Source of the DNA: Candidatus Uhrbacteria bacterium
Lineage (GTDB): Bacteria > Patescibacteriota > Patescibacteriia > 2-12-FULL-60-25
DNA: 64,000 bases
NCBI GenBank assembly: GCA_020850575.1
Contig: JADZEJ010000004.1
Span: 1 to 64,000, forward strand
Direction: 5' to 3'
Below the pieces are notes generated by a model that worked only from the letters and a program-made list of their open reading frames with translations, was not told the origin of the DNA and did no database searches. Positions 1 through 64,000 of this stretch are shown here, piece by piece (positions within the stretch are counted from its first letter, which is position 1; each line of letters begins with the position of its first letter). The translations under genes were made by a program, and so were the position numbers.

Positions 1-3000
1 TATTTCCACGATAATCTACTACAAATAACGCGGAAGAAGTGGTATTTCCACCACCCATGAGTACATCCTGAGTAGATGTCGTTAAGAAAGCGATATTACT
101 CGTTTTGTTATATTGCCAGGTTGAAGAGCCGGATGAAGCTGGACAATTCGAGCCATTTGCTAAACAGACACTAAAACCACCAACAGATAAATTCGTGGTC
201 GATACTGAACCAGAAGCAAATAAGTTAGTTGTTGTTACATTTGTTGCTGTTGCTGCTCCAAGAACTGCATTCCAACGAAATGCGGATGTACCAAGTGATA
301 GTGAGCCATCGACCGTTGGAACAAAATTACTTGTCGATGAAACATTTGCGCCGCTACCAGGGCTAAATTGGATACCTCCACTCGTACGATAAATATTTCC
401 ATCGGCATACACGGTTGTGCCGGTTCCAACACTCACTCCTGTCGCACTGAACAATCCTTCGATTGAACCAATTTTACCTTGTGTAAATAAATCATTTCCA
501 TTCAATTGAAAACCGCTCGATAAACCACCACTATACGTTGTTGTACCAACAAGTAAATTCGTATTTGTTGTTCCTCCAATAATCAAAGTTGATGTCCCTT
601 GCGTATCTGCATCCCAAATAAATCCGGCCGTATCCGTTGTATTTCCACCCATGAGTACGTCCATGGTAGACGTTGTTAAATAAGCGATATTATCTGTTAA
701 AGAATATTGCCAGGTTGAAGAAGTAACTCCTCCACCTCCACTCTGACAATTAGTTCCATCGGCTAAACACACATTCACTCCTCCAACCGTCAACCGATTT
801 GAAAATTCACCTACAGTTGAAGAAACCGCAAACAAAATAGTCGATGTTGTATTTGTACTCGAAATACCTAAAGCTCCATTTGAAATTATTCCTCCGGAAC
901 CAATTTGTAACGAGGTGCCTATCGTTAACGCGCCGAAAATTTGTGCATTTTGATCCACATGTAAACTTCCAAACTGAGCACTATCGCTATATAAACTTTG
1001 TGCTGAAATTCCAGACATTTTAAAAATCGTCAAAGTACCATCAGTTTCATCGGCTACAAAAATATGTTGTCCTGAAACATCAACACCGTAAGCACTTGGG
1101 CTTGGTTGCGGAATTGTTCCGGTAGCCATCACAAAAGGATTCGTTGTACTGCTAACGTCAATAGCGATGATATCCGCTGAACCAGACAATGATGTATAAA
1201 AAATATTGCCGGTTAATTTTCCTATCAATGGTTGCCCCGCCAATGATAATGTTGACTTCAACACTGGATTACTTGGTTGAGAAATATCTAAAACAGAAAT
1301 GGTACTTGATGTATAGTTCGTAACAACTGCAACCGCACTATTAACTTCAACTTGCCAGGTATCACCAAGAACAGTCGATGTACCAACAACCACAGGAATA
1401 TTCGGATTTGAAATATCAACAATATTTAATACTTGAGTATCTTTTGCTGCTAAATACGCATAATTTCCGCGGATTGAAATTCCTCTAGCCCCCAAATATC
1501 CTGGAATGCCAAATGATACAATTTTTGGTGATCGAGCATCTGTCACATCAACGACGCTCAACAAATCAGTATCATCATTTGTTAAATAGACATGCTTACC
1601 TTTAACACGACAACCATTAAGACTACCGGTACCAATAGTAGTGGTTGAAAGCAATGAAGCATTTAACGGATCAGCAACATCAAAAATACGTAAATCTCCA
1701 CCGGTATAACTACATACATATACATATTTTCCATCAACATCTAAATCAAAAGGTGAAATTGCACCGATCGGAATTATATTGATCACTTTTGGAAAAGCAG
1801 GATCAAAAACGTCAATGATATATAAGTTATTGTCAACAAAGCTAACTCCGTAAACATATCTCCCAAAACTTTTAATATTGATGAGATCCACCGCAGTTGA
1901 ACTAACGGAAATACTCGATACCACATCTAAATTAAAACCTGAATTGGCTAAAGTAAGATTTTTTGCATTTATCGTACTAAAATTTCCTTTCCATCGATAT
2001 GCATTACTTCCTAAAGATAAACTATTATCAACCGATGGCAGAATATCACTGGTTGAAGTAACGACAAATCCAGCTGCTGGTGAAAATTGAATGCCTCCAT
2101 CTGTTCGATAAATATTTCCATCTGCAAAAACAGTTCCCTGACCAACCGACACGCCTGTCGCACTAAACAAACCTTCAATCGAACCAATCATTCCTTGTGC
2201 CAATAAATCATTTCCATTTAATCCAAAATTAGTACTAAGTCCTCCTCCATACGTAGAAGTACCCACTAAAACATTGGTATTTGTTGATCCTCCAATAATC
2301 AAAGTTGATGTCCCTTGCGTATCTGCATCCCAAATAAAACCTGCCGTTGCTGTCGTATTTCCACCCATCAGCACATCCATAGTGGATGTCGTTAAATAAG
2401 CGATATTATTTGTTAAATTATATTGCCAAGTTGAAGAAGTGGAAGTATTAGGACAATTTATTCCATTGGCTAAACACACAGTTGAACCATTAACAAACAA
2501 TTGAGAAGTCGAAGCCGTCCCTGAAACATATAAACTCGTTGTCGTTACGGCAGTTCCCGTCGCATTCGTAAAACTAAGCATCTGTAATGAAGTTTGACCC
2601 AACACTGTCAAATCAGACGTAAATGTCGAGGATGCGGAAGAAAAAATACCTCCTTGGGCGTACATCAAATGCGTTGTCGTTGCGCCATTAGTAGTAATTG
2701 TCTGTAAAGTTGCCGTTGTTGCCGGAACACCACCGCTAATTTGAGTTCCATTAACAAATAATTGTGTCGTCGAAACTGTTCCTGAATTATAGAGATTAGT
2801 CGTTGTAACGTTATTAAGTGTCGTATTTCCAGAGACAATCAAATTCGTACTTGAAACTGTTCCTGAATTAAAAATATCCGTACTTGTAACTGTTCCAAGT
2901 TGGGCATTCCAGCGCAAGCTTGCTGATCCAAGTGAATAAACCAAATCCTGTGAAGGGATCAAATCCGAATTTATGTGTGCATTAACCGTAAATAAATCAG

Positions 3001-3721
3001 TTGGAGCATCACCAATTAAAAAATTTCCGGTACTCGTAACATTGCCTTGACGTGAAATCGAAAAAACATCTGCCCCATTTTTTGGTTTTGCACGCAGTAG
3101 ATAATCGAAAAAATCCGAAGTTCCGGCCGTTTCAATCAATAATGTCGTTCGAGTCGCCGAAGCCGCAGTCGTGCTGGCTTGATTCAATGCAAAAAGTGTT
3201 CCTGTGCCACTGGTTCCCGAAATATCCGTCGATGAAGCAAATTGACCTTGAAGCGCCTCAGAATTAAACGCATATGGCACCGAACTTAATCTCTTTCTTG
3301 GAGTCATTTCACTATCACCAGCAATCGACACCCCTAAATAAAGACCGTCTTGATTAAAATCGAAAGCAAATGGATTTTGGCCCTGAAAAGTTGTATCACC
3401 AAGTAAAACGGAAAATAATCCATCCGTCACTTGAATACTGATCGATGTCGGAACCGCCGTTGTACCTGAAGCTGTCCAAAGAGCTGTACCCGCAGATGCA
3501 ACGTTATAAATTGAAAATTTTATGGCATACACACCATCTGCCACATTCACCCCTCCGTTCGTTAATAAACGTCCTTGATAATTGATAGAACGATTTATAT
3601 TCATCGCAGCCTGAGCTTGCTGAACGATTGAAGAAACCATTCCTAATATCAAACCAATAAACAAAAAGAGGCCGATAAAATATCGACGAATGAAGAAGGG
3701 GCGAGAAAATCCTCCGATCAT
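1..3721 (-). CDS. Giant repetitive secreted fibre/adhesin-like protein, C-terminus beyond window
   Basis: An open frame of 1240 codons from ATG at 3721 reaches the left edge without a stop, so the gene is partial. Residues 10-40 form a hydrophobic signal/anchor segment followed by MNINRSINYQGRL, a start typical of large patescibacterial surface proteins. The body is rich in Ser, Thr, Asn and Gly. It contains modules with the repeated core STWQYN-x-NIAYLTTSTMDVLMGG, seen three times (around 2360-2440, 640-720 and 30-110). Each is preceded by a FIWDADTQGTSTLIIGG-type strand, and the partial copy at the edge deviates. Residues about 610-900 (coordinates about 1900-1020) form LVIVD-like repeats (for example LRIFDVADP, LSVVDVTDA, LNIVDISNP), a beta-propeller family. 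The role is inferred to be a cell-surface stalk or attachment fibre with a propeller head; no enzyme motif is seen. Two perfect DnaA boxes lie upstream. Confidence 0.85.
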   Translation of the reverse strand, partial: MIGGFSRPFFIRRYFIGLFLFIGLILGMVSSIVQQAQAAMNINRSINYQGRLLTNGGVNVADGVYAIKFSIYNVASAGTALWTASGTTAVPTSISIQVTDGLFSVLLGDTTFQGQNPFAFDFNQDGLYLGVSIAGDSEMTPRKRLSSVPYAFNSEALQGQFASSTDISGTSGTGTLFALNQASTTAASATRTTLLIETAGTSDFFDYLLRAKPKNGADVFSISRQGNVTSTGNFLIGDAPTDLFTVNAHINSDLIPSQDLVYSLGSASLRWNAQLGTVTSTDIFNSGTVSSTNLIVSGNTTLNNVTTTNLYNSGTVSTTQLFVNGTQISGGVPATTATLQTITTNGATTTHLMYAQGGIFSSASSTFTSDLTVLGQTSLQMLSFTNATGTAVTTTSLYVSGTASTSQLFVNGSTVCLANGINCPNTSTSSTWQYNLTNNIAYLTTSTMDVLMGGNTTATAGFIWDADTQGTSTLIIGGSTNTNVLVGTSTYGGGLSTNFGLNGNDLLAQGMIGSIEGLFSATGVSVGQGTVFADGNIYRTDGGIQFSPAAGFVVTSTSDILPSVDNSLSLGSNAYRWKGNFSTINAKNLTLANSGFNLDVVSSISVSSTAVDLINIKSFGRYVYGVSFVDNNLYIIDVFDPAFPKVINIIPIGAISPFDLDVDGKYVYVCSYTGGDLRIFDVADPLNASLLSTTTIGTGSLNGCRVKGKHVYLTNDDTDLLSVVDVTDARSPKIVSFGIPGYLGARGISIRGNYAYLAAKDTQVLNIVDISNPNIPVVVGTSTVLGDTWQVEVNSAVAVVTNYTSSTISVLDISQPSNPVLKSTLSLAGQPLIGKLTGNIFYTSLSGSADIIAIDVSSTTNPFVMATGTIPQPSPSAYGVDVSGQHIFVADETDGTLTIFKMSGISAQSLYSDSAQFGSLHVDQNAQIFGALTIGTSLQIGSGGIISNGALGISSTNTTSTILFAVSSTVGEFSNRLTVGGVNVCLADGTNCQSGGGGVTSSTWQYSLTDNIAYLTTSTMDVLMGGNTTDTAGFIWDADTQGTSTLIIGGTTNTNLLVGTTTYSGGLSSGFQLNGNDLFTQGKIGSIEGLFSATGVSVGTGTTVYADGNIYRTSGGIQFSPGSGANVSSTSNFVPTVDGSLSLGTSAFRWNAVLGAATATNVTTTNLFASGSVSTTNLSVGGFSVCLANGSNCPASSGSSTWQYNKTSNIAFLTTSTQDVLMGGGNTTSSALFVVDYRGN
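358..740. repeat. Long imperfect direct repeat, copy 1, inside the fibre gene
   Basis: This stretch is closely similar to 2078-2455. Runs of 20 or more identical bases are visible, such as around 575-625 against 2284-2334. It encodes the module from FSP-x-G through IYRT-GGIQFSP, GSIEGLFSATGVSVG, NGNDL and the FIWDADTQ strand to STWQY. The offset is about 1720 bp. A further partial copy occupies 1-115. Confidence 0.8.
2078..2455. repeat. Long imperfect direct repeat, copy 2, inside the fibre gene
   Basis: This is the partner of 358-740 in the same reading frame. DNA-level identity exceeds what protein conservation needs, suggesting recent duplication or gene conversion between modules. Confidence 0.8.
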
Positions 3722-3819
3722 GTCTGTGTGCGCTATACGAATAGAAATTCGCGAGGCATGACAATAGTGTATCTAAAAACAAAAACCCCTATATTTACTA
3801 AACAAACAGTAAATCTACT

Positions 3820-3850
3820 TGTGGATAAAAATATAACTATCTGTGGATAA
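3820..3850. promoter_or_regulatory. Pair of perfect DnaA boxes upstream of the fibre gene
   Basis: TGTGGATAA occurs at 3820-3828 and again at 3842-3850, the complement of the consensus box TTATCCACA, 22 bp apart. A near-match TTATCAACA lies about 90 bp further on. They sit in the upstream region of the giant fibre gene, about 27 kb from dnaA. The role could be transcriptional control by DnaA or titration. The remaining bases of 3722-3967 show no gene. Confidence 0.6.
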
Positions 3851-3967
3851 TAAAAAAATGAATCCAATTACACCTTCCAAAATTCTAAAATAGATCCTCA
3901 AAAGGATACAAGATGAAAAGTTACTAACATTTTATCAACAAATAAAAATAGCTATACTTAGCAAAAT

Positions 3968-3994
3968 AAAAAAATGACCTGATGGTCATTTTTT
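3968..3994 (-). terminator. Rho-independent terminator after the 1084-aa surface protein gene
   Basis: The stem is AAATGACC / GGTCATTT with a TGAT loop, flanked by A- and T-runs. It lies 21 bp past the stop codon at 4016 on the minus strand. Confidence 0.8.
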
Positions 3995-4015
3995 ACTATT
4001 CTTCCATGTTCAATC

Positions 4016-7000
4016 TCAATCTGTTTCCAAATGAATATAGTGGTCAACAATGGCTGATTCTTTTTTGCGTAAGTCCAAGTCAGGACTCACATATCTTTTA
4101 TACCCAACTTTTTGTGCTGTAACATAATACACATTTCTACCGACAAAAAATCCATAAGATCCATTTCTATCCGTAATTTGTGTTTCAAGTAATTTATTAA
4201 ATTTTTTATCAAAGATGCGAACCACTGCATTATGAATTGGCTTCTTCGTTTTCGCATCAATCACTGATCCCCATTTATTGGAACGAACAGGTGTTGCAAT
4301 TCTACGGAATAATAAATACGCAGCAATTTGACCACACAATAATAAACCATGAATAAATGTCGGCTGGATAAGCACAATTACCATACCTGCTAAGACACCG
4401 GTAAATGCCAATCCGTATTTTAATTTTCTAAGCGCTTTTCTCCACAATATTTTCTGTGGTGTTTCCTCTCTGGCAATCGGATCAACCGGAATGTTTAAAG
4501 AAATAATAGCATTTTGATCTGCAATTTCAATTTTTGTTCCAAAGTATAAATCTACAAAATCCATGTCTTCTTTACTGTCTTTCAAAAAATCACTAGGAAA
4601 AACATACCCTGGTTTAACAACCTCAATCAAATAATTCCCTTTCTTTACATCAAATGAATATTGACCTTCTTTATTTGTGATTTTAGTTTGCACGACCAAT
4701 TTTGTTTCAAACTGCATTAATCGAACAATAGCTAAATCAACAGGTTTTTTTGTCAAAGAATGATAAACGATACCCCATTTCTTACGTCGTCCAGGAAACA
4801 ATAATAACAAAGGCTGAGTAAACAAATATTGCAGATATGCCAAAAAATTAAACAAAGATAAAGCAGATGCGGTATTTACCAGTGCTAATGCGGTAATAAT
4901 CGGAGCTGAAGTTTCAACGACCTCTTGCGTGACGGAATTTTGGGTAAACCTTTGAACAGCCGTGGAGGCGTTTTGCGTTACCACATTTCCTATTTCTACA
5001 ACTTGAGGAATAAGTGGCTTTTCAGTATCAATCTTTGGAATCTCCACGGTACGAAAAATCAATGACTGTGATTCATTAAATACATTGTATGAAATGTATA
5101 CTGGATTCGAAACACGTTTATCAAAACCTTGAGCTTCAACTTCTACATAATACCGACCATTTGGAACAACGAAAGCAAATTGACCGCTTCCGCCGGCTAT
5201 ACTTGTGTTATAGCGTACCCAAGTTCCACCTATTTCATGAAACAAAACAACCTCGGCTCCCGGAACAGGACGATCAGTTTCTCCAATAAGTGAAGATTCA
5301 ACCACTTGACCGGTTGGCTGTACGAACAACGTATGTGATATTTGTCGTTGACTTCCGTCTTGGAAGAGTGCCGTCACTCGGGATGGAACTTCGCCTGGAT
5401 TTGGAATAACAAAAGTTGCTGCAAACACTGATTCCGAAGGAATATAAGTCATTGCATACACATTCCCACCAATCACCGCCGTTACCGACGTTGGAATTGT
5501 TGACATTCCCATGACAGGTAAAACAACTCGCGTAGGTGAACCTGCTAACACACCAATTCGACCGGACATGTCAGGAGTCAACAAAAGTGATCCACCTGAT
5601 CCATAGTATTGAACAGTAATTCCGGCAGTACTTGGCAAAGGTGGTGATGGAAGAGTTGAAGTAGGACTTACCGGAATCGGATTTACCGGAGGTGTACTCG
5701 TACTCGTGGGAGGAATCGGTGGCGTCGATGTAGGCGGGATCGGAGGTGTACTCGTTGGAGGAACAACAATCAATCCAATCGGTGTTCCAACACCTAATGC
5801 ACCTGATGAAAAATTATTCGTCGTATCATAGGCATAGGCCGTGTAATAATACGTAGTGCCATTCGTCAATCCCGTATCAAGTACCGTGACCCCAGAACCA
5901 TCGTACACAGTTACTCCATCAAATGGATTTGTTGGATATCCACCTAATTTGCGCAAAATTTTCGTACCCGCAAAATCAGGATCTGGCGGCAAGGTCCAAT
6001 TCAAATTATTTACTGTGTCACCTGGTGTAACCGATAAATTAATAACATTCGCTGGAGGAGTGATATCAGATAATGTCGTAAAAGTTCCATCTGGGCTGGT
6101 CGCAGTTACATTTGAACCGTCAATCGAAACTACTTCAAAGTGATATAAGGTAGCCGGCGTTAAACCACTCAATGAAACAACATGTGATGTAACAAGACCA
6201 GCCGTAGAAGCACTCAAGCCATAGCTATTCGTCAATCCAAAATGCACTAAAGAAGAAGCTGGTTTGTTAGTATTCCACGAAACCAACGCCGTCGTATCAG
6301 TGATATTCAATACTTGAAGATTGGTAATAACCAAAGGAACATTTTCAGCCAAAGTGGTAAATGTAAAATCTCCTGATACGGCTTGTAATAAAGTCAGTCC
6401 ATTTAATGAAGAAACTTGAAAGTGATACAACTCATCCGGAATCAAACCGGTAATTTGAATAGCATGTGAATTAACCTGAGCGCCATTCATAATTGTCCCG
6501 CTGGAATAACTGATCGTTTGTCCGAAAAAAACTGTTGAATCAGTACTCTGATCAGTAGTCCATGTAATCAAAGCCGTACTCGTGGTAATCATCGTAGCTT
6601 GTACATTCGAAATAACCGGAGGGAATACCGATCCTCCTCCACCTCCCCCGCATCCCGTACAAGGCGGCGTCGATGTTGTCGTTGTTGCAGCAACGGTTGC
6701 AGAAACAGTCACCATGTCTGACGACACGATCGGAACGGCAATTGTATTAGAATCCCCAAAAGTGCCGCCAATCGCAATTAAAGCCAAACTTGGAGTTACC
6801 GGATTCGTTAATTGATGCGTACCTCCTGCATTCAAACCAATCTTAATGCCAATTTTTTGACCGCCTGCGATACCGGATGGTCCTGAAGCATCTGATGGTG
6901 CGGTTAATGTTAAAAACCCTCCACCAAAGGAAGCTCCCCAAATACCAACTCCGGGAACGGCGGCAACGGAAGTACTTTGTTCAAAACCGGTCGTAGCTCC

Positions 7001-7270
7001 CCAACCCAACAAAACATCACTCGCATCAACGGCACCAAAGGTAAATGCAGATAAATCAATCGTGATCGTATCAGTATTTGCATTGATGCCCGTAGGACTC
7101 AAGAAAACAATTTCATGATCAGCTGTAACTCCCACTTGTAAACGTGACAATGTATCTGTTGCCGGTGAAGCGATTGCTGCAACTGTAATTCCACTGTGAA
7201 AAACAAACAACGCCGCAATCAATAAACTGACTACGATCCGTTTTAAAAATACAATGAAATGAATCCCCAT
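4016..7270 (-). CDS. Secreted multidomain surface protein with FN3-like and carboxypeptidase-regulatory-like domains
   Basis: The protein has 1084 aa. It carries a signal peptide (residues about 8-32), then a beta-sandwich region (about 35-190) and a Gly-rich linker (CTGCGGGGGG). Two or three fibronectin-III-like domains follow (about 217-300, 310-400 and 405-490) with the pattern ISNVQATMITTSTALITWTT. A Pro/Thr/Ser linker with PPTSTP repeats (about 500-560) resembles a cell-wall spacer. The C-terminal half has three carboxypeptidase-regulatory-like folds (for example GSGQFAFVVPNGRYYVEVEAQGF) interrupted by hydrophobic helices near 805-825 and 960-1000. The protein is therefore probably anchored through its C-terminal half. 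It starts 8 bp after the upstream gene and is very likely co-transcribed with it. The function is structural or adhesive by inference; no catalytic motif is recognised. Confidence 0.85.
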   Translation of the reverse strand: MGIHFIVFLKRIVVSLLIAALFVFHSGITVAAIASPATDTLSRLQVGVTADHEIVFLSPTGINANTDTITIDLSAFTFGAVDASDVLLGWGATTGFEQSTSVAAVPGVGIWGASFGGGFLTLTAPSDASGPSGIAGGQKIGIKIGLNAGGTHQLTNPVTPSLALIAIGGTFGDSNTIAVPIVSSDMVTVSATVAATTTTSTPPCTGCGGGGGGSVFPPVISNVQATMITTSTALITWTTDQSTDSTVFFGQTISYSSGTIMNGAQVNSHAIQITGLIPDELYHFQVSSLNGLTLLQAVSGDFTFTTLAENVPLVITNLQVLNITDTTALVSWNTNKPASSLVHFGLTNSYGLSASTAGLVTSHVVSLSGLTPATLYHFEVVSIDGSNVTATSPDGTFTTLSDITPPANVINLSVTPGDTVNNLNWTLPPDPDFAGTKILRKLGGYPTNPFDGVTVYDGSGVTVLDTGLTNGTTYYYTAYAYDTTNNFSSGALGVGTPIGLIVVPPTSTPPIPPTSTPPIPPTSTSTPPVNPIPVSPTSTLPSPPLPSTAGITVQYYGSGGSLLLTPDMSGRIGVLAGSPTRVVLPVMGMSTIPTSVTAVIGGNVYAMTYIPSESVFAATFVIPNPGEVPSRVTALFQDGSQRQISHTLFVQPTGQVVESSLIGETDRPVPGAEVVLFHEIGGTWVRYNTSIAGGSGQFAFVVPNGRYYVEVEAQGFDKRVSNPVYISYNVFNESQSLIFRTVEIPKIDTEKPLIPQVVEIGNVVTQNASTAVQRFTQNSVTQEVVETSAPIITALALVNTASALSLFNFLAYLQYLFTQPLLLLFPGRRKKWGIVYHSLTKKPVDLAIVRLMQFETKLVVQTKITNKEGQYSFDVKKGNYLIEVVKPGYVFPSDFLKDSKEDMDFVDLYFGTKIEIADQNAIISLNIPVDPIAREETPQKILWRKALRKLKYGLAFTGVLAGMVIVLIQPTFIHGLLLCGQIAAYLLFRRIATPVRSNKWGSVIDAKTKKPIHNAVVRIFDKKFNKLLETQITDRNGSYGFFVGRNVYYVTAQKVGYKRYVSPDLDLRKKESAIVDHYIHLETD

Positions 7271-7278
7271 GAAGTGGC

Positions 7279-8280
7279 TTATCTCTTTTTGCCCATTGCT
7301 GAAGAGATGACCATTCGATTATACGCCTTTAACGACAAAACGAGGAGGAGGATAAAACCACCAATCACTAAAACCAAACGCCATGGAAAAACCCAAAATG
7401 AAACTGTTGCATCTAAGCGTTGTTTACTGAGTCCATATTCAACTTGAGCCTTAGCCGTATATCGTCCGAATGCAAAGCCACGCCATTCATTCTTTAAACC
7501 TTGTACAAATCCAGTATCTTTTGATAAATCCGTTGGACCCCAAACTGAACGAACTCGACGAATACTATTTGGAAGAATCTTGCTATCCAATGGATTCACA
7601 TTTACTGAAGCAGCTTTTCGTCCAAATATGGATTGAATATCGATTGTTCCACTTGGTTTAAGATGCACACTGCCCTGATTACGGATACGTAATTCAAAAT
7701 CCGCTGGAATATGTGATAAAAATGATGTTTGTACTCCACCAAAAGCACTGTCACCCTCAGTTACGCGAAATGATTCAATAACCGCATTCTCTTTAACTTC
7801 TCCATTCACATTAACTAAAAATAACACACCTAATTTTGCACCTATTCCGACGGTCACACCTGTTTCACTCGGTGGTTGTGTTGAAAAAAAGACTGCAGCA
7901 TAATGTCCACCCGGCTCAGCCGAAGACGGTAAATCTAAAGACCATGAAACATCACGAGATTCCCCGGCTTTCAAAGATAAACTAGGTACGCCTGGTTTTA
8001 ACCAAGTAGCTAAACCGGTCTTGTCTGTTTCAGATAAAAATTTCTGACGTCCATCTTCTCCTTCAGCAACAAAATTCTGAACTGAAGTATAGTAAGTCTG
8101 AGGAGCATCCGTTTCATTAGTGAGAGTAATAGTTCCTTTTAACGAAGATCCAGGATTTGTAGTTTCATCAAAAATTGTAGGTGAAACTGTTAAGGCAGAT
8201 GCCGGACGAACAAAGCAAACACTCGTAGCAAGCAGTAATCCACAAAACACGAAACTCAATCGAAAACGAAAATCAGACAT
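7279..8280 (-). CDS. Membrane-anchored DUF916-like surface protein
   Basis: The protein has 333 aa, with an N-terminal signal peptide (residues about 7-29, ending near ASA) and a single C-terminal transmembrane helix (about 300-320) followed by a short basic tail. The ectodomain begins SPTIFDETTNPGSSLKGTITL and contains NETDAPQTYY and EPGGHYAAVFF, the pattern of DUF916/WxL-associated Ig-like proteins. Those are predicted to present or bind surface proteins near the membrane. It lies 8 bp upstream of the 1084-aa protein gene. It may hold or export the neighbouring surface proteins; this is inference from family and position. Confidence 0.8.
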   Translation of the reverse strand: MSDFRFRLSFVFCGLLLATSVCFVRPASALTVSPTIFDETTNPGSSLKGTITLTNETDAPQTYYTSVQNFVAEGEDGRQKFLSETDKTGLATWLKPGVPSLSLKAGESRDVSWSLDLPSSAEPGGHYAAVFFSTQPPSETGVTVGIGAKLGVLFLVNVNGEVKENAVIESFRVTEGDSAFGGVQTSFLSHIPADFELRIRNQGSVHLKPSGTIDIQSIFGRKAASVNVNPLDSKILPNSIRRVRSVWGPTDLSKDTGFVQGLKNEWRGFAFGRYTAKAQVEYGLSKQRLDATVSFWVFPWRLVLVIGGFILLLVLSLKAYNRMVISSAMGKKR

Positions 8281-8312
8281 AAACTATAAATAGAGAGTTA
8301 GTTTTTCAAACC

Positions 8313-8335
8313 CTATCCCAGCAAAGCTAGGATAG
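8313..8335 (-). terminator. Hairpin between two surface-protein genes (weak terminator or attenuator)
   Basis: The minus strand reads CTATCC TAGCTTTGCTG GGATAG and can extend by inner AGC/GCT pairs. Only a short T-run follows (GGTTTG), so partial termination or mRNA processing is as likely as full termination. Confidence 0.45.
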
Positions 8336-8349
8336 GAAGGAAAACCCAA

Positions 8350-9378
8350 CTAGAACGTTGCGGTAACGATATACGTCACAACTTGCGAATAAAAACCGGC
8401 AGGAGTAGCCGAATCAATATTTGCAAAGTGAACAACACGACTCGTTGTCGTTAATGATGGCGAACTATTTAACCGAAAAGATCGTGGGAATGACTGCATT
8501 AAGACCGCTGTTGACGTTGGTACAGGTGTCGGATCAACAGAAAAATCAAAACCAACCACTGACGCTTCTGTAATCGGCTGGTCATATGCTGAGGTCACTG
8601 CATTTCGACCACCTGTTGAGGCGGACGTAAATACCGAAATACCATAGCCTTCTGAACCTGCATTTGCAACTCCATTGTCACCAACATTTGTCATGGTGGC
8701 ATAAGAAGCATTTGCAAAGTCATGATTTGCCAAAATCGTGGTTGAAAAACCACCGGCGGCATTTGTACCCACGCGTAAGCGATAAGCACAAGTACTCGTA
8801 GCAGCTACTCCCAACGTTCCAAGTGAACACAAGTTCGTATTCGCATCATCCGCATCCGTACGAATTGCAAATGACAATGTAGCAGGTACAGCTGCCGTGA
8901 CCGTCACTAAATTACCACCATTCGCGTAAAACAACGATGCTCCAAAATCAACCGGAACGGTTGAACTTGTCGTTGAAGCTGTCAAAATGGAGAATGAATA
9001 ATTCTGTGCGGTTGCATCAATTGTAAATGGAATGTACAGACTTGAAGAAGCTGCAGAACTATTGGTTGAAGTGACCACCGTCAAAATCAGATTACCTGTT
9101 GAAGTTGTACTCCAAACTGCCCAGCCATTGTTTCCAATATTTGTCGTTGAGCCCGTAAGCACATCAACAGAAGAAACAGCCGGACTAATATCAACTTGCA
9201 AAACAGTACCGGTCGGATAGATACCCGTTGGTAACCAAGACAGTACTGTTGCATTTGATCCTGCATTTCCCGTTCCTGGCGTCAATGCAACCAAAACTCC
9301 GGAAGCCGAAACCGGCGAGCCGCTTAAAACAAGACTGAGAGATAAGACAAAAACCGAAGTTTTTGAAAGTAAACTCAT
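8350..9378 (-). CDS. Secreted Ser/Thr-rich protein, unknown function
   Basis: The protein has 342 aa from ATG at 9378; a TTG codon directly upstream at 9381 is an alternative start. It has a signal peptide (residues about 5-26, ending SASG) and a beta-rich mature part with many TST and SST runs. Two cysteines lie close together near the middle (NLCSLG and STCAYRLRV) and could form a disulfide. The C-terminal segment (FANIDSATPAGFYSQVVTYIVTATF) resembles the end of the next upstream protein (AISSATAAGNYTHEVYYEVTANY), so the two may be distant paralogues. No characterised family is recognised. The gene is preceded by a structured 5' region (9390-9590). Confidence 0.75.
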   Translation of the reverse strand: MSLLSKTSVFVLSLSLVLSGSPVSASGVLVALTPGTGNAGSNATVLSWLPTGIYPTGTVLQVDISPAVSSVDVLTGSTTNIGNNGWAVWSTTSTGNLILTVVTSTNSSAASSSLYIPFTIDATAQNYSFSILTASTTSSTVPVDFGASLFYANGGNLVTVTAAVPATLSFAIRTDADDANTNLCSLGTLGVAATSTCAYRLRVGTNAAGGFSTTILANHDFANASYATMTNVGDNGVANAGSEGYGISVFTSASTGGRNAVTSAYDQPITEASVVGFDFSVDPTPVPTSTAVLMQSFPRSFRLNSSPSLTTTSRVVHFANIDSATPAGFYSQVVTYIVTATF

Positions 9379-9411
9379 CAAGGCTTGTAAATATGTTTGT
9401 TTTTTCAGATT

Positions 9412-9587
9412 AGTATTTTATTAATACTTACCATGAGTAAGCATATATGAATTCATATCTTTCCCCCTCATGGTGGCTAAAACATGAATTCACATGAACA
9501 ATCTCCTTGAGGTTTTCTGCCCAAACAAGTAACGGAGACTTACCTGTTTCGACCATTTAAGGGACAGCGTTTTTTTTAAAAAAAACG
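9412..9587 (-). promoter_or_regulatory. Structured 5' leader with a potential pseudoknot before the 342-aa secreted protein gene
   Basis: On the minus strand a 10-bp hairpin (AAACAGGTAA with TTACTTGTTT, plus coordinates 9523-9549) has the loop GTCTCCG. Its TCTCC can pair with GGAGA at 9502-9506 just downstream, a classic H-type pseudoknot layout. Further hairpins follow: a perfect palindrome ATATGAATTCATAT (9445-9458), CTTAC-TCATG-GTAAG (9427-9441) and AGTATT-AATAA-AATACT (9412-9428). An 8T/8A palindrome (9568-9587) opens the region. It matches no riboswitch family that I can name. It could be a regulatory leader, or a set of processing hairpins between two co-transcribed genes. Confidence 0.45.
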
Positions 9588-9599
9588 TCGTAACTCAAA

Positions 9600-10520
9600 T
9601 TAGTAATTCGCCGTTACTTCATAGTATACCTCATGAGTATAGTTTCCCGCAGCTGTCGCGCTCGAAATTGCTGCCTTGTACACTAAAACAACACGATCTA
9701 AAAGTGTTTCCACTGTATTTTCTTGAATAACACGAGCTGTACTTGAACTAAAACCAAAATCCGAACCCGTACTCGAAGCGGTAATTCCAAACATCTGTGC
9801 TCCGTATTCCTCAGAGCCAATTGTCACCGTACCATCGGAAACATTGGCAATATACGCTAACGCTCCATAGCGCAGATTTCCATCATCATACACAGAAACA
9901 TGATACCCATTCTCCGCATTCGATGAAACTGATAATGCAGTAACGGAAGTTTTACCTAATGCAGGAGATAAAATACTAAGATTAGCAATACTTCCTTCTA
10001 ATCGATAAACGGAATCATCTCCACCTGCTGGGGTTGCGGTGACGCTTGAAGTAGCACCATCCCATTGATCCACGGTAATAGTTAAGCCATTAATGGCAAA
10101 AATCCGACCAACGACAACCTGTTGTGATAAACCCTCATTTTCCACAACCGCAATCAAATCACCTACTGCGAAAGAACCGATATTTGAAACCACCACACTT
10201 TTAGTACTTGAACTAAACGAACTATAAGAAACCTTCGTTGCATTTTCTTGAGTTCCTAAAGAAAATGTTAAAGAACTCAAATCCTGATCGCCAACACGAT
10301 ATCCTGCACTCATCGTGAAAACAGTAGAAGTCGAAAAACCAGTAGCTTGTTCACCAATTGTATCTCTCAAGCGATAGTTCGTTGATGAACTCACATCATC
10401 ACCACCGGAATTAACTGAATCCCAGTTAATTTGAAAATTACTGCTATCCATCGCAAAAACCGTTGGGCATAATAAAGCCAAACAACAAACAATGAAGCCT
10501 CTGATCAGACGTGTTAACAC
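9600..10520 (-). CDS. Secreted beta-rich protein, unknown function
   Basis: The protein has 306 aa from GTG at 10520. A short signal peptide (residues about 5-23, ending VFA) is followed by MDSSNFQINWDSVNSGG and a TNYRLRDTIGE motif often seen in uncharacterised patescibacterial secreted proteins. The mature protein is rich in Ser, Thr and Val, with no Cys in the visible mature part and no catalytic signature. The start is chosen because a TATACT -10 box ends exactly 7 nt before the GTG, which would give a leaderless message. The C-terminus resembles that of the downstream secreted protein. It is the first gene of the minus-strand surface cluster after the parS region. Confidence 0.7.
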   Translation of the reverse strand: MLTRLIRGFIVCCLALLCPTVFAMDSSNFQINWDSVNSGGDDVSSSTNYRLRDTIGEQATGFSTSTVFTMSAGYRVGDQDLSSLTFSLGTQENATKVSYSSFSSSTKSVVVSNIGSFAVGDLIAVVENEGLSQQVVVGRIFAINGLTITVDQWDGATSSVTATPAGGDDSVYRLEGSIANLSILSPALGKTSVTALSVSSNAENGYHVSVYDDGNLRYGALAYIANVSDGTVTIGSEEYGAQMFGITASSTGSDFGFSSSTARVIQENTVETLLDRVVLVYKAAISSATAAGNYTHEVYYEVTANY

Positions 10521-10527
10521 ATATACT

Positions 10528-10533
10528 AGTATA
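10528..10533 (-). promoter_or_regulatory. -10 box TATACT, putative leaderless start of the 306-aa secreted protein
   Basis: TATACT on the minus strand is followed by 7 nt and then GTG at 10520. No convincing -35 is seen. Confidence 0.4.
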
Positions 10534-12000
10534 CCATTTATTGTTAAAAACGATTTAAATGCTTAGTAAGCAAAAACTTAGCTAAACATAGCAAAAAAAT
10601 TATACAAAAATATGCGTCGTAAAATATTTATATTTAAATCGCTGTTATACACATTTTATACACATAATAATGTTACTCATTTTTATAACATCAAAGATTG
10701 AATAAATTTTGCTCTTTCTAAAAACTTTTTTTAAAAAAAAAATTAAATTATAGATATGATCCAAAATACAATAATCTTCGTAATCCATAATCAACATTCA
10801 TGTTTCACGTGAAACAATTTACAAGCCAAAACAAAATTATAAAATATAACTGTTGTTTATAAAAAATTACCAATTTTCAAATAAAAATTGAAAAATTTAT
10901 CAAAAGATTATTCTCCAGAAAAATTTACAAATTTCATAGCCAAAAAAAATCGCAATTGTTTCACGTGAAACATTATTAAAATAAACCATGATTTCAAATT
11001 AACTTAAGTTAGTACAAAAATTTAGAAAAAAACTAATAAATAAAAAAATACGATTTTCTTCTAAGTATTCGTTTAAAATTGAAACTAAAAATATTTAAAA
11101 AAATTTTTATAAACTTGTTTCACATGAAACAAGTTTGACGCTAGTATTTTTTTTAAGAAATTAATTGTGTATTTATATAAAAATCTATCATCATAGATCT
11201 ATAAAAGTTTATAAAATTCAAACTTTTAAACAAAAAATGTTAAAAATGTTTATAGCGAAAAGAAATGCATTGTTTCACATGAAACAATTTAAACCACTTA
11301 AATAAGGGTAAACTTTAACAGTATTGATTTTAAACGTATATATTTTTCAAAAAAATATAATACGTAATCATTTAAATAAATTCTTTTAAAGTTATTATTC
11401 AAATAAGATAATACATTGTTTCACGTGAAACAAAAAGCAACTTTTGTTACAAACAATACAATCAACCATAGTAACAAAAATAATATAGACAACCTAAAAA
11501 ACAATATCTTGAATTTACACTATTACAAAAACGAATAATTCCTAGTCAAATAATTATTTAAAATAAATAACTACATAGAATTTGTTTCACGTGAAACAAA
11601 AAAATGTTGATCTAATAAAAAATTGAACAATTGTATTGTTAAACACAACAAGTTATCGATATATGATACAAAATGATCTAAAAATAAAGTTTTATATAAA
11701 TTTTAAAAATTTAAGCTTTCTATAAGGAAAAAATACGTATGTATATAAAAATTTCCTTTTGTTTCACGTGAAACAATTGAAATGAGTTAAATACAATTTA
11801 CAAAAATTTATCTTCTACAAAATTATGTTAAACCATGTTTCACGTGAAACAAACTTGAATATATCCTTTATAAGGAAAATGATTTCAATTCTTGAATAGA
11901 AGAATTTTTAAAAATAATAAATATATTAAAAATATTTATAAAATTATACAAAGAAATATCATCTAAAAATGATTAAACATACCTGTTTCACGTGAAACAA

Positions 12001-12027
12001 AAAAAACAACTTTTTGAGTTGTTTTTT
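12001..12027 (-). terminator. Terminator of tRNA-Ala
   Basis: The minus strand reads AAAACAACTC-AAAAA-GTTGTTTT followed by Ts, 13 bp beyond the CCA end of the tRNA. Confidence 0.7.
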
Positions 12028-12039
12028 AAAATATAAATT

Positions 12040-12115
12040 TGGTGGACTGAGCGGGGATCGAACCCACGACCTCTGCAATGCGAATGCAGCGCTCTACCAA
12101 CTGAGCTACCAGCCC
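12040..12115 (-). tRNA. tRNA-Ala (anticodon CGC)
   Basis: The 76-nt cloverleaf has CCA encoded. The acceptor stem pairs GGGCTGG with TCAGTCC and includes the G3-U70 pair that defines alanine tRNAs. The anticodon stem is CTGCA/TGCAG with loop TTCGCAT, and the T-arm loop is TTCGATC. Confidence 0.93.
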
Positions 12116-12260
12116 ATGATACTAAATGTACACTTGATCAGTACCTTGGGTAAAACGTACAGAGTCTTTGTACACACATCATAAAAAATCCCAAAAATGA
12201 AGGAAAACTACTCAAGAAGTCATCGTATCGAACAATAAATGTTTCACGTGAAACAGTATT

Positions 12261-12331
12261 TGACCTCAGGTGGACTCGAACCACCATCTAGGGCTTAGGA
12301 GTCCCTCGTTCTTCCTTTGAACTATGAGATC
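12261..12331 (-). tRNA. tRNA-Arg (anticodon CCT)
   Basis: The acceptor stem GATCTCA pairs with TGAGGTC and the discriminator is A. The D-stem is GTTC/GAAC, the anticodon loop CTCCTAA, and the T-arm GGTGG-TTCGAGT-CCACC. CCA is not encoded, unlike the other tRNAs in the window. Confidence 0.9.
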
Positions 12332-12502
12332 ATGCGTCGTAAAATATAAATATTCTTACAGCCTTATATTACTCAATAACAAGTAAAAGAGTATTATCGA
12401 CCTCGGAATGTAAGCTACATCGTACGTGAGTCTGTATACTACGTCAAAAAAAGAGCGACATCTTGACGTATATTCAAAACTTCTCTATAGTTGCTGCTAT
12501 CT

Positions 12503-12760
12503 ATGCCAAATAAGCACGCCGCAATTAAAGACTTGCGCAAGAATAAACGACGCGCGGCCCGTAATGCCCAGGTTAAAACCAACATAAAGGCCCTCTTCAA
12601 AAAAGCTTCCGCTTTCGTGCGTGAAGGTAATAAATCTGAAGCAAAAGATGCAATAGCTAAATATCAGCAAGCAGCCGACAAAGCCATAAAAACCGGCGTG
12701 CTCAATAAAAACACTGCTGCTCGAAAAAAATCATCTTTAATGAAAAAAATCGTCGCATAA
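12503..12760 (+). CDS. rpsT: 30S ribosomal protein S20
   Basis: The 85-aa protein begins MPNKHAAIKDLRKNKRRAARN, the standard S20 N-terminus, and is strongly basic with a predicted three-helix bundle. S20 binds 16S rRNA early in 30S assembly. ATG at 12503 is preferred over an in-frame TTG 12 bp upstream because S20 begins with MPN/MAN. No clear Shine-Dalgarno sequence is present. The gene stands alone on the plus strand and converges on holA across a shared terminator. The length is normal for the family. Confidence 0.95.
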   Translation: MPNKHAAIKDLRKNKRRAARNAQVKTNIKALFKKASAFVREGNKSEAKDAIAKYQQAADKAIKTGVLNKNTAARKKSSLMKKIVA

Positions 12761-12761
12761 T

Positions 12762-12791
12762 AAAAATTCCCAATGAAAATTGGGAATTTTT
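12762..12791. terminator. Bidirectional terminator between rpsT and holA
   Basis: AAAAATTCCCAA-TGAAAA-TTGGGAATTTTT is symmetric, with T-runs on both strands. Confidence 0.85.
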
Positions 12792-12792
12792 A

Positions 12793-13617
12793 TTATCGTA
12801 AACTCGTTAAAACTTCGTCGGTTGTACCTAAACCACTTCTTTGTTGTTGTTGAGCTCTTAAAACGGAACGTAATCGTTTTTCAAGATTAAGTGGTTTAAT
12901 ATTCGACATTTTTTTTACCACAAAAGGATGTAAACCTTGAGTAGCTCCGTCTCTTACCCGAATTGCAGCACGGATTTGTGATAAGCACATGTTTAAAAAA
13001 GCTTCTGACTCATTTTTTTCTACTTCTTCTCTCCAAGCCTGATTACGAACAAAGGCTTCAGTTGCAACAAAAACCCCTGATTCATCCACATATGCGTCTA
13101 AAACCTCGGCTTGCGGATCTGCGATGCATTTATCAAGTTCTTGAACTGCTTTCCAAGTATCTCCCGCGCACATACGAGCAATTAATTGCACCTTTTCCTG
13201 CGGTACAGCTTGTTTTGAATATTCCATGCACCAGCGAAAAAATGTGTCGAATGACAAAATACGAAATTCATATAAAACCAGTGTCTTATCAGAAAATACC
13301 TGTTTGGTTTTTTCAGAAATCGATTCTTGTTCCACGCTAAGTAAAATCGTCTCATTAGCACCTTCTTCTATTTTTTTTGCCAATAATCGAATATCGGCTA
13401 TCTTTAAGTTACTCAAAAGTCCATCGCATCGAATACACCTTTTCTTTGTAAACAAAGAAGGGGAACCTAATTGTTTAAGTACATCTTGAAAACTAAAAGA
13501 AACCAATATTTCCGTTGAATATCCCTGAGGATCATGTTTTTCTCGAAAAGCCTGTAATAAAGATCGCGCTTTTTGACGCGCTCTCCACATATCCGGACCA
13601 ACACAAGCAATCAACAT
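12793..13617 (-). CDS. holA: DNA polymerase III subunit delta
   Basis: The protein has 274 aa, slightly shorter than the usual 320-340. The N-terminal segment (MLIACVGPDMWRARQKARSLL, residues 1-21) and the LGSPSLFTKKRCIRCDGLL region match the HolA N-terminal domain. The C-terminal part is helical, ending in the clamp-loader collar (KRLRSVLRAQQQQRSG-x-GTTDEVL). Delta opens the beta clamp as part of the clamp loader and so works with DnaN encoded at 32.8 kb. A degenerate P-loop region is normal for delta. The assignment rests on overall pattern, since HolA is poorly conserved. Confidence 0.8.
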   Translation of the reverse strand: MLIACVGPDMWRARQKARSLLQAFREKHDPQGYSTEILVSFSFQDVLKQLGSPSLFTKKRCIRCDGLLSNLKIADIRLLAKKIEEGANETILLSVEQESISEKTKQVFSDKTLVLYEFRILSFDTFFRWCMEYSKQAVPQEKVQLIARMCAGDTWKAVQELDKCIADPQAEVLDAYVDESGVFVATEAFVRNQAWREEVEKNESEAFLNMCLSQIRAAIRVRDGATQGLHPFVVKKMSNIKPLNLEKRLRSVLRAQQQQRSGLGTTDEVLTSLR

Positions 13618-13698
13618 ACATCACAAGATTAACTGCAAAAAAAACATCTTGCAAACAAAAAACCGTACCCATTTTATAGAGCACGGAAAAATACTGAG

Positions 13699-14448
13699 TC
13701 ATGACATAATCGCCACAAACGCTGAACTACGAGGACGTTCGTTGTGTCTCAAAATTCCTTGTTGTTTGTCTCTCCGAAACGAATGCCATATTCCTTCCGC
13801 AGAAAATGTACAATCTGACGAAACCAAGATACGTTCTGGCATGATACCCAGCTCCACGAGCTGTTTATAGATCATTTTTTTCAAATGAAGATACCCATAG
13901 CCATTTTGAATGATCGAGATGTCGAAACCAAAACCAAAAAATGTACGGGCCATTTCAGACGAAACTTGATAATGATTTTGACAAATCCCCGGACCAATAA
14001 CGGCATGAATATCTTCAGAAAGACACTTGAATCGCACCTGCATGCAATGCATGAGTTGAAATGAAATATTTTTGTACGTACCTTCTCGACCCGAGTGCGC
14101 CAAACCAATGACACCTTTCTTCGAATCATGGAGTAGGACAGGTGGACAATCAGCACCTGTTACGATCAAAGCCGTACCAGATACATTGGTTACAAGCCCA
14201 TCAGTCATAGGAAATACTGCGTGTATTCCCGGGGTCTGAAAAACACCTATTGTATTTCCATGACACAAACGAGCCATCGCCAAAGCATCAACGTCAACAC
14301 CTGTAGCTTTAACAATAACTTGTTGTAGTGTCTCCGTGTAAACCATTTGGTGTTCTAGGGGTTCTGTAGATAGTGGGGGAGCAAAGTTACCTTGCTCTAC
14401 CGTTGTACCAAAAAACTTCAACCCGCGATGCGTGTAGATATCTTTCAT
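13699..14448 (-). CDS. pgeF: Purine nucleoside phosphorylase / YfiH-type laccase-domain protein
   Basis: The protein has 249 aa from ATG at 14448 (MKDIYTHRG). Family motifs are VTGADCPPVLLHD (metal-binding Cys in the DCxP motif), IGLAHSGREGTYKNI (His) and AVIGPGICQNHYQVS. These zinc proteins cleave purine nucleosides, and E. coli YfiH has also been linked to cell-wall editing. A frame extension to 14583 overlaps polA and its terminator and lacks family similarity, so it is rejected. GWRG of the family consensus reads SGREG here, a small deviation near the active site. The gene is separated from polA by a terminator and has its own transcription unit. Confidence 0.88.
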   Translation of the reverse strand: MKDIYTHRGLKFFGTTVEQGNFAPPLSTEPLEHQMVYTETLQQVIVKATGVDVDALAMARLCHGNTIGVFQTPGIHAVFPMTDGLVTNVSGTALIVTGADCPPVLLHDSKKGVIGLAHSGREGTYKNISFQLMHCMQVRFKCLSEDIHAVIGPGICQNHYQVSSEMARTFFGFGFDISIIQNGYGYLHLKKMIYKQLVELGIMPERILVSSDCTFSAEGIWHSFRRDKQQGILRHNERPRSSAFVAIMS

Positions 14449-14507
14449 AATCATCCGTATGAAAAAAGAGCATATTAAACCTACGTCTAATAAAGATATT
14501 TGTAAAG

Positions 14508-14535
14508 AAAAAGACTTGAACAGCTCAAGTCTTTT
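14508..14535 (-). terminator. Terminator of polA
   Basis: The minus strand reads AAAAGACTTGA-GCTGT-TCAAGTCTTTTTC, 18 bp past the polA stop. Confidence 0.85.
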
Positions 14536-14552
14536 AATAAAATTTGATTCGT

Positions 14553-17216
14553 TTATAAAACGATTTTTTCCATATCCTCCCAATTTTCTCCAAACTTCGC
14601 TTCTACAACAATGGGACAGCCAATAACCGCCACTCCTTCCATAATCTCCATCACTCGTTTTGCAACTTGTACAACCTCTTTTTTCGGGACTTCCAAAACT
14701 AATTCATCATGTACTTGTAATAAAAGAAAAGACCGTTCAGAAATAACAGGTAATGCACGAGCAACGGCTATTAAAGCTAACTTCATAATATCAGCTTCCG
14801 TACCTTGAATTGGCATATTCATTGCCATTCGTTCTGCGGCAGCTCGAACAAAAGGTAAAGGAGAATCGATCTCTGTAATTATTCGTTTTCGTCCGAATAA
14901 TGTTTTCACAAATTTTTGTTCATGAACGAAAACTTTGGTTTGATCCAAATATTCCCGCACTCCTGAATAGACTGAAAAATATCGTTGAATAAAATCTTTA
15001 GCTTCTGTAAACGAAATACCGGCTTGTTTTGCGAGTCCATTCGCTCCTTGTCCGTATAACACGCCAAAATTGATCGTTTTTGCTGCGCTTCTTTGTTCAC
15101 GCGTCACTTCTTCCATCGGAATACCCCAAATTTCGGCTGCTGTTGCTGTATGAATATCTAAATTATTTTGAAAAGCGCGCAACATTTTTTCATCATTCGC
15201 CATTGCTGCGACAATCCGTAATTGGATTTGCGAATAATCACAAGACAATAACACCATACCGGGAGATGCAATAAAACTGCGTCTAATTTTACGACCAGCC
15301 TCAGTTCGAATTGGAATATTTTGCAAATTTGGATCACGTGAAGACAAACGTCCGGTTGCTGCTACTGTCTGATCATACGTTGTATGAACACGTCCTTCCG
15401 CATCACATTGTCCGGGCAATGTTTCAACATACGTTGATAATAATTTTGAAACTTCTCGATATTCCAAGATTTTTTCAATAATCGGATGCATTCCTTCTAA
15501 TTTTTCCAATTCAGAAGCAGCGGTTGATAAACCTGTTTTTCCTTTCTTTATTCCTTTTGTTGGTAACTGTAAAACATCAAATAAAATATGCGCCAATTGC
15601 TGTGTGGAAGATGGATTAAAATCTTCTTCAACCATTTCGTGCATAGCTTTTTCCAAAGCATGTTTCATCATGCGAAATTCATTTTGTAAACTCAACAAAT
15701 AAGCATGATCAACTAAAATTCCACGCTCTTCCATCTGCATTAAAATCGGTATAAGCGGCAACTCAAATCTCTCAAAAATACTTTCAATATGCTGTTCACG
15801 TAGCTCATCGCGTAAAATTGAAAATAAACGAAAAATCATTTCAACCTCGTCAAAACAACCCTGCAATCCTTCACCGATTAATGTACCGAAACGCGAAGCC
15901 GCTAGGCTTGAAATATCCGTTCCACCCTCACCTGCGGATAATAAATAAACCGCAATTTCCGTATCAAAGGCAATCCCACGAACTTCCCAATCAAATCGTT
16001 TAGCCCAATGTAAAAATGATTTGATGGTATGACCAATTTTAGGAATCATCGGATCTGATAACAATTCACGAACTGCCAGCGAAACATGCACGTCATTCAA
16101 AACGGTAAGTGATAAAAATACAGCGGTATTCCCAAAAGCAAATATCATTCCAGAATTTTCTTGCAATAATGAACTCTGATCTGAAAAAACTTCACGCAAC
16201 ACAACCTGTCTCTGTTGCACTAAAGCGATCAAATCAAGCGCCTGATCAACATCGGTAACGATAATTCGGTGAAACGTATCTTCTTTTTTTAATAATTGCT
16301 TTTTGTGTACCTTTTCATTTGTTTCAACTTTTCCTAATCGGGCTGCTAAACTTTGAAAACCATACCGAAGCAAGGTTTCCTTAACACGCTCCTGATCAAC
16401 ATCTTCTCTTTTCCAATCCTGTAATTCTTTTGAAATGGGAGCATGAATTTGTAATAAAACGAGAGGATATGTTTCACGCGCGGCACGTTCACCATCAAGA
16501 AGCTTTCGTCGGACGGAATCCTTCATGACAGAATTCTGATCTTTTGCCGCGCGTAACACCCCTTCCAAATCTGAAAATTGTAACAATAATTCAGTCGCAG
16601 TTTTTTCACCAATTCCAGGAATCCCTTTTAAATTATCCGATGCATCTCCGCGCATTGCTTTAAAATCGACAATTTGAGAAGGTGTCAAACCGGTAATTTC
16701 TTTCAAAGACGCTTCGTTATAAATGATCGTATCTGTCACACCTTTTTTAAAGGACATGACCTTAACATTCGGACTGATTAACTGCCAAATATCTCGATCA
16801 CTCGTTAAAATCGTCACATCAAGCTGCTGCGATTCAAAATTCTTCGCCAATGTCGCTAATAAATCATCCGCTTCATACCCGGGAAGTTCGCAATTTTTAC
16901 CGCCCATAGCGATAATAATTTCCTGAGTCATTGGGATTTGATCATAAAATTCTTGCGGTTGTTCAATTCGTTGCGCTTTATAGTTCGGTTGATTTACATG
17001 TCGATATGTTGGTTCCGGCGTATCCCAACACACCACAAAATAATCCGGATGAACGGTAGGTAATAATTTCATCAAAATACTACTAAAACCATACACAGCA
17101 TTAACCAAGCGACCTTTTGGATCATGCATCGGCGGTAACGTATGCCACACACGGTGAATCAAGGCATTGCCATCAATCAATAAAGCTATTTTTTTGGGAG
17201 AAGACATATTTGTCAT
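14553..17216 (-). CDS. polA: DNA polymerase I, with apparently inactive 3'-5' exonuclease domain
   Basis: The protein has 887 aa in three domains. The 5'-3' exonuclease (about 1-290) shows LIDGNALIHR, GYEADDLLATLA and GIPGIGEKTA. The central 3'-5' exonuclease-like domain (about 310-480) has lost its DEDD residues: the DTET site reads REVFSD and the N/D site reads GHTIKSFL. The polymerase domain (about 520-887) has motif A DYSQIQLR, motif B RSAAKTINFGVLYG and motif C QVHDELVLEV. It fills gaps and removes RNA primers. Loss of proofreading resembles Taq polymerase. The start MTNMSSPKK could equally be the MSSPKK methionine three codons on. Confidence 0.96.
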   Translation of the reverse strand: MTNMSSPKKIALLIDGNALIHRVWHTLPPMHDPKGRLVNAVYGFSSILMKLLPTVHPDYFVVCWDTPEPTYRHVNQPNYKAQRIEQPQEFYDQIPMTQEIIIAMGGKNCELPGYEADDLLATLAKNFESQQLDVTILTSDRDIWQLISPNVKVMSFKKGVTDTIIYNEASLKEITGLTPSQIVDFKAMRGDASDNLKGIPGIGEKTATELLLQFSDLEGVLRAAKDQNSVMKDSVRRKLLDGERAARETYPLVLLQIHAPISKELQDWKREDVDQERVKETLLRYGFQSLAARLGKVETNEKVHKKQLLKKEDTFHRIIVTDVDQALDLIALVQQRQVVLREVFSDQSSLLQENSGMIFAFGNTAVFLSLTVLNDVHVSLAVRELLSDPMIPKIGHTIKSFLHWAKRFDWEVRGIAFDTEIAVYLLSAGEGGTDISSLAASRFGTLIGEGLQGCFDEVEMIFRLFSILRDELREQHIESIFERFELPLIPILMQMEERGILVDHAYLLSLQNEFRMMKHALEKAMHEMVEEDFNPSSTQQLAHILFDVLQLPTKGIKKGKTGLSTAASELEKLEGMHPIIEKILEYREVSKLLSTYVETLPGQCDAEGRVHTTYDQTVAATGRLSSRDPNLQNIPIRTEAGRKIRRSFIASPGMVLLSCDYSQIQLRIVAAMANDEKMLRAFQNNLDIHTATAAEIWGIPMEEVTREQRSAAKTINFGVLYGQGANGLAKQAGISFTEAKDFIQRYFSVYSGVREYLDQTKVFVHEQKFVKTLFGRKRIITEIDSPLPFVRAAAERMAMNMPIQGTEADIMKLALIAVARALPVISERSFLLLQVHDELVLEVPKKEVVQVAKRVMEIMEGVAVIGCPIVVEAKFGENWEDMEKIVL

Positions 17217-17232
17217 ACGGTAACACGTTATC

Positions 17233-17844
17233 TCAAACGAAAAAGCCCCCCATCTGGTATGGAGGAACTAACAAGATTTTTGTATATAGTATGGTCTGAG
17301 GCTGAAACTCGCTTGAACTGCAGAAATCATCCCAATCAACCCGAAAATTCAGCGAAAGTTGCGGTTGAATATCCTGAAAACGGAACACCAAGCTTTCAGT
17401 CGTAACAGAATTCTCTTGAAGAGCAACAAGAGATGAAAAGTGCGGTGCGCCTCCGAACAATCCCAGTTCCCAAGGACGTGACCACAACACATGCATTACT
17501 TCCAACGGTCGCAACAATCGATACCCATGTGTTCTCAACACGGTTCGCAACCGCGACACAGTCGGGCGTTCATCCGGATACTGCCAGCAATACGTCTTTT
17601 TCAAAAAAGAACGTACAGACAAACTCGGAATAAGCATCTTCAAACTTGGTTCAGACGACTCACGATAATGATCTGCCACTATTTGGATAAATAGGTCATT
17701 CAAAATCAATTTGCATGCTTCTTCAGTCGGTGAAAGACCACGTTCCAAAAACCATCGCATTGTCGATGATGTATCAACTTTTTGCAAAGGAATATGAACA
17801 CTGCGTTCATCCAAAAAACACGAAAAAGGAATTGAACTCGGCAT
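17233..17844 (-). CDS. Hypothetical protein
   Basis: The protein has 203 aa from ATG at 17844 (a GTG is adjacent upstream). No family is recognised. It is soluble, with no signal peptide or membrane helix. A block TVSRLRTVLRTHGYRLLRPLEVMHVLW (residues about 93-119; the basic part suggests a helix-turn-helix-like fold) precedes a beta-rich C-terminus. The last codons (PPYQMGGFF) lie within a transcription terminator. It lies 16 bp upstream of polA on the same strand, but that terminator separates them. Confidence 0.65.
   Translation of the reverse strand: MPSSIPFSCFLDERSVHIPLQKVDTSSTMRWFLERGLSPTEEACKLILNDLFIQIVADHYRESSEPSLKMLIPSLSVRSFLKKTYCWQYPDERPTVSRLRTVLRTHGYRLLRPLEVMHVLWSRPWELGLFGGAPHFSSLVALQENSVTTESLVFRFQDIQPQLSLNFRVDWDDFCSSSEFQPQTILYTKILLVPPYQMGGFFV
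17241..17267 (-). terminator. Terminator overlapping the 3' end of the 203-aa hypothetical gene
   Basis: The minus strand reads CCTCCAT-ACCAG-ATGGGGGG followed by CTTTTTC. It is formed by the last codons of the gene. Confidence 0.75.
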
Positions 17845-17885
17845 CACTAAACCTCATAAAAAACCTACTCTAATTTAGAAAAAAG

Positions 17886-18578
17886 TCAAGCTCTCAAGAG
17901 ATCAACTCGTTTTACGATAGCAACGTCAACTTGTAAACCTTTAATCCATTTAGCTTCTCGCATCGTACCTCGCAAATCCCAAGCTGCTACAGCAAATCCA
18001 CCTTCACGTAAAGCTTGAACCCTTTTTGTCTGCAACACTCTTCCCGGAAAACCGACTGCCCATGGTTTCAATCGTCCAAGACGAATCCAAAATGCCGGAC
18101 CACGTAAAGGCAAAGGCCATCGTGAAACTAATAACAATGTTCTTATATCTGGCAAAGCACTTTGTACTTGAATTAAAACTTCTTCATGAAAAGAAGAAAT
18201 GATCGTACGTTCTCGTAAAGATTGACTCGTTTGTAATTTACGCACCAAAGTATTTGCTGCTTCAACATCTTTTATCTCCATATCTAATATCGCCGGTGCG
18301 TGAATATGCGAAGTTACATCATGTAAAGTTTGAATGCGTCCACCGTGCCGTAAAGGTATTCTGGCTAATTCATCGGCTGATAGCTCATACGCCGCATGTC
18401 CATCTCCTGCAATACGACTAAGACTGACATCATGTACTAAAACCATTTCTCCATCACGTGAAACTCGAACATCAAATTCAATTCCATCTGCACCCAAAGC
18501 CAAGGAACGTTGAAATGCTTCAAGTGTATTTTCCGTTGCCTGGCGATGAGGAAATCCGCGATGTCCAAGAACCAACAT
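17886..18578 (-). CDS. Glycerophosphodiester phosphodiesterase family protein
   Basis: The protein has 230 aa from ATG at 18578 (MLVLGHRG). GDPD signatures are HRGFP (catalytic His), ATENTLEAF with Glu and Asn metal/substrate ligands, DGIEFDVRVSRDGEMVLVHD (Glu/Asp metal ligands plus the second catalytic His) and LDMEIKD. It hydrolyses glycerophosphodiesters to glycerol-3-phosphate and an alcohol using a divalent metal. An in-frame extension upstream runs back through the tRNA-Cys gene and is rejected. There is no signal peptide, so it is cytoplasmic. It may salvage lipid head groups scavenged from a host, which is inference. Confidence 0.93.
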   Translation of the reverse strand: MLVLGHRGFPHRQATENTLEAFQRSLALGADGIEFDVRVSRDGEMVLVHDVSLSRIAGDGHAAYELSADELARIPLRHGGRIQTLHDVTSHIHAPAILDMEIKDVEAANTLVRKLQTSQSLRERTIISSFHEEVLIQVQSALPDIRTLLLVSRWPLPLRGPAFWIRLGRLKPWAVGFPGRVLQTKRVQALREGGFAVAAWDLRGTMREAKWIKGLQVDVAIVKRVDLLRA

Positions 18579-18610
18579 ATGTTTAAAAATAATCAAATAG
18601 TCTAAGAACA

Positions 18611-18641
18611 GAAATCCCTCACATATATATGTAAGGGATTC
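18611..18641 (-). terminator. Terminator-like hairpin after tRNA-Cys
   Basis: The minus strand AATCCCT-TACATATATATGTG-AGGGATT is followed by TCTGTTCTT, a weak T-tract. Confidence 0.55.
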
Positions 18642-18643
18642 GA

Positions 18644-18718
18644 TGGAGGCGTGGGTGGGAATCGAACCCACGAATACAGGTTTTGCAGACCCGTGCCTTA
18701 CCACTTGGCTACCACGCC
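18644..18718 (-). tRNA. tRNA-Cys (anticodon GCA)
   Basis: The acceptor GGCGTGG pairs with CCACGCC. The discriminator is U, typical of Cys, and CCA is encoded. The anticodon loop is CTGCAAA and the T-arm GTGGG-TTCGATT-CCCAC. Confidence 0.95.
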
Positions 18719-18811
18719 CTATACGCTAAAGCCCACAGAATGTATCAATATGCATCGTTTTTGTCGAGATCAGAAAAAAAATAAAGTCTAAACAATAAAT
18801 AAAATCAGTAT

Positions 18812-19339
18812 TTAAATATCCTTTAAAATTTCAACCTTAATTCCTCGTTTAATTCCAAAAGCGAGTGCATCGCTTTTCTTTTCCATCCAAATATCAATTC
18901 TATTGTTAAAACGTTGATTCATCCGATCTGTCACTATAAAAATTCTATCTCCATACAAATCCGGCAAACGGATGCGTGTATTAAATTTCAAAAAATTTGC
19001 CGCCACAATTCCATCACGCACTCGTGTTCCATTAGCCGTAATAAACGGCGTTGCATCAGTTTGACCAACTTCAGAATTGTAGGCCGTCATTTCAACCACA
19101 CGACTTCCCACTGCCTTAATCTTGTCAGCCACTTCTAAAGAACCAAAATAACTTGGCGTAATTTGCAAACCTATTTCATTGTCATGAACAGTCTCAATCT
19201 TCGTTTGATTAATCGATACCGCCGCTAAAACCATATCAATCCGACTTCCGGTGATCGACAAAATGCACACTAAAACGGAAATCATCCATTTTTGACGAAT
19301 CGAAAGGGTAAACGGTGTAAAATCATTTCCCATATTCAT
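18812..19339 (-). CDS. Secreted 3D-domain (RlpA/MltA-like barrel) protein, paralogue 1
   Basis: The protein has 175 aa from ATG at 19339 (MNMGNDF; a second in-frame ATG follows at 19333). A hydrophobic signal or anchor spans residues about 18-38. The C-terminal half is a 3D domain: VVEMTAYNSEVGQTDATPF, GIVAANFLKFNTRIRLPDLYGDRIFIVTDRM and NNRIDIWM. The conserved aspartates of DRM and RIDIWM are those that give the domain its name. 3D domains belong to the double-psi barrel family that includes MltA-type lytic transglycosylases, so cell-wall remodelling is the likely role. A paralogue lies at 50.3 kb. It is divergent from the PBP gene, which fits a shared cell-wall task. Confidence 0.82.
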   Translation of the reverse strand: MNMGNDFTPFTLSIRQKWMISVLVCILSITGSRIDMVLAAVSINQTKIETVHDNEIGLQITPSYFGSLEVADKIKAVGSRVVEMTAYNSEVGQTDATPFITANGTRVRDGIVAANFLKFNTRIRLPDLYGDRIFIVTDRMNQRFNNRIDIWMEKKSDALAFGIKRGIKVEILKDI

Positions 19340-19405
19340 ATTTCTCTTGTGGACGAAAAGTTGTCTCATTTGCCCAATTTTGTCAACCCTTGTACCCTAT
19401 AATGT

Positions 19406-22219
19406 ATGTCTATTAAGCGAAAAATGACTAATTTTCCTTGGAAAAAATTAAGCCTTGGTCTTCTGCTGACGTGCTTGATCCTTTCTCTTGTCGGAGCTCT
19501 TGTTTTAAGCATTGTTTTAGCTTGGATTTCACGTTCTCTCCCTGATCCAAATAGCCTCATCGAACGAGATATCCCACAAACCACCAAAATTTACGATCGT
19601 ACTGGTCAACATATTCTCCGCGAAATCCACGGAGAGGAAAATCGGACATTAATACAAATCAAAGATCTCCCGGATTATGTTTCACATGCTTCGGTTGCCA
19701 TTGAAGATAAAAATTTCTATACACATCACGGCATCAGCTGGCGCGGATTAATTCGTGCTTTTGTTATCAATACAATCAAGGGGGAGAGAGTCAAAGGAAC
19801 CTCAACCCTTACCCAACAACTCATTAAAAATGCCGTGCTTACAAATGAAAGAAGTTTAACTCGCAAAGCAAAAGAAATTCTCTTATCGCTTCAAATAGAA
19901 CGAGTTTTCACCAAAGAACAAATTTTACAATTATATTTAAATGAAATTTCCTACGGGCCGATGGTTTACGGAATTGAATCCGCAGCACGAACATATTTCG
20001 GAAAATCCGCCAAAGAATTAACTCTCGACGAAGCAGCACTTCTTGCGGCTATTCCACAAGCTCCTGACTTATATTCTCCATATGGAACCGGTACACGTGG
20101 TGACAATCGCAATCTTCTGGTTGGACGACAACACTATATTCTTGATCAAATGGCTGAACAAAAATACATTACCGAAGACGAAGCTGAAGCCGCAAAAAAA
20201 ATAGAAACGCTCAAAAAACTGATTGCACGCAAAGAACTCAACATTTCCGCTCCACACTTTGTACATTATGTACAAAGTCAACTCTACGAAAAATATGGAC
20301 AAGCGAATGTTGAACGTAAAGGGTATAAAGTCATCACAACGCTCGATTGGGATAAACAACAAATTGCGGAAGAAGAAGTAAAAAAAGGCGTCGACGAGCG
20401 TGGACATAAATATGGCTTCAATAACGGCGGTCTGGTCGCACTGGATCCAAAAAATGGACAAATCCTTTCAATGGTTGGTTCCAAAGATTTCAGTGATCGT
20501 GAAATTGAAGGTGAGGTTAATGTCACTCTAAGCCCGCTTCAACCAGGATCGTCTTTTAAACCGATCGTATATGTAGCGGCATTTCAAAAAGGCTATACAC
20601 CTGATATGACCTTATGGGATGTAGATACGACATTCAAAACCGATATCGGAAATTACGAACCAAAAAATTATGATTTTAAAGAGCATGGACCAATCTCAGC
20701 TCGTGCGGCTTTACAAGGCTCACTCAATATACCTGCCGTAAAAATGCTCTATCTTACCGGCATTAGTCGAGTACTCGATTTTGCCGAACAGCTTGGGTAT
20801 ACAACCTTCAGCGATCGTAGCCGCTTTGGTCTTTCATTGGTGCTTGGTGGAGGCGAAGTGCGTTTAATCGAACACACCAATGCCTATGCAGCTTTTGCTA
20901 ATGAAGGAAAACAATATCCACTCGTTTCCATTCTCAAAGTTGAAGATGCAAACGGAAAAATCATCGATGAATGGAAATTAGGCGAAGGAAAACAAGTTGT
21001 TGATCGCGATGCATCACTTAGGTTAACCGACGTCTTATCAGACAATAATGCACGTTCATATGTTTTTGGAAATAAAAACTTCTTAACACTCCCCGGTCGT
21101 TCTGTTGCCGCAAAAACTGGAACCACAAATAATTTCAAAGACGCCTGGACCATGGGGTACACTCCAAGTCTAGTCGCAGGTGTCTGGGTTGGAAATACAA
21201 ACGGAACCGAAATGAAACGTGGCGCCGATGGTTCACAAATTGCGGCTCCGATTTGGCAAGCATTCATGAAACGTGCCCTTGAAAACAGTCCTGCTGAAAA
21301 ATTTACACCTCCTCCAACAATAGACACCGACAAACCCATTCTCAACGGTAAGGTAACAGAAATTAAAATCAACATTGATAAAGTTTCCGGAAAAATCGCT
21401 ACAGAAAATACACCTCCTGATTTAATTGAAGAAAAAACCTTTCACGAAGGACATAACGAACTTTGGTATTTGGATAAAGATGATCCTCGTGGTCCGGCGC
21501 CAACACATCCTCAAGATGATCCGCAATTCACCGAATGGGAAAACGGCGTCCAAACGTGGATAACAAAAAATAATTGGAATACAACTTCAACTCCACCTAC
21601 TGAAATTGATGATCTTCACACGACCGATACGAAACCAGTAATTTCCATCTGGAATCCAACACAAAATGATTCGTGGACAAGTAGAAAAGGAAACATATCA
21701 GTAAATGTAACTGCAAAAAGACGCATCATCCGTATCGAGGCTTCAGTCGATTCAACTCTCATAGGCTCTTTGAATCAGGAGCCATGGAATATTCCCGTTC
21801 AACTGCCAAATACGCTCGAACGTGGTTTTCACGATATTACCGTTACCGCAATAGACGATGTAGGAAATCGCGGATCAGCCGTCGTAACAATCAATGTAAA
21901 TGCGGATAGCGATCCAATAAGTGCCATCATTCAATCACCTAAGGACAATAGCACCATTAATATAAATAGTTTGCCTATTCCTGTAGAAATAATTGCGAAT
22001 CAAATAGCTGGAGTAAAAAAAATCGATCTGTACGCACAATCAATCGATGGTTCAACACGGCTTATCTCTTCAGATATTGCACCGCAAAATCCAGTTCTCA
22101 CTTTACAGTGGACGAGTAATCTAGGGATTGGAACGTATTCCGTATTTACAGTCATCACCGACATGAATGGAAACACTCATCTCGGTCCTTCAATTAAACT
22201 AAAATTTATAAATGAATAA
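19406..22219 (+). CDS. Class A penicillin-binding protein (glycosyltransferase plus transpeptidase)
   Basis: The protein has 937 aa. An N-terminal membrane helix (residues about 12-38) is followed by a GT51 transglycosylase domain with EDKNFYTHHG (about 98), GTSTLTQQL and RKAKEILLSLQIE. The transpeptidase domain has SSFKP (nucleophile Ser near 382), an SLN-type motif within GSLNIPAVK, and KTGTTNNFKDAW (about 570). It polymerises and cross-links peptidoglycan outside the membrane. Beyond residue about 690 there is an unusual extension with two Ig-like domains (NPTQNDSWTSRKGNISV and DDVGNRGSAVVTINV). TATAAT ends 2 bp before the ATG, so an in-frame ATG at 19424 may be the used start. Confidence 0.93.
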   Translation: MSIKRKMTNFPWKKLSLGLLLTCLILSLVGALVLSIVLAWISRSLPDPNSLIERDIPQTTKIYDRTGQHILREIHGEENRTLIQIKDLPDYVSHASVAIEDKNFYTHHGISWRGLIRAFVINTIKGERVKGTSTLTQQLIKNAVLTNERSLTRKAKEILLSLQIERVFTKEQILQLYLNEISYGPMVYGIESAARTYFGKSAKELTLDEAALLAAIPQAPDLYSPYGTGTRGDNRNLLVGRQHYILDQMAEQKYITEDEAEAAKKIETLKKLIARKELNISAPHFVHYVQSQLYEKYGQANVERKGYKVITTLDWDKQQIAEEEVKKGVDERGHKYGFNNGGLVALDPKNGQILSMVGSKDFSDREIEGEVNVTLSPLQPGSSFKPIVYVAAFQKGYTPDMTLWDVDTTFKTDIGNYEPKNYDFKEHGPISARAALQGSLNIPAVKMLYLTGISRVLDFAEQLGYTTFSDRSRFGLSLVLGGGEVRLIEHTNAYAAFANEGKQYPLVSILKVEDANGKIIDEWKLGEGKQVVDRDASLRLTDVLSDNNARSYVFGNKNFLTLPGRSVAAKTGTTNNFKDAWTMGYTPSLVAGVWVGNTNGTEMKRGADGSQIAAPIWQAFMKRALENSPAEKFTPPPTIDTDKPILNGKVTEIKINIDKVSGKIATENTPPDLIEEKTFHEGHNELWYLDKDDPRGPAPTHPQDDPQFTEWENGVQTWITKNNWNTTSTPPTEIDDLHTTDTKPVISIWNPTQNDSWTSRKGNISVNVTAKRRIIRIEASVDSTLIGSLNQEPWNIPVQLPNTLERGFHDITVTAIDDVGNRGSAVVTINVNADSDPISAIIQSPKDNSTININSLPIPVEIIANQIAGVKKIDLYAQSIDGSTRLISSDIAPQNPVLTLQWTSNLGIGTYSVFTVITDMNGNTHLGPSIKLKFINE

Positions 22220-22220
22220 A

Positions 22221-22250
22221 AAAAGCATCCTGAAATACCGGGATGCTTTT
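22221..22250 (+). terminator. Terminator of the PBP gene
   Basis: AAAAGCATCC-TGAAATACCG-GGATGCTTTT directly follows the stop codon. Confidence 0.85.
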
Positions 22251-22281
22251 CGAATGAAAACATTCTTGCTAGGGTGAACAT

Positions 22282-23409
22282 GTGGAAAACGATATTCAAA
22301 ATGCTATTTCTAAAGCCAGTCCGATTTCGGCTTATGGAATAAATAAACTTCCTCAAGGTCCGCGTATCCTTCGAATGATCGGATATATTTTTCTGATCTT
22401 TTGTATTGTTGGAATACTATGTATTTTTTTGATTCAAATTCCCGTACCTGAAAAAACAATCGCACTTGGTTTCATTAAAAGTGGTACCAAATTATCTGAA
22501 AAACTTCCTCTTTCATGGCGCGAAAGCATCGAACCGTCATTTTTTCCAATTATTATTGGACTTTCATCAAAAGAAGAACAATACGAGCCTTTTGCAATCA
22601 TTCCTCGTATCCAACCAACATCTGGACTTCATCGTCAAAATTTCGGTTTTTTTTCTCTCATTAGCGCAAACCCGATATCGCAAACCACCAAAAAACTCTA
22701 CACCTTTTTACCATTACTATGGAATTTGCGTCATTCTCCATCCGCATTTTCACTTTCTTTACCTGTAGAAAAAGAACAGAATCTAACATTCGTTGTAACC
22801 GGACCATTTGAAGGACATGTTTGGAAAAGCACTATTCCTTTACCGATAACTGAACAAAATAAACTGCCGGAATACGCAAACGCTGTCAATCTAGCTGTTT
22901 TTCCGGAGGCTGATCAACTTATCCAAACAAAATTACAAAAATTATTTAACCTTCCACCAGAAAAAATAAAAATGATTGCCTGGGAAAGTCAAAATGATGC
23001 TCTAAAATCATTTGAACTGGAATTTAATAAAACAGACGTACCAACCACTTCCGCTATCGCTTTTCTCGGTGCCTTCGGTGTGCAAGATCAAGTAAAACTC
23101 AATTTAGCGGATGGAACAGTAATAGATGAATATCGTCTACCTACAAACATATTCACTTCCGCTTCAAGCACGACCAAATGGCAAACTGGTTCATCTACAA
23201 CAGTTAGTATTCACGGCGCCAGCATAACCTACACAACAAATGAAAAACTGCAGACATCAATCCCAACTTGTCCAGGAACTCCGGTTTTTCGTTTTAACCA
23301 ACAAAGCCTCGAACAAATTGCAAAAGAATTACAATTCTCAATATATCAATCTCCCACCTATCTAACTGGCTCAATAATGGATAATAAACTTATCCTCTGC
23401 GTGGATTAA
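22282..23409 (+). CDS. Single-pass membrane protein, unknown function
   Basis: The protein has 375 aa from GTG at 22282, with an SD-like AGGG 12 bp upstream. One transmembrane helix (residues about 30-53) is preceded by a short cytoplasmic N-terminus. The remaining 320 residues are predicted outside and beta-rich, with two cysteines near the C-terminus (PTCPGTP and LILCVD) that could form a disulfide. No domain is recognised. It follows the PBP gene after a terminator. The next downstream element is the large structured RNA. A role in the cell envelope is likely from topology only. Confidence 0.7.
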   Translation: MENDIQNAISKASPISAYGINKLPQGPRILRMIGYIFLIFCIVGILCIFLIQIPVPEKTIALGFIKSGTKLSEKLPLSWRESIEPSFFPIIIGLSSKEEQYEPFAIIPRIQPTSGLHRQNFGFFSLISANPISQTTKKLYTFLPLLWNLRHSPSAFSLSLPVEKEQNLTFVVTGPFEGHVWKSTIPLPITEQNKLPEYANAVNLAVFPEADQLIQTKLQKLFNLPPEKIKMIAWESQNDALKSFELEFNKTDVPTTSAIAFLGAFGVQDQVKLNLADGTVIDEYRLPTNIFTSASSTTKWQTGSSTTVSIHGASITYTTNEKLQTSIPTCPGTPVFRFNQQSLEQIAKELQFSIYQSPTYLTGSIMDNKLILCVD

Positions 23410-23410
23410 G

Positions 23411-23471
23411 TTATCCACAACATGTGGAAATCTGAAATATAGTACTCAATCTAGCAAAAATATTATCCACA
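23411..23471. promoter_or_regulatory. Two perfect DnaA boxes upstream of the structured RNA promoter
   Basis: TTATCCACA occurs at 23411-23419 and 23463-23471. The second box ends 13 bp before the -35 hexamer of the RNA promoter, a position suited to control by DnaA. Confidence 0.6.
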
Positions 23472-23483
23472 GGGGTCTGTTGA

Positions 23484-23512
23484 TTGATCGGTGACCCAAA
23501 ACGTGCTATTAT
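23484..23512 (+). promoter_or_regulatory. Sigma-70-type promoter of the structured RNA
   Basis: TTGATC, a 17-bp spacer, then TATTAT, with TGC directly before the -10. The expected transcription start is about 23519. Confidence 0.75.
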
Positions 23513-23518
23513 GATGAT

Positions 23519-24077
23519 GTTCGGTAAAGCCACCGAGCATGACCACAAAGGTCATTCGCACCTTCCATTTCTCTCTGCAGGTAGATAGCAAAAAGCTGTC
23601 ACCTAAGTATTTGGTTATGGCCAAGTGCCATTGTTCACCTCATCGTTTGTTCGTGTTAACAAGAGACGCCTAAATGTCTCATAACTACCTAACCATTGGT
23701 AGACACTCGCTCTTTACAACTGCAAGGGGTAGACCTCCATCTTCGATGGCGGTCAATTCCATGCCTTGACTCGACCCCCGTTTTGATTTCGATCAAAACA
23801 TCAGATAACAAAAAACAAAATCATTAAAAACCCACTGAGGCCACCTCAAAACCAAAGAATCTTCGGATTCTCCATGAGGTCACGCCAGGGTTGGGTCGAA
23901 GCAGCAGTCCCTTTCAGACCTAGACAACTCGTAGCGTAAGCTCCAAGTCAGCCAAGCTGATTTATCCGAACCTCGTGCTTCTAAAAGCACACTCGATGGA
24001 GCCCATGTTCAACAGTCCAGGTCTAAGACCGTGCGACCACTTTATTCTCATATATAAGGGTCCTCCACGGTCTTTTT
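23519..24077 (+). ncRNA. Large structured non-coding RNA (about 560 nt), family not recognised
   Basis: There is no credible coding frame, and the region is visibly less AT-rich than other spacers. It has a promoter at its 5' end and a terminator at its 3' end. Perfect hairpins recur: ATGACC-ACAAA-GGTCAT, GATAGC-AAAAA-GCTGTC, ATGGC-CAAGT-GCCAT, GAGAC-GCCTAAAT-GTCTC, CTACC-TAACCATT-GGTAG, CCATC-TTC-GATGG inside GACC/GGTC, GTTTTGAT-TTCG-ATCAAAAC, AGAATC-TTCG-GATTCT inside ACCTCA/TGAGGT, TCAGC-CAA-GCTGA and GTGCTT-CTAA-AAGCAC. A 3' domain is closed by AGACCT/AGGTCT with GCTCC/GGAGC inside. An unpaired A-rich linker (about 23798-23835) separates two halves. It lacks RNase P, tmRNA, SRP and 6S signatures. 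The next gene is dksA-like. Confidence 0.75.
24025..24077 (+). terminator. Terminator of the structured RNA
   Basis: AAGACCGTG (24025-24033) pairs with CACGGTCTT (24066-24074) and is followed by Ts. The long loop contains an inner ACC/GGGT pairing. Confidence 0.7.
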
Positions 24078-24136
24078 AAATTAAGAAAATCATTTTAGGT
24101 AAATCCTTCTGTGTATTGCAGGAATCTTTACCCGAG

Positions 24137-24562
24137 ATGGTTGACCAACTAGACCAGCAACGCTATCATCTCAAAAACTCAAATTCTATGATCCAAAAGA
24201 AGCTAGACCACTACCATGAACTTCTGATAAAAGAAAAAGATCGTCTACTCCAAGAGTTGAAAGACTTTGGAAATGAAGATCCAAATAATCCTGGTCATTT
24301 TGCGACAAAATACCCGGAGTCCGGTAGTAATTCCGAAGATGATAATGCTGTCGAAATCGCCGAATATGCTGACGATCTTTCTGTCGAAAGTCGCTTAGAA
24401 GAAGAACTTCGCGATGTTGAAGGCGCCCTAAAAGCAATCACCGCAGGAACGTATGGAACCTGTAGATACTGCAAAAAAGAAATTGATGAAAAACGTCTTG
24501 AAGCACGTCCGGCATCATCAAGCTGTATTTCTTGCAAAAAAATATTAACCCAAGAAATGTAA
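24137..24562 (+). CDS. DksA/TraR-family C4 zinc-finger protein
   Basis: The protein has 141 aa from ATG at 24137 (MVDQLDQQRYHL); alternatives are an upstream in-frame TTG at 24116 and an ATG at 24188. An N-terminal helical part (residues about 20-50) is followed by an acidic middle and the zinc finger CRYCKKEID-x12-SCISCKK (four Cys). In this family the protein enters the RNA polymerase secondary channel and adjusts promoter output, often with ppGpp. The TAA stop lies 2 bp before the lspA ATG, so the two genes are co-transcribed. Confidence 0.85.
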   Translation: MVDQLDQQRYHLKNSNSMIQKKLDHYHELLIKEKDRLLQELKDFGNEDPNNPGHFATKYPESGSNSEDDNAVEIAEYADDLSVESRLEEELRDVEGALKAITAGTYGTCRYCKKEIDEKRLEARPASSSCISCKKILTQEM

Positions 24563-24564
24563 AT

Positions 24565-25038
24565 ATGTCAGTCAAACGCCTCCAAAACACGCTGACCTTC
24601 ATTGGTCTCGCCGGAGGCGTTTTTTATTTCGATCAATGGACAAAAAAAATCTTTTCAAATAAGTCAGCTCAAGAGCTGATCCCTTTTTGGCTCAGTACCA
24701 CTCAACATCAAAACCACGGATTACTCGCAAACATTCCAGTACCTATGCCGATCATCATACTACTTACTGGCATAATCTGTATGTTTCTTTTATTTGAAAC
24801 GAGTAAAGAAATAAAACGTGAAAAATCGCGAACGATGATATATGCCTTTGCCTTTATTTTTGGTGGTGCTATTGGGAATATCTTCGACCGTTTAATCCAT
24901 GGGTATGTTTTTGATTGGATTCTTATTTTTTCTCGATCCATTATAAATATCGCAGATATTGCTATAGGTTTTGGTATCTGCCTCTGGGTAAGTAAAACGT
25001 ATTTGACGAAAACAATAATAAATGAAAGCGATATATAA
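24565..25038 (+). CDS. lspA: Lipoprotein signal peptidase (signal peptidase II)
   Basis: The protein has 157 aa from ATG at 24565 (MSVKRLQNT). Four predicted membrane helices are present. The two catalytic aspartates lie in GGAIGNIFDRL and SIINIADIAIGFG, matching the family motifs (NxxDR and FNxAD). It removes signal peptides from prolipoproteins after diacylglyceryl transfer. Clients in this window would be the Cys-anchored proteins at 52952 and 63751. No lgt gene is seen here. Confidence 0.93.
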   Translation: MSVKRLQNTLTFIGLAGGVFYFDQWTKKIFSNKSAQELIPFWLSTTQHQNHGLLANIPVPMPIIILLTGIICMFLLFETSKEIKREKSRTMIYAFAFIFGGAIGNIFDRLIHGYVFDWILIFSRSIINIADIAIGFGICLWVSKTYLTKTIINESDI

Positions 25039-25058
25039 GGGTGTAATGCCCCTATACT

Positions 25059-26579
25059 ATGGCTGCAATAGTCAATACTTCTACTCTTATTGGTCTAGAA
25101 GCTCATCCAATTTATGTCGAAGCGGACATTTCCCCCGGTTTAGGAAATATTCTTATCGTTGGCTTACCGGACGCTGCTGTTCAAGAAGCTCGTGAACGTG
25201 TTCGTAGCGCCATAAAAAATTCCGGTCTTCCATTTCCACGCATTCGCATCACCTTAAATCTCGCACCGGGTGATGTCCGAAAAACAGGAACTTGTTTTGA
25301 TGTTCCAATTGCAATCGCTATTTTAATTGCAAGCGGAGAAATTTTAAAAGAATCTGTAAAAAATTGTTATCTGATTGGTGAACTTGCTTTAGACGGACAT
25401 GTCCGTGGTGTTTCAGGTGTCCTTTCCATGGCTCTACTCGCGAAACAACAAGGAATGAAAGAAATCATTATACCTAAAGCAAATAAAGAAGAAGCCGTTC
25501 TTGTTTCAGGGATAAACATACGAACCATCGAACATCTCAATGAATTGACGGATTATTTGCAAGGAAAAATTCAACTCCCAATCGAACAACATCAACCAAT
25601 GGTGCAAAATACATATGAAAACCGAAAACATGTTGAAATGTCAGAAATTCGCGGACAAGAACAAGCCAAACGAGCGATCGAAATTGCTGCAGCTGGTGGG
25701 CATAATATCCTTTTAAATGGACCTCCGGGTTCTGGAAAAACACTTCTCGCAAAATCAATGGCTAGCATCCTTCCTACACTTACACATGAAGAATCTTTAG
25801 AAATAACTCGTATCCATTCCGTAGCTGGCAACTTACCTCAACAAGGATTTATTTCAATAAGACCGTTTCGCTCACCACACCATTCCGCATCAAGCATCGC
25901 ATTAGTTGGAGGTGGAAGCACCCCACGTCCGGGAGAAATTTCTTTAGCTCACCGAGGAATATTATTTTTAGACGAACTTCCTGAATTCCCTCGAACAGTA
26001 TTGGAGCATTTACGCCAACCTCTCGAAGAACGAAATATTTCAGTTTCTCGAGCACAAGGAACATTCTTGTTTCCAGCTAGTTTCCTTTTAATTGCTGCTA
26101 TGAACCCCTGTCCTTGCGGATATAAAACAGATCCTGATCGAGAATGTACCTGTACACCAATTCAGTTGCAACGCTACCATAAGCGCCTCTCCGGTCCGTT
26201 ACTGGATCGAATTGATCTGTCTATTGAAGTTCCAAAAGTACCAACCAAAACTATTTTTGAATATACTTCAACTGAATCTTCCGAAATAATCCGTCAGCGC
26301 GTTCAACAAGCACGCAATCGACAACTTGAACGCTATCGTGACAAATCAATACTCATGAATTCCGAAGCCTCAAATCAAATCATCCGACAACATATTGAAT
26401 TAAACCTCGAAAGTAAAAAATTGGTAAAACAAGCTATCGATCATTTCAAGTTAAGTGCGAGAGCATATTTTAGAGTCCTTAAAGTTGCTCGTACGATCGC
26501 TGATCTTGAAAATTGTGAAGTTGTGTCAGAAAACCATATATCAGAAGCTCTTCAATATCGTCAATTACACGAAAAATAG
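25059..26579 (+). CDS. comM: ComM / YifB-family Mg-chelatase-like AAA+ ATPase
   Basis: The protein has 506 aa. An N-terminal ChlI-like domain (GLEAHPIYVEADISPGLG, residues about 10-27) precedes the AAA+ module with Walker A GPPGSGKT (about 224-231), Walker B GILFLDELPEF and a sensor region AAMNPCPCG. The C-terminal domain has RVLKVARTIADLE. ComM is a hexameric helicase that aids branch migration during natural transformation. Its presence fits DNA uptake, which is common in these organisms. It starts 20 bp after lspA and likely shares its message. Confidence 0.93.
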   Translation: MAAIVNTSTLIGLEAHPIYVEADISPGLGNILIVGLPDAAVQEARERVRSAIKNSGLPFPRIRITLNLAPGDVRKTGTCFDVPIAIAILIASGEILKESVKNCYLIGELALDGHVRGVSGVLSMALLAKQQGMKEIIIPKANKEEAVLVSGINIRTIEHLNELTDYLQGKIQLPIEQHQPMVQNTYENRKHVEMSEIRGQEQAKRAIEIAAAGGHNILLNGPPGSGKTLLAKSMASILPTLTHEESLEITRIHSVAGNLPQQGFISIRPFRSPHHSASSIALVGGGSTPRPGEISLAHRGILFLDELPEFPRTVLEHLRQPLEERNISVSRAQGTFLFPASFLLIAAMNPCPCGYKTDPDRECTCTPIQLQRYHKRLSGPLLDRIDLSIEVPKVPTKTIFEYTSTESSEIIRQRVQQARNRQLERYRDKSILMNSEASNQIIRQHIELNLESKKLVKQAIDHFKLSARAYFRVLKVARTIADLENCEVVSENHISEALQYRQLHEK

Positions 26580-26610
26580 CTTAAATTAGCAAAAAAATAT
26601 AGCTTTACTC

Positions 26611-26639
26611 TTGACCGAAATAGCGAAAAATGCTAACCT
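26611..26639 (+). promoter_or_regulatory. Promoter of the LysM/M23 peptidase gene
   Basis: TTGACC, a 17-bp spacer, then TAACCT, with TGC before the -10. The 5' leader of about 95 nt contains a five-codon frame ATGAACGTGAAACATTAA (26698-26715) preceded by AGGAAAAG. Confidence 0.65.
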
Positions 26640-26740
26640 TCATAAGCGTCGAAATTTTGCTTAATCCAGACTTAATCTATTTCACAGGAAAAGTAGAAAT
26701 GAACGTGAAACATTAAGCACCTGGTTATTGAGAGGCTTAT

Positions 26741-28177
26741 ATTCCAAATTCAATCAAACAATTTTTAACGAGTATTGCCGTAGCTCTTTTCCGAGCTACA
26801 CGCTACCTCAAACGCATTGTCCAAAACATACTATATAAACTTGGACACGCACTTACTCCTATTTCTCGTTTTTTCGTGCGTTTTTGTTTGCTCCCTTTTT
26901 ATAAAATAAGTGTTATTTTTAAACTTCGTGCGCAACGTTTAGCTATTCCTGCTCGTGGTCTTGCTCTCTATATTATTACAAATAGATACGCACCTCATAT
27001 CGTACTTCTTATTGTCTTAATAATCACAATAGGCGGAAATCTCAAGGGTCGCACGGCTTATGCGCAAGATATCGGACAAAAAAGTTTATTATTCGCCATT
27101 GCTTCAGACGAACATCTCGATATCACCGAAGAACAAGTAAATACTCAAGATATCAAAAAAGATACAAAATATCTCTCTTCAGGAACGATTGATAGCGTTC
27201 CTCATATTGATTTTGATTATGATGAAGAAAACGATCCGGTTCAACCTTCTTTAAGCGTTCCTGGAGCAATCATCATACAACCATATGATATGGAAGATGG
27301 TGAAAAAAGTAAGACACCTCGCACAAAAACCGAAACCTATCTCGTCAAAGAAGGTGATACGGTCAGTTCCATCGCTCAAGCATTCGATGTCAATGTTGGT
27401 ACCATTCTATGGAACAATAACTTAACCGAACGCCAATATATCCGTCCTGGAGATAGCCTTAAAATTCCGCCGGTCTCAGGAATTGTTGTCACGACAAAAT
27501 CAGGAGATACTCTCAGTAAAATTGCTACTAAATACGGAGGAGATCCGGATGAAATATCTACCTTTAACCATATAAACGGTGATCAATTGGCGCTCGGAAG
27601 CGAAATCGTGATCCCTGGTGGAAAACCACCTGAAATCGAACAAACAAGAACTCAAATTCTCGCACGACGTGATGATATTTTGCGTTCATCCGAAAATACG
27701 ACGATAAAATCGACCATCAAAACCACTGCACCAAAATCTACCATTTTAGCCGACCTTGTAAATCCACCAAGTACCACAAAAAAACCGAAAGATCTTGATA
27801 CGACAAGTCTTCCAAAGACACGTTTATTATGGCCGACTTCTGGTCATGTCATTACACAATATTACGGATGGAAACATACCGGAGTCGATATTGATGGTGA
27901 TTATTCTTCACCGCTCTACGCTGCTGCTGATGGTGTCGTTGAAACAGCTGCTTGGAACAGTGGTGGATATGGTCTTCAAATCATCATTGATCATCCGAAT
28001 GGAATGAAGACACGGTATGCTCATTCATCTAAACTATTCGTCAAAGTTGGCGACACTGTCAAAAAAGGACAAGTTATAGCCATGATGGGAACCACCGGAC
28101 GCTCAACAGGAACACATTTACATTTCGAGGTTTACGTAAACAATAAACGAACAAACCCATTAACTTATATTAGATAA
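26741..28177 (+). CDS. LysM and M23 peptidase (murein hydrolase), probable non-ATG start
   Basis: The frame is open from a TGA at 26729. The first conventional start is GTG at 26876 (433 aa). The sequence before it (SIAVALFRATRYLKRIVQ) reads as genuine protein, and AGAGG sits 5 nt before an ATT at 26741, so a 478-aa product from ATT is proposed. A membrane helix is at about 85-105. Two LysM domains (YLVKEGDTVSSIAQAFDV and VTTKSGDTLSKIATKYGG) bind peptidoglycan. The C-terminal M23 domain has HTGVDID (zinc ligands His, Asp) and HLHFEV. It cleaves peptidoglycan cross-links at the cell surface. Confidence 0.88.
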   Translation: MPNSIKQFLTSIAVALFRATRYLKRIVQNILYKLGHALTPISRFFVRFCLLPFYKISVIFKLRAQRLAIPARGLALYIITNRYAPHIVLLIVLIITIGGNLKGRTAYAQDIGQKSLLFAIASDEHLDITEEQVNTQDIKKDTKYLSSGTIDSVPHIDFDYDEENDPVQPSLSVPGAIIIQPYDMEDGEKSKTPRTKTETYLVKEGDTVSSIAQAFDVNVGTILWNNNLTERQYIRPGDSLKIPPVSGIVVTTKSGDTLSKIATKYGGDPDEISTFNHINGDQLALGSEIVIPGGKPPEIEQTRTQILARRDDILRSSENTTIKSTIKTTAPKSTILADLVNPPSTTKKPKDLDTTSLPKTRLLWPTSGHVITQYYGWKHTGVDIDGDYSSPLYAAADGVVETAAWNSGGYGLQIIIDHPNGMKTRYAHSSKLFVKVGDTVKKGQVIAMMGTTGRSTGTHLHFEVYVNNKRTNPLTYIR

Positions 28178-28206
28178 AAAAACCTCCCAAAAATGTGGGA
28201 GGTTTT
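28178..28206 (+). terminator. Terminator of the M23 peptidase gene
   Basis: AAAACCTCCCA-AAAAT-GTGGGAGGTTTT starts at the stop codon. Confidence 0.85.
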
Positions 28207-28243
28207 AGATTCAAAATAATACAAAATAGTGACGTAAAAATGA

Positions 28244-28272
28244 TTGACGTAATATCGATTTTTAGCTACCCT
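28244..28272 (+). promoter_or_regulatory. Promoter of tig
   Basis: TTGACG, a 17-bp spacer, then TACCCT, with AGC before the -10. It leaves a leader of only about 6 nt before the ATG at 28285. Confidence 0.65.
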
Positions 28273-28284
28273 TCGCCCACAACT

Positions 28285-29577
28285 ATGTTAACTCCAATCG
28301 TTACTCAATTACCAAAATCTCAAGTGGAATTAAAATTTTCCATTACACCGGACGAAGCAAAACCGTATCTTGACCAAGCTGTAACAGATATTTCAACTCA
28401 TCGTCCAATCGCCGGCTTCAGACCTGGAAAAGCTGGTTACGATGATGTTAAGCGTGCCTTTGGAGAAATGGCGATTTGGGAAAATGCATTGGAACGATTA
28501 GTGCGTGCCGTTTTTGTGAAAGCTGTTTTACAAGAACAAATTGAAACAGTTGGTTCACCTGAAATCGCAGTCCAAAAATTAGCACCTGGAAGTGATATCG
28601 AATTCACTACTGTCGTGAATACCATGCCTCATGTCACAAACTTAACTGATTACACAAAAATCAAAGTTGACTTTAAAAGACGTCTGGTCACTGAAACGGA
28701 TGTTGAAAAAACCATCGATGACCTCAGAAAAATGCGTAGAAATGAAATAGCGACCGATCAAGCTGCGACCATGGATGATATGATCTTGGTCAATCTCAAT
28801 ATCCGTGATGGTCAAGTTCCTATTGAAGGTGGTCAATCTACGAATTATCGAGTTTATTTAAACGAACAAAGCTACATTCCGGGCTTTGCTGAAAAAGTTG
28901 TCGGAATGAAAAAAAATGAAAAGCGTGAGTTCGATCTCGCTTTTCCAGCAGACCATTACAATAAAGCGCTTGCCGGAAAAACCGTCACATTTGATGTTGA
29001 AGTAATTGATGTTTTTCGTCTTGAAATTCCTATCGCCGATGAGCAATTTGCAAAATCAGCAGGTGTGGAAAATATGGAAAAGTTACGTGAACTCTTACAA
29101 AACAATCTGCAACAAGAGGCTGATCAAAAAACGGATGAAGCAGCTGAAATAGAATTGCTTGAAAAAATGATCAAAGAATCAAAATTTTCCGAAGTACCTG
29201 AATTACTCGTTAACGAAGAAGTTCGTCGAATGATGATTGAAATGGAACAATCCATCGAAAATCAAGGTGGTAACATGAAAGATTATTTATCCAGTATTAA
29301 AAAATCGGAAAGTGACCTTAAACTGGATTTAATTACTCGTGCTCTCGAACGCATTAAAACAGCGGTTATTATTAAGGAGATTGGAAAAAAAGAAAATATA
29401 AGTGTCACTGATGACGAAGTTGATACTGAAATTGATTTAATCCTTTCAGGTCTTAAACCAAACGACACCGAAACCCGCGAACGCGTCACAACTCCAGAAT
29501 ATCGTGATTATGTTGCCGTCCAAATACGCAATCAAAAAATAATAAAATTCCTTAAACAAACAAATATTAAAAAATAA
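28285..29577 (+). CDS. tig: Trigger factor (ribosome-associated chaperone / prolyl isomerase)
   Basis: The protein has 430 aa from ATG at 28285 (MLTPIVTQL). The ribosome-binding N-domain has the signature GFRPGKAGYDDV (family GFRxGKxP; here the Pro is missing). The FKBP-type middle domain contains GFAEKVVGMKKNEKREFDL. The C-terminal SurA-like domain is helical and charged. It shields nascent chains at the ribosome exit. The promoter position makes the ATG at 28285 the only sensible start, although the frame stays open upstream through the preceding terminator. It stands alone between two terminators. Confidence 0.93.
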   Translation: MLTPIVTQLPKSQVELKFSITPDEAKPYLDQAVTDISTHRPIAGFRPGKAGYDDVKRAFGEMAIWENALERLVRAVFVKAVLQEQIETVGSPEIAVQKLAPGSDIEFTTVVNTMPHVTNLTDYTKIKVDFKRRLVTETDVEKTIDDLRKMRRNEIATDQAATMDDMILVNLNIRDGQVPIEGGQSTNYRVYLNEQSYIPGFAEKVVGMKKNEKREFDLAFPADHYNKALAGKTVTFDVEVIDVFRLEIPIADEQFAKSAGVENMEKLRELLQNNLQQEADQKTDEAAEIELLEKMIKESKFSEVPELLVNEEVRRMMIEMEQSIENQGGNMKDYLSSIKKSESDLKLDLITRALERIKTAVIIKEIGKKENISVTDDEVDTEIDLILSGLKPNDTETRERVTTPEYRDYVAVQIRNQKIIKFLKQTNIKK

Positions 29578-29578
29578 T

Positions 29579-29605
29579 AAAAAATCCCTAATAAAGGGAT
29601 TTTTT
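29579..29605 (+). terminator. Terminator of tig
   Basis: AAAAATCCC-TAATAAA-GGGATTTTTT lies just past the stop codon. Confidence 0.85.
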
Positions 29606-29618
29606 GTATACACTCCGT

Positions 29619-29840
29619 ATGCGTGTAAATTGCACTATTATTCCAAACGCTTCCAAAAACGAAATCATCTCAAAAGATGTTTCAGGTTGGAAAATCCGAA
29701 TAGTAGCTCCACCCATCGACGGGAAAGCGAATAAAGTCTTAATAGAATTTCTGGCTGAATATTTTTGTTGTGCAAAATCTTGTATTCAAATCATAAAAGG
29801 TCAAAATGGAAGAAAAAAAATACTGGACATTCAAATATAA
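29619..29840 (+). CDS. DUF167 / YggU-family protein
   Basis: The protein has 73 aa from ATG at 29619 (MRVNCTIIPNASKNEI). The family signature is IVAPPIDGKANKVLIEFLAEYF followed by IKGQNGRKKILDI (family SGxxSRxKxV/I). This small alpha/beta fold is widespread in bacteria and its function is unknown. The length is typical. It lies just past the tig terminator, and its start is 14 bp from the end of the T-run, so the promoter must overlap the terminator or depend on readthrough. Confidence 0.85.
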   Translation: MRVNCTIIPNASKNEIISKDVSGWKIRIVAPPIDGKANKVLIEFLAEYFCCAKSCIQIIKGQNGRKKILDIQI

Positions 29841-29841
29841 A

Positions 29842-29872
29842 AAAACAAAAAAGACGCCTCAATGGGGCGTCT
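29842..29872 (-). terminator. Terminator of the rpmH-rnpA-yidD unit
   Basis: The minus strand AGACGCC-CCATTGA-GGCGTCT is followed by TTTTTTG and more Ts. It may also stop the plus-strand DUF167 message. Confidence 0.8.
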
Positions 29873-29880
29873 AAGAGAAT

Positions 29881-30090
29881 TCAAGCTGCCGTTTCAGGCG
29901 GCTCATCAATTGTTGGTGGTGAATCTTTCGGTTTCTGAGGACACCTACATTCATGCCGAGCACGCATACTGACCATGATCTGCTTATTGCAGTACGGACA
30001 AATTTCACAACAAGCCGTTACATGCACCTCGTAAATATCCGCTTGATGACAACTGCACGTGCACTCTCCGTCAAGAGCAATTACCAACAT
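29881..30090 (-). CDS. Small Cys-rich (zinc-ribbon-like) protein, unknown function
   Basis: The protein has 69 aa with nine cysteines, including CTCSCH near the N-terminus, CCEICPYC in the middle and HECRC further on. The pattern suggests one or two zinc sites. The C-terminus is acidic and Pro-rich. A perfect Shine-Dalgarno AAAGGAGGT lies 6 nt before the ATG, rare among genes of this window, so translation is probably strong. It follows yidD on the same strand and ends at a terminator. In most bacteria yidC would sit at or near this position. The function is unknown. Confidence 0.75.
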   Translation of the reverse strand: MLVIALDGECTCSCHQADIYEVHVTACCEICPYCNKQIMVSMRARHECRCPQKPKDSPPTIDEPPETAA

Positions 30091-30116
30091 TACAGACCTC
30101 CTTTAGAAAAACGATA

Positions 30117-30368
30117 TTACGGCACTGGATCGTGACCTCCAATATGCCAAGGCGTACAACGACCTAAGCGCTTAATCGTCAACCAAATCCCTTTTAAAAG
30201 TCCGTACTTGTCCAAAGCCCAATAACTGTATTCTGAACACGTCGGAGTATAACGACATACAGTGTATGAAAAAAGAGGAGAAATAATCCCATGATCCGGC
30301 GAAATAGTATGTTGATAAATAATAATCAAAATCTGACCCATGCGACGTGGTAAATATAACAACTTCAT
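30117..30368 (-). CDS. yidD: YidD membrane-protein insertion efficiency factor
   Basis: The protein has 83 aa. The family core CRYTPTCSEYSYWALDKYG (residues about 38-56) and the terminal HIGGHDPVP are clear, and an amphipathic N-terminal helix precedes them. YidD is a peripheral inner-membrane protein that aids insertion by YidC/Sec. It starts one base before the rnpA stop and belongs to the conserved rpmH-rnpA-yidD run. yidC does not follow it here. Confidence 0.93.
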   Translation of the reverse strand: MKLLYLPRRMGQILIIIYQHTISPDHGIISPLFSYTVCRYTPTCSEYSYWALDKYGLLKGIWLTIKRLGRCTPWHIGGHDPVP

Positions 30369-30369
30369 A

Positions 30370-30765
30370 TCAACGCTTCTTTACGGCATTTTTTCTCGCT
30401 CTAGGACTTGGACGTGCTGGTTTTTGTAAAGCATCACTCACTTTTGTAAGCATATGCCGAATATCTTCTTTAATTTTCAAAAAATCTCCATGTAATGCTT
30501 CGGGTTTAGCAATAAATAACAAGTGCATTGAAGAGGGTAACTCATTCCAAATATCACGCAAAATCTCACGTAAACGACGCTTAACACGATTTCGATCCAC
30601 AGCTAACTTGAACATTTTTGTTGAAGTTAAAAAAGCAACTTTCGTTTCTGGTTTTTGTAAAGAACGAATGCGTAACGTAGTATAAACACCATAAATCGGT
30701 CGACCGACTAAGCCCATCTTCAAAAAATCTCGTTTTTTAGTCAATCGCTTATCTCGAGGCAACAT
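30370..30765 (-). CDS. rnpA: Ribonuclease P protein component
   Basis: The protein has 131 aa. The N-terminus LPRDKRLTKKRDFLKM and the RNR signature AVDRNRVKRRLREILRD (residues about 54-70) are diagnostic. It binds RNase P RNA and helps process tRNA 5' ends. The C-terminus carries a basic tail (RARKNAVKKR). The RNA partner rnpB is not recognised in this window. It lies 42 bp downstream of rpmH. Confidence 0.95.
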   Translation of the reverse strand: MLPRDKRLTKKRDFLKMGLVGRPIYGVYTTLRIRSLQKPETKVAFLTSTKMFKLAVDRNRVKRRLREILRDIWNELPSSMHLLFIAKPEALHGDFLKIKEDIRHMLTKVSDALQKPARPSPRARKNAVKKR

Positions 30766-30807
30766 ATTTTAATGATAACAAATCGAGCTCATTTGAGCTC
30801 GATTCTG

Positions 30808-30972
30808 TTATTTCTTCTTTTTATTATTAGTCTCGATCGCTACCCGTTTTCGACCCTTCGCTCGACGACGGGAGAGGACCTGGCGACCCTTAGAAGTAGC
30901 CATGCGAGCACGGAAACCGTGAACTTTTGCTCGACGGCGCTTCTTTGGTTGATATGTTCGTTTGGTAGCCAT
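30808..30972 (-). CDS. rpmH: 50S ribosomal protein L34
   Basis: The protein has 54 aa starting [20 protein letters not shown] and containing [21 protein letters not shown], the invariant L34 pattern. The tail IETNNKKKK makes it a little longer than the usual 44-46 aa. It is first in the unit with rnpA and yidD, divergent from dnaA, the standard origin-region arrangement. Its promoter at 31001-31029 is strong. Confidence 0.96.
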
Positions 30973-31000
30973 GGAATTTCTTTAATTAGTGATGCGACAA

Positions 31001-31029
31001 ATAATAGCAAAACCTCGGAAAAGAATCAA
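31001..31029 (-). promoter_or_regulatory. Promoter of rpmH-rnpA-yidD
   Basis: On the minus strand, TTGATT, a 17-bp spacer, then TATTAT, with TTTTGC directly before the -10. Confidence 0.75.
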
Positions 31030-31042
31030 GTCTCTGATATGA

Positions 31043-31062
31043 TTATCCATATCTTATCAACA
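31043..31062. promoter_or_regulatory. Near-consensus DnaA boxes in the dnaA upstream region
   Basis: TTATCCATA (31043-31051) and TTATCAACA (31054-31062) each differ by one base from TTATCCACA. They suggest autoregulation of dnaA. A candidate -10 TAGCCT preceded by TTGC lies at 31081. Confidence 0.5.
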
Positions 31063-31126
31063 AGTTTGACAGTACATTGCTAGCCTGTTGAAGTTAAACC
31101 CATCATTCACTTCTTTTCGACCCTTT

Positions 31127-32536
31127 ATGGATACTCAAGAGCTCTGGCGGGCGACACTCGGTGAACTCGAGTTAACCCTCTCAAAAGCCAATTTCACCAC
31201 ATGGTTTAAGAATACCTTTATTGCATCTTATGATAATGGTCGTGTTGTGATCGCTGTTCCAAATACCTTTACAAAGGCTTGGCTTGAAAAAAAGTATCAT
31301 GAATCAATCATTCGCGCGCTTCGAAACGTAACTTCAAATAACGTTCGTGAAATCTCATATCGAGTCGAAGTTCACAATACGACACCTGTTCCAAATTTAC
31401 TTGATCGCTTGGAAACTGTTAATCAAAATGAAGAATCTCCAAGTAATCCAAATTTTACAACAATTTCCCTCCAAAACGTTTCTACCGTCGAATCTACTCC
31501 TAATGATATCGGTCTAAACCCACGATATACATTCGACCATTTTGTCGTTGGTAAAGCAAATGAACTTGCGCATGCTGCATCAATAGCTGTCGCGGCTAAA
31601 CCGGGTGAAGCATATAATCCACTTTTTATTTATGGTGGTTCTGGGTTAGGAAAAACTCATTTACTCCAAGCAATCGGTCACCATGTTGCTAAATCAAATT
31701 CAAATGCGAAAGTCCTTTATGTAACCTGTGAACGCTTTACAAATGAATTTATTAGCGCTGTTCGTTCAGGACGTGGCATGGATTTCAAAAACACCTATCG
31801 AAGCGTCGATGTCCTCATGATTGATGATATTCAATTCATGACCGGTAAAGAAGGAACTCAAGAAGAATTTTTTAATACCTTTAACGAATTACATCAACGC
31901 AATAAACAAATTATCGTAACTGCCGATCGCATGCCTAAAGATATTCAGGGGCTTGAAACTCGTTTACTCACACGTTTCGACTGGGGTATGACGGTAGATG
32001 TTTCTAACCCTGATTTCGAAACTCGTGTTGCTATTCTCGAAGCTAAATCTCGTGAAAAATTTCCAAAACTGGATGCCGAAATTCTCCGTCTTATTGCCGG
32101 TGCTATTCAATCCAGCGTCCGCGAACTTGAAGGCGCTTTAAATAAAATTCTCGCCTATCATCAATTTAAAAACATCACTCCGAACCAAGATTCTGTTCAA
32201 ACCTTATTGCAAAGTTTTATTCCAAATACGCCAAAAAGAAATATCACTCCACGTAAACTGATTGAAATCGTCGTCAGCTATTTTGACGTAACACTGGATG
32301 AAATACTAGGTAAAAGCCGTGAACAACGTTTAGCTTTTCCTCGTCAAATAGCCATGTTTCTCCTTAGAGAAGAAGCAAAATGTTCATTCCCAACAATCGG
32401 TTCCCATTTAGGCGGGCGCGATCACACCACTGCGATGCACGCTTGTACGAAAATCACCGACCTACTAAAAGAAGATGAAAAACTTCGACACGATATTAAT
32501 CAACTGCGTGAAAAGCTGTATACCGCCTCAAATTAA
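31127..32536 (+). CDS. dnaA: Chromosomal replication initiator DnaA
   Basis: The protein has 469 aa from ATG at 31127 (MDTQELWRATLGELEL). An in-frame TTG at 31088 is rejected because homologues begin at the ELW-x-LGELE helix. Domain I covers 1-85 and a variable linker about 86-130. The AAA+ domain has Walker A GGSGLGKTH (about 170-178) and Walker B VLMIDDIQF. The C-terminal helix-turn-helix has the signature GGRDHTTAMHACTKI. It binds DnaA boxes and opens oriC. Its likely target is the box cluster directly downstream. Confidence 0.97.
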   Translation: MDTQELWRATLGELELTLSKANFTTWFKNTFIASYDNGRVVIAVPNTFTKAWLEKKYHESIIRALRNVTSNNVREISYRVEVHNTTPVPNLLDRLETVNQNEESPSNPNFTTISLQNVSTVESTPNDIGLNPRYTFDHFVVGKANELAHAASIAVAAKPGEAYNPLFIYGGSGLGKTHLLQAIGHHVAKSNSNAKVLYVTCERFTNEFISAVRSGRGMDFKNTYRSVDVLMIDDIQFMTGKEGTQEEFFNTFNELHQRNKQIIVTADRMPKDIQGLETRLLTRFDWGMTVDVSNPDFETRVAILEAKSREKFPKLDAEILRLIAGAIQSSVRELEGALNKILAYHQFKNITPNQDSVQTLLQSFIPNTPKRNITPRKLIEIVVSYFDVTLDEILGKSREQRLAFPRQIAMFLLREEAKCSFPTIGSHLGGRDHTTAMHACTKITDLLKEDEKLRHDINQLREKLYTASN

Positions 32537-32835
32537 AACAAACTCATCCACATCCACTGTGGATAATGAAACAAATAAAACGTGGATAATTCGTAACACA
32601 GTAATTTCGTCCACAGCTCTCTCCAAGTAACCCACCATCCATCCCACAACTATGTGGACGAATTTAATCAAAATATAACCTTAACAAAGACCTTTTCTAA
32701 AATTATTCACACTATCCACACCCCTTATGATTACTACTTATTCTCATATATATATCTTTAACCTAAAGAATGAACTCTAAAAGGGGGATAATAAACCAAA
32801 CAAGTAAAATTTGAGCATCTAACGTTTTCCATACT
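32537..32835. other. oriC: Putative oriC with DnaA-box cluster between dnaA and dnaN
   Basis: The 299-bp gap contains TCATCCACA (32544-32552), TGTGGATAA (32558-32566), CGTGGATAA (32581-32589), TTATTCACA (32703-32711) and, directly abutting it, CTATCCACA (32712-32720). GTCCACAG and TGTGGACG near-matches lie between. An AT-rich tract (about 32725-32765, with ATATATATAT) could be the unwinding element. The dnaA-dnaN position is the classic bacterial origin site. Confidence 0.75.
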
Positions 32836-33972
32836 ATGCATTTTGCGTGTACTCAAGAAAATCTTATTCAGGGATTAAACATGGTTTCCCATATTTCCGG
32901 AAAAAATATAAATCTACCCGTTTTGGGGAATGTGTTATTAAAAACGGAAGCTGGTTCTTTACGTATGTCCACGACGAATCTGGAAATAGCGGTTAATTGT
33001 CTGGTACGTGGTAAAGTTGAAGTTGAAGGCGAGTACAGTGTTCCAGCAAAGCTCTTCCTCGATTATGTCTCGCTTTTGCCCTCAGGTAAGGTTGAACTGA
33101 TTTTACAAGAAGATGGACTCGAAGTTCGTTCTGGCGAACAGGAGACCGTTTTAAAAGGAATGGTAGCCTCAGAATTCCCCCTTCTACCAAAACTAGCAAA
33201 GGAAAAAGGGTTTGAGCTTAAAGCGATAGATATGAAGCGTGCGATTAGTCAGGTTGCTTCTGCGGTTTCTACATCAGAATCTCGTCCGGAATTAATGGGT
33301 GTCGCTTGTTATTTTGGTGGTATTGCCGGTCAAGGAAAGGTTGCTTTTACAGCAACTGATTCGTATCGTCTTGCCGAACGAATCATGATATACAAGGGTT
33401 CAACCGAAGAAGGAAAATGGATTATACCGGTTAGGGCTCTCAATGAGTCTGCACGCATTATCGGTTCTTATAAAGATGAAATGAATATGCCGGAGAACAT
33501 TGATTTTTATTTTACTGAAAATCAACTTGTTATTACCTTTGGCAATGTTGAGTTAATCTCTCGCTTAATTGAAGGTTCTTTTCCTGATTATAAACCTCTT
33601 ATTCCAACCAATTTTAAAACCGAAGCCATCCTCTCTCGTTCAGAAGTTCAAAAAGCGGTTCGGGCTGCTAGTCTATTCGCTCGACAAGGAGTTTTTGATA
33701 TTCATTTTTCCTTTGATCCTGAAGCTGGAACTTGCACAGTCCAAAGTGCTGACCAAGGAACGGGTAAAACAAAAACCTCCATTAAAGGAAAGATTGTTGG
33801 TGAAACAAATCGTCTTACGCTAAATTTTCGGTATTTAAATGACGGTCTCTCAGCGATGGATAGTACTGAGATACGGTTTCGTCAAATTGATCATAATAGC
33901 CCGGCTCTTATAATCCCCGAAGGTTCAAAAGAGGAGTATCAATACTTAGTGATGCCAATCCGTAGTAATTAA
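32836..33972 (+). CDS. dnaN: DNA polymerase III subunit beta (sliding clamp)
   Basis: The protein has 378 aa in three clamp domains. Recognisable strands include LPVLGNVLLKT, SMSTTNLEIAVN-like RMSTTNLEIAV, VASEFPLLP, ATDSYRLAER and LISRLIEGSFPDYKPLIP, with the C-terminal LVMPIRSN. It forms the ring that tethers polymerase to DNA, loaded by the clamp loader including HolA (12.8 kb). The length is normal. It follows oriC and ends at a bidirectional terminator shared with pnp. Confidence 0.96.
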   Translation: MHFACTQENLIQGLNMVSHISGKNINLPVLGNVLLKTEAGSLRMSTTNLEIAVNCLVRGKVEVEGEYSVPAKLFLDYVSLLPSGKVELILQEDGLEVRSGEQETVLKGMVASEFPLLPKLAKEKGFELKAIDMKRAISQVASAVSTSESRPELMGVACYFGGIAGQGKVAFTATDSYRLAERIMIYKGSTEEGKWIIPVRALNESARIIGSYKDEMNMPENIDFYFTENQLVITFGNVELISRLIEGSFPDYKPLIPTNFKTEAILSRSEVQKAVRAASLFARQGVFDIHFSFDPEAGTCTVQSADQGTGKTKTSIKGKIVGETNRLTLNFRYLNDGLSAMDSTEIRFRQIDHNSPALIIPEGSKEEYQYLVMPIRSN

Positions 33973-33976
33973 TAAT

Positions 33977-34007
33977 AAAAAAAACGAGTGATTAGCTCGT
34001 TTTTTTT
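33977..34007. terminator. Bidirectional terminator between dnaN and pnp
   Basis: AAAAAAAACGAG-TGATTAG-CTCGTTTTTTTT has T-runs on both strands. Confidence 0.9.
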
Positions 34008-34016
34008 ATATGTATC

Positions 34017-36326
34017 TTATGGAAGATTGAATGGTTTTGGCGTATTCACAACTTCTCCGCTCGCATTTGTGTGAGGATTTGAATGATGCTGTGTATGTTC
34101 ATTTTTCTCGTTATAAGCTGGTCGAGAACCTCTTCCGTTGCTGGATCCGCCGGGGGAGCGGCGTAAAGGTTGTTTATCTTTATCAGATTCAACATATCCA
34201 GGTGCGGCGCGTTTGATGGATAAATTAACACGACCCTGTGAATCGATTTCATACACTTTTACGGTAACGATATCGCCAACCTTTACGACATCTGAAACTT
34301 TTTGAACACGTTGCGGAGCGAGTTCAGAAATATGAACCAACCCTTCTTGTTTTGGTCCGATTTCAACGAATGCACCGAATTCCATTAAACGAGTTACTGG
34401 ACCGGTTAATAATTCACCGACTGCTATTTCACGGGTTAATTGTTTAATCCAATCCAAAGCTTTTACCATTCCATCAGGATTTGTTGATGTAATCAGAACT
34501 AATCCATCATCTTCAATATCTATTTGAACCTGACATACTGCAATGATTTCATTAATCATTTTACCGCCAGGTCCGATCACTTCGCGAATCTTATCAGGGT
34601 TAATCCGAATAGTTTGAATACGAGGTGCATATTTGGATAATTCTGAACGGGGGGTTGAAATAATGGATTCAATTGACGCGAGAACCTGTAATCGTGCTTT
34701 AAGAGCTTGTTTTAAAGTCTCCTGCATAACGTGATGCGGTATACCATGTGTTTTCGTATCCATTTGAATAGCTGTGATACCAGCACGAGTTCCTGCGACT
34801 TTAAAATCCATACCGCCTGCGCCATCTTCTAGGTCTTGTAAGTCTGTAATAACCTGATAGCGACCAGTTTTTTCATCACTAGCCATACCCATCGCAATTC
34901 CAGCCACGGGGGAAGAAATAGGCACACCGGCATCCATAAGTGATAATGTAGAACCGCAGGTTGCGCCCATGGATGATGAACCGTTCGAGCCTAATACTTC
35001 ACTTACGGCTCTAATGGTATATGGAAAGACTTCTTTTGTAGGAAGAACCGGCATAAGCGCTCGTTCAGCTAAAGCGCCATGACCAATTTCGCGCCGTCCC
35101 GGTCCTCGATTACCTTTCGTTTCACCGACTGAATAGCTTGGGAAATTATAATGATGAAAATAACGCTTCTTAATCTGGTATTCCATCGTGTCCAAGGTTT
35201 GTTCCATTCCGGGAGAACCGAGAGTCACGCTGGTGAGTACTTGAGTAGATCCGCGCATAAATAACCCGGATCCATGTGTTCTTGGCATAATACCGACCAT
35301 GCTTTGAAGATCACGAATTTCATCTAAAGCACGACCATCGGCGCGTTTTTTTTCTTCAAGAATCAATCGAGTAATTTCACCTTCAACGAAAGATTCTAAA
35401 ATTTCAAGTGATTTTTTTCGATCATCTTTTGAAATTTGTTGTGATTCAAGTTCTTTTTCAGCGGCTTCTTTTAATTTTTTTACAGCCTGTTTTCGATCAT
35501 CTTTACTTTTTAATGGTTCTGCAAACAAAATTGAAGGAGAGAGTTTTGTTAAAATTTCGATTGCTTTTGCATGTAAAATAGCACGAGCTTCTTTGTCAGC
35601 TTTTTCTTCATCTGATTTTGGCATTAATAAATCAAGTTTATCTTTTCCAACAGAAAGACGAACTTTTTCAATCAATTCTATGATAGGTTGTAATTGTGTA
35701 TGTGCCCATTCGATCGCTTGAGACATGTCTTCTTCAGTCACTTGTTTTGCACCTGCTTCAAGCATGACGGTTTTGTTATTCACTCCGGCAACAACTAAAT
35801 CAATATCACCCTCATCAGTTAAAAGATAACTCGGATTTAAAACCCACTGACCATCCTTTCGACCGACACGACAAGCCGCAAGAGGACCGTCCCAAGGAAT
35901 ATCACTGATACTCAAAGCGCAAGCAGCACCAACTAAACCGACAATATCGGCATCATTTTCTTGATCATGTGAAAAAACTGTTGCAACGACTGCGATTTCA
36001 TTTCGCAAATGATCATTAAACAGGGGGCGAATTGCGCGATCTATTAAACGTCCGCTAAGCACTGCTTCATCAGTTGGACGACCTTCACGTTTGATAAATC
36101 GTGAACCTTTAATACGTCCGGCTGCATACATTCGTTCTTCAAAATCAACTGACAAAGGAAAAAAATCCATACCATCACGAGCGCTACCTATAGTAGCTGT
36201 ACATAAAACGACGGTATCTCCATAACGAACAGTACAAGAGCCATTAGCTTGTTGTGCTAACAATCCAGTTCCAATCGTAAGTGTGCGTCCACCCCATTCA
36301 ATTGAAAATTCTTGTTGAGTTTTCAT
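34017..36326 (-). CDS. pnp: Polyribonucleotide nucleotidyltransferase (PNPase)
   Basis: The protein has 769 aa from ATG at 36326 (MKTQQEFSIEWGG). Two RNase PH-like domains are present: the first with VRYGDTVVLCTATIG and FFPLSVDFEERMYAAG, the second with FMRGSTQVLTSVTLGS and GSNGSSSMGATCGSTLSLMDAG. They are followed by KH (IREVIGPGGKMINEI) and S1 (GPVTRLMEFGAFVEIGPKQEGLVHIS) domains and a Ser/Asn-rich tail. It degrades RNA phosphorolytically from the 3' end. An upstream frame extension through the leader hairpin is rejected. A hairpin ATCCGC-TCT-GCGGAT (about 36402-36416) in the leader resembles the pnp autoregulation site of other bacteria. Confidence 0.96.
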   Translation of the reverse strand: MKTQQEFSIEWGGRTLTIGTGLLAQQANGSCTVRYGDTVVLCTATIGSARDGMDFFPLSVDFEERMYAAGRIKGSRFIKREGRPTDEAVLSGRLIDRAIRPLFNDHLRNEIAVVATVFSHDQENDADIVGLVGAACALSISDIPWDGPLAACRVGRKDGQWVLNPSYLLTDEGDIDLVVAGVNNKTVMLEAGAKQVTEEDMSQAIEWAHTQLQPIIELIEKVRLSVGKDKLDLLMPKSDEEKADKEARAILHAKAIEILTKLSPSILFAEPLKSKDDRKQAVKKLKEAAEKELESQQISKDDRKKSLEILESFVEGEITRLILEEKKRADGRALDEIRDLQSMVGIMPRTHGSGLFMRGSTQVLTSVTLGSPGMEQTLDTMEYQIKKRYFHHYNFPSYSVGETKGNRGPGRREIGHGALAERALMPVLPTKEVFPYTIRAVSEVLGSNGSSSMGATCGSTLSLMDAGVPISSPVAGIAMGMASDEKTGRYQVITDLQDLEDGAGGMDFKVAGTRAGITAIQMDTKTHGIPHHVMQETLKQALKARLQVLASIESIISTPRSELSKYAPRIQTIRINPDKIREVIGPGGKMINEIIAVCQVQIDIEDDGLVLITSTNPDGMVKALDWIKQLTREIAVGELLTGPVTRLMEFGAFVEIGPKQEGLVHISELAPQRVQKVSDVVKVGDIVTVKVYEIDSQGRVNLSIKRAAPGYVESDKDKQPLRRSPGGSSNGRGSRPAYNEKNEHTQHHSNPHTNASGEVVNTPKPFNLP

Positions 36327-36482
36327 ATTCTTCAGATAATCAGATAAATTAAATAAAAATAAATTCCACACAAGGAATACAGGAAATGCGTACCAAGACC
36401 TAATCCGCTCTGCGGATCGACGTCTTGATGCGATCCCCATCCTCTGATTCAGAAAAAAATGAAGCAGGGGACGGGAAGTGAC

Positions 36483-37229
36483 TTAAAAAGTCACCCGAAT
36501 TGGTCTATCGTCCGTTTTATCATTATCTTCAAGAAACATATCATTTTTATGAAAGGTATGAGATGTTTCATGTTCTGATGATTTACGCGGTCGACCACGA
36601 CCTTTTTTTGGAGAACTAGATACAGGTGTTGAAGTTGATTCTATTGTTTCTTCAAGTAAAGGAAGTAAGCGTTCTTCTTTAGCTTGAACAGGATTCATTT
36701 TTGAGCTAAGAGGTTGTCTGTACATGTGGTGCGCACCAATCAAACATTCACGACCCTCCGAAGAAATATCATAAAAACGATCCGCTACAGCGCGTAATTG
36801 TGCATTAGTTGATTCTGCAAAGGCTGCAACTTCAACAATGACACCACGACCATGAAGAAATTCAACGAGTGGTACAAAATCACCATCACCGGTTAAGAGT
36901 ACGAGTACATCGACTTTTTCAGCTAACTTAACCGCATCAACCGCCATACCAACATCCCAATCAGCCTTTTTTGCTCCGGAATAAAATTCTTGAACATCTT
37001 TTACTTTTAATTCGATACCGGAACTGACTAGCGCGTCAAAAAATGCTTGTTCATCACCATTTTTAGATTTGGCAACATACGCAATTGCACGAATAATCGG
37101 TCGGTGATCCGCCACTAAATCAACTACTTTTGCAAACGCTAAACGTGCACCATGAATATTTTTGGCGCTGTGATACATGTTCTGTGTATCAATAAGAAAG
37201 GCAACACGTTGATCTATCCGAGTAAACAT
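36483..37229 (-). CDS. NYN-domain (LabA/DUF88-like) putative RNase
   Basis: The protein has 248 aa. The NYN/PIN-like domain (residues about 1-155) has conserved acidic residues: FLIDTQNMYH, DWDVGMAVDAVKLAE and VLLTGDGDFVPLV. The last of these is the DGDF/SGDxDF metal site. LabA-type proteins are thought to be metal-dependent RNases. The C-terminal 90 residues are low-complexity with an AT-hook-like KKGRGRPRKSS. It is upstream of pnp on the same strand, which supports a role in RNA turnover. It is transcribed from a strong promoter. Confidence 0.85.
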   Translation of the reverse strand: MFTRIDQRVAFLIDTQNMYHSAKNIHGARLAFAKVVDLVADHRPIIRAIAYVAKSKNGDEQAFFDALVSSGIELKVKDVQEFYSGAKKADWDVGMAVDAVKLAEKVDVLVLLTGDGDFVPLVEFLHGRGVIVEVAAFAESTNAQLRAVADRFYDISSEGRECLIGAHHMYRQPLSSKMNPVQAKEERLLPLLEETIESTSTPVSSSPKKGRGRPRKSSEHETSHTFHKNDMFLEDNDKTDDRPIRVTF

Positions 37230-37282
37230 AGAAAAGCCTAATTAAAGGCAAAAAAATATAAAAAAATTAATCTAATAGGCTT

Positions 37283-37311
37283 ATTATAGCAAAAAAATAG
37301 TCTTTAGTCAA
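37283..37311 (-). promoter_or_regulatory. Promoter of the NYN-domain gene
   Basis: On the minus strand, TTGACT, a 17-bp spacer, then TATAAT, with TTTTGC before the -10. It is the best match to consensus in the window. Confidence 0.8.
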
Positions 37312-37324
37312 CCAAAAACAAAGA

Positions 37325-37349
37325 AAAAATCCCGATTATCGGGATTTTT
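37325..37349 (-). terminator. Terminator of rpsO
   Basis: AAAAATCCCGAT-TATCGGGATTTTT; it lies 7 bp past the rpsO stop. Confidence 0.85.
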
Positions 37350-37355
37350 GTTTTG

Positions 37356-37616
37356 TTATACTTTTAATTTTGCCATCAATTCGTCGTAGCTTTTCGCATC
37401 TTCTCGTTTAAGATACTTCATAAGTCGACGACGCTCACCGACTTTTTTGATTAAACCTCGACGAGAGGAGAAATCCTTCTTATGTGTACGAAGGTGATCG
37501 GTTAAATCCTTAATCTCTTCTGTAAGTAGAGCGATTTGAACTTGAGGAGAACCGGTGTCAGTCGCATGAGTCTTATATTTTTCAATAACACGCTTTTTCT
37601 TATTTGGATCCAACAT
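37356..37616 (-). CDS. rpsO: 30S ribosomal protein S15
   Basis: The protein has 86 aa from ATG at 37616 (MLDPNKKKRVIEKYKTH). Signatures are DTGSPQVQIALLTEEI, LTDHLRTHKKDFSSRRGL and RRRLMKYLK. It binds the central domain of 16S rRNA. The frame continues upstream to 37709, but that part has no S15 similarity. The length is normal (family about 89). pnp lies nearby on the same strand, with the NYN gene between; rpsO-pnp adjacency is common in bacteria. Confidence 0.96.
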   Translation of the reverse strand: MLDPNKKKRVIEKYKTHATDTGSPQVQIALLTEEIKDLTDHLRTHKKDFSSRRGLIKKVGERRRLMKYLKREDAKSYDELMAKLKV

Positions 37617-37837
37617 ATTTTTTTCGGTACCAATCGCCCATAAATCATTTAAAATCAGCAAATTGAAGTCAAATGTCTTTCTGAACGATCGATCCCGGGT
37701 AAGCGTCATGTCTAGCCGTAGCCAAACAGACGTAATAAATTAAAAACTGAACAACGAAAAACTATCAAAAATCTCAAATTTTAGCAAGAGGTAACCTAAG
37801 TATTGATACATAGATAGTAAATAATTGTAAAAAGAAC

Positions 37838-37870
37838 AAAAAAAACCCTTTCTTGAATAATGAAAGGGTT
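37838..37870 (-). terminator. Terminator of yvcK
   Basis: The minus strand AACCCTTTC-ATTATTCAA-GAAAGGGTT is followed by TTTTTTG. Confidence 0.85.
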
Positions 37871-37882
37871 GGGTCGAAGGGT

Positions 37883-38869
37883 CTAGTTTAGAAGAATATT
37901 CAACAATGCATGCGCCAACTTATCCGGATCATGTCTAAGCAAACTCCGTGTCAGTTTATCGCCGGGGATACGTTCTGCGATTTCATCTGCGATCAAATCA
38001 GCATGAATGACTCGAAAAGGTGGATTAGTGAGAAAATCATTTTGTGTAATTTGATTACCAGCATCCGCGTATCGTTGTGTGATGGCTGTAGAAGGCTTCG
38101 CTGAGTTAATCAAAGCAATCGAAATCTTGGCAGGATTGAGATATATCTCGATCTCTGTACAAAAACGACTCGCCCCAAAGCCATCAGTTTGTCCTTCTTT
38201 GCAGGTCAAATTTACGACTTGAACAATCTCAGCCTTCGTTTTGCGAAGAGCTTCGGGAATTCCATCAACCAACAAAACTGGCACGAGACTCGTATAAAGA
38301 TCACCTGGAGCTAGGACGATCATATCAGCAGACTGAATAGCTTCTAGTGCACCGGGATTGGCTGGAATACGAGTCTCAAACAAACAGCGCCTAATTGGTG
38401 AACGGTTTTTAGTCAAAATATCGATAGAGTGTTCGCCATTCACAACTTCGCCATTTCGTAGTTCAGCGCACAAACGTGCCTGACGTTCACTCACTGGAAT
38501 AACCCGACCTCCAACAGCCAACACCGCATGCATTGCTTCTATGGCTTTCAAAGGGTTAACCATGCTTTTTTGAAATGCCGTTAGAAACAAATTCCCAAAT
38601 CGATGTCCGTTAAGCGAACCTTCTGTAAAGCGATAATTAAAAACGGCACGAAGCTCTTCCGAACATTCCGCCATCGCAATCAAACATTGACAAATGTCAC
38701 CAGGAGGTAGAACACCGTATTCATCCCTAAGAATTCCGGTTGATCCACCATCATCAGCGACGCTAACAATCGCCGACAATTCAACGTTATCACGATGACG
38801 CATAAGCCCGGTCAAAACGGTAAAGTTTCCCGTTCCACCACCCAACACTACGACATGTTTACGTACCAT
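37883..38869 (-). CDS. yvcK: YvcK-family protein (gluconeogenesis factor / CofD-like)
   Basis: The protein has 328 aa. Characteristic segments are VVLGGGTGNFTVLTGL (residues about 7-22), VSVADDGGSTGILRDEYG, LPPGDICQCLIAMAE, GHRFGNLFL and VLAPGDLYTSLVPVLL. YvcK proteins bind UDP-sugars and influence cell-wall synthesis and growth on gluconeogenic carbon sources. The fold is shared with the 2-phospholactate transferase CofD, but there is no F420 context here. It stands alone and ends in a terminator. Confidence 0.92.
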   Translation of the reverse strand: MVRKHVVVLGGGTGNFTVLTGLMRHRDNVELSAIVSVADDGGSTGILRDEYGVLPPGDICQCLIAMAECSEELRAVFNYRFTEGSLNGHRFGNLFLTAFQKSMVNPLKAIEAMHAVLAVGGRVIPVSERQARLCAELRNGEVVNGEHSIDILTKNRSPIRRCLFETRIPANPGALEAIQSADMIVLAPGDLYTSLVPVLLVDGIPEALRKTKAEIVQVVNLTCKEGQTDGFGASRFCTEIEIYLNPAKISIALINSAKPSTAITQRYADAGNQITQNDFLTNPPFRVIHADLIADEIAERIPGDKLTRSLLRHDPDKLAHALLNILLN

Positions 38870-38962
38870 GTTGAAGCCTCATCAGGTAAAAGGTGCAGAT
38901 TAAATTCATCATAATTCTATTCTTTCTACAAGGGAACATAGAACATTTTCCGACACCTGAGT

Positions 38963-38968
38963 TATACT
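38963..38968 (+). promoter_or_regulatory. -10 box TATACT giving a likely leaderless xer message
   Basis: TATACT is followed by 6 nt and then the ATG at 38975. No clear -35 is seen. Confidence 0.4.
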
Positions 38969-38974
38969 CAATTC

Positions 38975-39970
38975 ATGAACGCACCAAAAGTATCACAGTT
39001 ACTACGTCAATTCCTCGAATATCTTGAAATAGAAAAGGGTCGGTCTGGTCTTACGATACGTAATTATGAGTTTTATTTGATGCGCTTTATTACGTGGGCA
39101 AAAGATCCGTTGGCAAAAGACATTAATAGCGAGTTGGTACGTCAATATCGTTTATTTTTAAATCGCATTGACGATCCTCATCGAGGAATACTAAAAAAAA
39201 GCACCCAAAATTATCATCTCATTGCTCTCCGTAGTTTTTTAAAATATCTCACTCGGCATGATGTTGAAACGATGGCACCGGATAAAATTGAGCTTGCAAA
39301 ACAAGACTCGCGCGAACCTTCTTATTTAGATGGTACCGACTTAGAGCGCCTTCTCCATGGTCCATCTTTGTCTGATACGTCTCCGATATTAAAATCACGT
39401 GACAAGGCAATTCTGGAATTATTTTTTTCAACAGGAATACGTGTTTCAGAACTAGCTTCACTGAAGATTGATCAAATTAATCTAGATCGAGATGAATTCA
39501 CGGTTCGCGGAAAAGGAGACAAAATACGTGTAGTTTTTCTCTCAAGTCAAGCGCGTTTTTATCTCAAAGAATATCTCGCTCAGCGGAAAGATGATTGCCC
39601 ATATCTTTTTATACGTCACGATCGTGCGAGCGGTGGATTGGGAAAAAAAAATATCAAACCCCTCACGAGCGGTAAGGCTGAAAAATATGAAAGTGGCACG
39701 GCTGCACTTACACCACGCTCAATCGAACGTTTGGTGAAGCATTATGCAGCCGCTGCCGGTATTCCAAAAAAAGTCTCTCCACACACACTTCGTCATTCTT
39801 TTGCTACTGATTTACTCATGAACGGAGCTGATCTACGCAGCGTACAATCAATGCTTGGACACGCTTCAATTACGACTACTCAAATTTATACACATATAAC
39901 TAATCAACAATTGCGCGAAGTGCACGAAGCGTTTCATAATCGTAAATATAAAAAGGAAAACGAAGAATAA
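38975..39970 (+). CDS. Tyrosine recombinase, XerC/XerD-like
   Basis: The protein has 331 aa. The N-terminal SAM-like core-binding domain (residues about 5-105) and the C-terminal catalytic domain include STGIRVSEL (Arg), HTLRHSFATDL (HxxR), GHAS (His) and IYTH (nucleophile Tyr). It resolves chromosome dimers at dif, and a single Xer is typical of small genomes. It is a little longer than standard because of an insertion before the second Arg (GGLGKKNIKPLTSG). It ends 2 bp before the next gene. It is not linked to the island integrase, which is a serine recombinase. Confidence 0.92.
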   Translation: MNAPKVSQLLRQFLEYLEIEKGRSGLTIRNYEFYLMRFITWAKDPLAKDINSELVRQYRLFLNRIDDPHRGILKKSTQNYHLIALRSFLKYLTRHDVETMAPDKIELAKQDSREPSYLDGTDLERLLHGPSLSDTSPILKSRDKAILELFFSTGIRVSELASLKIDQINLDRDEFTVRGKGDKIRVVFLSSQARFYLKEYLAQRKDDCPYLFIRHDRASGGLGKKNIKPLTSGKAEKYESGTAALTPRSIERLVKHYAAAAGIPKKVSPHTLRHSFATDLLMNGADLRSVQSMLGHASITTTQIYTHITNQQLREVHEAFHNRKYKKENEE

Positions 39971-39972
39971 AT

Positions 39973-40515
39973 ATGATCACCTGTAATAAGGACAGCTGCC
40001 CAATCGGCGTTCTAAATGAATTTGATCTTCTGAATCGCCACCCTGAACGAAAAACGGAAATAATTCAACACGGAATCGAAGTTCGCGAACGACGTTTAAC
40101 TACAACCAGCGAAACACGTCGTCTGTTGTCATGGCACCCGATACATACGGTAAAAATTATTTTTGTGAGTGGACTTGCAACGTTTTTTGCTGTTTGGATA
40201 ATCACGCAGATTTCTTTTCTCGGCCACTGGTATTCTGATTTGAAGAATCTTGATTTTGCAATTTCTCTTCCAATCGTAGGAGAAAAGACAATCGAAATCG
40301 GTTCGCATATTCCAATATCAACCACTCTCGCCTCTGCTTCAAAATTGCCACAAATCAGTGCTAAGAGTTCAGTTTATTCGGCGATACTTGTGATGATTAT
40401 TTTGATTTTTGAGAGGATTGTTACGATTATGGTTCAATGGAAAAAAAATAAAAGCCTCAAACAAGCGGAAAATGAGCTGGGAGAAGAAATAAAAGTTTTG
40501 CGCACCTGGACGTAG
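39973..40515 (+). CDS. Two-pass membrane protein, unknown function
   Basis: The protein has 180 aa with membrane helices at residues about 58-78 and 133-150 and a coiled or charged C-terminal tail (KKNKSLKQAENELGEE). The loop between helices is likely outside. The N-terminus has two cysteines (CNKDSC). No domain is recognised. It starts 2 bp after the xer stop, so the two genes are co-transcribed. Confidence 0.7.
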   Translation: MITCNKDSCPIGVLNEFDLLNRHPERKTEIIQHGIEVRERRLTTTSETRRLLSWHPIHTVKIIFVSGLATFFAVWIITQISFLGHWYSDLKNLDFAISLPIVGEKTIEIGSHIPISTTLASASKLPQISAKSSVYSAILVMIILIFERIVTIMVQWKKNKSLKQAENELGEEIKVLRTWT

Positions 40516-40556
40516 ACCTGAACAAATGATAGAAGATAAATACATTTTCATCTCAT

Positions 40557-40632
40557 GCCCTGGTAGCTCAATGGATAGAGCGCCGGACTTCTAAGCCGTG
40601 ATATGTTGGTTCGATTCCAACCCGGGGCACCA
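40557..40632 (+). tRNA. tRNA-Arg (anticodon TCT)
   Basis: The acceptor GCCCTGG pairs with CCGGGGC and CCA is encoded. The anticodon loop is CTTCTAA and the T-arm GTTGG-TTCGATT-CCAAC. It reads AGA codons and complements the CCT isoacceptor at 12261. Confidence 0.95.
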
Positions 40633-40684
40633 GAAACAAATTGAAATAGTTATTTCGTGTAGTAAATCAGTTCCCTACATACCC

Positions 40685-40713
40685 TTGTCAAAAGAAAAAA
40701 AATAATGTATAAA
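40685..40713 (+). promoter_or_regulatory. Promoter of tRNA-His
   Basis: TTGTCA, a 17-bp spacer, then TATAAA, placed 21 bp before the tRNA start. Confidence 0.7.
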
Positions 40714-40734
40714 ATCCACACAATTTGAGATCAT

Positions 40735-40809
40735 GGTGACTATGGTGTAATGGTAACACAGCAGGTTGTGGTCCTGTTATCGTGGGTTCGATCCCCACTA
40801 GTCACCCCA
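40735..40809 (+). tRNA. tRNA-His (anticodon GTG), attachment site of the island
   Basis: The encoded G-1 pairs with C73, the histidine-specific extra pair (stem GGTGACTA with TAGTCACC). The anticodon loop is TTGTGGT, the T-arm GTGGG-TTCGATC-CCCAC, and CCA is encoded. The last 10 bases, AGTCACCCCA, are repeated at 50246-50255. No terminator follows here. The recombinase stop codon lies inside the tRNA on the other strand. Confidence 0.95.
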
Positions 40810-42300
40810 TGCCGAACGCTCCCCCAACGGGGAGCGTTTTGCAATCTGTAAAAAGGGCTTTTTCAAAGAAAAATCGGGTTTTCCGTCCTTCAAGGTCGAG
40901 TTCGATAGTAAAAACTTGAGTAATTCTTGCTGTTCCTGCGGAGTTGCTATTTTCATTAGGTTTTTGGCGTTTTTTGCGAGTTCTAAAATGCGTAGGCCAA
41001 AATCGTGATAATTGATGTCGGCACGGTCGTGTTTGGCTATTTTGGTATCAAGTTCAGTGAGACGGTCGGTGTATTCTTTTCTTTTGGTTTCGTAGAACTC
41101 CTCGGTGACTTTTTCATCGAGGCGATCTTCGTACATACGGTCGAGACGGTTTTTGAGACGAGTTTTTTCGGCGAGCATGGCTTCGTAGGCTGTGTTATGC
41201 CATCCGCGTTTTTCCTCGAGTGATTGTTTGAGAGCTTCAACCACGTAGGCGATGCCGTTGTCGCTAATTGTAGAAAGTGGGGTCAAGATTTTCTCTTCAG
41301 CTTCTTCTAGTATCATTTCTTGTTTTACCGCCTGTTGAGTGCAATCCGTTTGATACTTCGTACATCGGTAGTAGATGTATTTACCTTTTTTGATCTCGGC
41401 GGTGATGGATCGCTGGCATTCTCCACATGTAAAAACGCCTTTGAAAGGGAACGGGATGACGTTGTGTTGAGCTGGGTAGTTTTGCTTTTCACGTTTACCG
41501 TTCAAGACGTCTTGCACGCGTTGCCAAGTGTCGGAATCAATAATCGCTTCATGTGCGCCTTTATGGATTTCTTTATTCCACTGGAAATGACCGATGTAAA
41601 ACGGGTTGCGTAGAATGTGATCTGTAGTTGTTTTGTTGAGTTTGCGACCGTTAGGAAGGTTACCCGTGAGTTCTTTGCATTCTAGCTCGTCGATCAGACT
41701 TTGAAGCGAGTGGTTCCCAGTTCCGTATAGTGTGAACATCGCCTCGATAAGGGCGCGATTCTTGTGATCAACGGCCACGATATTCTTTTTCGTGATCGGG
41801 TCTTGCACGTTCAAGTAACCGAGCGGAGCTTTTGACGGATACTCCCCATGAGCAACCTTTTCATCCATGCCTTTGCGCGTTTCTTCGCTAAGGTTATCGA
41901 TGAAGTTTTTAGCCATGAGGGTACGGATGCCGTGCATGAACTTGTCCGATGATTTGGCGTTCCTGCCGAGGCTTGTACCTTCTTTGACGAGGTAGACAGT
42001 TACGTCGCATTCCTTGATCAGGTCTTCGACTTTCACATAGTCCACAAAGTTGCGATGCAAGCGATCTGTCTTCTCAACAAGGATATGCTTGATACCGTGC
42101 TCTCGGACATAGGCGAGTATAGCGGTAAAAGCTGTGCGCCCCGTTTGTTTGGCTGTTTCCGCATCTTCAAACTCTTCAACGATGTTGAAGCCGTTTGAAC
42201 GCGCAAATTCATACAAGAGGCGTTTTTGAGCGTCAGGCGAGTAGCCTTGCTCATGCTGCTCCTTGCTTGAGACGCGGACGTACGAAACGGCTTTTTGCAT
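40798..42300 (-). CDS. Large serine recombinase (island integrase)
   Basis: The protein has 500 aa from ATG at 42300 (MQKAVSYVRVSSKEQ). The resolvase domain has the nucleophile Ser in YVRVSSKEQ (about residue 10) and the EKTDRLHRN region. The recombinase domain contains HGEYPSKAPLGYLN and TTDHILRNPFYIG. A zinc ribbon has CGEC and a YYRCTKYQTDC pair, followed by a long coiled coil (about 390-470). It integrates and excises the island. The stop TAG is supplied by the tRNA-His sequence at 40798-40800, so the present C-terminus (SAWGD) is probably a product of integration. It starts 4 bp after the Res gene. Confidence 0.93.
   Translation of the reverse strand: MQKAVSYVRVSSKEQHEQGYSPDAQKRLLYEFARSNGFNIVEEFEDAETAKQTGRTAFTAILAYVREHGIKHILVEKTDRLHRNFVDYVKVEDLIKECDVTVYLVKEGTSLGRNAKSSDKFMHGIRTLMAKNFIDNLSEETRKGMDEKVAHGEYPSKAPLGYLNVQDPITKKNIVAVDHKNRALIEAMFTLYGTGNHSLQSLIDELECKELTGNLPNGRKLNKTTTDHILRNPFYIGHFQWNKEIHKGAHEAIIDSDTWQRVQDVLNGKREKQNYPAQHNVIPFPFKGVFTCGECQRSITAEIKKGKYIYYRCTKYQTDCTQQAVKQEMILEEAEEKILTPLSTISDNGIAYVVEALKQSLEEKRGWHNTAYEAMLAEKTRLKNRLDRMYEDRLDEKVTEEFYETKRKEYTDRLTELDTKIAKHDRADINYHDFGLRILELAKNAKNLMKIATPQEQQELLKFLLSNSTLKDGKPDFSLKKPFLQIAKRSPLGERSAWGD
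40800..40809. repeat. attL core (10-bp direct repeat) at the tRNA-His end
   Basis: AGTCACCCCA forms the 3' end of tRNA-His and the last sense codons of the recombinase. The identical copy is at 50246-50255. Confidence 0.75.
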
Positions 42301-42304
42301 ATCG

Positions 42305-44791
42305 TTAGAGTTTTGCACGCAAACGAGCTTCTTCTTCGTTTTGCGGGACAAGCTCGAAGTCGAAGCGGTCATTGAGCTTCATGGTCATGAGCTTGGTACG
42401 ATTTTGTACGACTTTCCCGCGTATCGAGTTCATGCGAGCGAACACTGCTGTCTTATATTGCGTGTCAGCGTTACCGAGTAGCTGTTCGCCTTTGCTTTCA
42501 ACCACGTACACAAACTCGAGCTCGTCTTTTTCTCCTTTACGCGCAATGATGAAGTCGGGTCGAATTTTGCCACGCTGCCAGCCTTGAATGGCATACCAGC
42601 CATAGCCAACACGATTACGCGCCCACCAAAGGACATTGGGACTAGCTTCAACGAGTTTTGCAACCTTGCTTTCAAGCGAATTGAGTGATGACGGATCAAC
42701 GTCTTCGTAGAGCGTACGCGCGTATGATGATTGCAAGCCGTTCTCGACAATATCTTCTTCGGGCATAGCAAAGCCGAGCTCGGGATCATCCGAGACGGAA
42801 AGGGTCAATTCGCCAGACGTGAGTAATTCTTCAAACGCCTTCGCTTCTTGGTCTTTTCGATGCGCTTGTAGGATTTTTTCAAGTTCACGAGCGATAAAAC
42901 CTGCATCCGCGTTGAGCGTTGCTTTATCAATCGTCTTTGCAAGTGAAGTAATGACTTTCTTTGCAATATGGAACGCTATAAACGCATTCTCAATCGTTTC
43001 AGAAAGGCGACGCGTCAAATACAGCTCATCAAACTCGACGGATTCTTCAACGGCTATCGTGCGAAGGGTAGCGATGCCCTCTATTCCCATCATTACTTCA
43101 TTTTGTGTTTTCTTGCTTTTGCCGATGAGCGGCTCAATCTCTTTGAGCCAGTCGGCGAGCTTGAGCGTGTCCCATGTGATGCGTGGCTTGATGTTATTTT
43201 CATAGGTGAAACGTCGATACGTTTTTCCGTCTTTTATGAGCCACACGGGGAGATAGACAGAATCAGGATATGATTTGAGGATGTCTTTTTTGATCTTTAC
43301 TTTGCGGGGAGCCTTGATGACGTTGCCTTTGGTATCCGTAACTTCAATGCCTGTATACACGTCGCCCAATCCTTCGTCTTCAAATCCACGTTTCACATTG
43401 TCCAAAACTTCTTGGACGTGACCGCTCGCAAAATAAACATAGCTTTCATCAAGTGCAGGAATGCCAGTCTTTTTAGCATACGGCTGGCGCAAGATACGCC
43501 CGACGAGTTGCGTCATGGCCGCGCCGTTGTGAGCATTTGGGATGACGCCGAGAATATATGCAAACGAGCAATCCCACCCTTCTTTGAGGGCTTCCTTAGT
43601 GATGATGTAACGTATCTCACTCTCTTTTGAGAGGAGTTTTTGTGTCTTGATTTCATCGAGTGATGAAGATTTGACGGCGATTTGATGCGCTGGGACGCCT
43701 GAAGCAATCAAGAGTTCACGTACATCCTCACTATGCACGAACCCCGTGCCTCGCTGTTCTTTTCCTGTACGCTCGACTTGGATAAGTGCAATCGGTCGGA
43801 TGTAGATGCCTTGATTTTGGTCGAGGTCATGCGCGGCTTTTTCGAGTGCTTCACGTTTGGCTTTGATCGCGGCAAGCATGGAATGCCAATCACCGTCATG
43901 CGACGGTGGCACGATGTGCATGTCGAGCTTGATCATGTCTTCAGCTTTCAAGTCACGACCACTAACACTCGAGACTATGTTCATGCCACGTTTTGGTGTA
44001 GCCGAAAGCCCTATCAACGCCGAAGGATTCAACCCATTCAATGTCGCTTGGGCGTTGTCTGTGAACATGGTGTGGAACTCGTCCACGATTACGAGTGGCT
44101 CGAGTACGCGGATCGCATTGCCCAGACTTGTTTTGATTTGCATGTGATCAAGCAAAGTGTCTGCCGTGTGATCGAGGTTCGGGATTTCGGCGAGCATCTT
44201 ACGGTGCAAATCGTAGCGGCTCTCAGCGGGGAAAAAATCTGTATAGCCACTGTCTTCAAAAATCTTATTCGTGTCACGCGTCGCCGATTGCATCATGAGC
44301 ATCAAGACGACAAGATTCTCTTCAACATCTTGGCGGCGCAAGAGCTGGCCTTTTTCGATGATAAGCGTGCGGTTGCCGCTCGCTTGATCGAGCAACTGGC
44401 GGTACGCATGGCTTTTGTTTTGCAGATTTTCAATTGTTTGACGATAAATCGAATCACGATGCGTGATCCATACGACCAAGCCCGTTTTCTTTTTCGCAAG
44501 GATATTTTGATACGCTCGGATCGTTTCGACAGCGATCAAGGTTTTGCCGCCGCCCGTCGGCATTTTGATGCACACGCGTGGATAGATTTGCCCCCTCCCC
44601 GTCATCGGACGGTCGCCGAATTGCGCATACTTTGGATTGTTGAAGGCGAACATCGTCGGACTTCCGAATGAGCCGAGGGCGGGTGTTTTTTCGATAAGCG
44701 TTTTTGCGTCATCAAGCGAGGTAAAGAATCCCTCGATGTCGGCGACAACGCGCTTTTGATAATCCTTCAACATACTAGGCCGTTTTTTCAA
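42305..44791 (-). CDS. Type III restriction enzyme, Res subunit (helicase-nuclease)
   Basis: The protein has 828 aa. The SF2 helicase has Walker A PTGGGKT (residues about 78-84), DEFH in VIVDEFHTMF (about 240), GLSATPKRG (motif III-like) and the motif VI region QLVGRILRQPY. The C-terminal PD-(D/E)xK nuclease reads RPDFI followed by YVVESKG, with catalytic Asp, Glu and Lys present. With Mod it cleaves unmethylated DNA after ATP-dependent communication between sites. The first ATG overlaps the mod end by 17 bp; a later Met (MLKDYQKRV) is an alternative start. It appears intact. Confidence 0.93.
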   Translation of the reverse strand: MKKRPSMLKDYQKRVVADIEGFFTSLDDAKTLIEKTPALGSFGSPTMFAFNNPKYAQFGDRPMTGRGQIYPRVCIKMPTGGGKTLIAVETIRAYQNILAKKKTGLVVWITHRDSIYRQTIENLQNKSHAYRQLLDQASGNRTLIIEKGQLLRRQDVEENLVVLMLMMQSATRDTNKIFEDSGYTDFFPAESRYDLHRKMLAEIPNLDHTADTLLDHMQIKTSLGNAIRVLEPLVIVDEFHTMFTDNAQATLNGLNPSALIGLSATPKRGMNIVSSVSGRDLKAEDMIKLDMHIVPPSHDGDWHSMLAAIKAKREALEKAAHDLDQNQGIYIRPIALIQVERTGKEQRGTGFVHSEDVRELLIASGVPAHQIAVKSSSLDEIKTQKLLSKESEIRYIITKEALKEGWDCSFAYILGVIPNAHNGAAMTQLVGRILRQPYAKKTGIPALDESYVYFASGHVQEVLDNVKRGFEDEGLGDVYTGIEVTDTKGNVIKAPRKVKIKKDILKSYPDSVYLPVWLIKDGKTYRRFTYENNIKPRITWDTLKLADWLKEIEPLIGKSKKTQNEVMMGIEGIATLRTIAVEESVEFDELYLTRRLSETIENAFIAFHIAKKVITSLAKTIDKATLNADAGFIARELEKILQAHRKDQEAKAFEELLTSGELTLSVSDDPELGFAMPEEDIVENGLQSSYARTLYEDVDPSSLNSLESKVAKLVEASPNVLWWARNRVGYGWYAIQGWQRGKIRPDFIIARKGEKDELEFVYVVESKGEQLLGNADTQYKTAVFARMNSIRGKVVQNRTKLMTMKLNDRFDFELVPQNEEEARLRAKL

Positions 44792-46424
44792 ACAAGTTAT
44801 ACGGCACGCTTACGAAGGTGATGTTGTATTGATCGAGGGTTTCATCATCCAAGTAGCAGGCGGGCGCATAGACGATCTTTTTCCCCTTGTCTTTTGCGTG
44901 CGTTTCTTGCGCCCAATCCAAAGTAATAGCAAGCGATTTGAGCGCGTCCATGTCTTTTTTGTAGAGCAGATACACCGTCTCCCCATCGCCTTTGCCGACA
45001 AGGCTTCTTGCTTCATCAATCTTGCTTTCGTCGGGATGGTTTTTGCCCGTAGCGAGGTAGTAGACGTATTTTGCAAACTCCTTATACGAGGGGAGCTTAC
45101 CCGTGAGCAGACTTTCGGCATCAATCGCTTGGCCAAGCGTGTGATACGTAAAGCCTTCCTCGTATTCATATTTTTTAGCCGCGCGGCGTACACGTTCCGC
45201 CGTGACTTTGTCGGCATAGTCTTCCATTTCAACCAAGATAAACTTACGATTCCCTCCGTCTTCTTTGTTGAGTTCCATGACAGCGTGTGCGGTTGTACCA
45301 GAGCCAGCAAAGGAGTCGAGTACTAGACTGTCTTTTGCGCTACCAAGTAAGACACACTTCTTAATCAAATCTACTGATTTAGGAAAATCAAACGGACAAG
45401 TGCCAAAAAGTTCATTGCAAACTTCTTTGCCGTTTTCGTTATTTATTTCTTTTTCTAGCCACAAGGCTTTTGCCTTGGTTGTAGCAGTCTCTCCATCTTC
45501 ATTTTCAAGATAGTCTTTTCTATACACGCGCCACGCCCCCGTCGATACTTGTTTGCCTACTAATTCACTGGCTTGTTTTTCAGCTTTGTCCTTCCCCCAT
45601 GTCCAGCAACCATCTACATTGTTTGAATTTCTTGGTAACGCTTCGATGGTGTGCGTCTTTGTTTTCACTGTCGAAACAGAGGTGTCATTCGGATTGATAT
45701 ACAAGGGATAAAATAGCTTTGGGCGATTCTGTCTATTAAAAACAGGGTTACGATTTCGTAGTTCTAGTTCCCTATAAATACCCTTTTTGTCTTGTTTGTT
45801 ATAGGTATCAAGCAGGTCGCCTTGTTTTTCAACAAAATTGATTGATGATTCAACGCTCGTGTTTCTGCCGTAGAGTAAAACGTATTCGTAAGTTTTCGCC
45901 AAAAAGCGATCAAGCGTCCTTCCGCGCGGATTCAGTTGAGCAATGATGCATGCAATAAAATTGTCAGCTCCAAAAACATCGTCCATTAGCAATCGGAGAT
46001 TGTGGATTTCATTATCATCAATCGAGATAAAAATTACCCCATCTTCAGCTAATAGCTCACGAAGCATTTTGAGGCGCGGTGTCATCATGCAGAGCCATTT
46101 GTCGTGACGCGTCAGGTCTTCGCCCGTCTTACCGACAACTTTTCCTTGCCACTCCTTGATGGTCGGACTTGAAACGTTATCGCTATATACCCAACTTTCA
46201 TTGCCCGTGTTGTAGGGAGGATCAATGTAGATGCACTTCACCTTGCTTTGGTACTGGGGGAGTAAAGCCTTGAGTGCAAGCAGGTTATCGCTTTGGATAA
46301 TCAAGTTCTCGGCTTCGTTTTTGCCTTTGAGTGATTTTTTCTTGTCTTGTTCAAGCGTGTGGTACGGCACGGAAAGATGATGATTCCACACAGCGGATTT
46401 TCCTTTGAAGTTGAGAGAAGGCAT
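44775..46424 (-). CDS. Type III DNA methyltransferase, Mod subunit
   Basis: The protein has 549 aa from ATG at 46424 (MPSLNFKGK). Motif IV DPPYNTG (residues 68-74) precedes the target-recognition region, and motif I DSFAGSGTTAHAV comes later. This is the beta-class order of N6-adenine methyltransferases in type III systems. It methylates one strand of an asymmetric site and gives Res its specificity. It starts 4 bp after the excisionase-like gene and overlaps res, so xis-mod-res-int form one operon. Confidence 0.94.
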   Translation of the reverse strand: MPSLNFKGKSAVWNHHLSVPYHTLEQDKKKSLKGKNEAENLIIQSDNLLALKALLPQYQSKVKCIYIDPPYNTGNESWVYSDNVSSPTIKEWQGKVVGKTGEDLTRHDKWLCMMTPRLKMLRELLAEDGVIFISIDDNEIHNLRLLMDDVFGADNFIACIIAQLNPRGRTLDRFLAKTYEYVLLYGRNTSVESSINFVEKQGDLLDTYNKQDKKGIYRELELRNRNPVFNRQNRPKLFYPLYINPNDTSVSTVKTKTHTIEALPRNSNNVDGCWTWGKDKAEKQASELVGKQVSTGAWRVYRKDYLENEDGETATTKAKALWLEKEINNENGKEVCNELFGTCPFDFPKSVDLIKKCVLLGSAKDSLVLDSFAGSGTTAHAVMELNKEDGGNRKFILVEMEDYADKVTAERVRRAAKKYEYEEGFTYHTLGQAIDAESLLTGKLPSYKEFAKYVYYLATGKNHPDESKIDEARSLVGKGDGETVYLLYKKDMDALKSLAITLDWAQETHAKDKGKKIVYAPACYLDDETLDQYNITFVSVPYNLFEKTA

Positions 46425-46428
46425 AGGG

Positions 46429-46605
46429 TTATTTGGTGATGTGTTCAGAGATAGCGCGTTCAAAATCTTCTTTCGTGATTCGATAGTCTTTGCCGACTTT
46501 CACGGCGGGGAGCTTGCCCGCCTTGATCCACCGATAAATGGTCATTTTGTTGACGCGGAGTTTGTCGGCTAACTCCTCGACAAGGTAAAAATCATGATTG
46601 TTCAT
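46429..46605 (-). CDS. Excisionase-family small helix-turn-helix protein
   Basis: The protein has 58 aa starting MNNHDFYLVEELADKLRVNK and continuing MTIYRWIKAGKLPAVKVGKDYRI. This is the winged-helix pattern of MerR-like excisionase family proteins. It could be a recombination directionality factor for the serine integrase or a regulator of the mod-res-int operon that it heads. The length and pattern fit the family, but which role applies is not visible. It overlaps nothing and is followed 4 bp later by mod. Confidence 0.85.
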   Translation of the reverse strand: MNNHDFYLVEELADKLRVNKMTIYRWIKAGKLPAVKVGKDYRITKEDFERAISEHITK

Positions 46606-46618
46606 AATTTACTCTAAT

Positions 46619-47809
46619 TTACATGTTAAGCGTGTCTTCGCCAACCCCTAGTAATAACCCTAGCTTTTTGGGGAGTACGGGCGTGAAGTCTTCAAGCTTG
46701 CGACGAAGATACGGTACGACGCCAACGACGTTTTTCTTCGCTTCGGCTCTTGAAAGGATGGATTCTATGGCGCGTTTATATCTCCCCACGGTCGCGCTGG
46801 ACGCCTCCCGCTTCATTTCTTCTATGGCACGTTTCAATCCTTGTGCGCGGACGCGGTGTGCGAGATAGTAGAAAATGGCGCGGTCGCGAAAGTCATTAAC
46901 TTCTTCGTTGATGATCCTTAAAAGCTCGGCGTCTTTCAGGTCGGCCAAACGCACGAGACGATTGAAGTCTTTGACGTACACACTGTCGAACACGCGCAGG
47001 AGACAATCTTTGGCGATGTGTGTTTTTGCCACGTCTCGCAACGTAAAATCCTTCGTCTTTTTGTCGACGGAAGAATCGGAATAGCGTTGCAACACCATTT
47101 CGACGGTTTGCTTCTTTTGAAGCGAAAGCTCAACGCGCAATGCGCCACGTGTCCACTTGCCGTCTTTATACTGTCGCGCGATTTCTTGTTCGAGTTTAGT
47201 TTTGCCATTGGCGACAATTTCATCGAATTTGTCGTAAATTACAAAGCCTTGTGATGAGTTGAAGAACTTAACGTAAAAGCCGTCGCGTCCGTCGTGGTAG
47301 TCACGGCGGTTGAAGTCTGAGGATTGTTTCATTTCATACGGCGCGAGCGCACGCAGGATGCGGTCGGTCGTGCCGTACGTTGGGGAGATTTTTAGAATCT
47401 TGGAATAGTCAACGCGCGTGACGATGGCGTTCAAAAGATGTTCGGACGCGACGCTGATTTTGATTTCCTTGAGTGCGTCGGCGAGTTTTTGCGCTGCAAG
47501 CGGTAATAGTCGTTCGTCGAGATCAAAGATGCTCGTGCCGAATACGAGTTTGGGGAGGGAGACTTGGATCATCAAGGATCGCTTTACGGGAACCATACCT
47601 GCTTTACCGCGTCGTAATCGTTCTACGATGTGGACTTGGGGAAAGTAGCGGCCTTCTGCTTTGCACGTTTGTGGGTAAGTTGTGTATCGCGACGTATAAC
47701 GGCCGAATATCCCGAACTCGCCTTTGAGGTCTTGGTGTTGAGCTTTAGTGAAGAACTCGTCCGAGTACGTGACGAATTGATCGGTTTGGATGGTAACGCT
47801 GTCGATCAT
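46619..47809 (-). CDS. Probable phage/plasmid replication initiation protein (gene II/X-like)
   Basis: The protein has 396 aa. The stretch MIQVSLPKLVFGTSIFDLDERL (residues about 86-107) followed by a region with ALKEIKISV and NAIVTRVDYSKI resembles replication proteins of filamentous phages and small plasmids (gene II/X family). Those nick DNA to start rolling-circle replication. A HxV-type motif (PQVHIVER) lies upstream, and GALRVELSLQKK follows. I cannot point to the catalytic Tyr with certainty. The start overlaps the previous stop (ATGA), indicating translational coupling. If correct, the island replicates when excised. Confidence 0.55.
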   Translation of the reverse strand: MIDSVTIQTDQFVTYSDEFFTKAQHQDLKGEFGIFGRYTSRYTTYPQTCKAEGRYFPQVHIVERLRRGKAGMVPVKRSLMIQVSLPKLVFGTSIFDLDERLLPLAAQKLADALKEIKISVASEHLLNAIVTRVDYSKILKISPTYGTTDRILRALAPYEMKQSSDFNRRDYHDGRDGFYVKFFNSSQGFVIYDKFDEIVANGKTKLEQEIARQYKDGKWTRGALRVELSLQKKQTVEMVLQRYSDSSVDKKTKDFTLRDVAKTHIAKDCLLRVFDSVYVKDFNRLVRLADLKDAELLRIINEEVNDFRDRAIFYYLAHRVRAQGLKRAIEEMKREASSATVGRYKRAIESILSRAEAKKNVVGVVPYLRRKLEDFTPVLPKKLGLLLGVGEDTLNM

Positions 47810-47991
47810 AGGGGCTGGGTAGTAGGGGCGTGAGATTTTTTGATGCGCTCGTCGATTTTTAGGAGTACTTCAAATGCACCGATCAGATTTTGTGAGGCTT
47901 CAGAAACGGCCTCGGGAGGTAAGCCGAGTTCGTCGATGAAATATCGTTTGGCTAAATTTTTGAGGCCTTGTGAATTAGAATCGGGCAACAT
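47806..47991 (-). CDS. Small hypothetical island protein
   Basis: The protein has 61 aa from ATG at 47991 (MLPDSNSQGLKNLAKRYF); a longer form from 48051 is possible. It is predicted helical, ending with basic and proline residues. No family is recognised. The stop overlaps the start of the Rep-like gene in an ATGA, so it is probably a translational partner of that protein. Confidence 0.55.
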   Translation of the reverse strand: MLPDSNSQGLKNLAKRYFIDELGLPPEAVSEASQNLIGAFEVLLKIDERIKKSHAPTTQPL

Positions 47992-48115
47992 AAAAGCTCC
48001 GTGCGTGACAAATGCCGTTTTGCGGCAGTCGTTGGCACGGAGCTTGAGCAAGGTACGCTTGGGGTGTATCTTGGTCTTTGCAAGGTTAGTTCCGCCTCCA
48101 GCGAGCTACCATGTA

Positions 48116-48138
48116 AGCCGTCCGTTCAAGCGGACGGT
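48116..48138. other. GC-rich hairpin between the ImmA-like gene and the small Rep-partner gene
   Basis: CCGTCCG-TTCAAG-CGGACGG is a perfect 7-bp stem directly 3' of the ImmA-type gene. There is no T-run on the coding strand. It may be a transcript boundary, or a replication-origin hairpin for the neighbouring Rep-like protein. The rest of 47992-48115 shows nothing recognisable. Confidence 0.4.
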
Positions 48139-48816
48139 TTATTGTTGTACGCGTTGTCGTTGGTAGTTCGTATAGCGAATTTCCATACACTGAAATGAGA
48201 CGTTGAATGAGTTGGCCATTTCCATTTCAAGGGGCATGAATCCTCCATGTGTTTTATAAATAGTCAGCTCTCGTGCAATGAATGGATCGGGGGCGAGGTA
48301 GCAACCCGCAAAGTGGTTTGCGACACTCTCGATGATCGCGTTGCGCTCTTCATCGCTCGCAATGGATTCCATATCGGCCTTGAACTCTTCATCGAATTGC
48401 TGGCAGATATGTCCCCATTCGTGCGCGATGGTGAAGCGTTGTCGCTTTTCTGAGGTTTCAGAGTTGTAGATGATGTAGATATCTTTGCCGTCCACAAGAT
48501 GCCAGCCCTCCGCTTCTTCGTCCTTCTTGTGAAGGGATGAAAGAATGCCGTCGGGGAGCGTATTGAGTTTGACGTAATGTATGTTGAAACCGTCGAAGTA
48601 CTGCGCGAGCGGTCGGAACATTACGGGGTAATTTCTGGTGTTCGTCTGCTTTAGGATATCAATCACGAGGTCATTGAAGTGCTCGCGCCACTTTTTTACC
48701 TTTCGGCGATACGTGCGGGTTGTGCGTCCGTACATGCTTTGGTGAGCAGAGTTTTGGCGTAATACAGACGGAAAGGATGTTGCTTTGCGAAAAACAACCG
48801 TTTGATCGAGAGGCAT
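48139..48816 (-). CDS. ImmA/IrrE-type zinc metallopeptidase
   Basis: The protein has 225 aa from ATG at 48816 (MPLDQTVVFRKATSF). The zincin motif HEWGH lies in FTIAHEWGHICQQF (residues about 130-143), with a downstream ANHFAGCYLAP segment. This is the family layout of peptidases that cleave HTH repressors of mobile elements (ImmA cutting ImmR in ICEBs1). The target is probably the XRE regulator two genes upstream. The frame extends 57 codons further upstream inside the BRO gene, but that part is compositionally unlike protein. Confidence 0.88.
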   Translation of the reverse strand: MPLDQTVVFRKATSFPSVLRQNSAHQSMYGRTTRTYRRKVKKWREHFNDLVIDILKQTNTRNYPVMFRPLAQYFDGFNIHYVKLNTLPDGILSSLHKKDEEAEGWHLVDGKDIYIIYNSETSEKRQRFTIAHEWGHICQQFDEEFKADMESIASDEERNAIIESVANHFAGCYLAPDPFIARELTIYKTHGGFMPLEMEMANSFNVSFQCMEIRYTNYQRQRVQQ

Positions 48817-48817
48817 A

Positions 48818-49678
48818 TTACTTGAGGCGTTTGCGTTTCGGTGAGTGAGCCAAGTAATTGCTACGTGAAATGATGGGTTTCTTCGTTTGTTCTTCGATCT
48901 GTTGGCGCGTATCGCCCGCGATCTTGCCGCCGCGTTGTGCTGCAACACTATTCCCGTCCATACCCTGCGCGTCGGTCGTGCGTGCAATTTCCGCCGTGGT
49001 CGCTTCGGCTAACATGTTGAGTACGAGTTCTAGCGTGGTCATATGATCGCGAAGGTTCTCGTCTTTCAACCCCTTGAAGTCCCTGTATTCACGGCTCGTC
49101 ATTCCCGACCAACCTACGTAGACAAGATTTGTGAGCAAAGCGAATTCGCGGCTGTCATTGATGCCTCGCTTTTTCCACTCCGTAGTAATTTCATGCCGTC
49201 CTTCGATTGAGCGGAGGCGTTGATTGATCCATGCTTCATCACGCCCTTTAGCGGCGTACGTTGCTACGGCACGATGGATAGCCTTTTCAGGATCTTTGAA
49301 TTCTTCGATCCGTTCAGAGCCGACCTTGGCCAGCCAAAGCTTGATGGGCTCAGCTTTTGGGGAGGGGACGGATTGGATGATGCGGAACATTGTTTGAACG
49401 TCGGCAACGTCTGTAATGCGCATTTTTCCGTCAGTTGAGCGCAATTTCAAACCGTTACAATTTGTAACGGTTTCATTTGACCCCTCTTTCGAGAGACGCT
49501 GCTTCAAGACACGCCAATAGACGGCTGGGTTCTTGCTTTTGGTCAAAACCGCGATCAAATCTACGACGGCAAATAGCCATTTTTCATTTTCTTTGTCCCA
49601 AATTCGACGGACGGTTTTGTCCTCAAGCGGAATGATAGTGAGTCCTTCATCAGGTGATTTCTGCAAAGGTTCGGGCAT
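48818..49678 (-). CDS. BRO-N domain protein (antirepressor-like)
   Basis: The protein has 286 aa. The BRO-N domain spans residues about 18-120: TVRRIWDKENEKWLFAVVDL, AVYWRVLKQRLSKEG, NGLKLRSTDGKMRITDVAD and AEPIKLWLAKVGSE. The C-terminal half is helical and charged (REYRDFKGLKDENLRDHM). BRO-N proteins in phages act as DNA-binding antirepressors or replication modulators. It sits between the XRE and ImmA-type genes with gaps of 3 and 1 bp, so the three form a control operon. Confidence 0.82.
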   Translation of the reverse strand: MPEPLQKSPDEGLTIIPLEDKTVRRIWDKENEKWLFAVVDLIAVLTKSKNPAVYWRVLKQRLSKEGSNETVTNCNGLKLRSTDGKMRITDVADVQTMFRIIQSVPSPKAEPIKLWLAKVGSERIEEFKDPEKAIHRAVATYAAKGRDEAWINQRLRSIEGRHEITTEWKKRGINDSREFALLTNLVYVGWSGMTSREYRDFKGLKDENLRDHMTTLELVLNMLAEATTAEIARTTDAQGMDGNSVAAQRGGKIAGDTRQQIEEQTKKPIISRSNYLAHSPKRKRLK

Positions 49679-49681
49679 ATT

Positions 49682-50020
49682 TTATTTGCCATCTTTTTGG
49701 ATGAATTCAATGAATGAGAATGTTTTATCGACTTGGCTGTCGGTGAGGCCGCGTTTGCGTAATGCGCTTGCGAGAGCCATATCAGCATTTGGTGTTTTGC
49801 TGTCTTCAAGCATCCCTATGGCTTCAAGGAAGTCATGAAATGTCATTTGAAGTGCCTTTGCGAGGCTTCGGCTTTTATCCAGTGACAAGGTGCTGTATTC
49901 TCCCGCCTCCAGTTTGTTAATGAATGATGCAGAAATATCTGCTTTTTGGGCGAGCATGTTCTGCGAAAGCCCTGCTTGCGTGCGTAGATGCTTGAGTTGT
50001 GTAGCGAGTTTGGAGGACAT
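49682..50020 (-). CDS. XRE-family transcriptional regulator (island repressor candidate)
   Basis: The protein has 112 aa. The HTH (residues about 8-62) reads LKHLRTQAGLSQNMLAQKAD followed by ISASFINKLEAGEYST, the Cro/cI-type fold. The C-terminal 45 residues may dimerise. It is first in the XRE-BRO-ImmA operon and the first gene inside the right border. It is probably the element's repressor, inactivated by the ImmA-type protease. No operator repeats were identified. Confidence 0.9.
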   Translation of the reverse strand: MSSKLATQLKHLRTQAGLSQNMLAQKADISASFINKLEAGEYSTLSLDKSRSLAKALQMTFHDFLEAIGMLEDSKTPNADMALASALRKRGLTDSQVDKTFSFIEFIQKDGK

Positions 50021-50245
50021 AAGGAAAAGAAGTAAGAAGTGAAACGTTTAGGATAATTATGGTGTGAGATGTATTAGTGAATTAGTTGCGGACGGTAGTA
50101 GTGTATCAAGCATTGTGATTTTAGTCAAAACTTGGTTAGCTCGCTTTCTTGAGCCCCGATTGTTCGTATCGGATAAACACACTCGGAAATACGCAAAGCT
50201 CCCGATGTACGGTCGGCCAATCAAGAGTTCTAAAATCGTCAACCA

Positions 50246-50255
50246 AGTCACCCCA
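50246..50255. repeat. attR core (10-bp direct repeat)
   Basis: AGTCACCCCA is identical to the last 10 bases of tRNA-His (40800-40809). The native terminator of the tRNA follows at once. 50021-50245 holds no convincing gene in its present form. Its minus strand is, however, open from the repeat to a TAA at 50136-50138 in the frame that would extend the recombinase. Confidence 0.75.
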
Positions 50256-50256
50256 C

Positions 50257-50287
50257 AAAAATCCCTCCATTTTGGAGGGATTTTTTT
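50257..50287. terminator. Displaced terminator of tRNA-His, also serving the 3D-domain gene
   Basis: AAAATCCCTCCA-TTT-TGGAGGGATTTTTTT directly follows the attR repeat, exactly where the tRNA terminator would stand without the island. Confidence 0.85.
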
Positions 50288-50288
50288 A

Positions 50289-50861
50289 TTAGGCAACAGA
50301 GTCGGCTAACATCTGTACGCATTTTTCATTCGTCCAACCATCTTTCCAAAATTTCTTTCCATTCCCTTCCTCAACAACTTCAACGCGGGTATTACGTTTT
50401 AAGCCAAATTTACGTGCATCACCTAATTCCGTCATCCAAACATCGATACGATTGGTATAACGTTCATTCATACGATCTTCAACCACAAACACTTTGTTAC
50501 CGAATAATTCCGGAAAACGAATCTTAGTCCCGATGCGAAAGGCATTTGAAGCAACGACGCCATCGCGCACACAAGTGCCAGCAGCTGTCACAAATGGTGA
50601 ACCATCAGTTTGATTTGGAATCGAGTTATAGGCAGATAAAGTTGTACGCACCATGCGTAAAGTCGGTGCCACTTCTGGAACAATCAAGATATGTTCTGGA
50701 TCTTTTGGCACAACTAAACCCTGTGACTCAACAACATGAGTCAAATCTGGAAATTCCATAAAACTAGCGGCAAACACTACGTGATTATTTGCCAAAGTGA
50801 GAATCAGTCCAAGAGCGGTAAGGATTTTAGGCATGTGAATAGAAGATGGGAATATTTTCAT
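50289..50861 (-). CDS. Secreted 3D-domain protein, paralogue 2
   Basis: The protein has 190 aa with a signal peptide (residues about 8-32, ending VFA). The 3D domain covers about 75-165: TLSAYNSIPNQTDGSPF, GVVASNAFRIGTKIRFPELFG, VFVVEDRMNERY and RIDVWM. Compared with the 18.8-kb paralogue it has an added C-terminal tail with Lys/Trp residues and a Cys (TNEKCVQML). The family suggests a double-psi barrel murein-active role outside the membrane. The promoter shares the motif TTGACAAAAT-G--CAAA with the other paralogue. It lies just outside the island border. Confidence 0.85.
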   Translation of the reverse strand: MKIFPSSIHMPKILTALGLILTLANNHVVFAASFMEFPDLTHVVESQGLVVPKDPEHILIVPEVAPTLRMVRTTLSAYNSIPNQTDGSPFVTAAGTCVRDGVVASNAFRIGTKIRFPELFGNKVFVVEDRMNERYTNRIDVWMTELGDARKFGLKRNTRVEVVEEGNGKKFWKDGWTNEKCVQMLADSVA

Positions 50862-50909
50862 ATGTTATATAGATTCATGAATAAGCTGGAATGAAATCTT
50901 TAACGGGAC

Positions 50910-50938
50910 AGTAAATCATTTTTTGTCCATTTTGTCAA
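50910..50938 (-). promoter_or_regulatory. Promoter of 3D-domain paralogue 2
   Basis: On the minus strand, TTGACA, a 17-bp spacer, then TTTACT, with TGA before the -10. The rest of 50939-51136 is AT-rich with nothing else recognised. Confidence 0.65.
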
Positions 50939-51136
50939 GACCAGGACTTCAATATTTTTGCTAGGTTAAGCAAATTTGGCTAAAATAAGCCATTAAAAAA
51001 TACGCTCAACAAAGCGCATAAAAATGTCTCAATAATTCGGTAAAAAACGAAAAGCTGGTATATTCAAAATCTAAGTTCACTACACAAAAGCGCATCGAAA
51101 AGCCTGGCAAAAAAAATCTCATCTTTTGTTTCTACT

Positions 51137-52066
51137 ATGGCAACCTTACAATACTCATCTATCCAAAGCATTCCACTCATTACCCACTCTGAGACGGTAC
51201 GATTTGATGATGAATTACGCGCAAATTATTTAGCCGGAAAAAACGGTGAGGCTATAGCCGATGCCGCTTTTAAAAATAGTCAACAAGTTCGCGCGACACG
51301 CATCGTATATACCTCCAACAAACATGCGGTGGTTGGATTTATGATTGAGCCGTTAGATGCAAAAGGAAAACTACCTTGCATCATTGTCAACCGCGGCGGT
51401 TCAGGAGACTTTGGAAAAATAACCAAAGAAAACATTTTTTCAAATTTGGCAGTTATCGCTGCTTGGGGATATATTGTTATTGCTTCTCAATATTCTGGAA
51501 ACGATGGCAGTGAAGGTAAAGATGAATTTGGAGGAGCTGATTTAGAAGATATTTTTATTTTGTATAAAATCTTACAAAGATATGCCAAAGCTGACACCTC
51601 GCGTATCGGCATGTACGGCGCATCACGCGGAGGGATGATGACTTATATGTGTCTCGCAAGGGTAAAGTGGATTAAAGCCGCCATTACTGTTGCTGGTATC
51701 GCTGATCTTTTTCGGAATCAAAAGCTCCGTCCAGAGATGAAGTTGAACTTCAAAAAAATGTTTGGTGGAAAATCTGAAGATATGAAAAAAAGATCAGCCG
51801 TCTACTGGGTAAACAAATTCAGCAAGAAGACGCCAGTTCTTATGCTTCACGGTTCAGCAGATTGGCGCGTCAGTCCTGAGGATTCCCTGGATATGTCACG
51901 CGAAATGTTGCGTGAAAAAATTCCACATCGTTTTGTTCTTTTAGAAGGCGCAGATCATGGTCTAACCGAGTTTCGAAAATACCGCTTTGATATCGTCCAA
52001 AAATGGTTCGATCGTTTTGTGAAAGAATCGGGGGAACTGCCGAATCTAAAGCCACATGGCAAATAG
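51137..52066 (+). CDS. Alpha/beta hydrolase, S9 prolyl-oligopeptidase-like
   Basis: The protein has 309 aa. The nucleophile elbow GASRGG (Ser near residue 162), the Asp in HGSADWRVSP and the His in GADHGL form a complete triad. The order and the IVNRGGSGDFG oxyanion region match family S9 peptidases/acylaminoacyl hydrolases. No signal peptide is visible, so it is probably cytoplasmic, perhaps finishing the degradation of imported peptides. It is close to but not overlapping the next gene (33 bp). Confidence 0.88.
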   Translation: MATLQYSSIQSIPLITHSETVRFDDELRANYLAGKNGEAIADAAFKNSQQVRATRIVYTSNKHAVVGFMIEPLDAKGKLPCIIVNRGGSGDFGKITKENIFSNLAVIAAWGYIVIASQYSGNDGSEGKDEFGGADLEDIFILYKILQRYAKADTSRIGMYGASRGGMMTYMCLARVKWIKAAITVAGIADLFRNQKLRPEMKLNFKKMFGGKSEDMKKRSAVYWVNKFSKKTPVLMLHGSADWRVSPEDSLDMSREMLREKIPHRFVLLEGADHGLTEFRKYRFDIVQKWFDRFVKESGELPNLKPHGK

Positions 52067-52098
52067 ACGAGATTTTTTTGTTTATCCAAATCCAAAAT

Positions 52099-52884
52099 AT
52101 GAAAAAAAGAATAATAAGTTTCATGCTTCTAGTAACAGTGCTGAGTTACGGATCTCCGGTACTTGCCGGCGACTGCTTCGCTGATCCAGTCTTTCGCTAC
52201 ACCGGGAATGGCTCCATGAAGTCCGCAGCTTTTCTACGCGATCAAGCTTGTATGGAAGGTTCATCCGTTCTTACCGCAGTCCCAGCGGGTTCCGCAGTTC
52301 AAATACTGGGGTACACGGATGGATGGTATGTCATCAGTTGGAATGGCGGTCGCGGCTGGGTCGGTCAGCAATTTATCCAAAATGGAGCTACGCAAACCGA
52401 GCAAACACAATCTTATATCGAGTTCATGAGCGACCTACCGAGCATAAAACCATCGTCAACTTCAAAGCCGGTACCTCCTGCGTCCATAGATCCAAAATTT
52501 CTTTCACGTGTAAAAGGCTATATTCTGCTTCAAGCCGAACAGCATGGTGAAGCCTGGTACATCGATCCCATTACCAGCAAACGGTACTACATGAAAAACG
52601 GCGCTACTGCTTATCAAATGATGCGCTCCTTTGGACTCGGTATTACAGAAACAGACTTTGCCAAGGTGCAAAAAGGGGAGGCGGCTTTAAAGCAAAAATT
52701 TAGCGGACGCATCTTGCTTCGCGTTCAAGCTCATGGAGAAGCATATTACATTCATCCAAAAACACTCGATCTTCACTATCTACAAAATGGCGACGAGGCC
52801 TATCGCGTGATGCGTCTCTATAGCCTCGGCATAAAAGACGCGGACCTAGCCCGTATTAATGTGGGTGAATTAATTCAAAAATAA
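52099..52884 (+). CDS. Secreted protein with SH3-like domain and two HGEAWYI-type repeats
   Basis: The protein has 261 aa from ATG at 52099 (MKKRIISFMLL). A signal peptide (about 1-23, ending LAG) is followed by a bacterial SH3-like domain (about 30-95: VLTAVPAGSAVQILGYTDGWY, GGRGWVGQQFI) and a Ser/Pro linker. Two copies of a 55-residue repeat follow (GYILLQAEQHGEAWYIDP ... RYYMKNGATAYQMMRSFGLGI and GRILLRVQAHGEAYYIHP ... HYLQNGDEAYRVMRLYSLGI). Such repeats recur in patescibacterial secreted proteins and have no known function. Wall binding is inferred from the SH3 fold. Confidence 0.85.
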   Translation: MKKRIISFMLLVTVLSYGSPVLAGDCFADPVFRYTGNGSMKSAAFLRDQACMEGSSVLTAVPAGSAVQILGYTDGWYVISWNGGRGWVGQQFIQNGATQTEQTQSYIEFMSDLPSIKPSSTSKPVPPASIDPKFLSRVKGYILLQAEQHGEAWYIDPITSKRYYMKNGATAYQMMRSFGLGITETDFAKVQKGEAALKQKFSGRILLRVQAHGEAYYIHPKTLDLHYLQNGDEAYRVMRLYSLGIKDADLARINVGELIQK

Positions 52885-52896
52885 AAAAGTCGGATA

Positions 52897-52928
52897 AAAA
52901 AATTCCCCAGAAATTCTGGGGAATTTTT
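52897..52928. terminator. Bidirectional terminator
   Basis: AAAAATTCCCCAG-AAATT-CTGGGGAATTTTT lies between two convergent genes. Confidence 0.9.
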
Positions 52929-52951
52929 ATCTAACAACACAGTACATGAAT

Positions 52952-53740
52952 TTATTTTTTTTGATCAACGATGATACTGATCGGCACTTGGGTAAAGCTA
53001 TTTGCTACTTGTTCAATATTTCCAGCAGTAAACGAATATCCTGTAGACGGACCACCATCTAGGTTCAAAGCAGTCTGCATTTGTAAATCAGTTTGTGAAA
53101 GTTTTTGAGATAATTGAAACAAGCTCAGTTCACTATCTGCTAAAACGCCGAACACCGCCCAGCCATCATTCCGAACACCGACAAAGGTACGGCGAGCGGT
53201 CTTGCCGCTATCTTCAAGTACCGCACTCTGTCCACGACGGACAAGCATCGGAAAACTCTGTGCTGCTTCTTGGCTCGCTGCCGCATCGAACGGTTGATTC
53301 AAGGTATCGACAATCCGAAACTGAGGTGCAAGTTCGAGAACTGCCGATTTATCCAAATCAAATGCGCGCGACGATGCATCTTTTCCTTGTGTAATCAGAT
53401 CTCCTGAAGGAGTTTTATCTTCATGAAAATAAGATCCATTGAATACTGCAACGGCACTCGAAAAAACCTGATGCCACTCCGTAACTGTTTTAGAAGACGT
53501 AGAATACGCAAAACGAAAATCAAATTGCTTCGGGTCAAAAGCAGTCAAAAGGAGGTGTCCGGTTTGTGGCGAGCTAAGAGATACCGATTTCTGTTGAATC
53601 CCATTCGCAATCATTGCCCAATCTTGCTGTTTTAAAACAGGAGTGTGCGAAATTGGCATTTTAGTTGAGGCTGGGGTGCAACCAAAACCAAACGACATCA
53701 GACTACCCAATAAAAATACACAAAAAAATATACGAAACAT
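52952..53740 (-). CDS. NAGPA-like phosphodiester glycosidase domain lipoprotein
   Basis: The protein has 262 aa. The N-terminal signal FRIFFCVFLLGSLMSFGFG is followed by Cys at about 21, a possible lipoprotein site though not a perfect lipobox. The domain (about 60-255) matches the family of N-acetylglucosamine-1-phosphodiester alpha-N-acetylglucosaminidase: AVFNGSYFHEDKTPSG, RRTFVGVRNDGWAVFGV and ALNLDGGPSTGYSF (the family NLDGGxS). These enzymes hydrolyse sugar phosphodiesters, and bacterial members may act on exopolysaccharide or wall polymers. LspA at 24.6 kb could process it. Confidence 0.85.
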   Translation of the reverse strand: MFRIFFCVFLLGSLMSFGFGCTPASTKMPISHTPVLKQQDWAMIANGIQQKSVSLSSPQTGHLLLTAFDPKQFDFRFAYSTSSKTVTEWHQVFSSAVAVFNGSYFHEDKTPSGDLITQGKDASSRAFDLDKSAVLELAPQFRIVDTLNQPFDAAASQEAAQSFPMLVRRGQSAVLEDSGKTARRTFVGVRNDGWAVFGVLADSELSLFQLSQKLSQTDLQMQTALNLDGGPSTGYSFTAGNIEQVANSFTQVPISIIVDQKK

Positions 53741-53814
53741 TGATAAAGTCTAACCTAATCAGCAAAAATAAAAAACAGTCCGGATAAAAAGTAGGTTCAG
53801 GTTACGCTGTAAGT

Positions 53815-54081
53815 TCATATAAAAAAATTTTTCAAACAACTTACGTTATTAAATACAACTCTAAGTCTCGTTGTAAACACGATCGCTGTATTTGCTAAAC
53901 CAACTGTCAGTCCCGTTTCTTTTTCAAGCTCTCTTACTGCCGGTTTTGTAACCACACTTTCGGCACAGACGTAAAAGAAAGTGGAGAATTTTTGGTCACG
54001 AGTGTTACTGAATCCGCCTAAACCATCGTTGACACGTTCTAAGCTTCCGTTCTTGACGCACCCATGGTTCCATGAGAGCTC
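53815..54081 (-). pseudogene. Decayed Nudix hydrolase remnant
   Basis: The minus strand is open for 88 codons between TAA (54082-54084) and TGA (53815-53817) but has no start codon. It contains VTKPAVRELEKETGLTVGLANTAIVF-type sequence, close to the second half of a Nudix box (REL-x-EE-x-GL). The first half (G-x5-E) is lost, and one of the two key glutamates is Lys. It lies upstream of recQ on the other strand. The remaining bases of 53741-54096 show nothing else. A chance open frame remains possible. Confidence 0.45.
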
Positions 54082-54096
54082 TTATAACGTGTCTTC

Positions 54097-55935
54097 ATGG
54101 AACAACTTCTCAAAAAACACTTCGGCTATGATGCTTTTCGTCCACTCCAGGGCGAAGTTATTTTGCATGTCGTAACCGGCAAAGACGCTCTTGTTCTCAT
54201 GCCAACCGGCGGAGGTAAATCACTCTGTTATCAACTCCCGGCTCTTGTTTTTCATGGTATTACGTTGGTCATTTCTCCTCTGATCGCACTCATGAAAGAT
54301 CAGGTAGATGCATTACGCGCAAATGGGATTCCCGCTGCCTATATCAACAGCACACTTCCGGTTTCAGAAGTAATGAAAATAGAACAACAGGCAAAACGGG
54401 GAGAAATTAAATTACTCTATCTGGCTCCTGAGCGTTTTGCTGTACCCCAAGTACAAGTATTTTTACAAAGTCTTCACATAAGTTTGCTGGCAGTCGATGA
54501 AGCGCATTGTATTTCAGAATGGGGTCACGATTTTCGTCCCGAGTATCGCAACTTGCGTCAACTCCGAACATTGTTTCCAAATGTCCCGCTCGTTGCTTTA
54601 ACTGCCACCGCCAATGTCCGCGTACGTGAAGATATTCGCGAACAGCTCTCTTTAACACAAGCGCCAGTTTTCGTTTCAAGTTTTAATAGAAGTAATTTAA
54701 CCTATCGTGTTCAACCAAAGAAGAAAGCTTTCGATCATCTCCTGAATGAAATTCGAGAACGAAAAAATCAAGCGATTATTATATATTGTTTTTCACGTAA
54801 GTCGACAGAAAAGGTAGTCGCAGATTTACGTGTAAATCGTATTTCAGCCGAGGCCTATCATGCCGGTTTATCTCCCGGAAAACGTTCAGAAATCCAAGAA
54901 CGCTTCATTCATGACCAAGTTTCGATTATTGTCGCCACCATTGCTTTTGGCATGGGAATTGATAAGCCAGATGTGCGTCTCGTGGTTCACATGGATCTCC
55001 CAAAATCTATAGAAAGTTATTATCAAGAAACAGGTCGCGCCGGACGCGACGGCATATCAAGTGATTGTCTTCTATTTTTTTCAAAAGGGGATCGTTTTAA
55101 ACAAGAACTGTTTATTCAAAACATGGCAAGTCCGAAAGAAAGAGATCGTGCACGTCGTCAATTACAAGACATGATTGAATATTGTGAGCTTTCTTCTTGT
55201 CGACGCAAATTTATTCTGAGGTATTTTGGAGAAAATAACATTGAAAAGGTTTGTAATAATTGTGATATTTGTGTGCCAAAAAAAGAATCAACGCTTTTAA
55301 GTAATAACACTGAACAAGTTTTTTTTGATGACGAACTGCATGAAATCTTACGAGACATTCGTCAGGATATTGCAAATACACGTGGTATTCCGCCTTACAT
55401 GATTGTAGGTGATCAAACATTGCAAGATATGTCACGGTATTATCCTCAATCCTTATCGTCTATGTCACGCATGTTTGGCATAGGAAAAGAAAAATTAAAT
55501 CAGTATGGTCAACAATTTGTAACAAAAATACAAATCTACGCGAAAACGAAAGGTATCGCAGAAATACAACCAAGAGAAAACAAGAAAAGAAAAGAAACGG
55601 GAGTTGTTTTAATCTCATCCACCATTCAACAAACAGTAGATTTATTTGCGGAAAAAAAATCGATTACCGATATTGCAGCATTACGTAACATGAGTAAATC
55701 AACCATTATAGGTCATCTCGAACAAGCACTTGAGCAAAAACAGCAATTGGATTTGTCACATATAACTGACATATCGATTCATCGCTTCGGTATTATCGCA
55801 CGTGCTTTTGAACAAGCTGGAACCTATATGCTTGCTCCCATACGTACTGATCTTGGTGAAGAATATAGTTATGATGAAATACGGTTGGTCCGTCTCATGC
55901 TAAAGGCTCATTCAATAAGATTAGGGGAAGAATAA
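54097..55935 (+). CDS. recQ: ATP-dependent DNA helicase RecQ
   Basis: The protein has 612 aa. The N-terminus LLKKHFGYDAFRPLQGEVI leads to Walker A MPTGGGKS (residues about 35-42), DEAH in LLAVDEAHCISEWGHDFR (about 134), LTATAN (motif III) and QETGRAGRDG (motif VI). The RQC zinc site is CEL-x-SCRRKFILRYFGE and CNNCDIC. An HRDC domain (about 430-490) and a C-terminal helical domain similar to UvrD/RecQ HTH extensions (KSITDIAALRNMSKSTIIGHL) follow. It unwinds DNA in recombination and repair. The length is normal. Confidence 0.96.
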   Translation: MEQLLKKHFGYDAFRPLQGEVILHVVTGKDALVLMPTGGGKSLCYQLPALVFHGITLVISPLIALMKDQVDALRANGIPAAYINSTLPVSEVMKIEQQAKRGEIKLLYLAPERFAVPQVQVFLQSLHISLLAVDEAHCISEWGHDFRPEYRNLRQLRTLFPNVPLVALTATANVRVREDIREQLSLTQAPVFVSSFNRSNLTYRVQPKKKAFDHLLNEIRERKNQAIIIYCFSRKSTEKVVADLRVNRISAEAYHAGLSPGKRSEIQERFIHDQVSIIVATIAFGMGIDKPDVRLVVHMDLPKSIESYYQETGRAGRDGISSDCLLFFSKGDRFKQELFIQNMASPKERDRARRQLQDMIEYCELSSCRRKFILRYFGENNIEKVCNNCDICVPKKESTLLSNNTEQVFFDDELHEILRDIRQDIANTRGIPPYMIVGDQTLQDMSRYYPQSLSSMSRMFGIGKEKLNQYGQQFVTKIQIYAKTKGIAEIQPRENKKRKETGVVLISSTIQQTVDLFAEKKSITDIAALRNMSKSTIIGHLEQALEQKQQLDLSHITDISIHRFGIIARAFEQAGTYMLAPIRTDLGEEYSYDEIRLVRLMLKAHSIRLGEE

Positions 55936-56017
55936 ATCAGATAGTCAAAAAAGTTTGGAGATGTTGATAATATTTTTTTAATTGTTTCCTGGATATTTTT
56001 GATTCTGCGATGGATAA

Positions 56018-56045
56018 AAAAAAGCGCTCTCATGACAGAGCGCTG
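56018..56045 (-). terminator. Terminator of pyrH
   Basis: The minus strand AGCGCTCT-GTCATG-AGAGCGCT is followed by a run of Ts. Confidence 0.85.
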
Positions 56046-56075
56046 TAGTATCACACAAGAAGTTTCAGCTATTGA

Positions 56076-56792
56076 CTACACTGAGACCAGAGTTCCGGCA
56101 TCTCCACCGCACAATACACGTGTAATCGATCCGGGCTCTTTCAAACTGAAAACACGAATGGGCATCTTCTGATCACGACAAAGGGCAAACGCCTCCGTAT
56201 CCATAATGCCTAGTTGATGATCTAGACAATATTGATAACTGATTGATTTCAGGAGCTCGGCGTCTGAATACTTTTTGGGATCCTTATCAAAAATCCCTGT
56301 CACATTTGTTGCTTTAGCAAGCAATGATGCTTCTATTTCATTCGCACGGAGCGCTGCGGCATAATCCGTCGTGCAAAACGGATTGCCCGTACCTCCAACG
56401 AAGATAATAATGCGCCGTTTTTCAAAATGTCGCATTGCACGACGTGTATTGTATGGCTCGGCAACGCTCGGACAAACCAATCCAGACATGAGACGAGTAC
56501 TATTGGTGCCGCTAATATGCTCGATAGCATCACGAAGCCAGAGCCCGTTCTGAATCGTGGCAATCATACCGATCTGATCGGCGGTGACACGGTTCATGCC
56601 TTTACCCGCACCGTTTTGACCACGAAAAACATTTCCGCCGCCGACAACAACACCGATTTCTATACCCTTATCATGAGCGGCGATGAGCTCTTTAGCGATC
56701 TTTTGCATTGTCTCTGCGTTAAAAGGAGAATTTCCATCATCTCCACCCAATGCTTCACCAGACAACTTCAAGAGAATTCGATCTTTTCTCAT
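56076..56792 (-). CDS. pyrH: Uridylate (UMP) kinase
   Basis: The protein has 238 aa from ATG at 56792 (MRKDRILLKLSGEALGG). Family motifs are LKLSGEAL, GVVVGGGNVFRG, DQIGMIATIQNGLWL and FVGGTGNPFCTTDYAAALRA, plus LLKATNVTG-like AKATNVTGIFDKDPKK. It phosphorylates UMP to UDP as a hexamer. Unlike its usual context (tsf-pyrH-frr) it stands alone here. The frame continues 16 codons upstream without family similarity. Confidence 0.95.
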   Translation of the reverse strand: MRKDRILLKLSGEALGGDDGNSPFNAETMQKIAKELIAAHDKGIEIGVVVGGGNVFRGQNGAGKGMNRVTADQIGMIATIQNGLWLRDAIEHISGTNSTRLMSGLVCPSVAEPYNTRRAMRHFEKRRIIIFVGGTGNPFCTTDYAAALRANEIEASLLAKATNVTGIFDKDPKKYSDAELLKSISYQYCLDHQLGIMDTEAFALCRDQKMPIRVFSLKEPGSITRVLCGGDAGTLVSV

Positions 56793-56862
56793 GAGAAACT
56801 TCTTTCTTTGCAAGGTTCGTGGAACGACGACGGTGAACATTTATCAGGAACACAAAAATTGG

Positions 56863-58332
56863 TCAATTTGTAGAAAGAGTTTTTGTATATTTTTTACGGG
56901 GCATCCAACGAATCAGTGGTTTAGGATAGATGATGAAACGCACATTAAACTGTGACTTAAAAACAGAATAGTTCTTCCAAGAAACCGGGTCACCAGGCGC
57001 CCAAAATCCATCAAATTCAAAAAAGCGAATACCACGTTTTTGTCCATCAGCAAACCAGGCTTCAATTAAAGCGGTTCCTGCAGGTGTTGTCCTTGCTTCA
57101 TCCAGGATAAAAGAAGAAACATGAATACTTTGCGAAATATTTTTAATCTCAAGTGTCGTGAGTCCTGCGATTAAACTTCCTGTCGTCGTATCACGTATTC
57201 CGAATAAGCGGACATGTGTTCCGTGATTCCTTATTTTACGTTGTATCGATCGAGAAAAACCTTTCACTAATCCTGCATTCAAAGAACAAAGAGCATAATT
57301 TTTAAGATATTCCTCAAGTAGAGGTTCACAAAAAACATAGCGATGTTGACGATACCATGCTCTACGATGACGACGCGCTTGAGATGACCATGCCTGCCAA
57401 TAAGGTTCATCTTTTTCAACCACTGTGTACCCGGTCTTTCCACGATCAAGCTGAAGAGGAAAACGCCACCAATGTCGTGGTCGATCAATGCAACTCGTCG
57501 GATACCAAAACACCAAACGAAAATCCTCATCTGGTAAAAGAATCGGTTCATGATCCCCACGATAAAATTCAAAACAAACAAGCCAAAAAGAGATGCGCAA
57601 GCCTAAATTTTTTCCTGCTTCTATCAAGCGATAGGTATTCCGATTCGTATATTCACGTTTGAGATATTCATGATTTGCTTGATAGCGTTCATATCCGTTC
57701 GGAAGCTCATCACCGAGTGTCCCTGCGCCGTGGAGACGTAAGAGGTACATGTGATTTGAATAAGTCATCCATTGTTCCGTAAGAATAAATTGATTTTTCC
57801 ATCCGTTAAAAATAAGAGGGCTCCGAAACGTATTGATGAGCACATAACCATAGTGATCAAGATGATTTACTATCTCATGTTGAAAATTAGGAGTATCAAT
57901 AAGTGGGCTTGGATCTGGACCGGTAAAAAGATCAACACAAATCAAATCAAATTGACCGGGTATTGTTTTGAGTAATTCCGCAGCATCACCAATAAGCACA
58001 TCTGGTCGTTCTCCTGGACGAAACACGTTTGTTTCGTCCATGAATTTAACCATGCTCTCATCCCATTCTATGGCGGTAATATGACAACCACGAAAACGCT
58101 TACGATAGAAAGAAAGCGTAGAACCGTTTGCGAGTCCAAGAATCAAAATTTTTCTGATTCGCGCCGTTTTTGGGATATGCTTATATAAGGCGTTTCGCCA
58201 AACATCATTCAATGCGGAGCAAGCTTGATTAACCTCATGAACTCGCAGTTCCCAGCTCCCGAAAAAACGACGCGCTTGAACAAGACCATTTTTAACGGAA
58301 TAAAACTGACGATTTTCGTATATCCAGGACAT
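56863..58332 (-). CDS. Spermidine-synthase-like methyltransferase fold fused to a GNAT-like domain
   Basis: The protein has 489 aa. Residues about 1-200 resemble polyamine synthases: YSVKNGLVQARRFFGSWELRV, then KILILGLANGSTLSFYRKRF (SAM-binding glycine loop), ITAIEWDESMVKFM and FDLICVDLFTG. The last is where spermidine synthases carry their catalytic Asp. Residues about 230-480 look like an acyl-CoA N-acyltransferase: VRLFGIRDTTTGSLIAGLTTLEIK and GTALIEAWFADGQKRGIRFFEFDGF. The C-terminal region is close to FemAB/GNAT folds. The bifunctional product is unknown; amine transfer plus acylation is one possibility. Confidence 0.65.
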   Translation of the reverse strand: MSWIYENRQFYSVKNGLVQARRFFGSWELRVHEVNQACSALNDVWRNALYKHIPKTARIRKILILGLANGSTLSFYRKRFRGCHITAIEWDESMVKFMDETNVFRPGERPDVLIGDAAELLKTIPGQFDLICVDLFTGPDPSPLIDTPNFQHEIVNHLDHYGYVLINTFRSPLIFNGWKNQFILTEQWMTYSNHMYLLRLHGAGTLGDELPNGYERYQANHEYLKREYTNRNTYRLIEAGKNLGLRISFWLVCFEFYRGDHEPILLPDEDFRLVFWYPTSCIDRPRHWWRFPLQLDRGKTGYTVVEKDEPYWQAWSSQARRHRRAWYRQHRYVFCEPLLEEYLKNYALCSLNAGLVKGFSRSIQRKIRNHGTHVRLFGIRDTTTGSLIAGLTTLEIKNISQSIHVSSFILDEARTTPAGTALIEAWFADGQKRGIRFFEFDGFWAPGDPVSWKNYSVFKSQFNVRFIIYPKPLIRWMPRKKYTKTLSTN

Positions 58333-58406
58333 GCGCTAGTGATAGCATATGCGCGAGATTAGACATAATGTATTCTAATAACTGAGTTACGATACAAAAC
58401 AAAAAT

Positions 58407-58949
58407 ATGGAAACTATCCACCAGACCGCAGTTTTTGGAGCCGGATGTTTTTGGTGTACTGAAGCCATTTATGAATCTCTCCATGGCGTAATCAAGGTTC
58501 GTCCGGGGTATGCAGGTGGTCACGCATTAAATCCCACATATGAGGAAGTCAGCACGGGAAATACGGGTCATGCTGAAGTAATAAAAATTGATTTTGATCC
58601 GAGCATTATTTCGTTTGAAGATTTATTAACGGTTTTTTTTGCATCTCATGACCCGACAAGCGTAAATCGCCAGGGGAATGATATCGGTACGCAGTATCGA
58701 TCCATTATCTTGGTAACAAGCGATCAACAAAAACATCTAGCACTTGATTTCATTAAAAAATTAAATGAAGATAGCAACGAAAAAAAAGTAGCAACAGAAG
58801 TCATTTCATTAAAAAAATTTTTTGAAGCAGAAAAATATCATCACCATTATTTTAAATCGCATCCAAATCAGGCGTACTGTCAATTAGTGATTAATCCAAA
58901 ACTAGAAAAAATACGTCATCGTTTTAACGAACTCATGAAAAGTTTTTAA
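58407..58949 (+). CDS. msrA: Peptide-methionine (S)-S-oxide reductase
   Basis: The protein has 180 aa. The active-site motif GCFWCTE lies at residues about 13-19 (nucleophile Cys followed by FW). GYAGG, NPTYEEVSTGNTGHAEVIKI and GTQYRS complete the family pattern. It reduces methionine sulfoxide in proteins with thioredoxin. No second recycling Cys is evident near the C-terminus apart from AYCQLV (about 165), which probably fills that role. It is divergent from the fusion gene at 56863. No msrB is in the window. Confidence 0.95.
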   Translation: METIHQTAVFGAGCFWCTEAIYESLHGVIKVRPGYAGGHALNPTYEEVSTGNTGHAEVIKIDFDPSIISFEDLLTVFFASHDPTSVNRQGNDIGTQYRSIILVTSDQQKHLALDFIKKLNEDSNEKKVATEVISLKKFFEAEKYHHHYFKSHPNQAYCQLVINPKLEKIRHRFNELMKSF

Positions 58950-58965
58950 AAGAGCAAAACTAAAA

Positions 58966-59637
58966 TTAGTTTTTCTTCAAGATCACACATAAATTTCTGG
59001 CATGTTCTTTTATTTCCGTCCAGCCTTGTTCTTCTATATAACCACTCTGTATGATCTCATGTCCACCCATCGTCCAAAGTTGATTCCATGTTTCCAATGT
59101 CGGACAATGAACATAACGCATATCTATTTCTTCCCCCGCTTTCCATGGAATCCACCTTTCTGAGCCGGTTCGTCCGTCAACTGGAACCATGTCTTCAAAA
59201 GAGGGGAGCCAAGAAGTAACGATAAGATACCCTCCTGGTGCGGTAATACGCATGAGTTCATCTCGACAGCGTTCCAAATCTTCCGGTGGAATATGTTGAA
59301 ATACTGCAAAACAACATGTCGTGTAAGAAATTTCATCATGGATCGGTAACTCAGGTAGTCCACCAGGAATCAACAGAGTTTCATGTAATGCAGTTTCTCG
59401 ATAACTTAACGAAGGTTCAATTCCGAGGTAAGGAACATCTTCCGGGAGATATGCAGCTAAACGTCCGTTTCCAGCTCCTACATCAACCACCAATTTTCCG
59501 CTTTGCAAAAAGGGTTTTATCAAATTAAAACCGCTCCAGTGACCCAAACGAGTCCTGGCAAAATCAGCGCCACGTTTCTCATAAAAGTCAGCGACGCTCT
59601 GGCGTAAATCGGTAAGATTTGGTGTAGTCTTAGACAT
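58966..59637 (-). CDS. Class I SAM-dependent methyltransferase
   Basis: The protein has 223 aa from ATG at 59637 (MSKTTPNLTDL). The SAM loop VVDVGAGNGRLAAYL (residues about 49-63), the acidic IEP in YLGIEPS and a motif FQHIPPEDLERCRDELMRITAPGGYLIV are typical of methyltransferase-11-type proteins. The C-terminal TQ(L)W-like ETWNQLWTMGGHE and HARNLCVILKK recall the tRNA methyltransferase Trm9/AlkBH8 family. Trm9 methylates the carboxymethyluridine that Elp3 starts, and elp3 is the divergent neighbour 15 bp away. A joint tRNA wobble pathway is therefore plausible, though inferred. Confidence 0.82.
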   Translation of the reverse strand: MSKTTPNLTDLRQSVADFYEKRGADFARTRLGHWSGFNLIKPFLQSGKLVVDVGAGNGRLAAYLPEDVPYLGIEPSLSYRETALHETLLIPGGLPELPIHDEISYTTCCFAVFQHIPPEDLERCRDELMRITAPGGYLIVTSWLPSFEDMVPVDGRTGSERWIPWKAGEEIDMRYVHCPTLETWNQLWTMGGHEIIQSGYIEEQGWTEIKEHARNLCVILKKN

Positions 59638-59652
59638 CATAACCAATTCACC

Positions 59653-61308
59653 ATGTCTGAAGCTAAACGTCCACCTGCAGAGCTCGTCGACCGTATTATT
59701 ACGGAAGCGTTAAAATTTCCTGAAGTCGATCATAAAAAATTACGTGAAATCACGCGTGATGTAATGGATCACACGGGTTTTCCATTTCCTCGTCGTCCGG
59801 AGCTGGTCGAAGCATATCGTCGCCTTGCCAAAGAAAATACGCACGCTTCGCTTGAAAGAACAATTCGATTAAAAGGCGTTCGTACGGATTCAGGTGTTGC
59901 CCCAATTACCGTTCTTACAAAACCATATGCCTGCCCTGGTAAGTGCGTGTATTGTCCAACTGAAGCACGTATGCCGAAGAGCTATGTTGCCAGCGAACCT
60001 GCGGCAGCACGAGCACTGATGTTGCAATTTGATCCGTACAATCAAGTTATTCAACGTGTTAATGCTCTTGAACGCAATGGTCACGAAGCGAAGAAAATTG
60101 AATTGATCGTCAAAGGTGGCACCTGGTCCGCATATCCTTGGGATTACCGCGAATGGTTTATTAAACGTTGTTTTGAAGCGGCTAACGATCTGGGGACTGA
60201 TACAAAATCTGAAGAACAAGATAGTAAACAAGTACAAGAAAAAAACGAAAAAGCCACGTATCGAATAATCGGCATTACCATCGAAACACGTCCTGACTGG
60301 ATCAATCCACGTGAAGTTTTTCGTTTACGCGAACTTGGCGTTACTCGGGTAGAACTCGGCGTCCAAGCATTAGATGATGAAATATTACATCTCACGAAAC
60401 GCGGACACGATGTTGTAGCAACAGTTCGTGCGACGTATTTGTTAAAACAAGTTGGCTTTAAAATAGATTATCATTTTCTTCCGGGTCAACCAGGTTCTTC
60501 TGTTGAAAAAGATATTTCCATGTTCCGTCAGTTATTTGAAGACCAACGGTTTTGTCCGGACATGGTGAAAATTTATCCTTGTGCAGTTTTACCTAGCGCT
60601 GAACTCGCTGAGTGGTTTAACAATGGAAGCTTCAAACCTTTGGAGGGAGAAGAATTAATTGAAGCGTTGATTCAAATGCAAACTTTTTTGCCCCGATATT
60701 GCCGCGTTTCACGTTTAATCAGAGATTTTCCATCAACAGAAATTATTGGTGGAAATCAAATTACGAATCTTCGACAAACAGTTGAAGAACGGATGCGAGC
60801 CAGAGGTATACCCTGTGTTTGCTTGCGTTGTCGCGAAATAAGTCATCAAACGAAACCCGTTGATCCAACGCCAACGCTATTTACCGATAAATATACGAAT
60901 GCCGGCGGCACCGAATATTTTTTATCATACGAAGATCAGGCTCGTACGGTCGTATACAGTTTTTTGCGTCTTCGTTTGCCGAAAACTGAACATGTCGAAC
61001 TTGACCCAAAAACACAAAACATGTCCGCTGAAATAGCAAGATTGTTTCCGGAGCTGGAACAGGTTGCTTTCGTGCGCGAATTACATACGTATGGTCAAGC
61101 GCTGTCTCTCTTACAGCAACGAGATGGTGCTAGCCAACACAAGGGATTTGGCCAACGTTTAATGCACGAAGCGGAACGCATTGCGCGTGAAGCTGGTTTT
61201 CATAGGCTCGCAGTCATCAGTGGAATTGGCGTTCGAGAATATTATCAAAAAATTGGCTACCATCATCAGGGAACGTATATGATGAAAAATCTGGATGAAA
61301 CCAGATAA
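59653..61308 (+). CDS. tRNA uridine-34 carboxymethyl synthase (Elp3 family radical SAM/acetyltransferase)
   Basis: The protein has 551 aa. The radical SAM cluster motif CPGKCVYC (CxxxCxxC, residues about 95-102), VKGGTWSAYPWDYREWFIKRC, GITIETRPDW, VTRVELGVQ and KIDYHFLPGQPG match archaeal and bacterial Elp3. The C-terminal GNAT domain reads FGQRLMHEAERIAREAGFHRLAVISGIGVREYYQKIGY. It makes cm5U at the wobble position of tRNAs from acetyl-CoA and SAM. It works without other Elongator subunits in prokaryotes. The neighbour methyltransferase may add the methyl group. Confidence 0.94.
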   Translation: MSEAKRPPAELVDRIITEALKFPEVDHKKLREITRDVMDHTGFPFPRRPELVEAYRRLAKENTHASLERTIRLKGVRTDSGVAPITVLTKPYACPGKCVYCPTEARMPKSYVASEPAAARALMLQFDPYNQVIQRVNALERNGHEAKKIELIVKGGTWSAYPWDYREWFIKRCFEAANDLGTDTKSEEQDSKQVQEKNEKATYRIIGITIETRPDWINPREVFRLRELGVTRVELGVQALDDEILHLTKRGHDVVATVRATYLLKQVGFKIDYHFLPGQPGSSVEKDISMFRQLFEDQRFCPDMVKIYPCAVLPSAELAEWFNNGSFKPLEGEELIEALIQMQTFLPRYCRVSRLIRDFPSTEIIGGNQITNLRQTVEERMRARGIPCVCLRCREISHQTKPVDPTPTLFTDKYTNAGGTEYFLSYEDQARTVVYSFLRLRLPKTEHVELDPKTQNMSAEIARLFPELEQVAFVRELHTYGQALSLLQQRDGASQHKGFGQRLMHEAERIAREAGFHRLAVISGIGVREYYQKIGYHHQGTYMMKNLDETR

Positions 61309-61390
61309 TCTGTCCGTTGTGGTAATTTTTAGTACGACAATGCAATGAATGTTTCAAACTTGTTCTTATTGTAACATTAGGAACCAAAAG

Positions 61391-61864
61391 TTATCCGAGA
61401 TCACCGATGTGTCCCTTTGTGTCTAAACGAGCGACGCTGTTGGTTTTTCCATCGATAGATTCTATTCCTAATCTCGCCACTGAAGTTCCACGTACTGTCA
61501 TATCAGAAGCTTCTTTTTGTCCTATACGAGCAACCGAAGTTCCGGGACCGATAACATCGTCTCGGTGTTTGTCTGGTAAAACGGATAAATTTTTTTCCGT
61601 CGGGCGTTCAACCACGTGTTGATTCATGGGCCTTTTAACCACGCCCTCATGAGCTGCACTCTTTGCAATATCCTGCGAAGCACGCAATTTTTGGTGCAGA
61701 GCCTCTAAGCGTGATGGTATCGCCGGCTTATCGGTTTGCAATTTGGATTTTAATCGTGCAACAGGATCTGATTTTTGGAGAGCCGAAGATGATCCTCGTC
61801 CCATCGGAATACGTTGATTCCTCTGAGGGAGACTAGCCGAACCTGAAGGTATACGAAGAGACAT
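61391..61864 (-). CDS. Hypothetical low-complexity protein with SVARL repeats
   Basis: The protein has 157 aa, rich in Ser, Arg, Lys and Pro, with no membrane segment. A short motif recurs near the C-terminus: TSVARIG, TSVARLG and NSVARLDT, with DPVARLKS near residue 34. It is probably disordered. No family is recognised. It is divergent from the sigma factor gene. Confidence 0.6.
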   Translation of the reverse strand: MSLRIPSGSASLPQRNQRIPMGRGSSSALQKSDPVARLKSKLQTDKPAIPSRLEALHQKLRASQDIAKSAAHEGVVKRPMNQHVVERPTEKNLSVLPDKHRDDVIGPGTSVARIGQKEASDMTVRGTSVARLGIESIDGKTNSVARLDTKGHIGDLG

Positions 61865-61978
61865 AATATGATATGAATAATATCAAAAAAGGGTAAGTAT
61901 TGAAATTTTCCCATAAACTGATACATTCGAACGGTTCTTTTGAAGAAGGTAAACAAAGGTAAACAAGAGGAGAATTCG

Positions 61979-62824
61979 ATGAGCGATACATCATGGTTGA
62001 GTAAATGTCCCGTGATGACATCTGAAGAATTTAAAAAGATCTTTACAGAATGGAAACAACAAGCCCCCGGATTGAAAAAAGTTCAATTGCGTCACAAGCT
62101 AGAGCGAGGAAATATGCGATTCGTCGCACGAATTGCATACAGTTATCTGCCCCAATGTAAGCTGGAAGTGAATGAATTGATTGCAGCGGGCAGCATAGGA
62201 CTTTCCCATGCGCTCGATCTCTACGATCCGGAAAACGGCGCCTCATTTTTGGCCTATAGCATACATTGGATCAAACGGGAGATACGCGACGAAATACGCA
62301 AATCTTTGATCGGAAAATCGTTTCAAATTCCGGCAAAGCAGCATTATATGGCAAAAAGTTTGCGATATCTATCAAGGATATTTAAAACAAAACACGGTCG
62401 CGATCCAACCTTTAAAGAGTTGAGCGTCATGGCCAGAGATACAAAGTATAAAGTCTTTGCAGATAGTACCGCCGAAAAAATCGAGCAATTGATGATAATC
62501 GTTTTTAATCAAACATCCAAAATAGATAGTTTGGTCAATTCTTCAAACGAAGTGTTTGGAACGAGTGATCCTGACGTTCTGATGCTCATACAAGAGCAAG
62601 AAAATAAAAAATTGCTCATGAGTGGATTGAAACGTCTGGATAACAGACAACAAACGGTAATCAATTTGCATTTTGGTCTTAACGGTAACCGCGAACACAC
62701 GCTCGAGGAAATAGGCAATCTGTACGATCTCTCAAAAGAGCGTATTCGCCAAATTGAGCTGATTGCATTCCGCCGACTCAAAGTCCACATGCAACAGATT
62801 GAATATAAGAAACGAAAAACATAA
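61979..62824 (+). CDS. RNA polymerase sigma-70-family factor
   Basis: The protein has 281 aa from ATG at 61979 (MSDTSWLSK) with GAGGAG as a good Shine-Dalgarno 6 nt before. Region 2 reads NELIAAGSIGLSHALDLYDPENGASFLAYSIHWIKREI (residues about 65-102). Region 3 is reduced, and region 4 is RQQTVINLHFGLN followed by HTLEEIGNLYDLSKERIRQIE (HTH). There is no region 1.1. The size and the arrangement resemble the RpoH/SigB class of alternative sigma factors. The stress or gene set that it serves cannot be read here. Confidence 0.92.
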   Translation: MSDTSWLSKCPVMTSEEFKKIFTEWKQQAPGLKKVQLRHKLERGNMRFVARIAYSYLPQCKLEVNELIAAGSIGLSHALDLYDPENGASFLAYSIHWIKREIRDEIRKSLIGKSFQIPAKQHYMAKSLRYLSRIFKTKHGRDPTFKELSVMARDTKYKVFADSTAEKIEQLMIIVFNQTSKIDSLVNSSNEVFGTSDPDVLMLIQEQENKKLLMSGLKRLDNRQQTVINLHFGLNGNREHTLEEIGNLYDLSKERIRQIELIAFRRLKVHMQQIEYKKRKT

Positions 62825-62855
62825 CCCTACGGCATTGAGCGGTAGGGTTTTTTTG
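62823..62855 (+). terminator. Terminator of the sigma factor gene
   Basis: AACCCTAC-CGGCATTGAGCG-GTAGGGTT is followed by TTTTTTG. Confidence 0.85.
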
Positions 62856-62861
62856 TTTGGA

Positions 62862-62890
62862 TTGACAAAATGCAATAAAAGTGATATATT
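62862..62890 (+). promoter_or_regulatory. Promoter of the Nudix hydrolase gene
   Basis: TTGACA, a 17-bp spacer, then TATATT, with GTGA directly before the -10. The start is expected at about 62897, giving a leader of about 170 nt. Confidence 0.75.
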
Positions 62891-62896
62891 AATTTT

Positions 62897-63066
62897 TATC
62901 GCATTTTACGCTTTGCCCAAAGACAGACGTTCACACCCCATAAAAATCACTTTTTACGGGGAAATGGAGAACCGGATTTCTTTGGACAAGGAGTAGATAC
63001 GTTTACTCTTAATCTTATTCTTGTCCTCGTCGTGTCGTTTGATTCACGACGCGACATAGTACGTAT
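62897..63066 (+). promoter_or_regulatory. Structured leader with three hairpins and a 10-codon frame
   Basis: The hairpins are CCCC-A-TAAAAA-TCAC-TTTTTA-C-GGGG (about 62936-62961), GGACAAG ... CTTGTCC (about 62982-63028, inner AGTA/TTACT) and CGTCGTG ... CACGACG (about 63030-63055). A frame ATGGAGAACCGG...GAGTAG (62965-62997, MENRISLDKE) with GGGG just upstream lies between the first two. It could be an attenuator-type leader or only stabilising structure. Confidence 0.45.
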
Positions 63067-63657
63067 ATGGAAGAATTAGAAATCGTTCACCCTGAAACAG
63101 GTGTCGTTCTTGGCGCTTCATTACCTCGTGCTGAAGCAATTGCTACAGGCGCATGGTGCCGTTCGACAAATGTATTTGTAATGAACTCAAAAGGTGAAAT
63201 TTTATGTCATCAACGTTCTCTTGAAAAAGAACGTATGCCTGGCGTTTGGTCTACCCACTTAGGTGGCCATGTCTCAAAAGGTGAGAATTACGAAACAAAT
63301 GCCTTGAAAGAATTGGAAGAAGAGGCTGGAATTAAGATTCATGCCCAGCAGCTATTTTCATGGCGTACTACGCGCATTGAAAAGGCTCGACTTTGGGTTC
63401 GTGAATTTGTCACCATTGCCAATCTCGATCTCGACGATCTTATTCCACAACCGGGTGAAGTCCAAGGATTTGCTTGGTTACATGTAGATGATATTTTGCG
63501 TGCGAAGGCTGAACAACCGGATAAATGGTGTGCAGGCACGCATGATTTTAAGACAGAGTACCAATGTCTCCGTTCTGTGGTGGCAGCAGCACGAGCGAAC
63601 GGAGCTTTCACAGATATTCCAGAAGAAATTCATATCTGGCACCCGGTCGCCATGTAA
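63067..63657 (+). CDS. Nudix hydrolase, YfcD/IPP-isomerase-like
   Basis: The protein has 196 aa. The Nudix box is GGHVSKGENYETNALKELEEEAGI (residues about 66-89), an intact G-x5-E-x7-RE-type motif in which the usual REL reads KEL. CHQRSLEKERMPGVWSTHLGG resembles isopentenyl-diphosphate isomerase and YfcD. The isomerase's catalytic Cys is absent at that position (STHLGG), so hydrolysis of a nucleotide or related diphosphate is more likely. The leader is unusually long and structured. A terminator follows at 63690-63728. Confidence 0.85.
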   Translation: MEELEIVHPETGVVLGASLPRAEAIATGAWCRSTNVFVMNSKGEILCHQRSLEKERMPGVWSTHLGGHVSKGENYETNALKELEEEAGIKIHAQQLFSWRTTRIEKARLWVREFVTIANLDLDDLIPQPGEVQGFAWLHVDDILRAKAEQPDKWCAGTHDFKTEYQCLRSVVAAARANGAFTDIPEEIHIWHPVAM

Positions 63658-63689
63658 ATCAATACGTTGATACTAATAATAGTAGGTAC

Positions 63690-63728
63690 GTTAAAAAAAA
63701 GCTTCTCTTCCATAAGGGGCTTTTTTTG
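63690..63728 (+). terminator. Terminator of the Nudix hydrolase gene
   Basis: An A-run with AAGC ... GGCTTTTTTT and inner CTT/AAG pairing. Confidence 0.65.
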
Positions 63729-63737
63729 CATCTGTGC

Positions 63738-63743
63738 TATGTT
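63738..63743 (+). promoter_or_regulatory. -10 box TATGTT with TGC extension before the lipoprotein gene
   Basis: GTGC-TATGTT is followed by 7 nt and then the ATG at 63751, consistent with a leaderless start. Confidence 0.35.
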
Positions 63744-63750
63744 AGAGCAT

Positions 63751-64000
63751 ATGAAGAATTTTCTTTTAGTACCTACACTTACACTTTTCTCTCTTCTTGG
63801 TGCTGGTTGCGCATTTCAACCGCAGCAACTCCCGTCTACTCCTCAAACACAGCCACCAACTCAATCACCCGAAACACCGAAGCCGGTAGAAAAAACGGAT
63901 ACGCCCAAGCCACAAATAAGCGCGCCTATTTGGAAAACATTTTCTGATAAAACATTAGGCTATAGTCTTGATTATCCTGTACTTGATGCTGATAAAACAT
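63751..64000 (+). CDS. Putative lipoprotein, C-terminus beyond window
   Basis: 83 codons from ATG at 63751 are open to the window edge. The signal peptide MKNFLLVPTLTLFSLLGAGC ends with Cys-20, a lipobox-like site. It is followed by a Gln/Pro/Thr-rich spacer (residues about 22-60) and the beginning of a folded part (IWKTFSDKTLGYSLDYPVL). That opening resembles proteins with a PsbP-like or LppX-type beta domain, but too little is present to decide. It is expected on the outer face of the membrane after LspA processing. Confidence 0.75.
   Translation, partial: MKNFLLVPTLTLFSLLGAGCAFQPQQLPSTPQTQPPTQSPETPKPVEKTDTPKPQISAPIWKTFSDKTLGYSLDYPVLDADKT

Follow-up and report, generated by a model that had tools for sequence, protein, structure and literature searches.

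Large bacterial RNAs that have persisted deeply, such as RNase P RNA, tmRNA, SRP RNA and 6S RNA, have usually proved to do something basic. Others, such as OLE, ROOL and GOLLD, are large and intricate RNAs that emerged from comparative genomics and whose function is unclear, and all three assemble into RNA-only homo-oligomers (PMC12286853). A non-coding RNA can also be tied to the cell cycle through its location and its promoter: CcnA of Caulobacter crescentus is an origin-encoded cell-cycle RNA, presumably activated by CtrA and proposed to act on the ctrA and gcrA mRNAs (PMC8959179). As for DnaA, most of its targets in E. coli require boxes in pairs, with a gap of only 2-3 bp (PMC11317965), while datA, DARS and the origin-proximal clusters carry DnaA boxes near but outside the origin, and a dense origin-proximal box region supports titration (PMC12371093).

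The locus described here lies in a 64,000-nt stretch of DNA (the window) from a genome of Candidatus Uhrbacteria. The evidence supports the view that positions 23519-24077 form a discrete, large structured RNA outside any known class. Its features are given below, where 'own family' refers to Candidatus Uhrbacteria and relatives, and 'both-side changes' to base pairs in which both partners change among relatives.

22282 to 23409: conserved upstream gene whose protein has an N-terminal membrane segment, adjoining the RNA in many loci
23411 to 23419, plus strand: exact DnaA box TTATCCACA
23463 to 23471, plus strand: exact DnaA box TTATCCACA, beginning 21 bp ahead of the start of the -35 hexamer
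23484 to 23512, plus strand: predicted sigma-70-like promoter, TTGATC-N17-TATTAT, with TG ahead of the -10
23519 to 24077, plus strand: RNA gene of about 559 nt, running from its inferred start through the U run
23519 to 23725, plus strand: lineage-specific 5′ domain of several hairpins, variable in length in relatives and mostly missing outside the own family
23732 to 23754, plus strand: helix P-a (23732-23740 with 23746-23754), with a UUCG-type loop; both-side changes in 7 of 9 pairs
23762 to 23777, plus strand: 5′ strand of P-core, UGCCUUGACUCGACCC, a 16-bp long-range helix; both-side changes in 13 of 16 pairs
23780 to 23799, plus strand: hairpin 1 (GUUUUGAU-UUCG-AUCAAAAC), of the own family, its shape differing between relatives
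23804 to 23832, plus strand: conserved A-rich linker (CAAAAAACAAAA), unpaired according to the comparison of relatives
23839 to 23886, plus strand: helix P-c (GGC 23839-23841 with GCC 23884-23886; CCTC 23844-23847 with GAGG 23876-23879), with a UUCG hairpin as its cap
23888 to 23903, plus strand: 3′ strand of P-core, GGGUUGGGUCGAAGCA, partner of 23762-23777
23916 to 24024, plus strand: 3′ domain; its closing helix in the own family is P-e (AGACCUAGAC 23916-23925 with GUCCAGGUCU 24015-24024), with both-side changes in 7 of 10 pairs
24027 to 24077, plus strand: terminal hairpin and intrinsic terminator (a stem with an internal loop, an inner ACC/GGU stem, then the U run)
24188 to 24562, plus strand: gene of a DksA/TraR-type zinc-finger protein (PF01258), the usual but not universal neighbour

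We infer that the RNA is transcribed from the sigma-70-type promoter to its own terminator. Promoter-like sites are unremarkable in this genome alone, with 4 found in the region and 2.1 expected in shuffles; most of the 74 homologous loci have a promoter at the equivalent place, again with a 17-bp spacer and often nearer to the consensus than the one seen here. At the other end, the arms GACCGTG (24027-24033) and CACGGTC (24066-24072) are followed by TTTTT at 24073-24077. An automatic scan did not call this terminator, owing to the length of the hairpin and its internal loop. An earlier note, made by a model from the letters of this DNA, had described a consensus-like promoter with a 17-bp spacer, hairpins of which three have UUCG-type loops, an A-rich linker (present at about 23804-23832) and an intrinsic terminator, and all of these are borne out. 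No open reading frame of more than 60 aa in the ORF list of the window fits 23519-24077. The 559-nt segment folds at -185 kcal/mol, as against -127.8 ± 7.0 in shuffles (z = -8.2), and its reverse strand yields z = -3.6. The same note's large structured RNA of about 560 nt agrees with this fold energy and with the covariation described below; as a unit of that length it holds for this locus, but about 200 nt at the 5′ end and portions of the 3′ half are confined to particular lineages, and outside the own family homologs often measure just 330-430 nt. The source genome (1.04 Mb, 7 contigs) contains a single copy.

Covariation among relatives, which had been proposed as a check, is very strong, and it was controlled by shuffles and by register slides. 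Specifically, alignment A4, made up of 26 own-family sequences, has both-side changes with pairing retained in 24 of 32 pairs of the core, a count that is not tree-corrected and is matched in 0 of 500 shuffles; 90 percent of cells are paired, as against 77 percent in the shuffles, and shifting the partner by one column lowers this to 41-52 percent. A second alignment in which other families predominate (A8, 33 rows, 9 of which had served in model building) has both-side changes in 24 of 28 pairs, with 86.5 percent paired, also not tree-corrected. Both A4 and A8 were fitted to a covariance model, which favours the structure; the alignment of the 3′ part (A9, 18 sequences) was made with MAFFT alone and not so fitted, and there 14 of 20 pairs have both-side changes and 87 percent are paired, again not tree-corrected. 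At the level of sequence comparison, the covariation goes beyond the controls, as expected of a structured non-coding RNA. A further MAFFT alignment mixing cores of the own and other families (A6) misplaced the 5′ strand and was excluded.

The core helix (23762-23777 with 23888-23903) is an addition to the earlier note. P-core closes over hairpin 1 (in the own family), the A-rich linker and P-c with its inner hairpin, and P-c lies almost directly upon it in this architecture. One step of P-core, A-U, C-G, U-G (ACU/GGU), which includes a U-G wobble, is near-invariant across families (32 of 33 rows for each pair in A8). An initial register for this helix, UCGACCC:GGGUCGA plus UGC:GCA, was dropped for the continuous 16-bp helix, which fits more sequences. 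The terminal hairpin, which doubles as the terminator, has a conserved internal loop; in A9 its outer stem has both-side changes in 6 of 7 pairs and is 99 percent paired, and its inner ACC/GGU stem is 94 percent paired.

Judging by model matches, the RNA has been kept in many families within a single class of Patescibacteria; it is known from about twenty of them, once per genome. At the DNA level, 8 of 57 genomes searched gave matches, the source genome among them. Of the 41 own-family genomes, a covariance model from 6 sequences (R1) found the RNA in at least 31. A model from 26 sequences (R2) adds one genome to these (G002) and reaches other families of the class. With a model built solely from the other families of the class (R3) and strict filters, 66 of 381 class genomes were matched, at least one of them falsely (L134); in a 380-genome sample of the phylum, the same model and filters gave matches confined to members of the same class. 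An exact scan of genome contigs for the core pattern gave 8 matches, 4 of them in family members. Weak matches were checked through the gene order of 20 further loci: in 16, dksA, lspA or comM adjoins the RNA, L138 is supported by its sequence alone, and the other three are false. Of these three, L134 reads as a coding sequence for ribosomal protein S10, and L124 and L125, which would have been extra copies in G243, are inverted repeats of the GTCATTCCGG type in a genome with a good copy elsewhere. Another candidate, L062, was judged doubtful. Separately, L072 has a second, weak model match right behind the main one (1646-1719), perhaps by chance or through partial duplication.

The second addition to the earlier note consists of the exact DnaA boxes that start at 23411 and 23463, two where 0.7 would be expected by chance in the entire window. 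Across the 74 homologous loci there are 106 exact TTATCCACA boxes, all within 400 nt 5′ of the RNA core. Counted in 100-nt bins starting at -400, -300, -200 and -100, they number 12, 75, 18 and 1, and the remaining bins of the flanks (up to about 2 kb in the 74 loci) hold 0. At least one exact box is found in 65 of the 74 loci and at least two in 34, and in many loci of the family f46 the boxes stand at -122 and -91 relative to the predicted -35. The boxes thus occupy a conserved place near the promoter, as they would in a putatively DnaA-controlled gene; the offset of about 31 bp that is common here differs from the 2-3 bp within the box pairs of E. coli targets. Elsewhere in the window, two exact DnaA boxes 22 bp apart (3820-3850) adjoin a very large gene for a surface-type protein (4016-7270, minus strand), at its 3′ end.

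The locus is also close to dnaA, which lies on the same contig roughly 8-23 kb away in 8 of 10 genomes tested, about 41 kb away in G002 and on a separate contig in G230. In the source genome, dnaA occupies 31088-32536 and dnaN 32836-33972, and the stretch between them (32544-32720) has 5 DnaA boxes, 1 exact and 4 with one mismatch, and is the likely replication origin. Since this cluster sits between dnaA and dnaN, the boxes of the RNA form a separate site, and the idea that the RNA locus itself is the origin was dropped. GC skew in a one-contig relative, sampled at 20 stretches, is too weak to be informative.

The reading towards which we lean, if by a narrow measure, is that of an independently transcribed, multi-domain non-coding RNA, its synthesis linked to DnaA, working in trans as a scaffold or regulator. 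Conserved DnaA boxes just 5′ of the promoter suggest DnaA control of RNA synthesis: DnaA would bind the boxes and modulate the promoter, the RNA level would follow the replication state, and nearness to dnaA and the origin would give the gene a high dosage. Once made, the RNA would most likely serve as a trans-acting folded scaffold or regulator. The junction core (P-core, the hairpin of the own family and P-c) would display the conserved unpaired A-rich strand, and the terminal hairpin with its conserved internal loop resembles a binding platform, so that this strand and this hairpin are the likely contact surfaces. Because parts of the 5′ and 3′ domains are not conserved, function may be confined to the core. 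The nearest functional parallel is CcnA, which is likewise a non-coding RNA at or near the origin with a promoter tied to a cell-cycle DNA-binding regulator; it differs in lying at the origin itself, whereas the RNA described here has DnaA boxes, an unrelated host group and a deep covarying structure.

The main rival holds that the boxes, close to the origin, serve to titrate or recharge DnaA in the manner of datA, DARS or the origin-proximal box cluster of E. coli, and that the RNA is a conserved neighbour without DnaA regulation. In most genomes tested the boxes lie 8-23 kb away from dnaA, which would suit such a site, as would their presence even where the genes 3′ of the RNA differ. However, the position of the boxes is tight relative to the RNA promoter across many families (-122 and -91 in many loci), beyond what titration needs, and 1-3 exact boxes are few for that purpose. 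In contrast to datA, DARS and the E. coli clusters, the boxes here are linked to a promoter, that of a conserved RNA gene, and we regard this alternative as unlikely, if worth serious attention.

Rfam 15 (4227 families, with the curated gathering score as the lowest covariance-model score accepted) is presumed to include 6S, OLE, ROOL and GOLLD. The window gave five tRNAs only and nothing at 23519-24077; a search of the RNA itself with lax filters returned chance matches only, and neither 12 homologous loci nor two single homologs matched any family. The RNA is thus absent from Rfam 15 and previously uncatalogued, and no earlier description was found in the open-access literature searched. The earlier note had excluded RNase P RNA, tmRNA and SRP RNA, and rightly so by these searches: RNase P RNA (RF00010) is at G000:C1:106410-106829 and tmRNA (RF00023) at G000:C2:68614-69006, both of them large housekeeping RNAs present once per genome but at other positions, and no Rfam SRP model matches at the RNA. 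The note's likeness to OLE and ROOL, on the other hand, survives as a matter of size and unclear function and not as homology at the level of Rfam. Compared with OLE, ROOL and GOLLD, the hosts are different, and the RNA described here is encoded at a single-copy chromosomal locus with a fixed neighbourhood and DnaA boxes. That it is mainly architectural, forming RNA-only homo-oligomers as these three do, is suggested by analogy through its large size, its long helices and its A-rich strands suited to A-minor contacts, but the lack of a match to the three families and the length of the homologs, often below 400 nt, make this improbable.

A broader proposal, put forward tentatively and held to be somewhat doubtful, is that this is the founding member of a class-wide Patescibacteria RNA family, DnaA-controlled, through which ultra-small bacteria would couple another cell process to their replication state and which would be of a replication-linked kind not known elsewhere. 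The link to DnaA boxes makes two ideas testable, (i) DnaA control of a non-coding RNA and (ii) an RNA by which bacteria with tiny genomes tie replication to growth, and the alignments and the position rule ease annotation and lookup in existing metatranscriptomes.

The neighbourhood bears on a further alternative. In the relatives' loci inspected, the RNA is preceded by the gene of an uncharacterised membrane protein and followed by those of a DksA/TraR zinc-finger protein and LspA; the protein of 22282-23409 has no Pfam match. The RNA is usually upstream of dksA-lspA-comM, but not always: dksA and lspA are convergent with it in L088, an rsmE-like gene stands between it and dksA in L037, other genes are 3′ of it in L033 and L041, and in L098 lspA and comM are present but nothing matches dksA. 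The earlier placement of the RNA directly upstream of a DksA-like regulator therefore stands for this locus but not as a constant position. Since the RNA is found without adjacent dksA in some loci, it appears to be an independent gene and not a dksA leader. A cis-acting leader (riboswitch or attenuator) of a dksA-lspA operon would fit the loci, the majority, in which dksA is on the same strand and 3′ of the RNA, and an RNA that finishes in a terminator, but we consider it very improbable: such a leader should always be upstream of and co-directional with dksA, which the five loci above contradict, dksA has a second promoter-like site ahead of it (24141), 99 percent of cells in the outer stem of the terminal hairpin are paired, and no alternative pairing turned up that is conserved.

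Least probable of all, if by a small margin, is that the RNA replaces a missing housekeeping RNA such as SRP RNA: RF00169 had no match in 25 class genomes (the source genome and 24 others) as against matches in 11 of 14 controls, RF01854 had none in the source genome, and the core holds GAAGCAGCAG, which we take to be reminiscent of SRP domain IV, but neither SRP search matched the Bacillus subtilis control, so that their sensitivity is incomplete, lax cmscan on three homologs gave no SRP similarity, and the AGCAGC string shared with the small SRP RNA varies in homologs, being part of P-core and changing along with its partner. No useful literature on SRP RNA in Patescibacteria was found, and from these searches the small SRP RNA of the class would be either very divergent or missing.

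Elsewhere in the window, positions 10001-12000 have 25 percent G+C, about 15 points under the surroundings, and few open frames.
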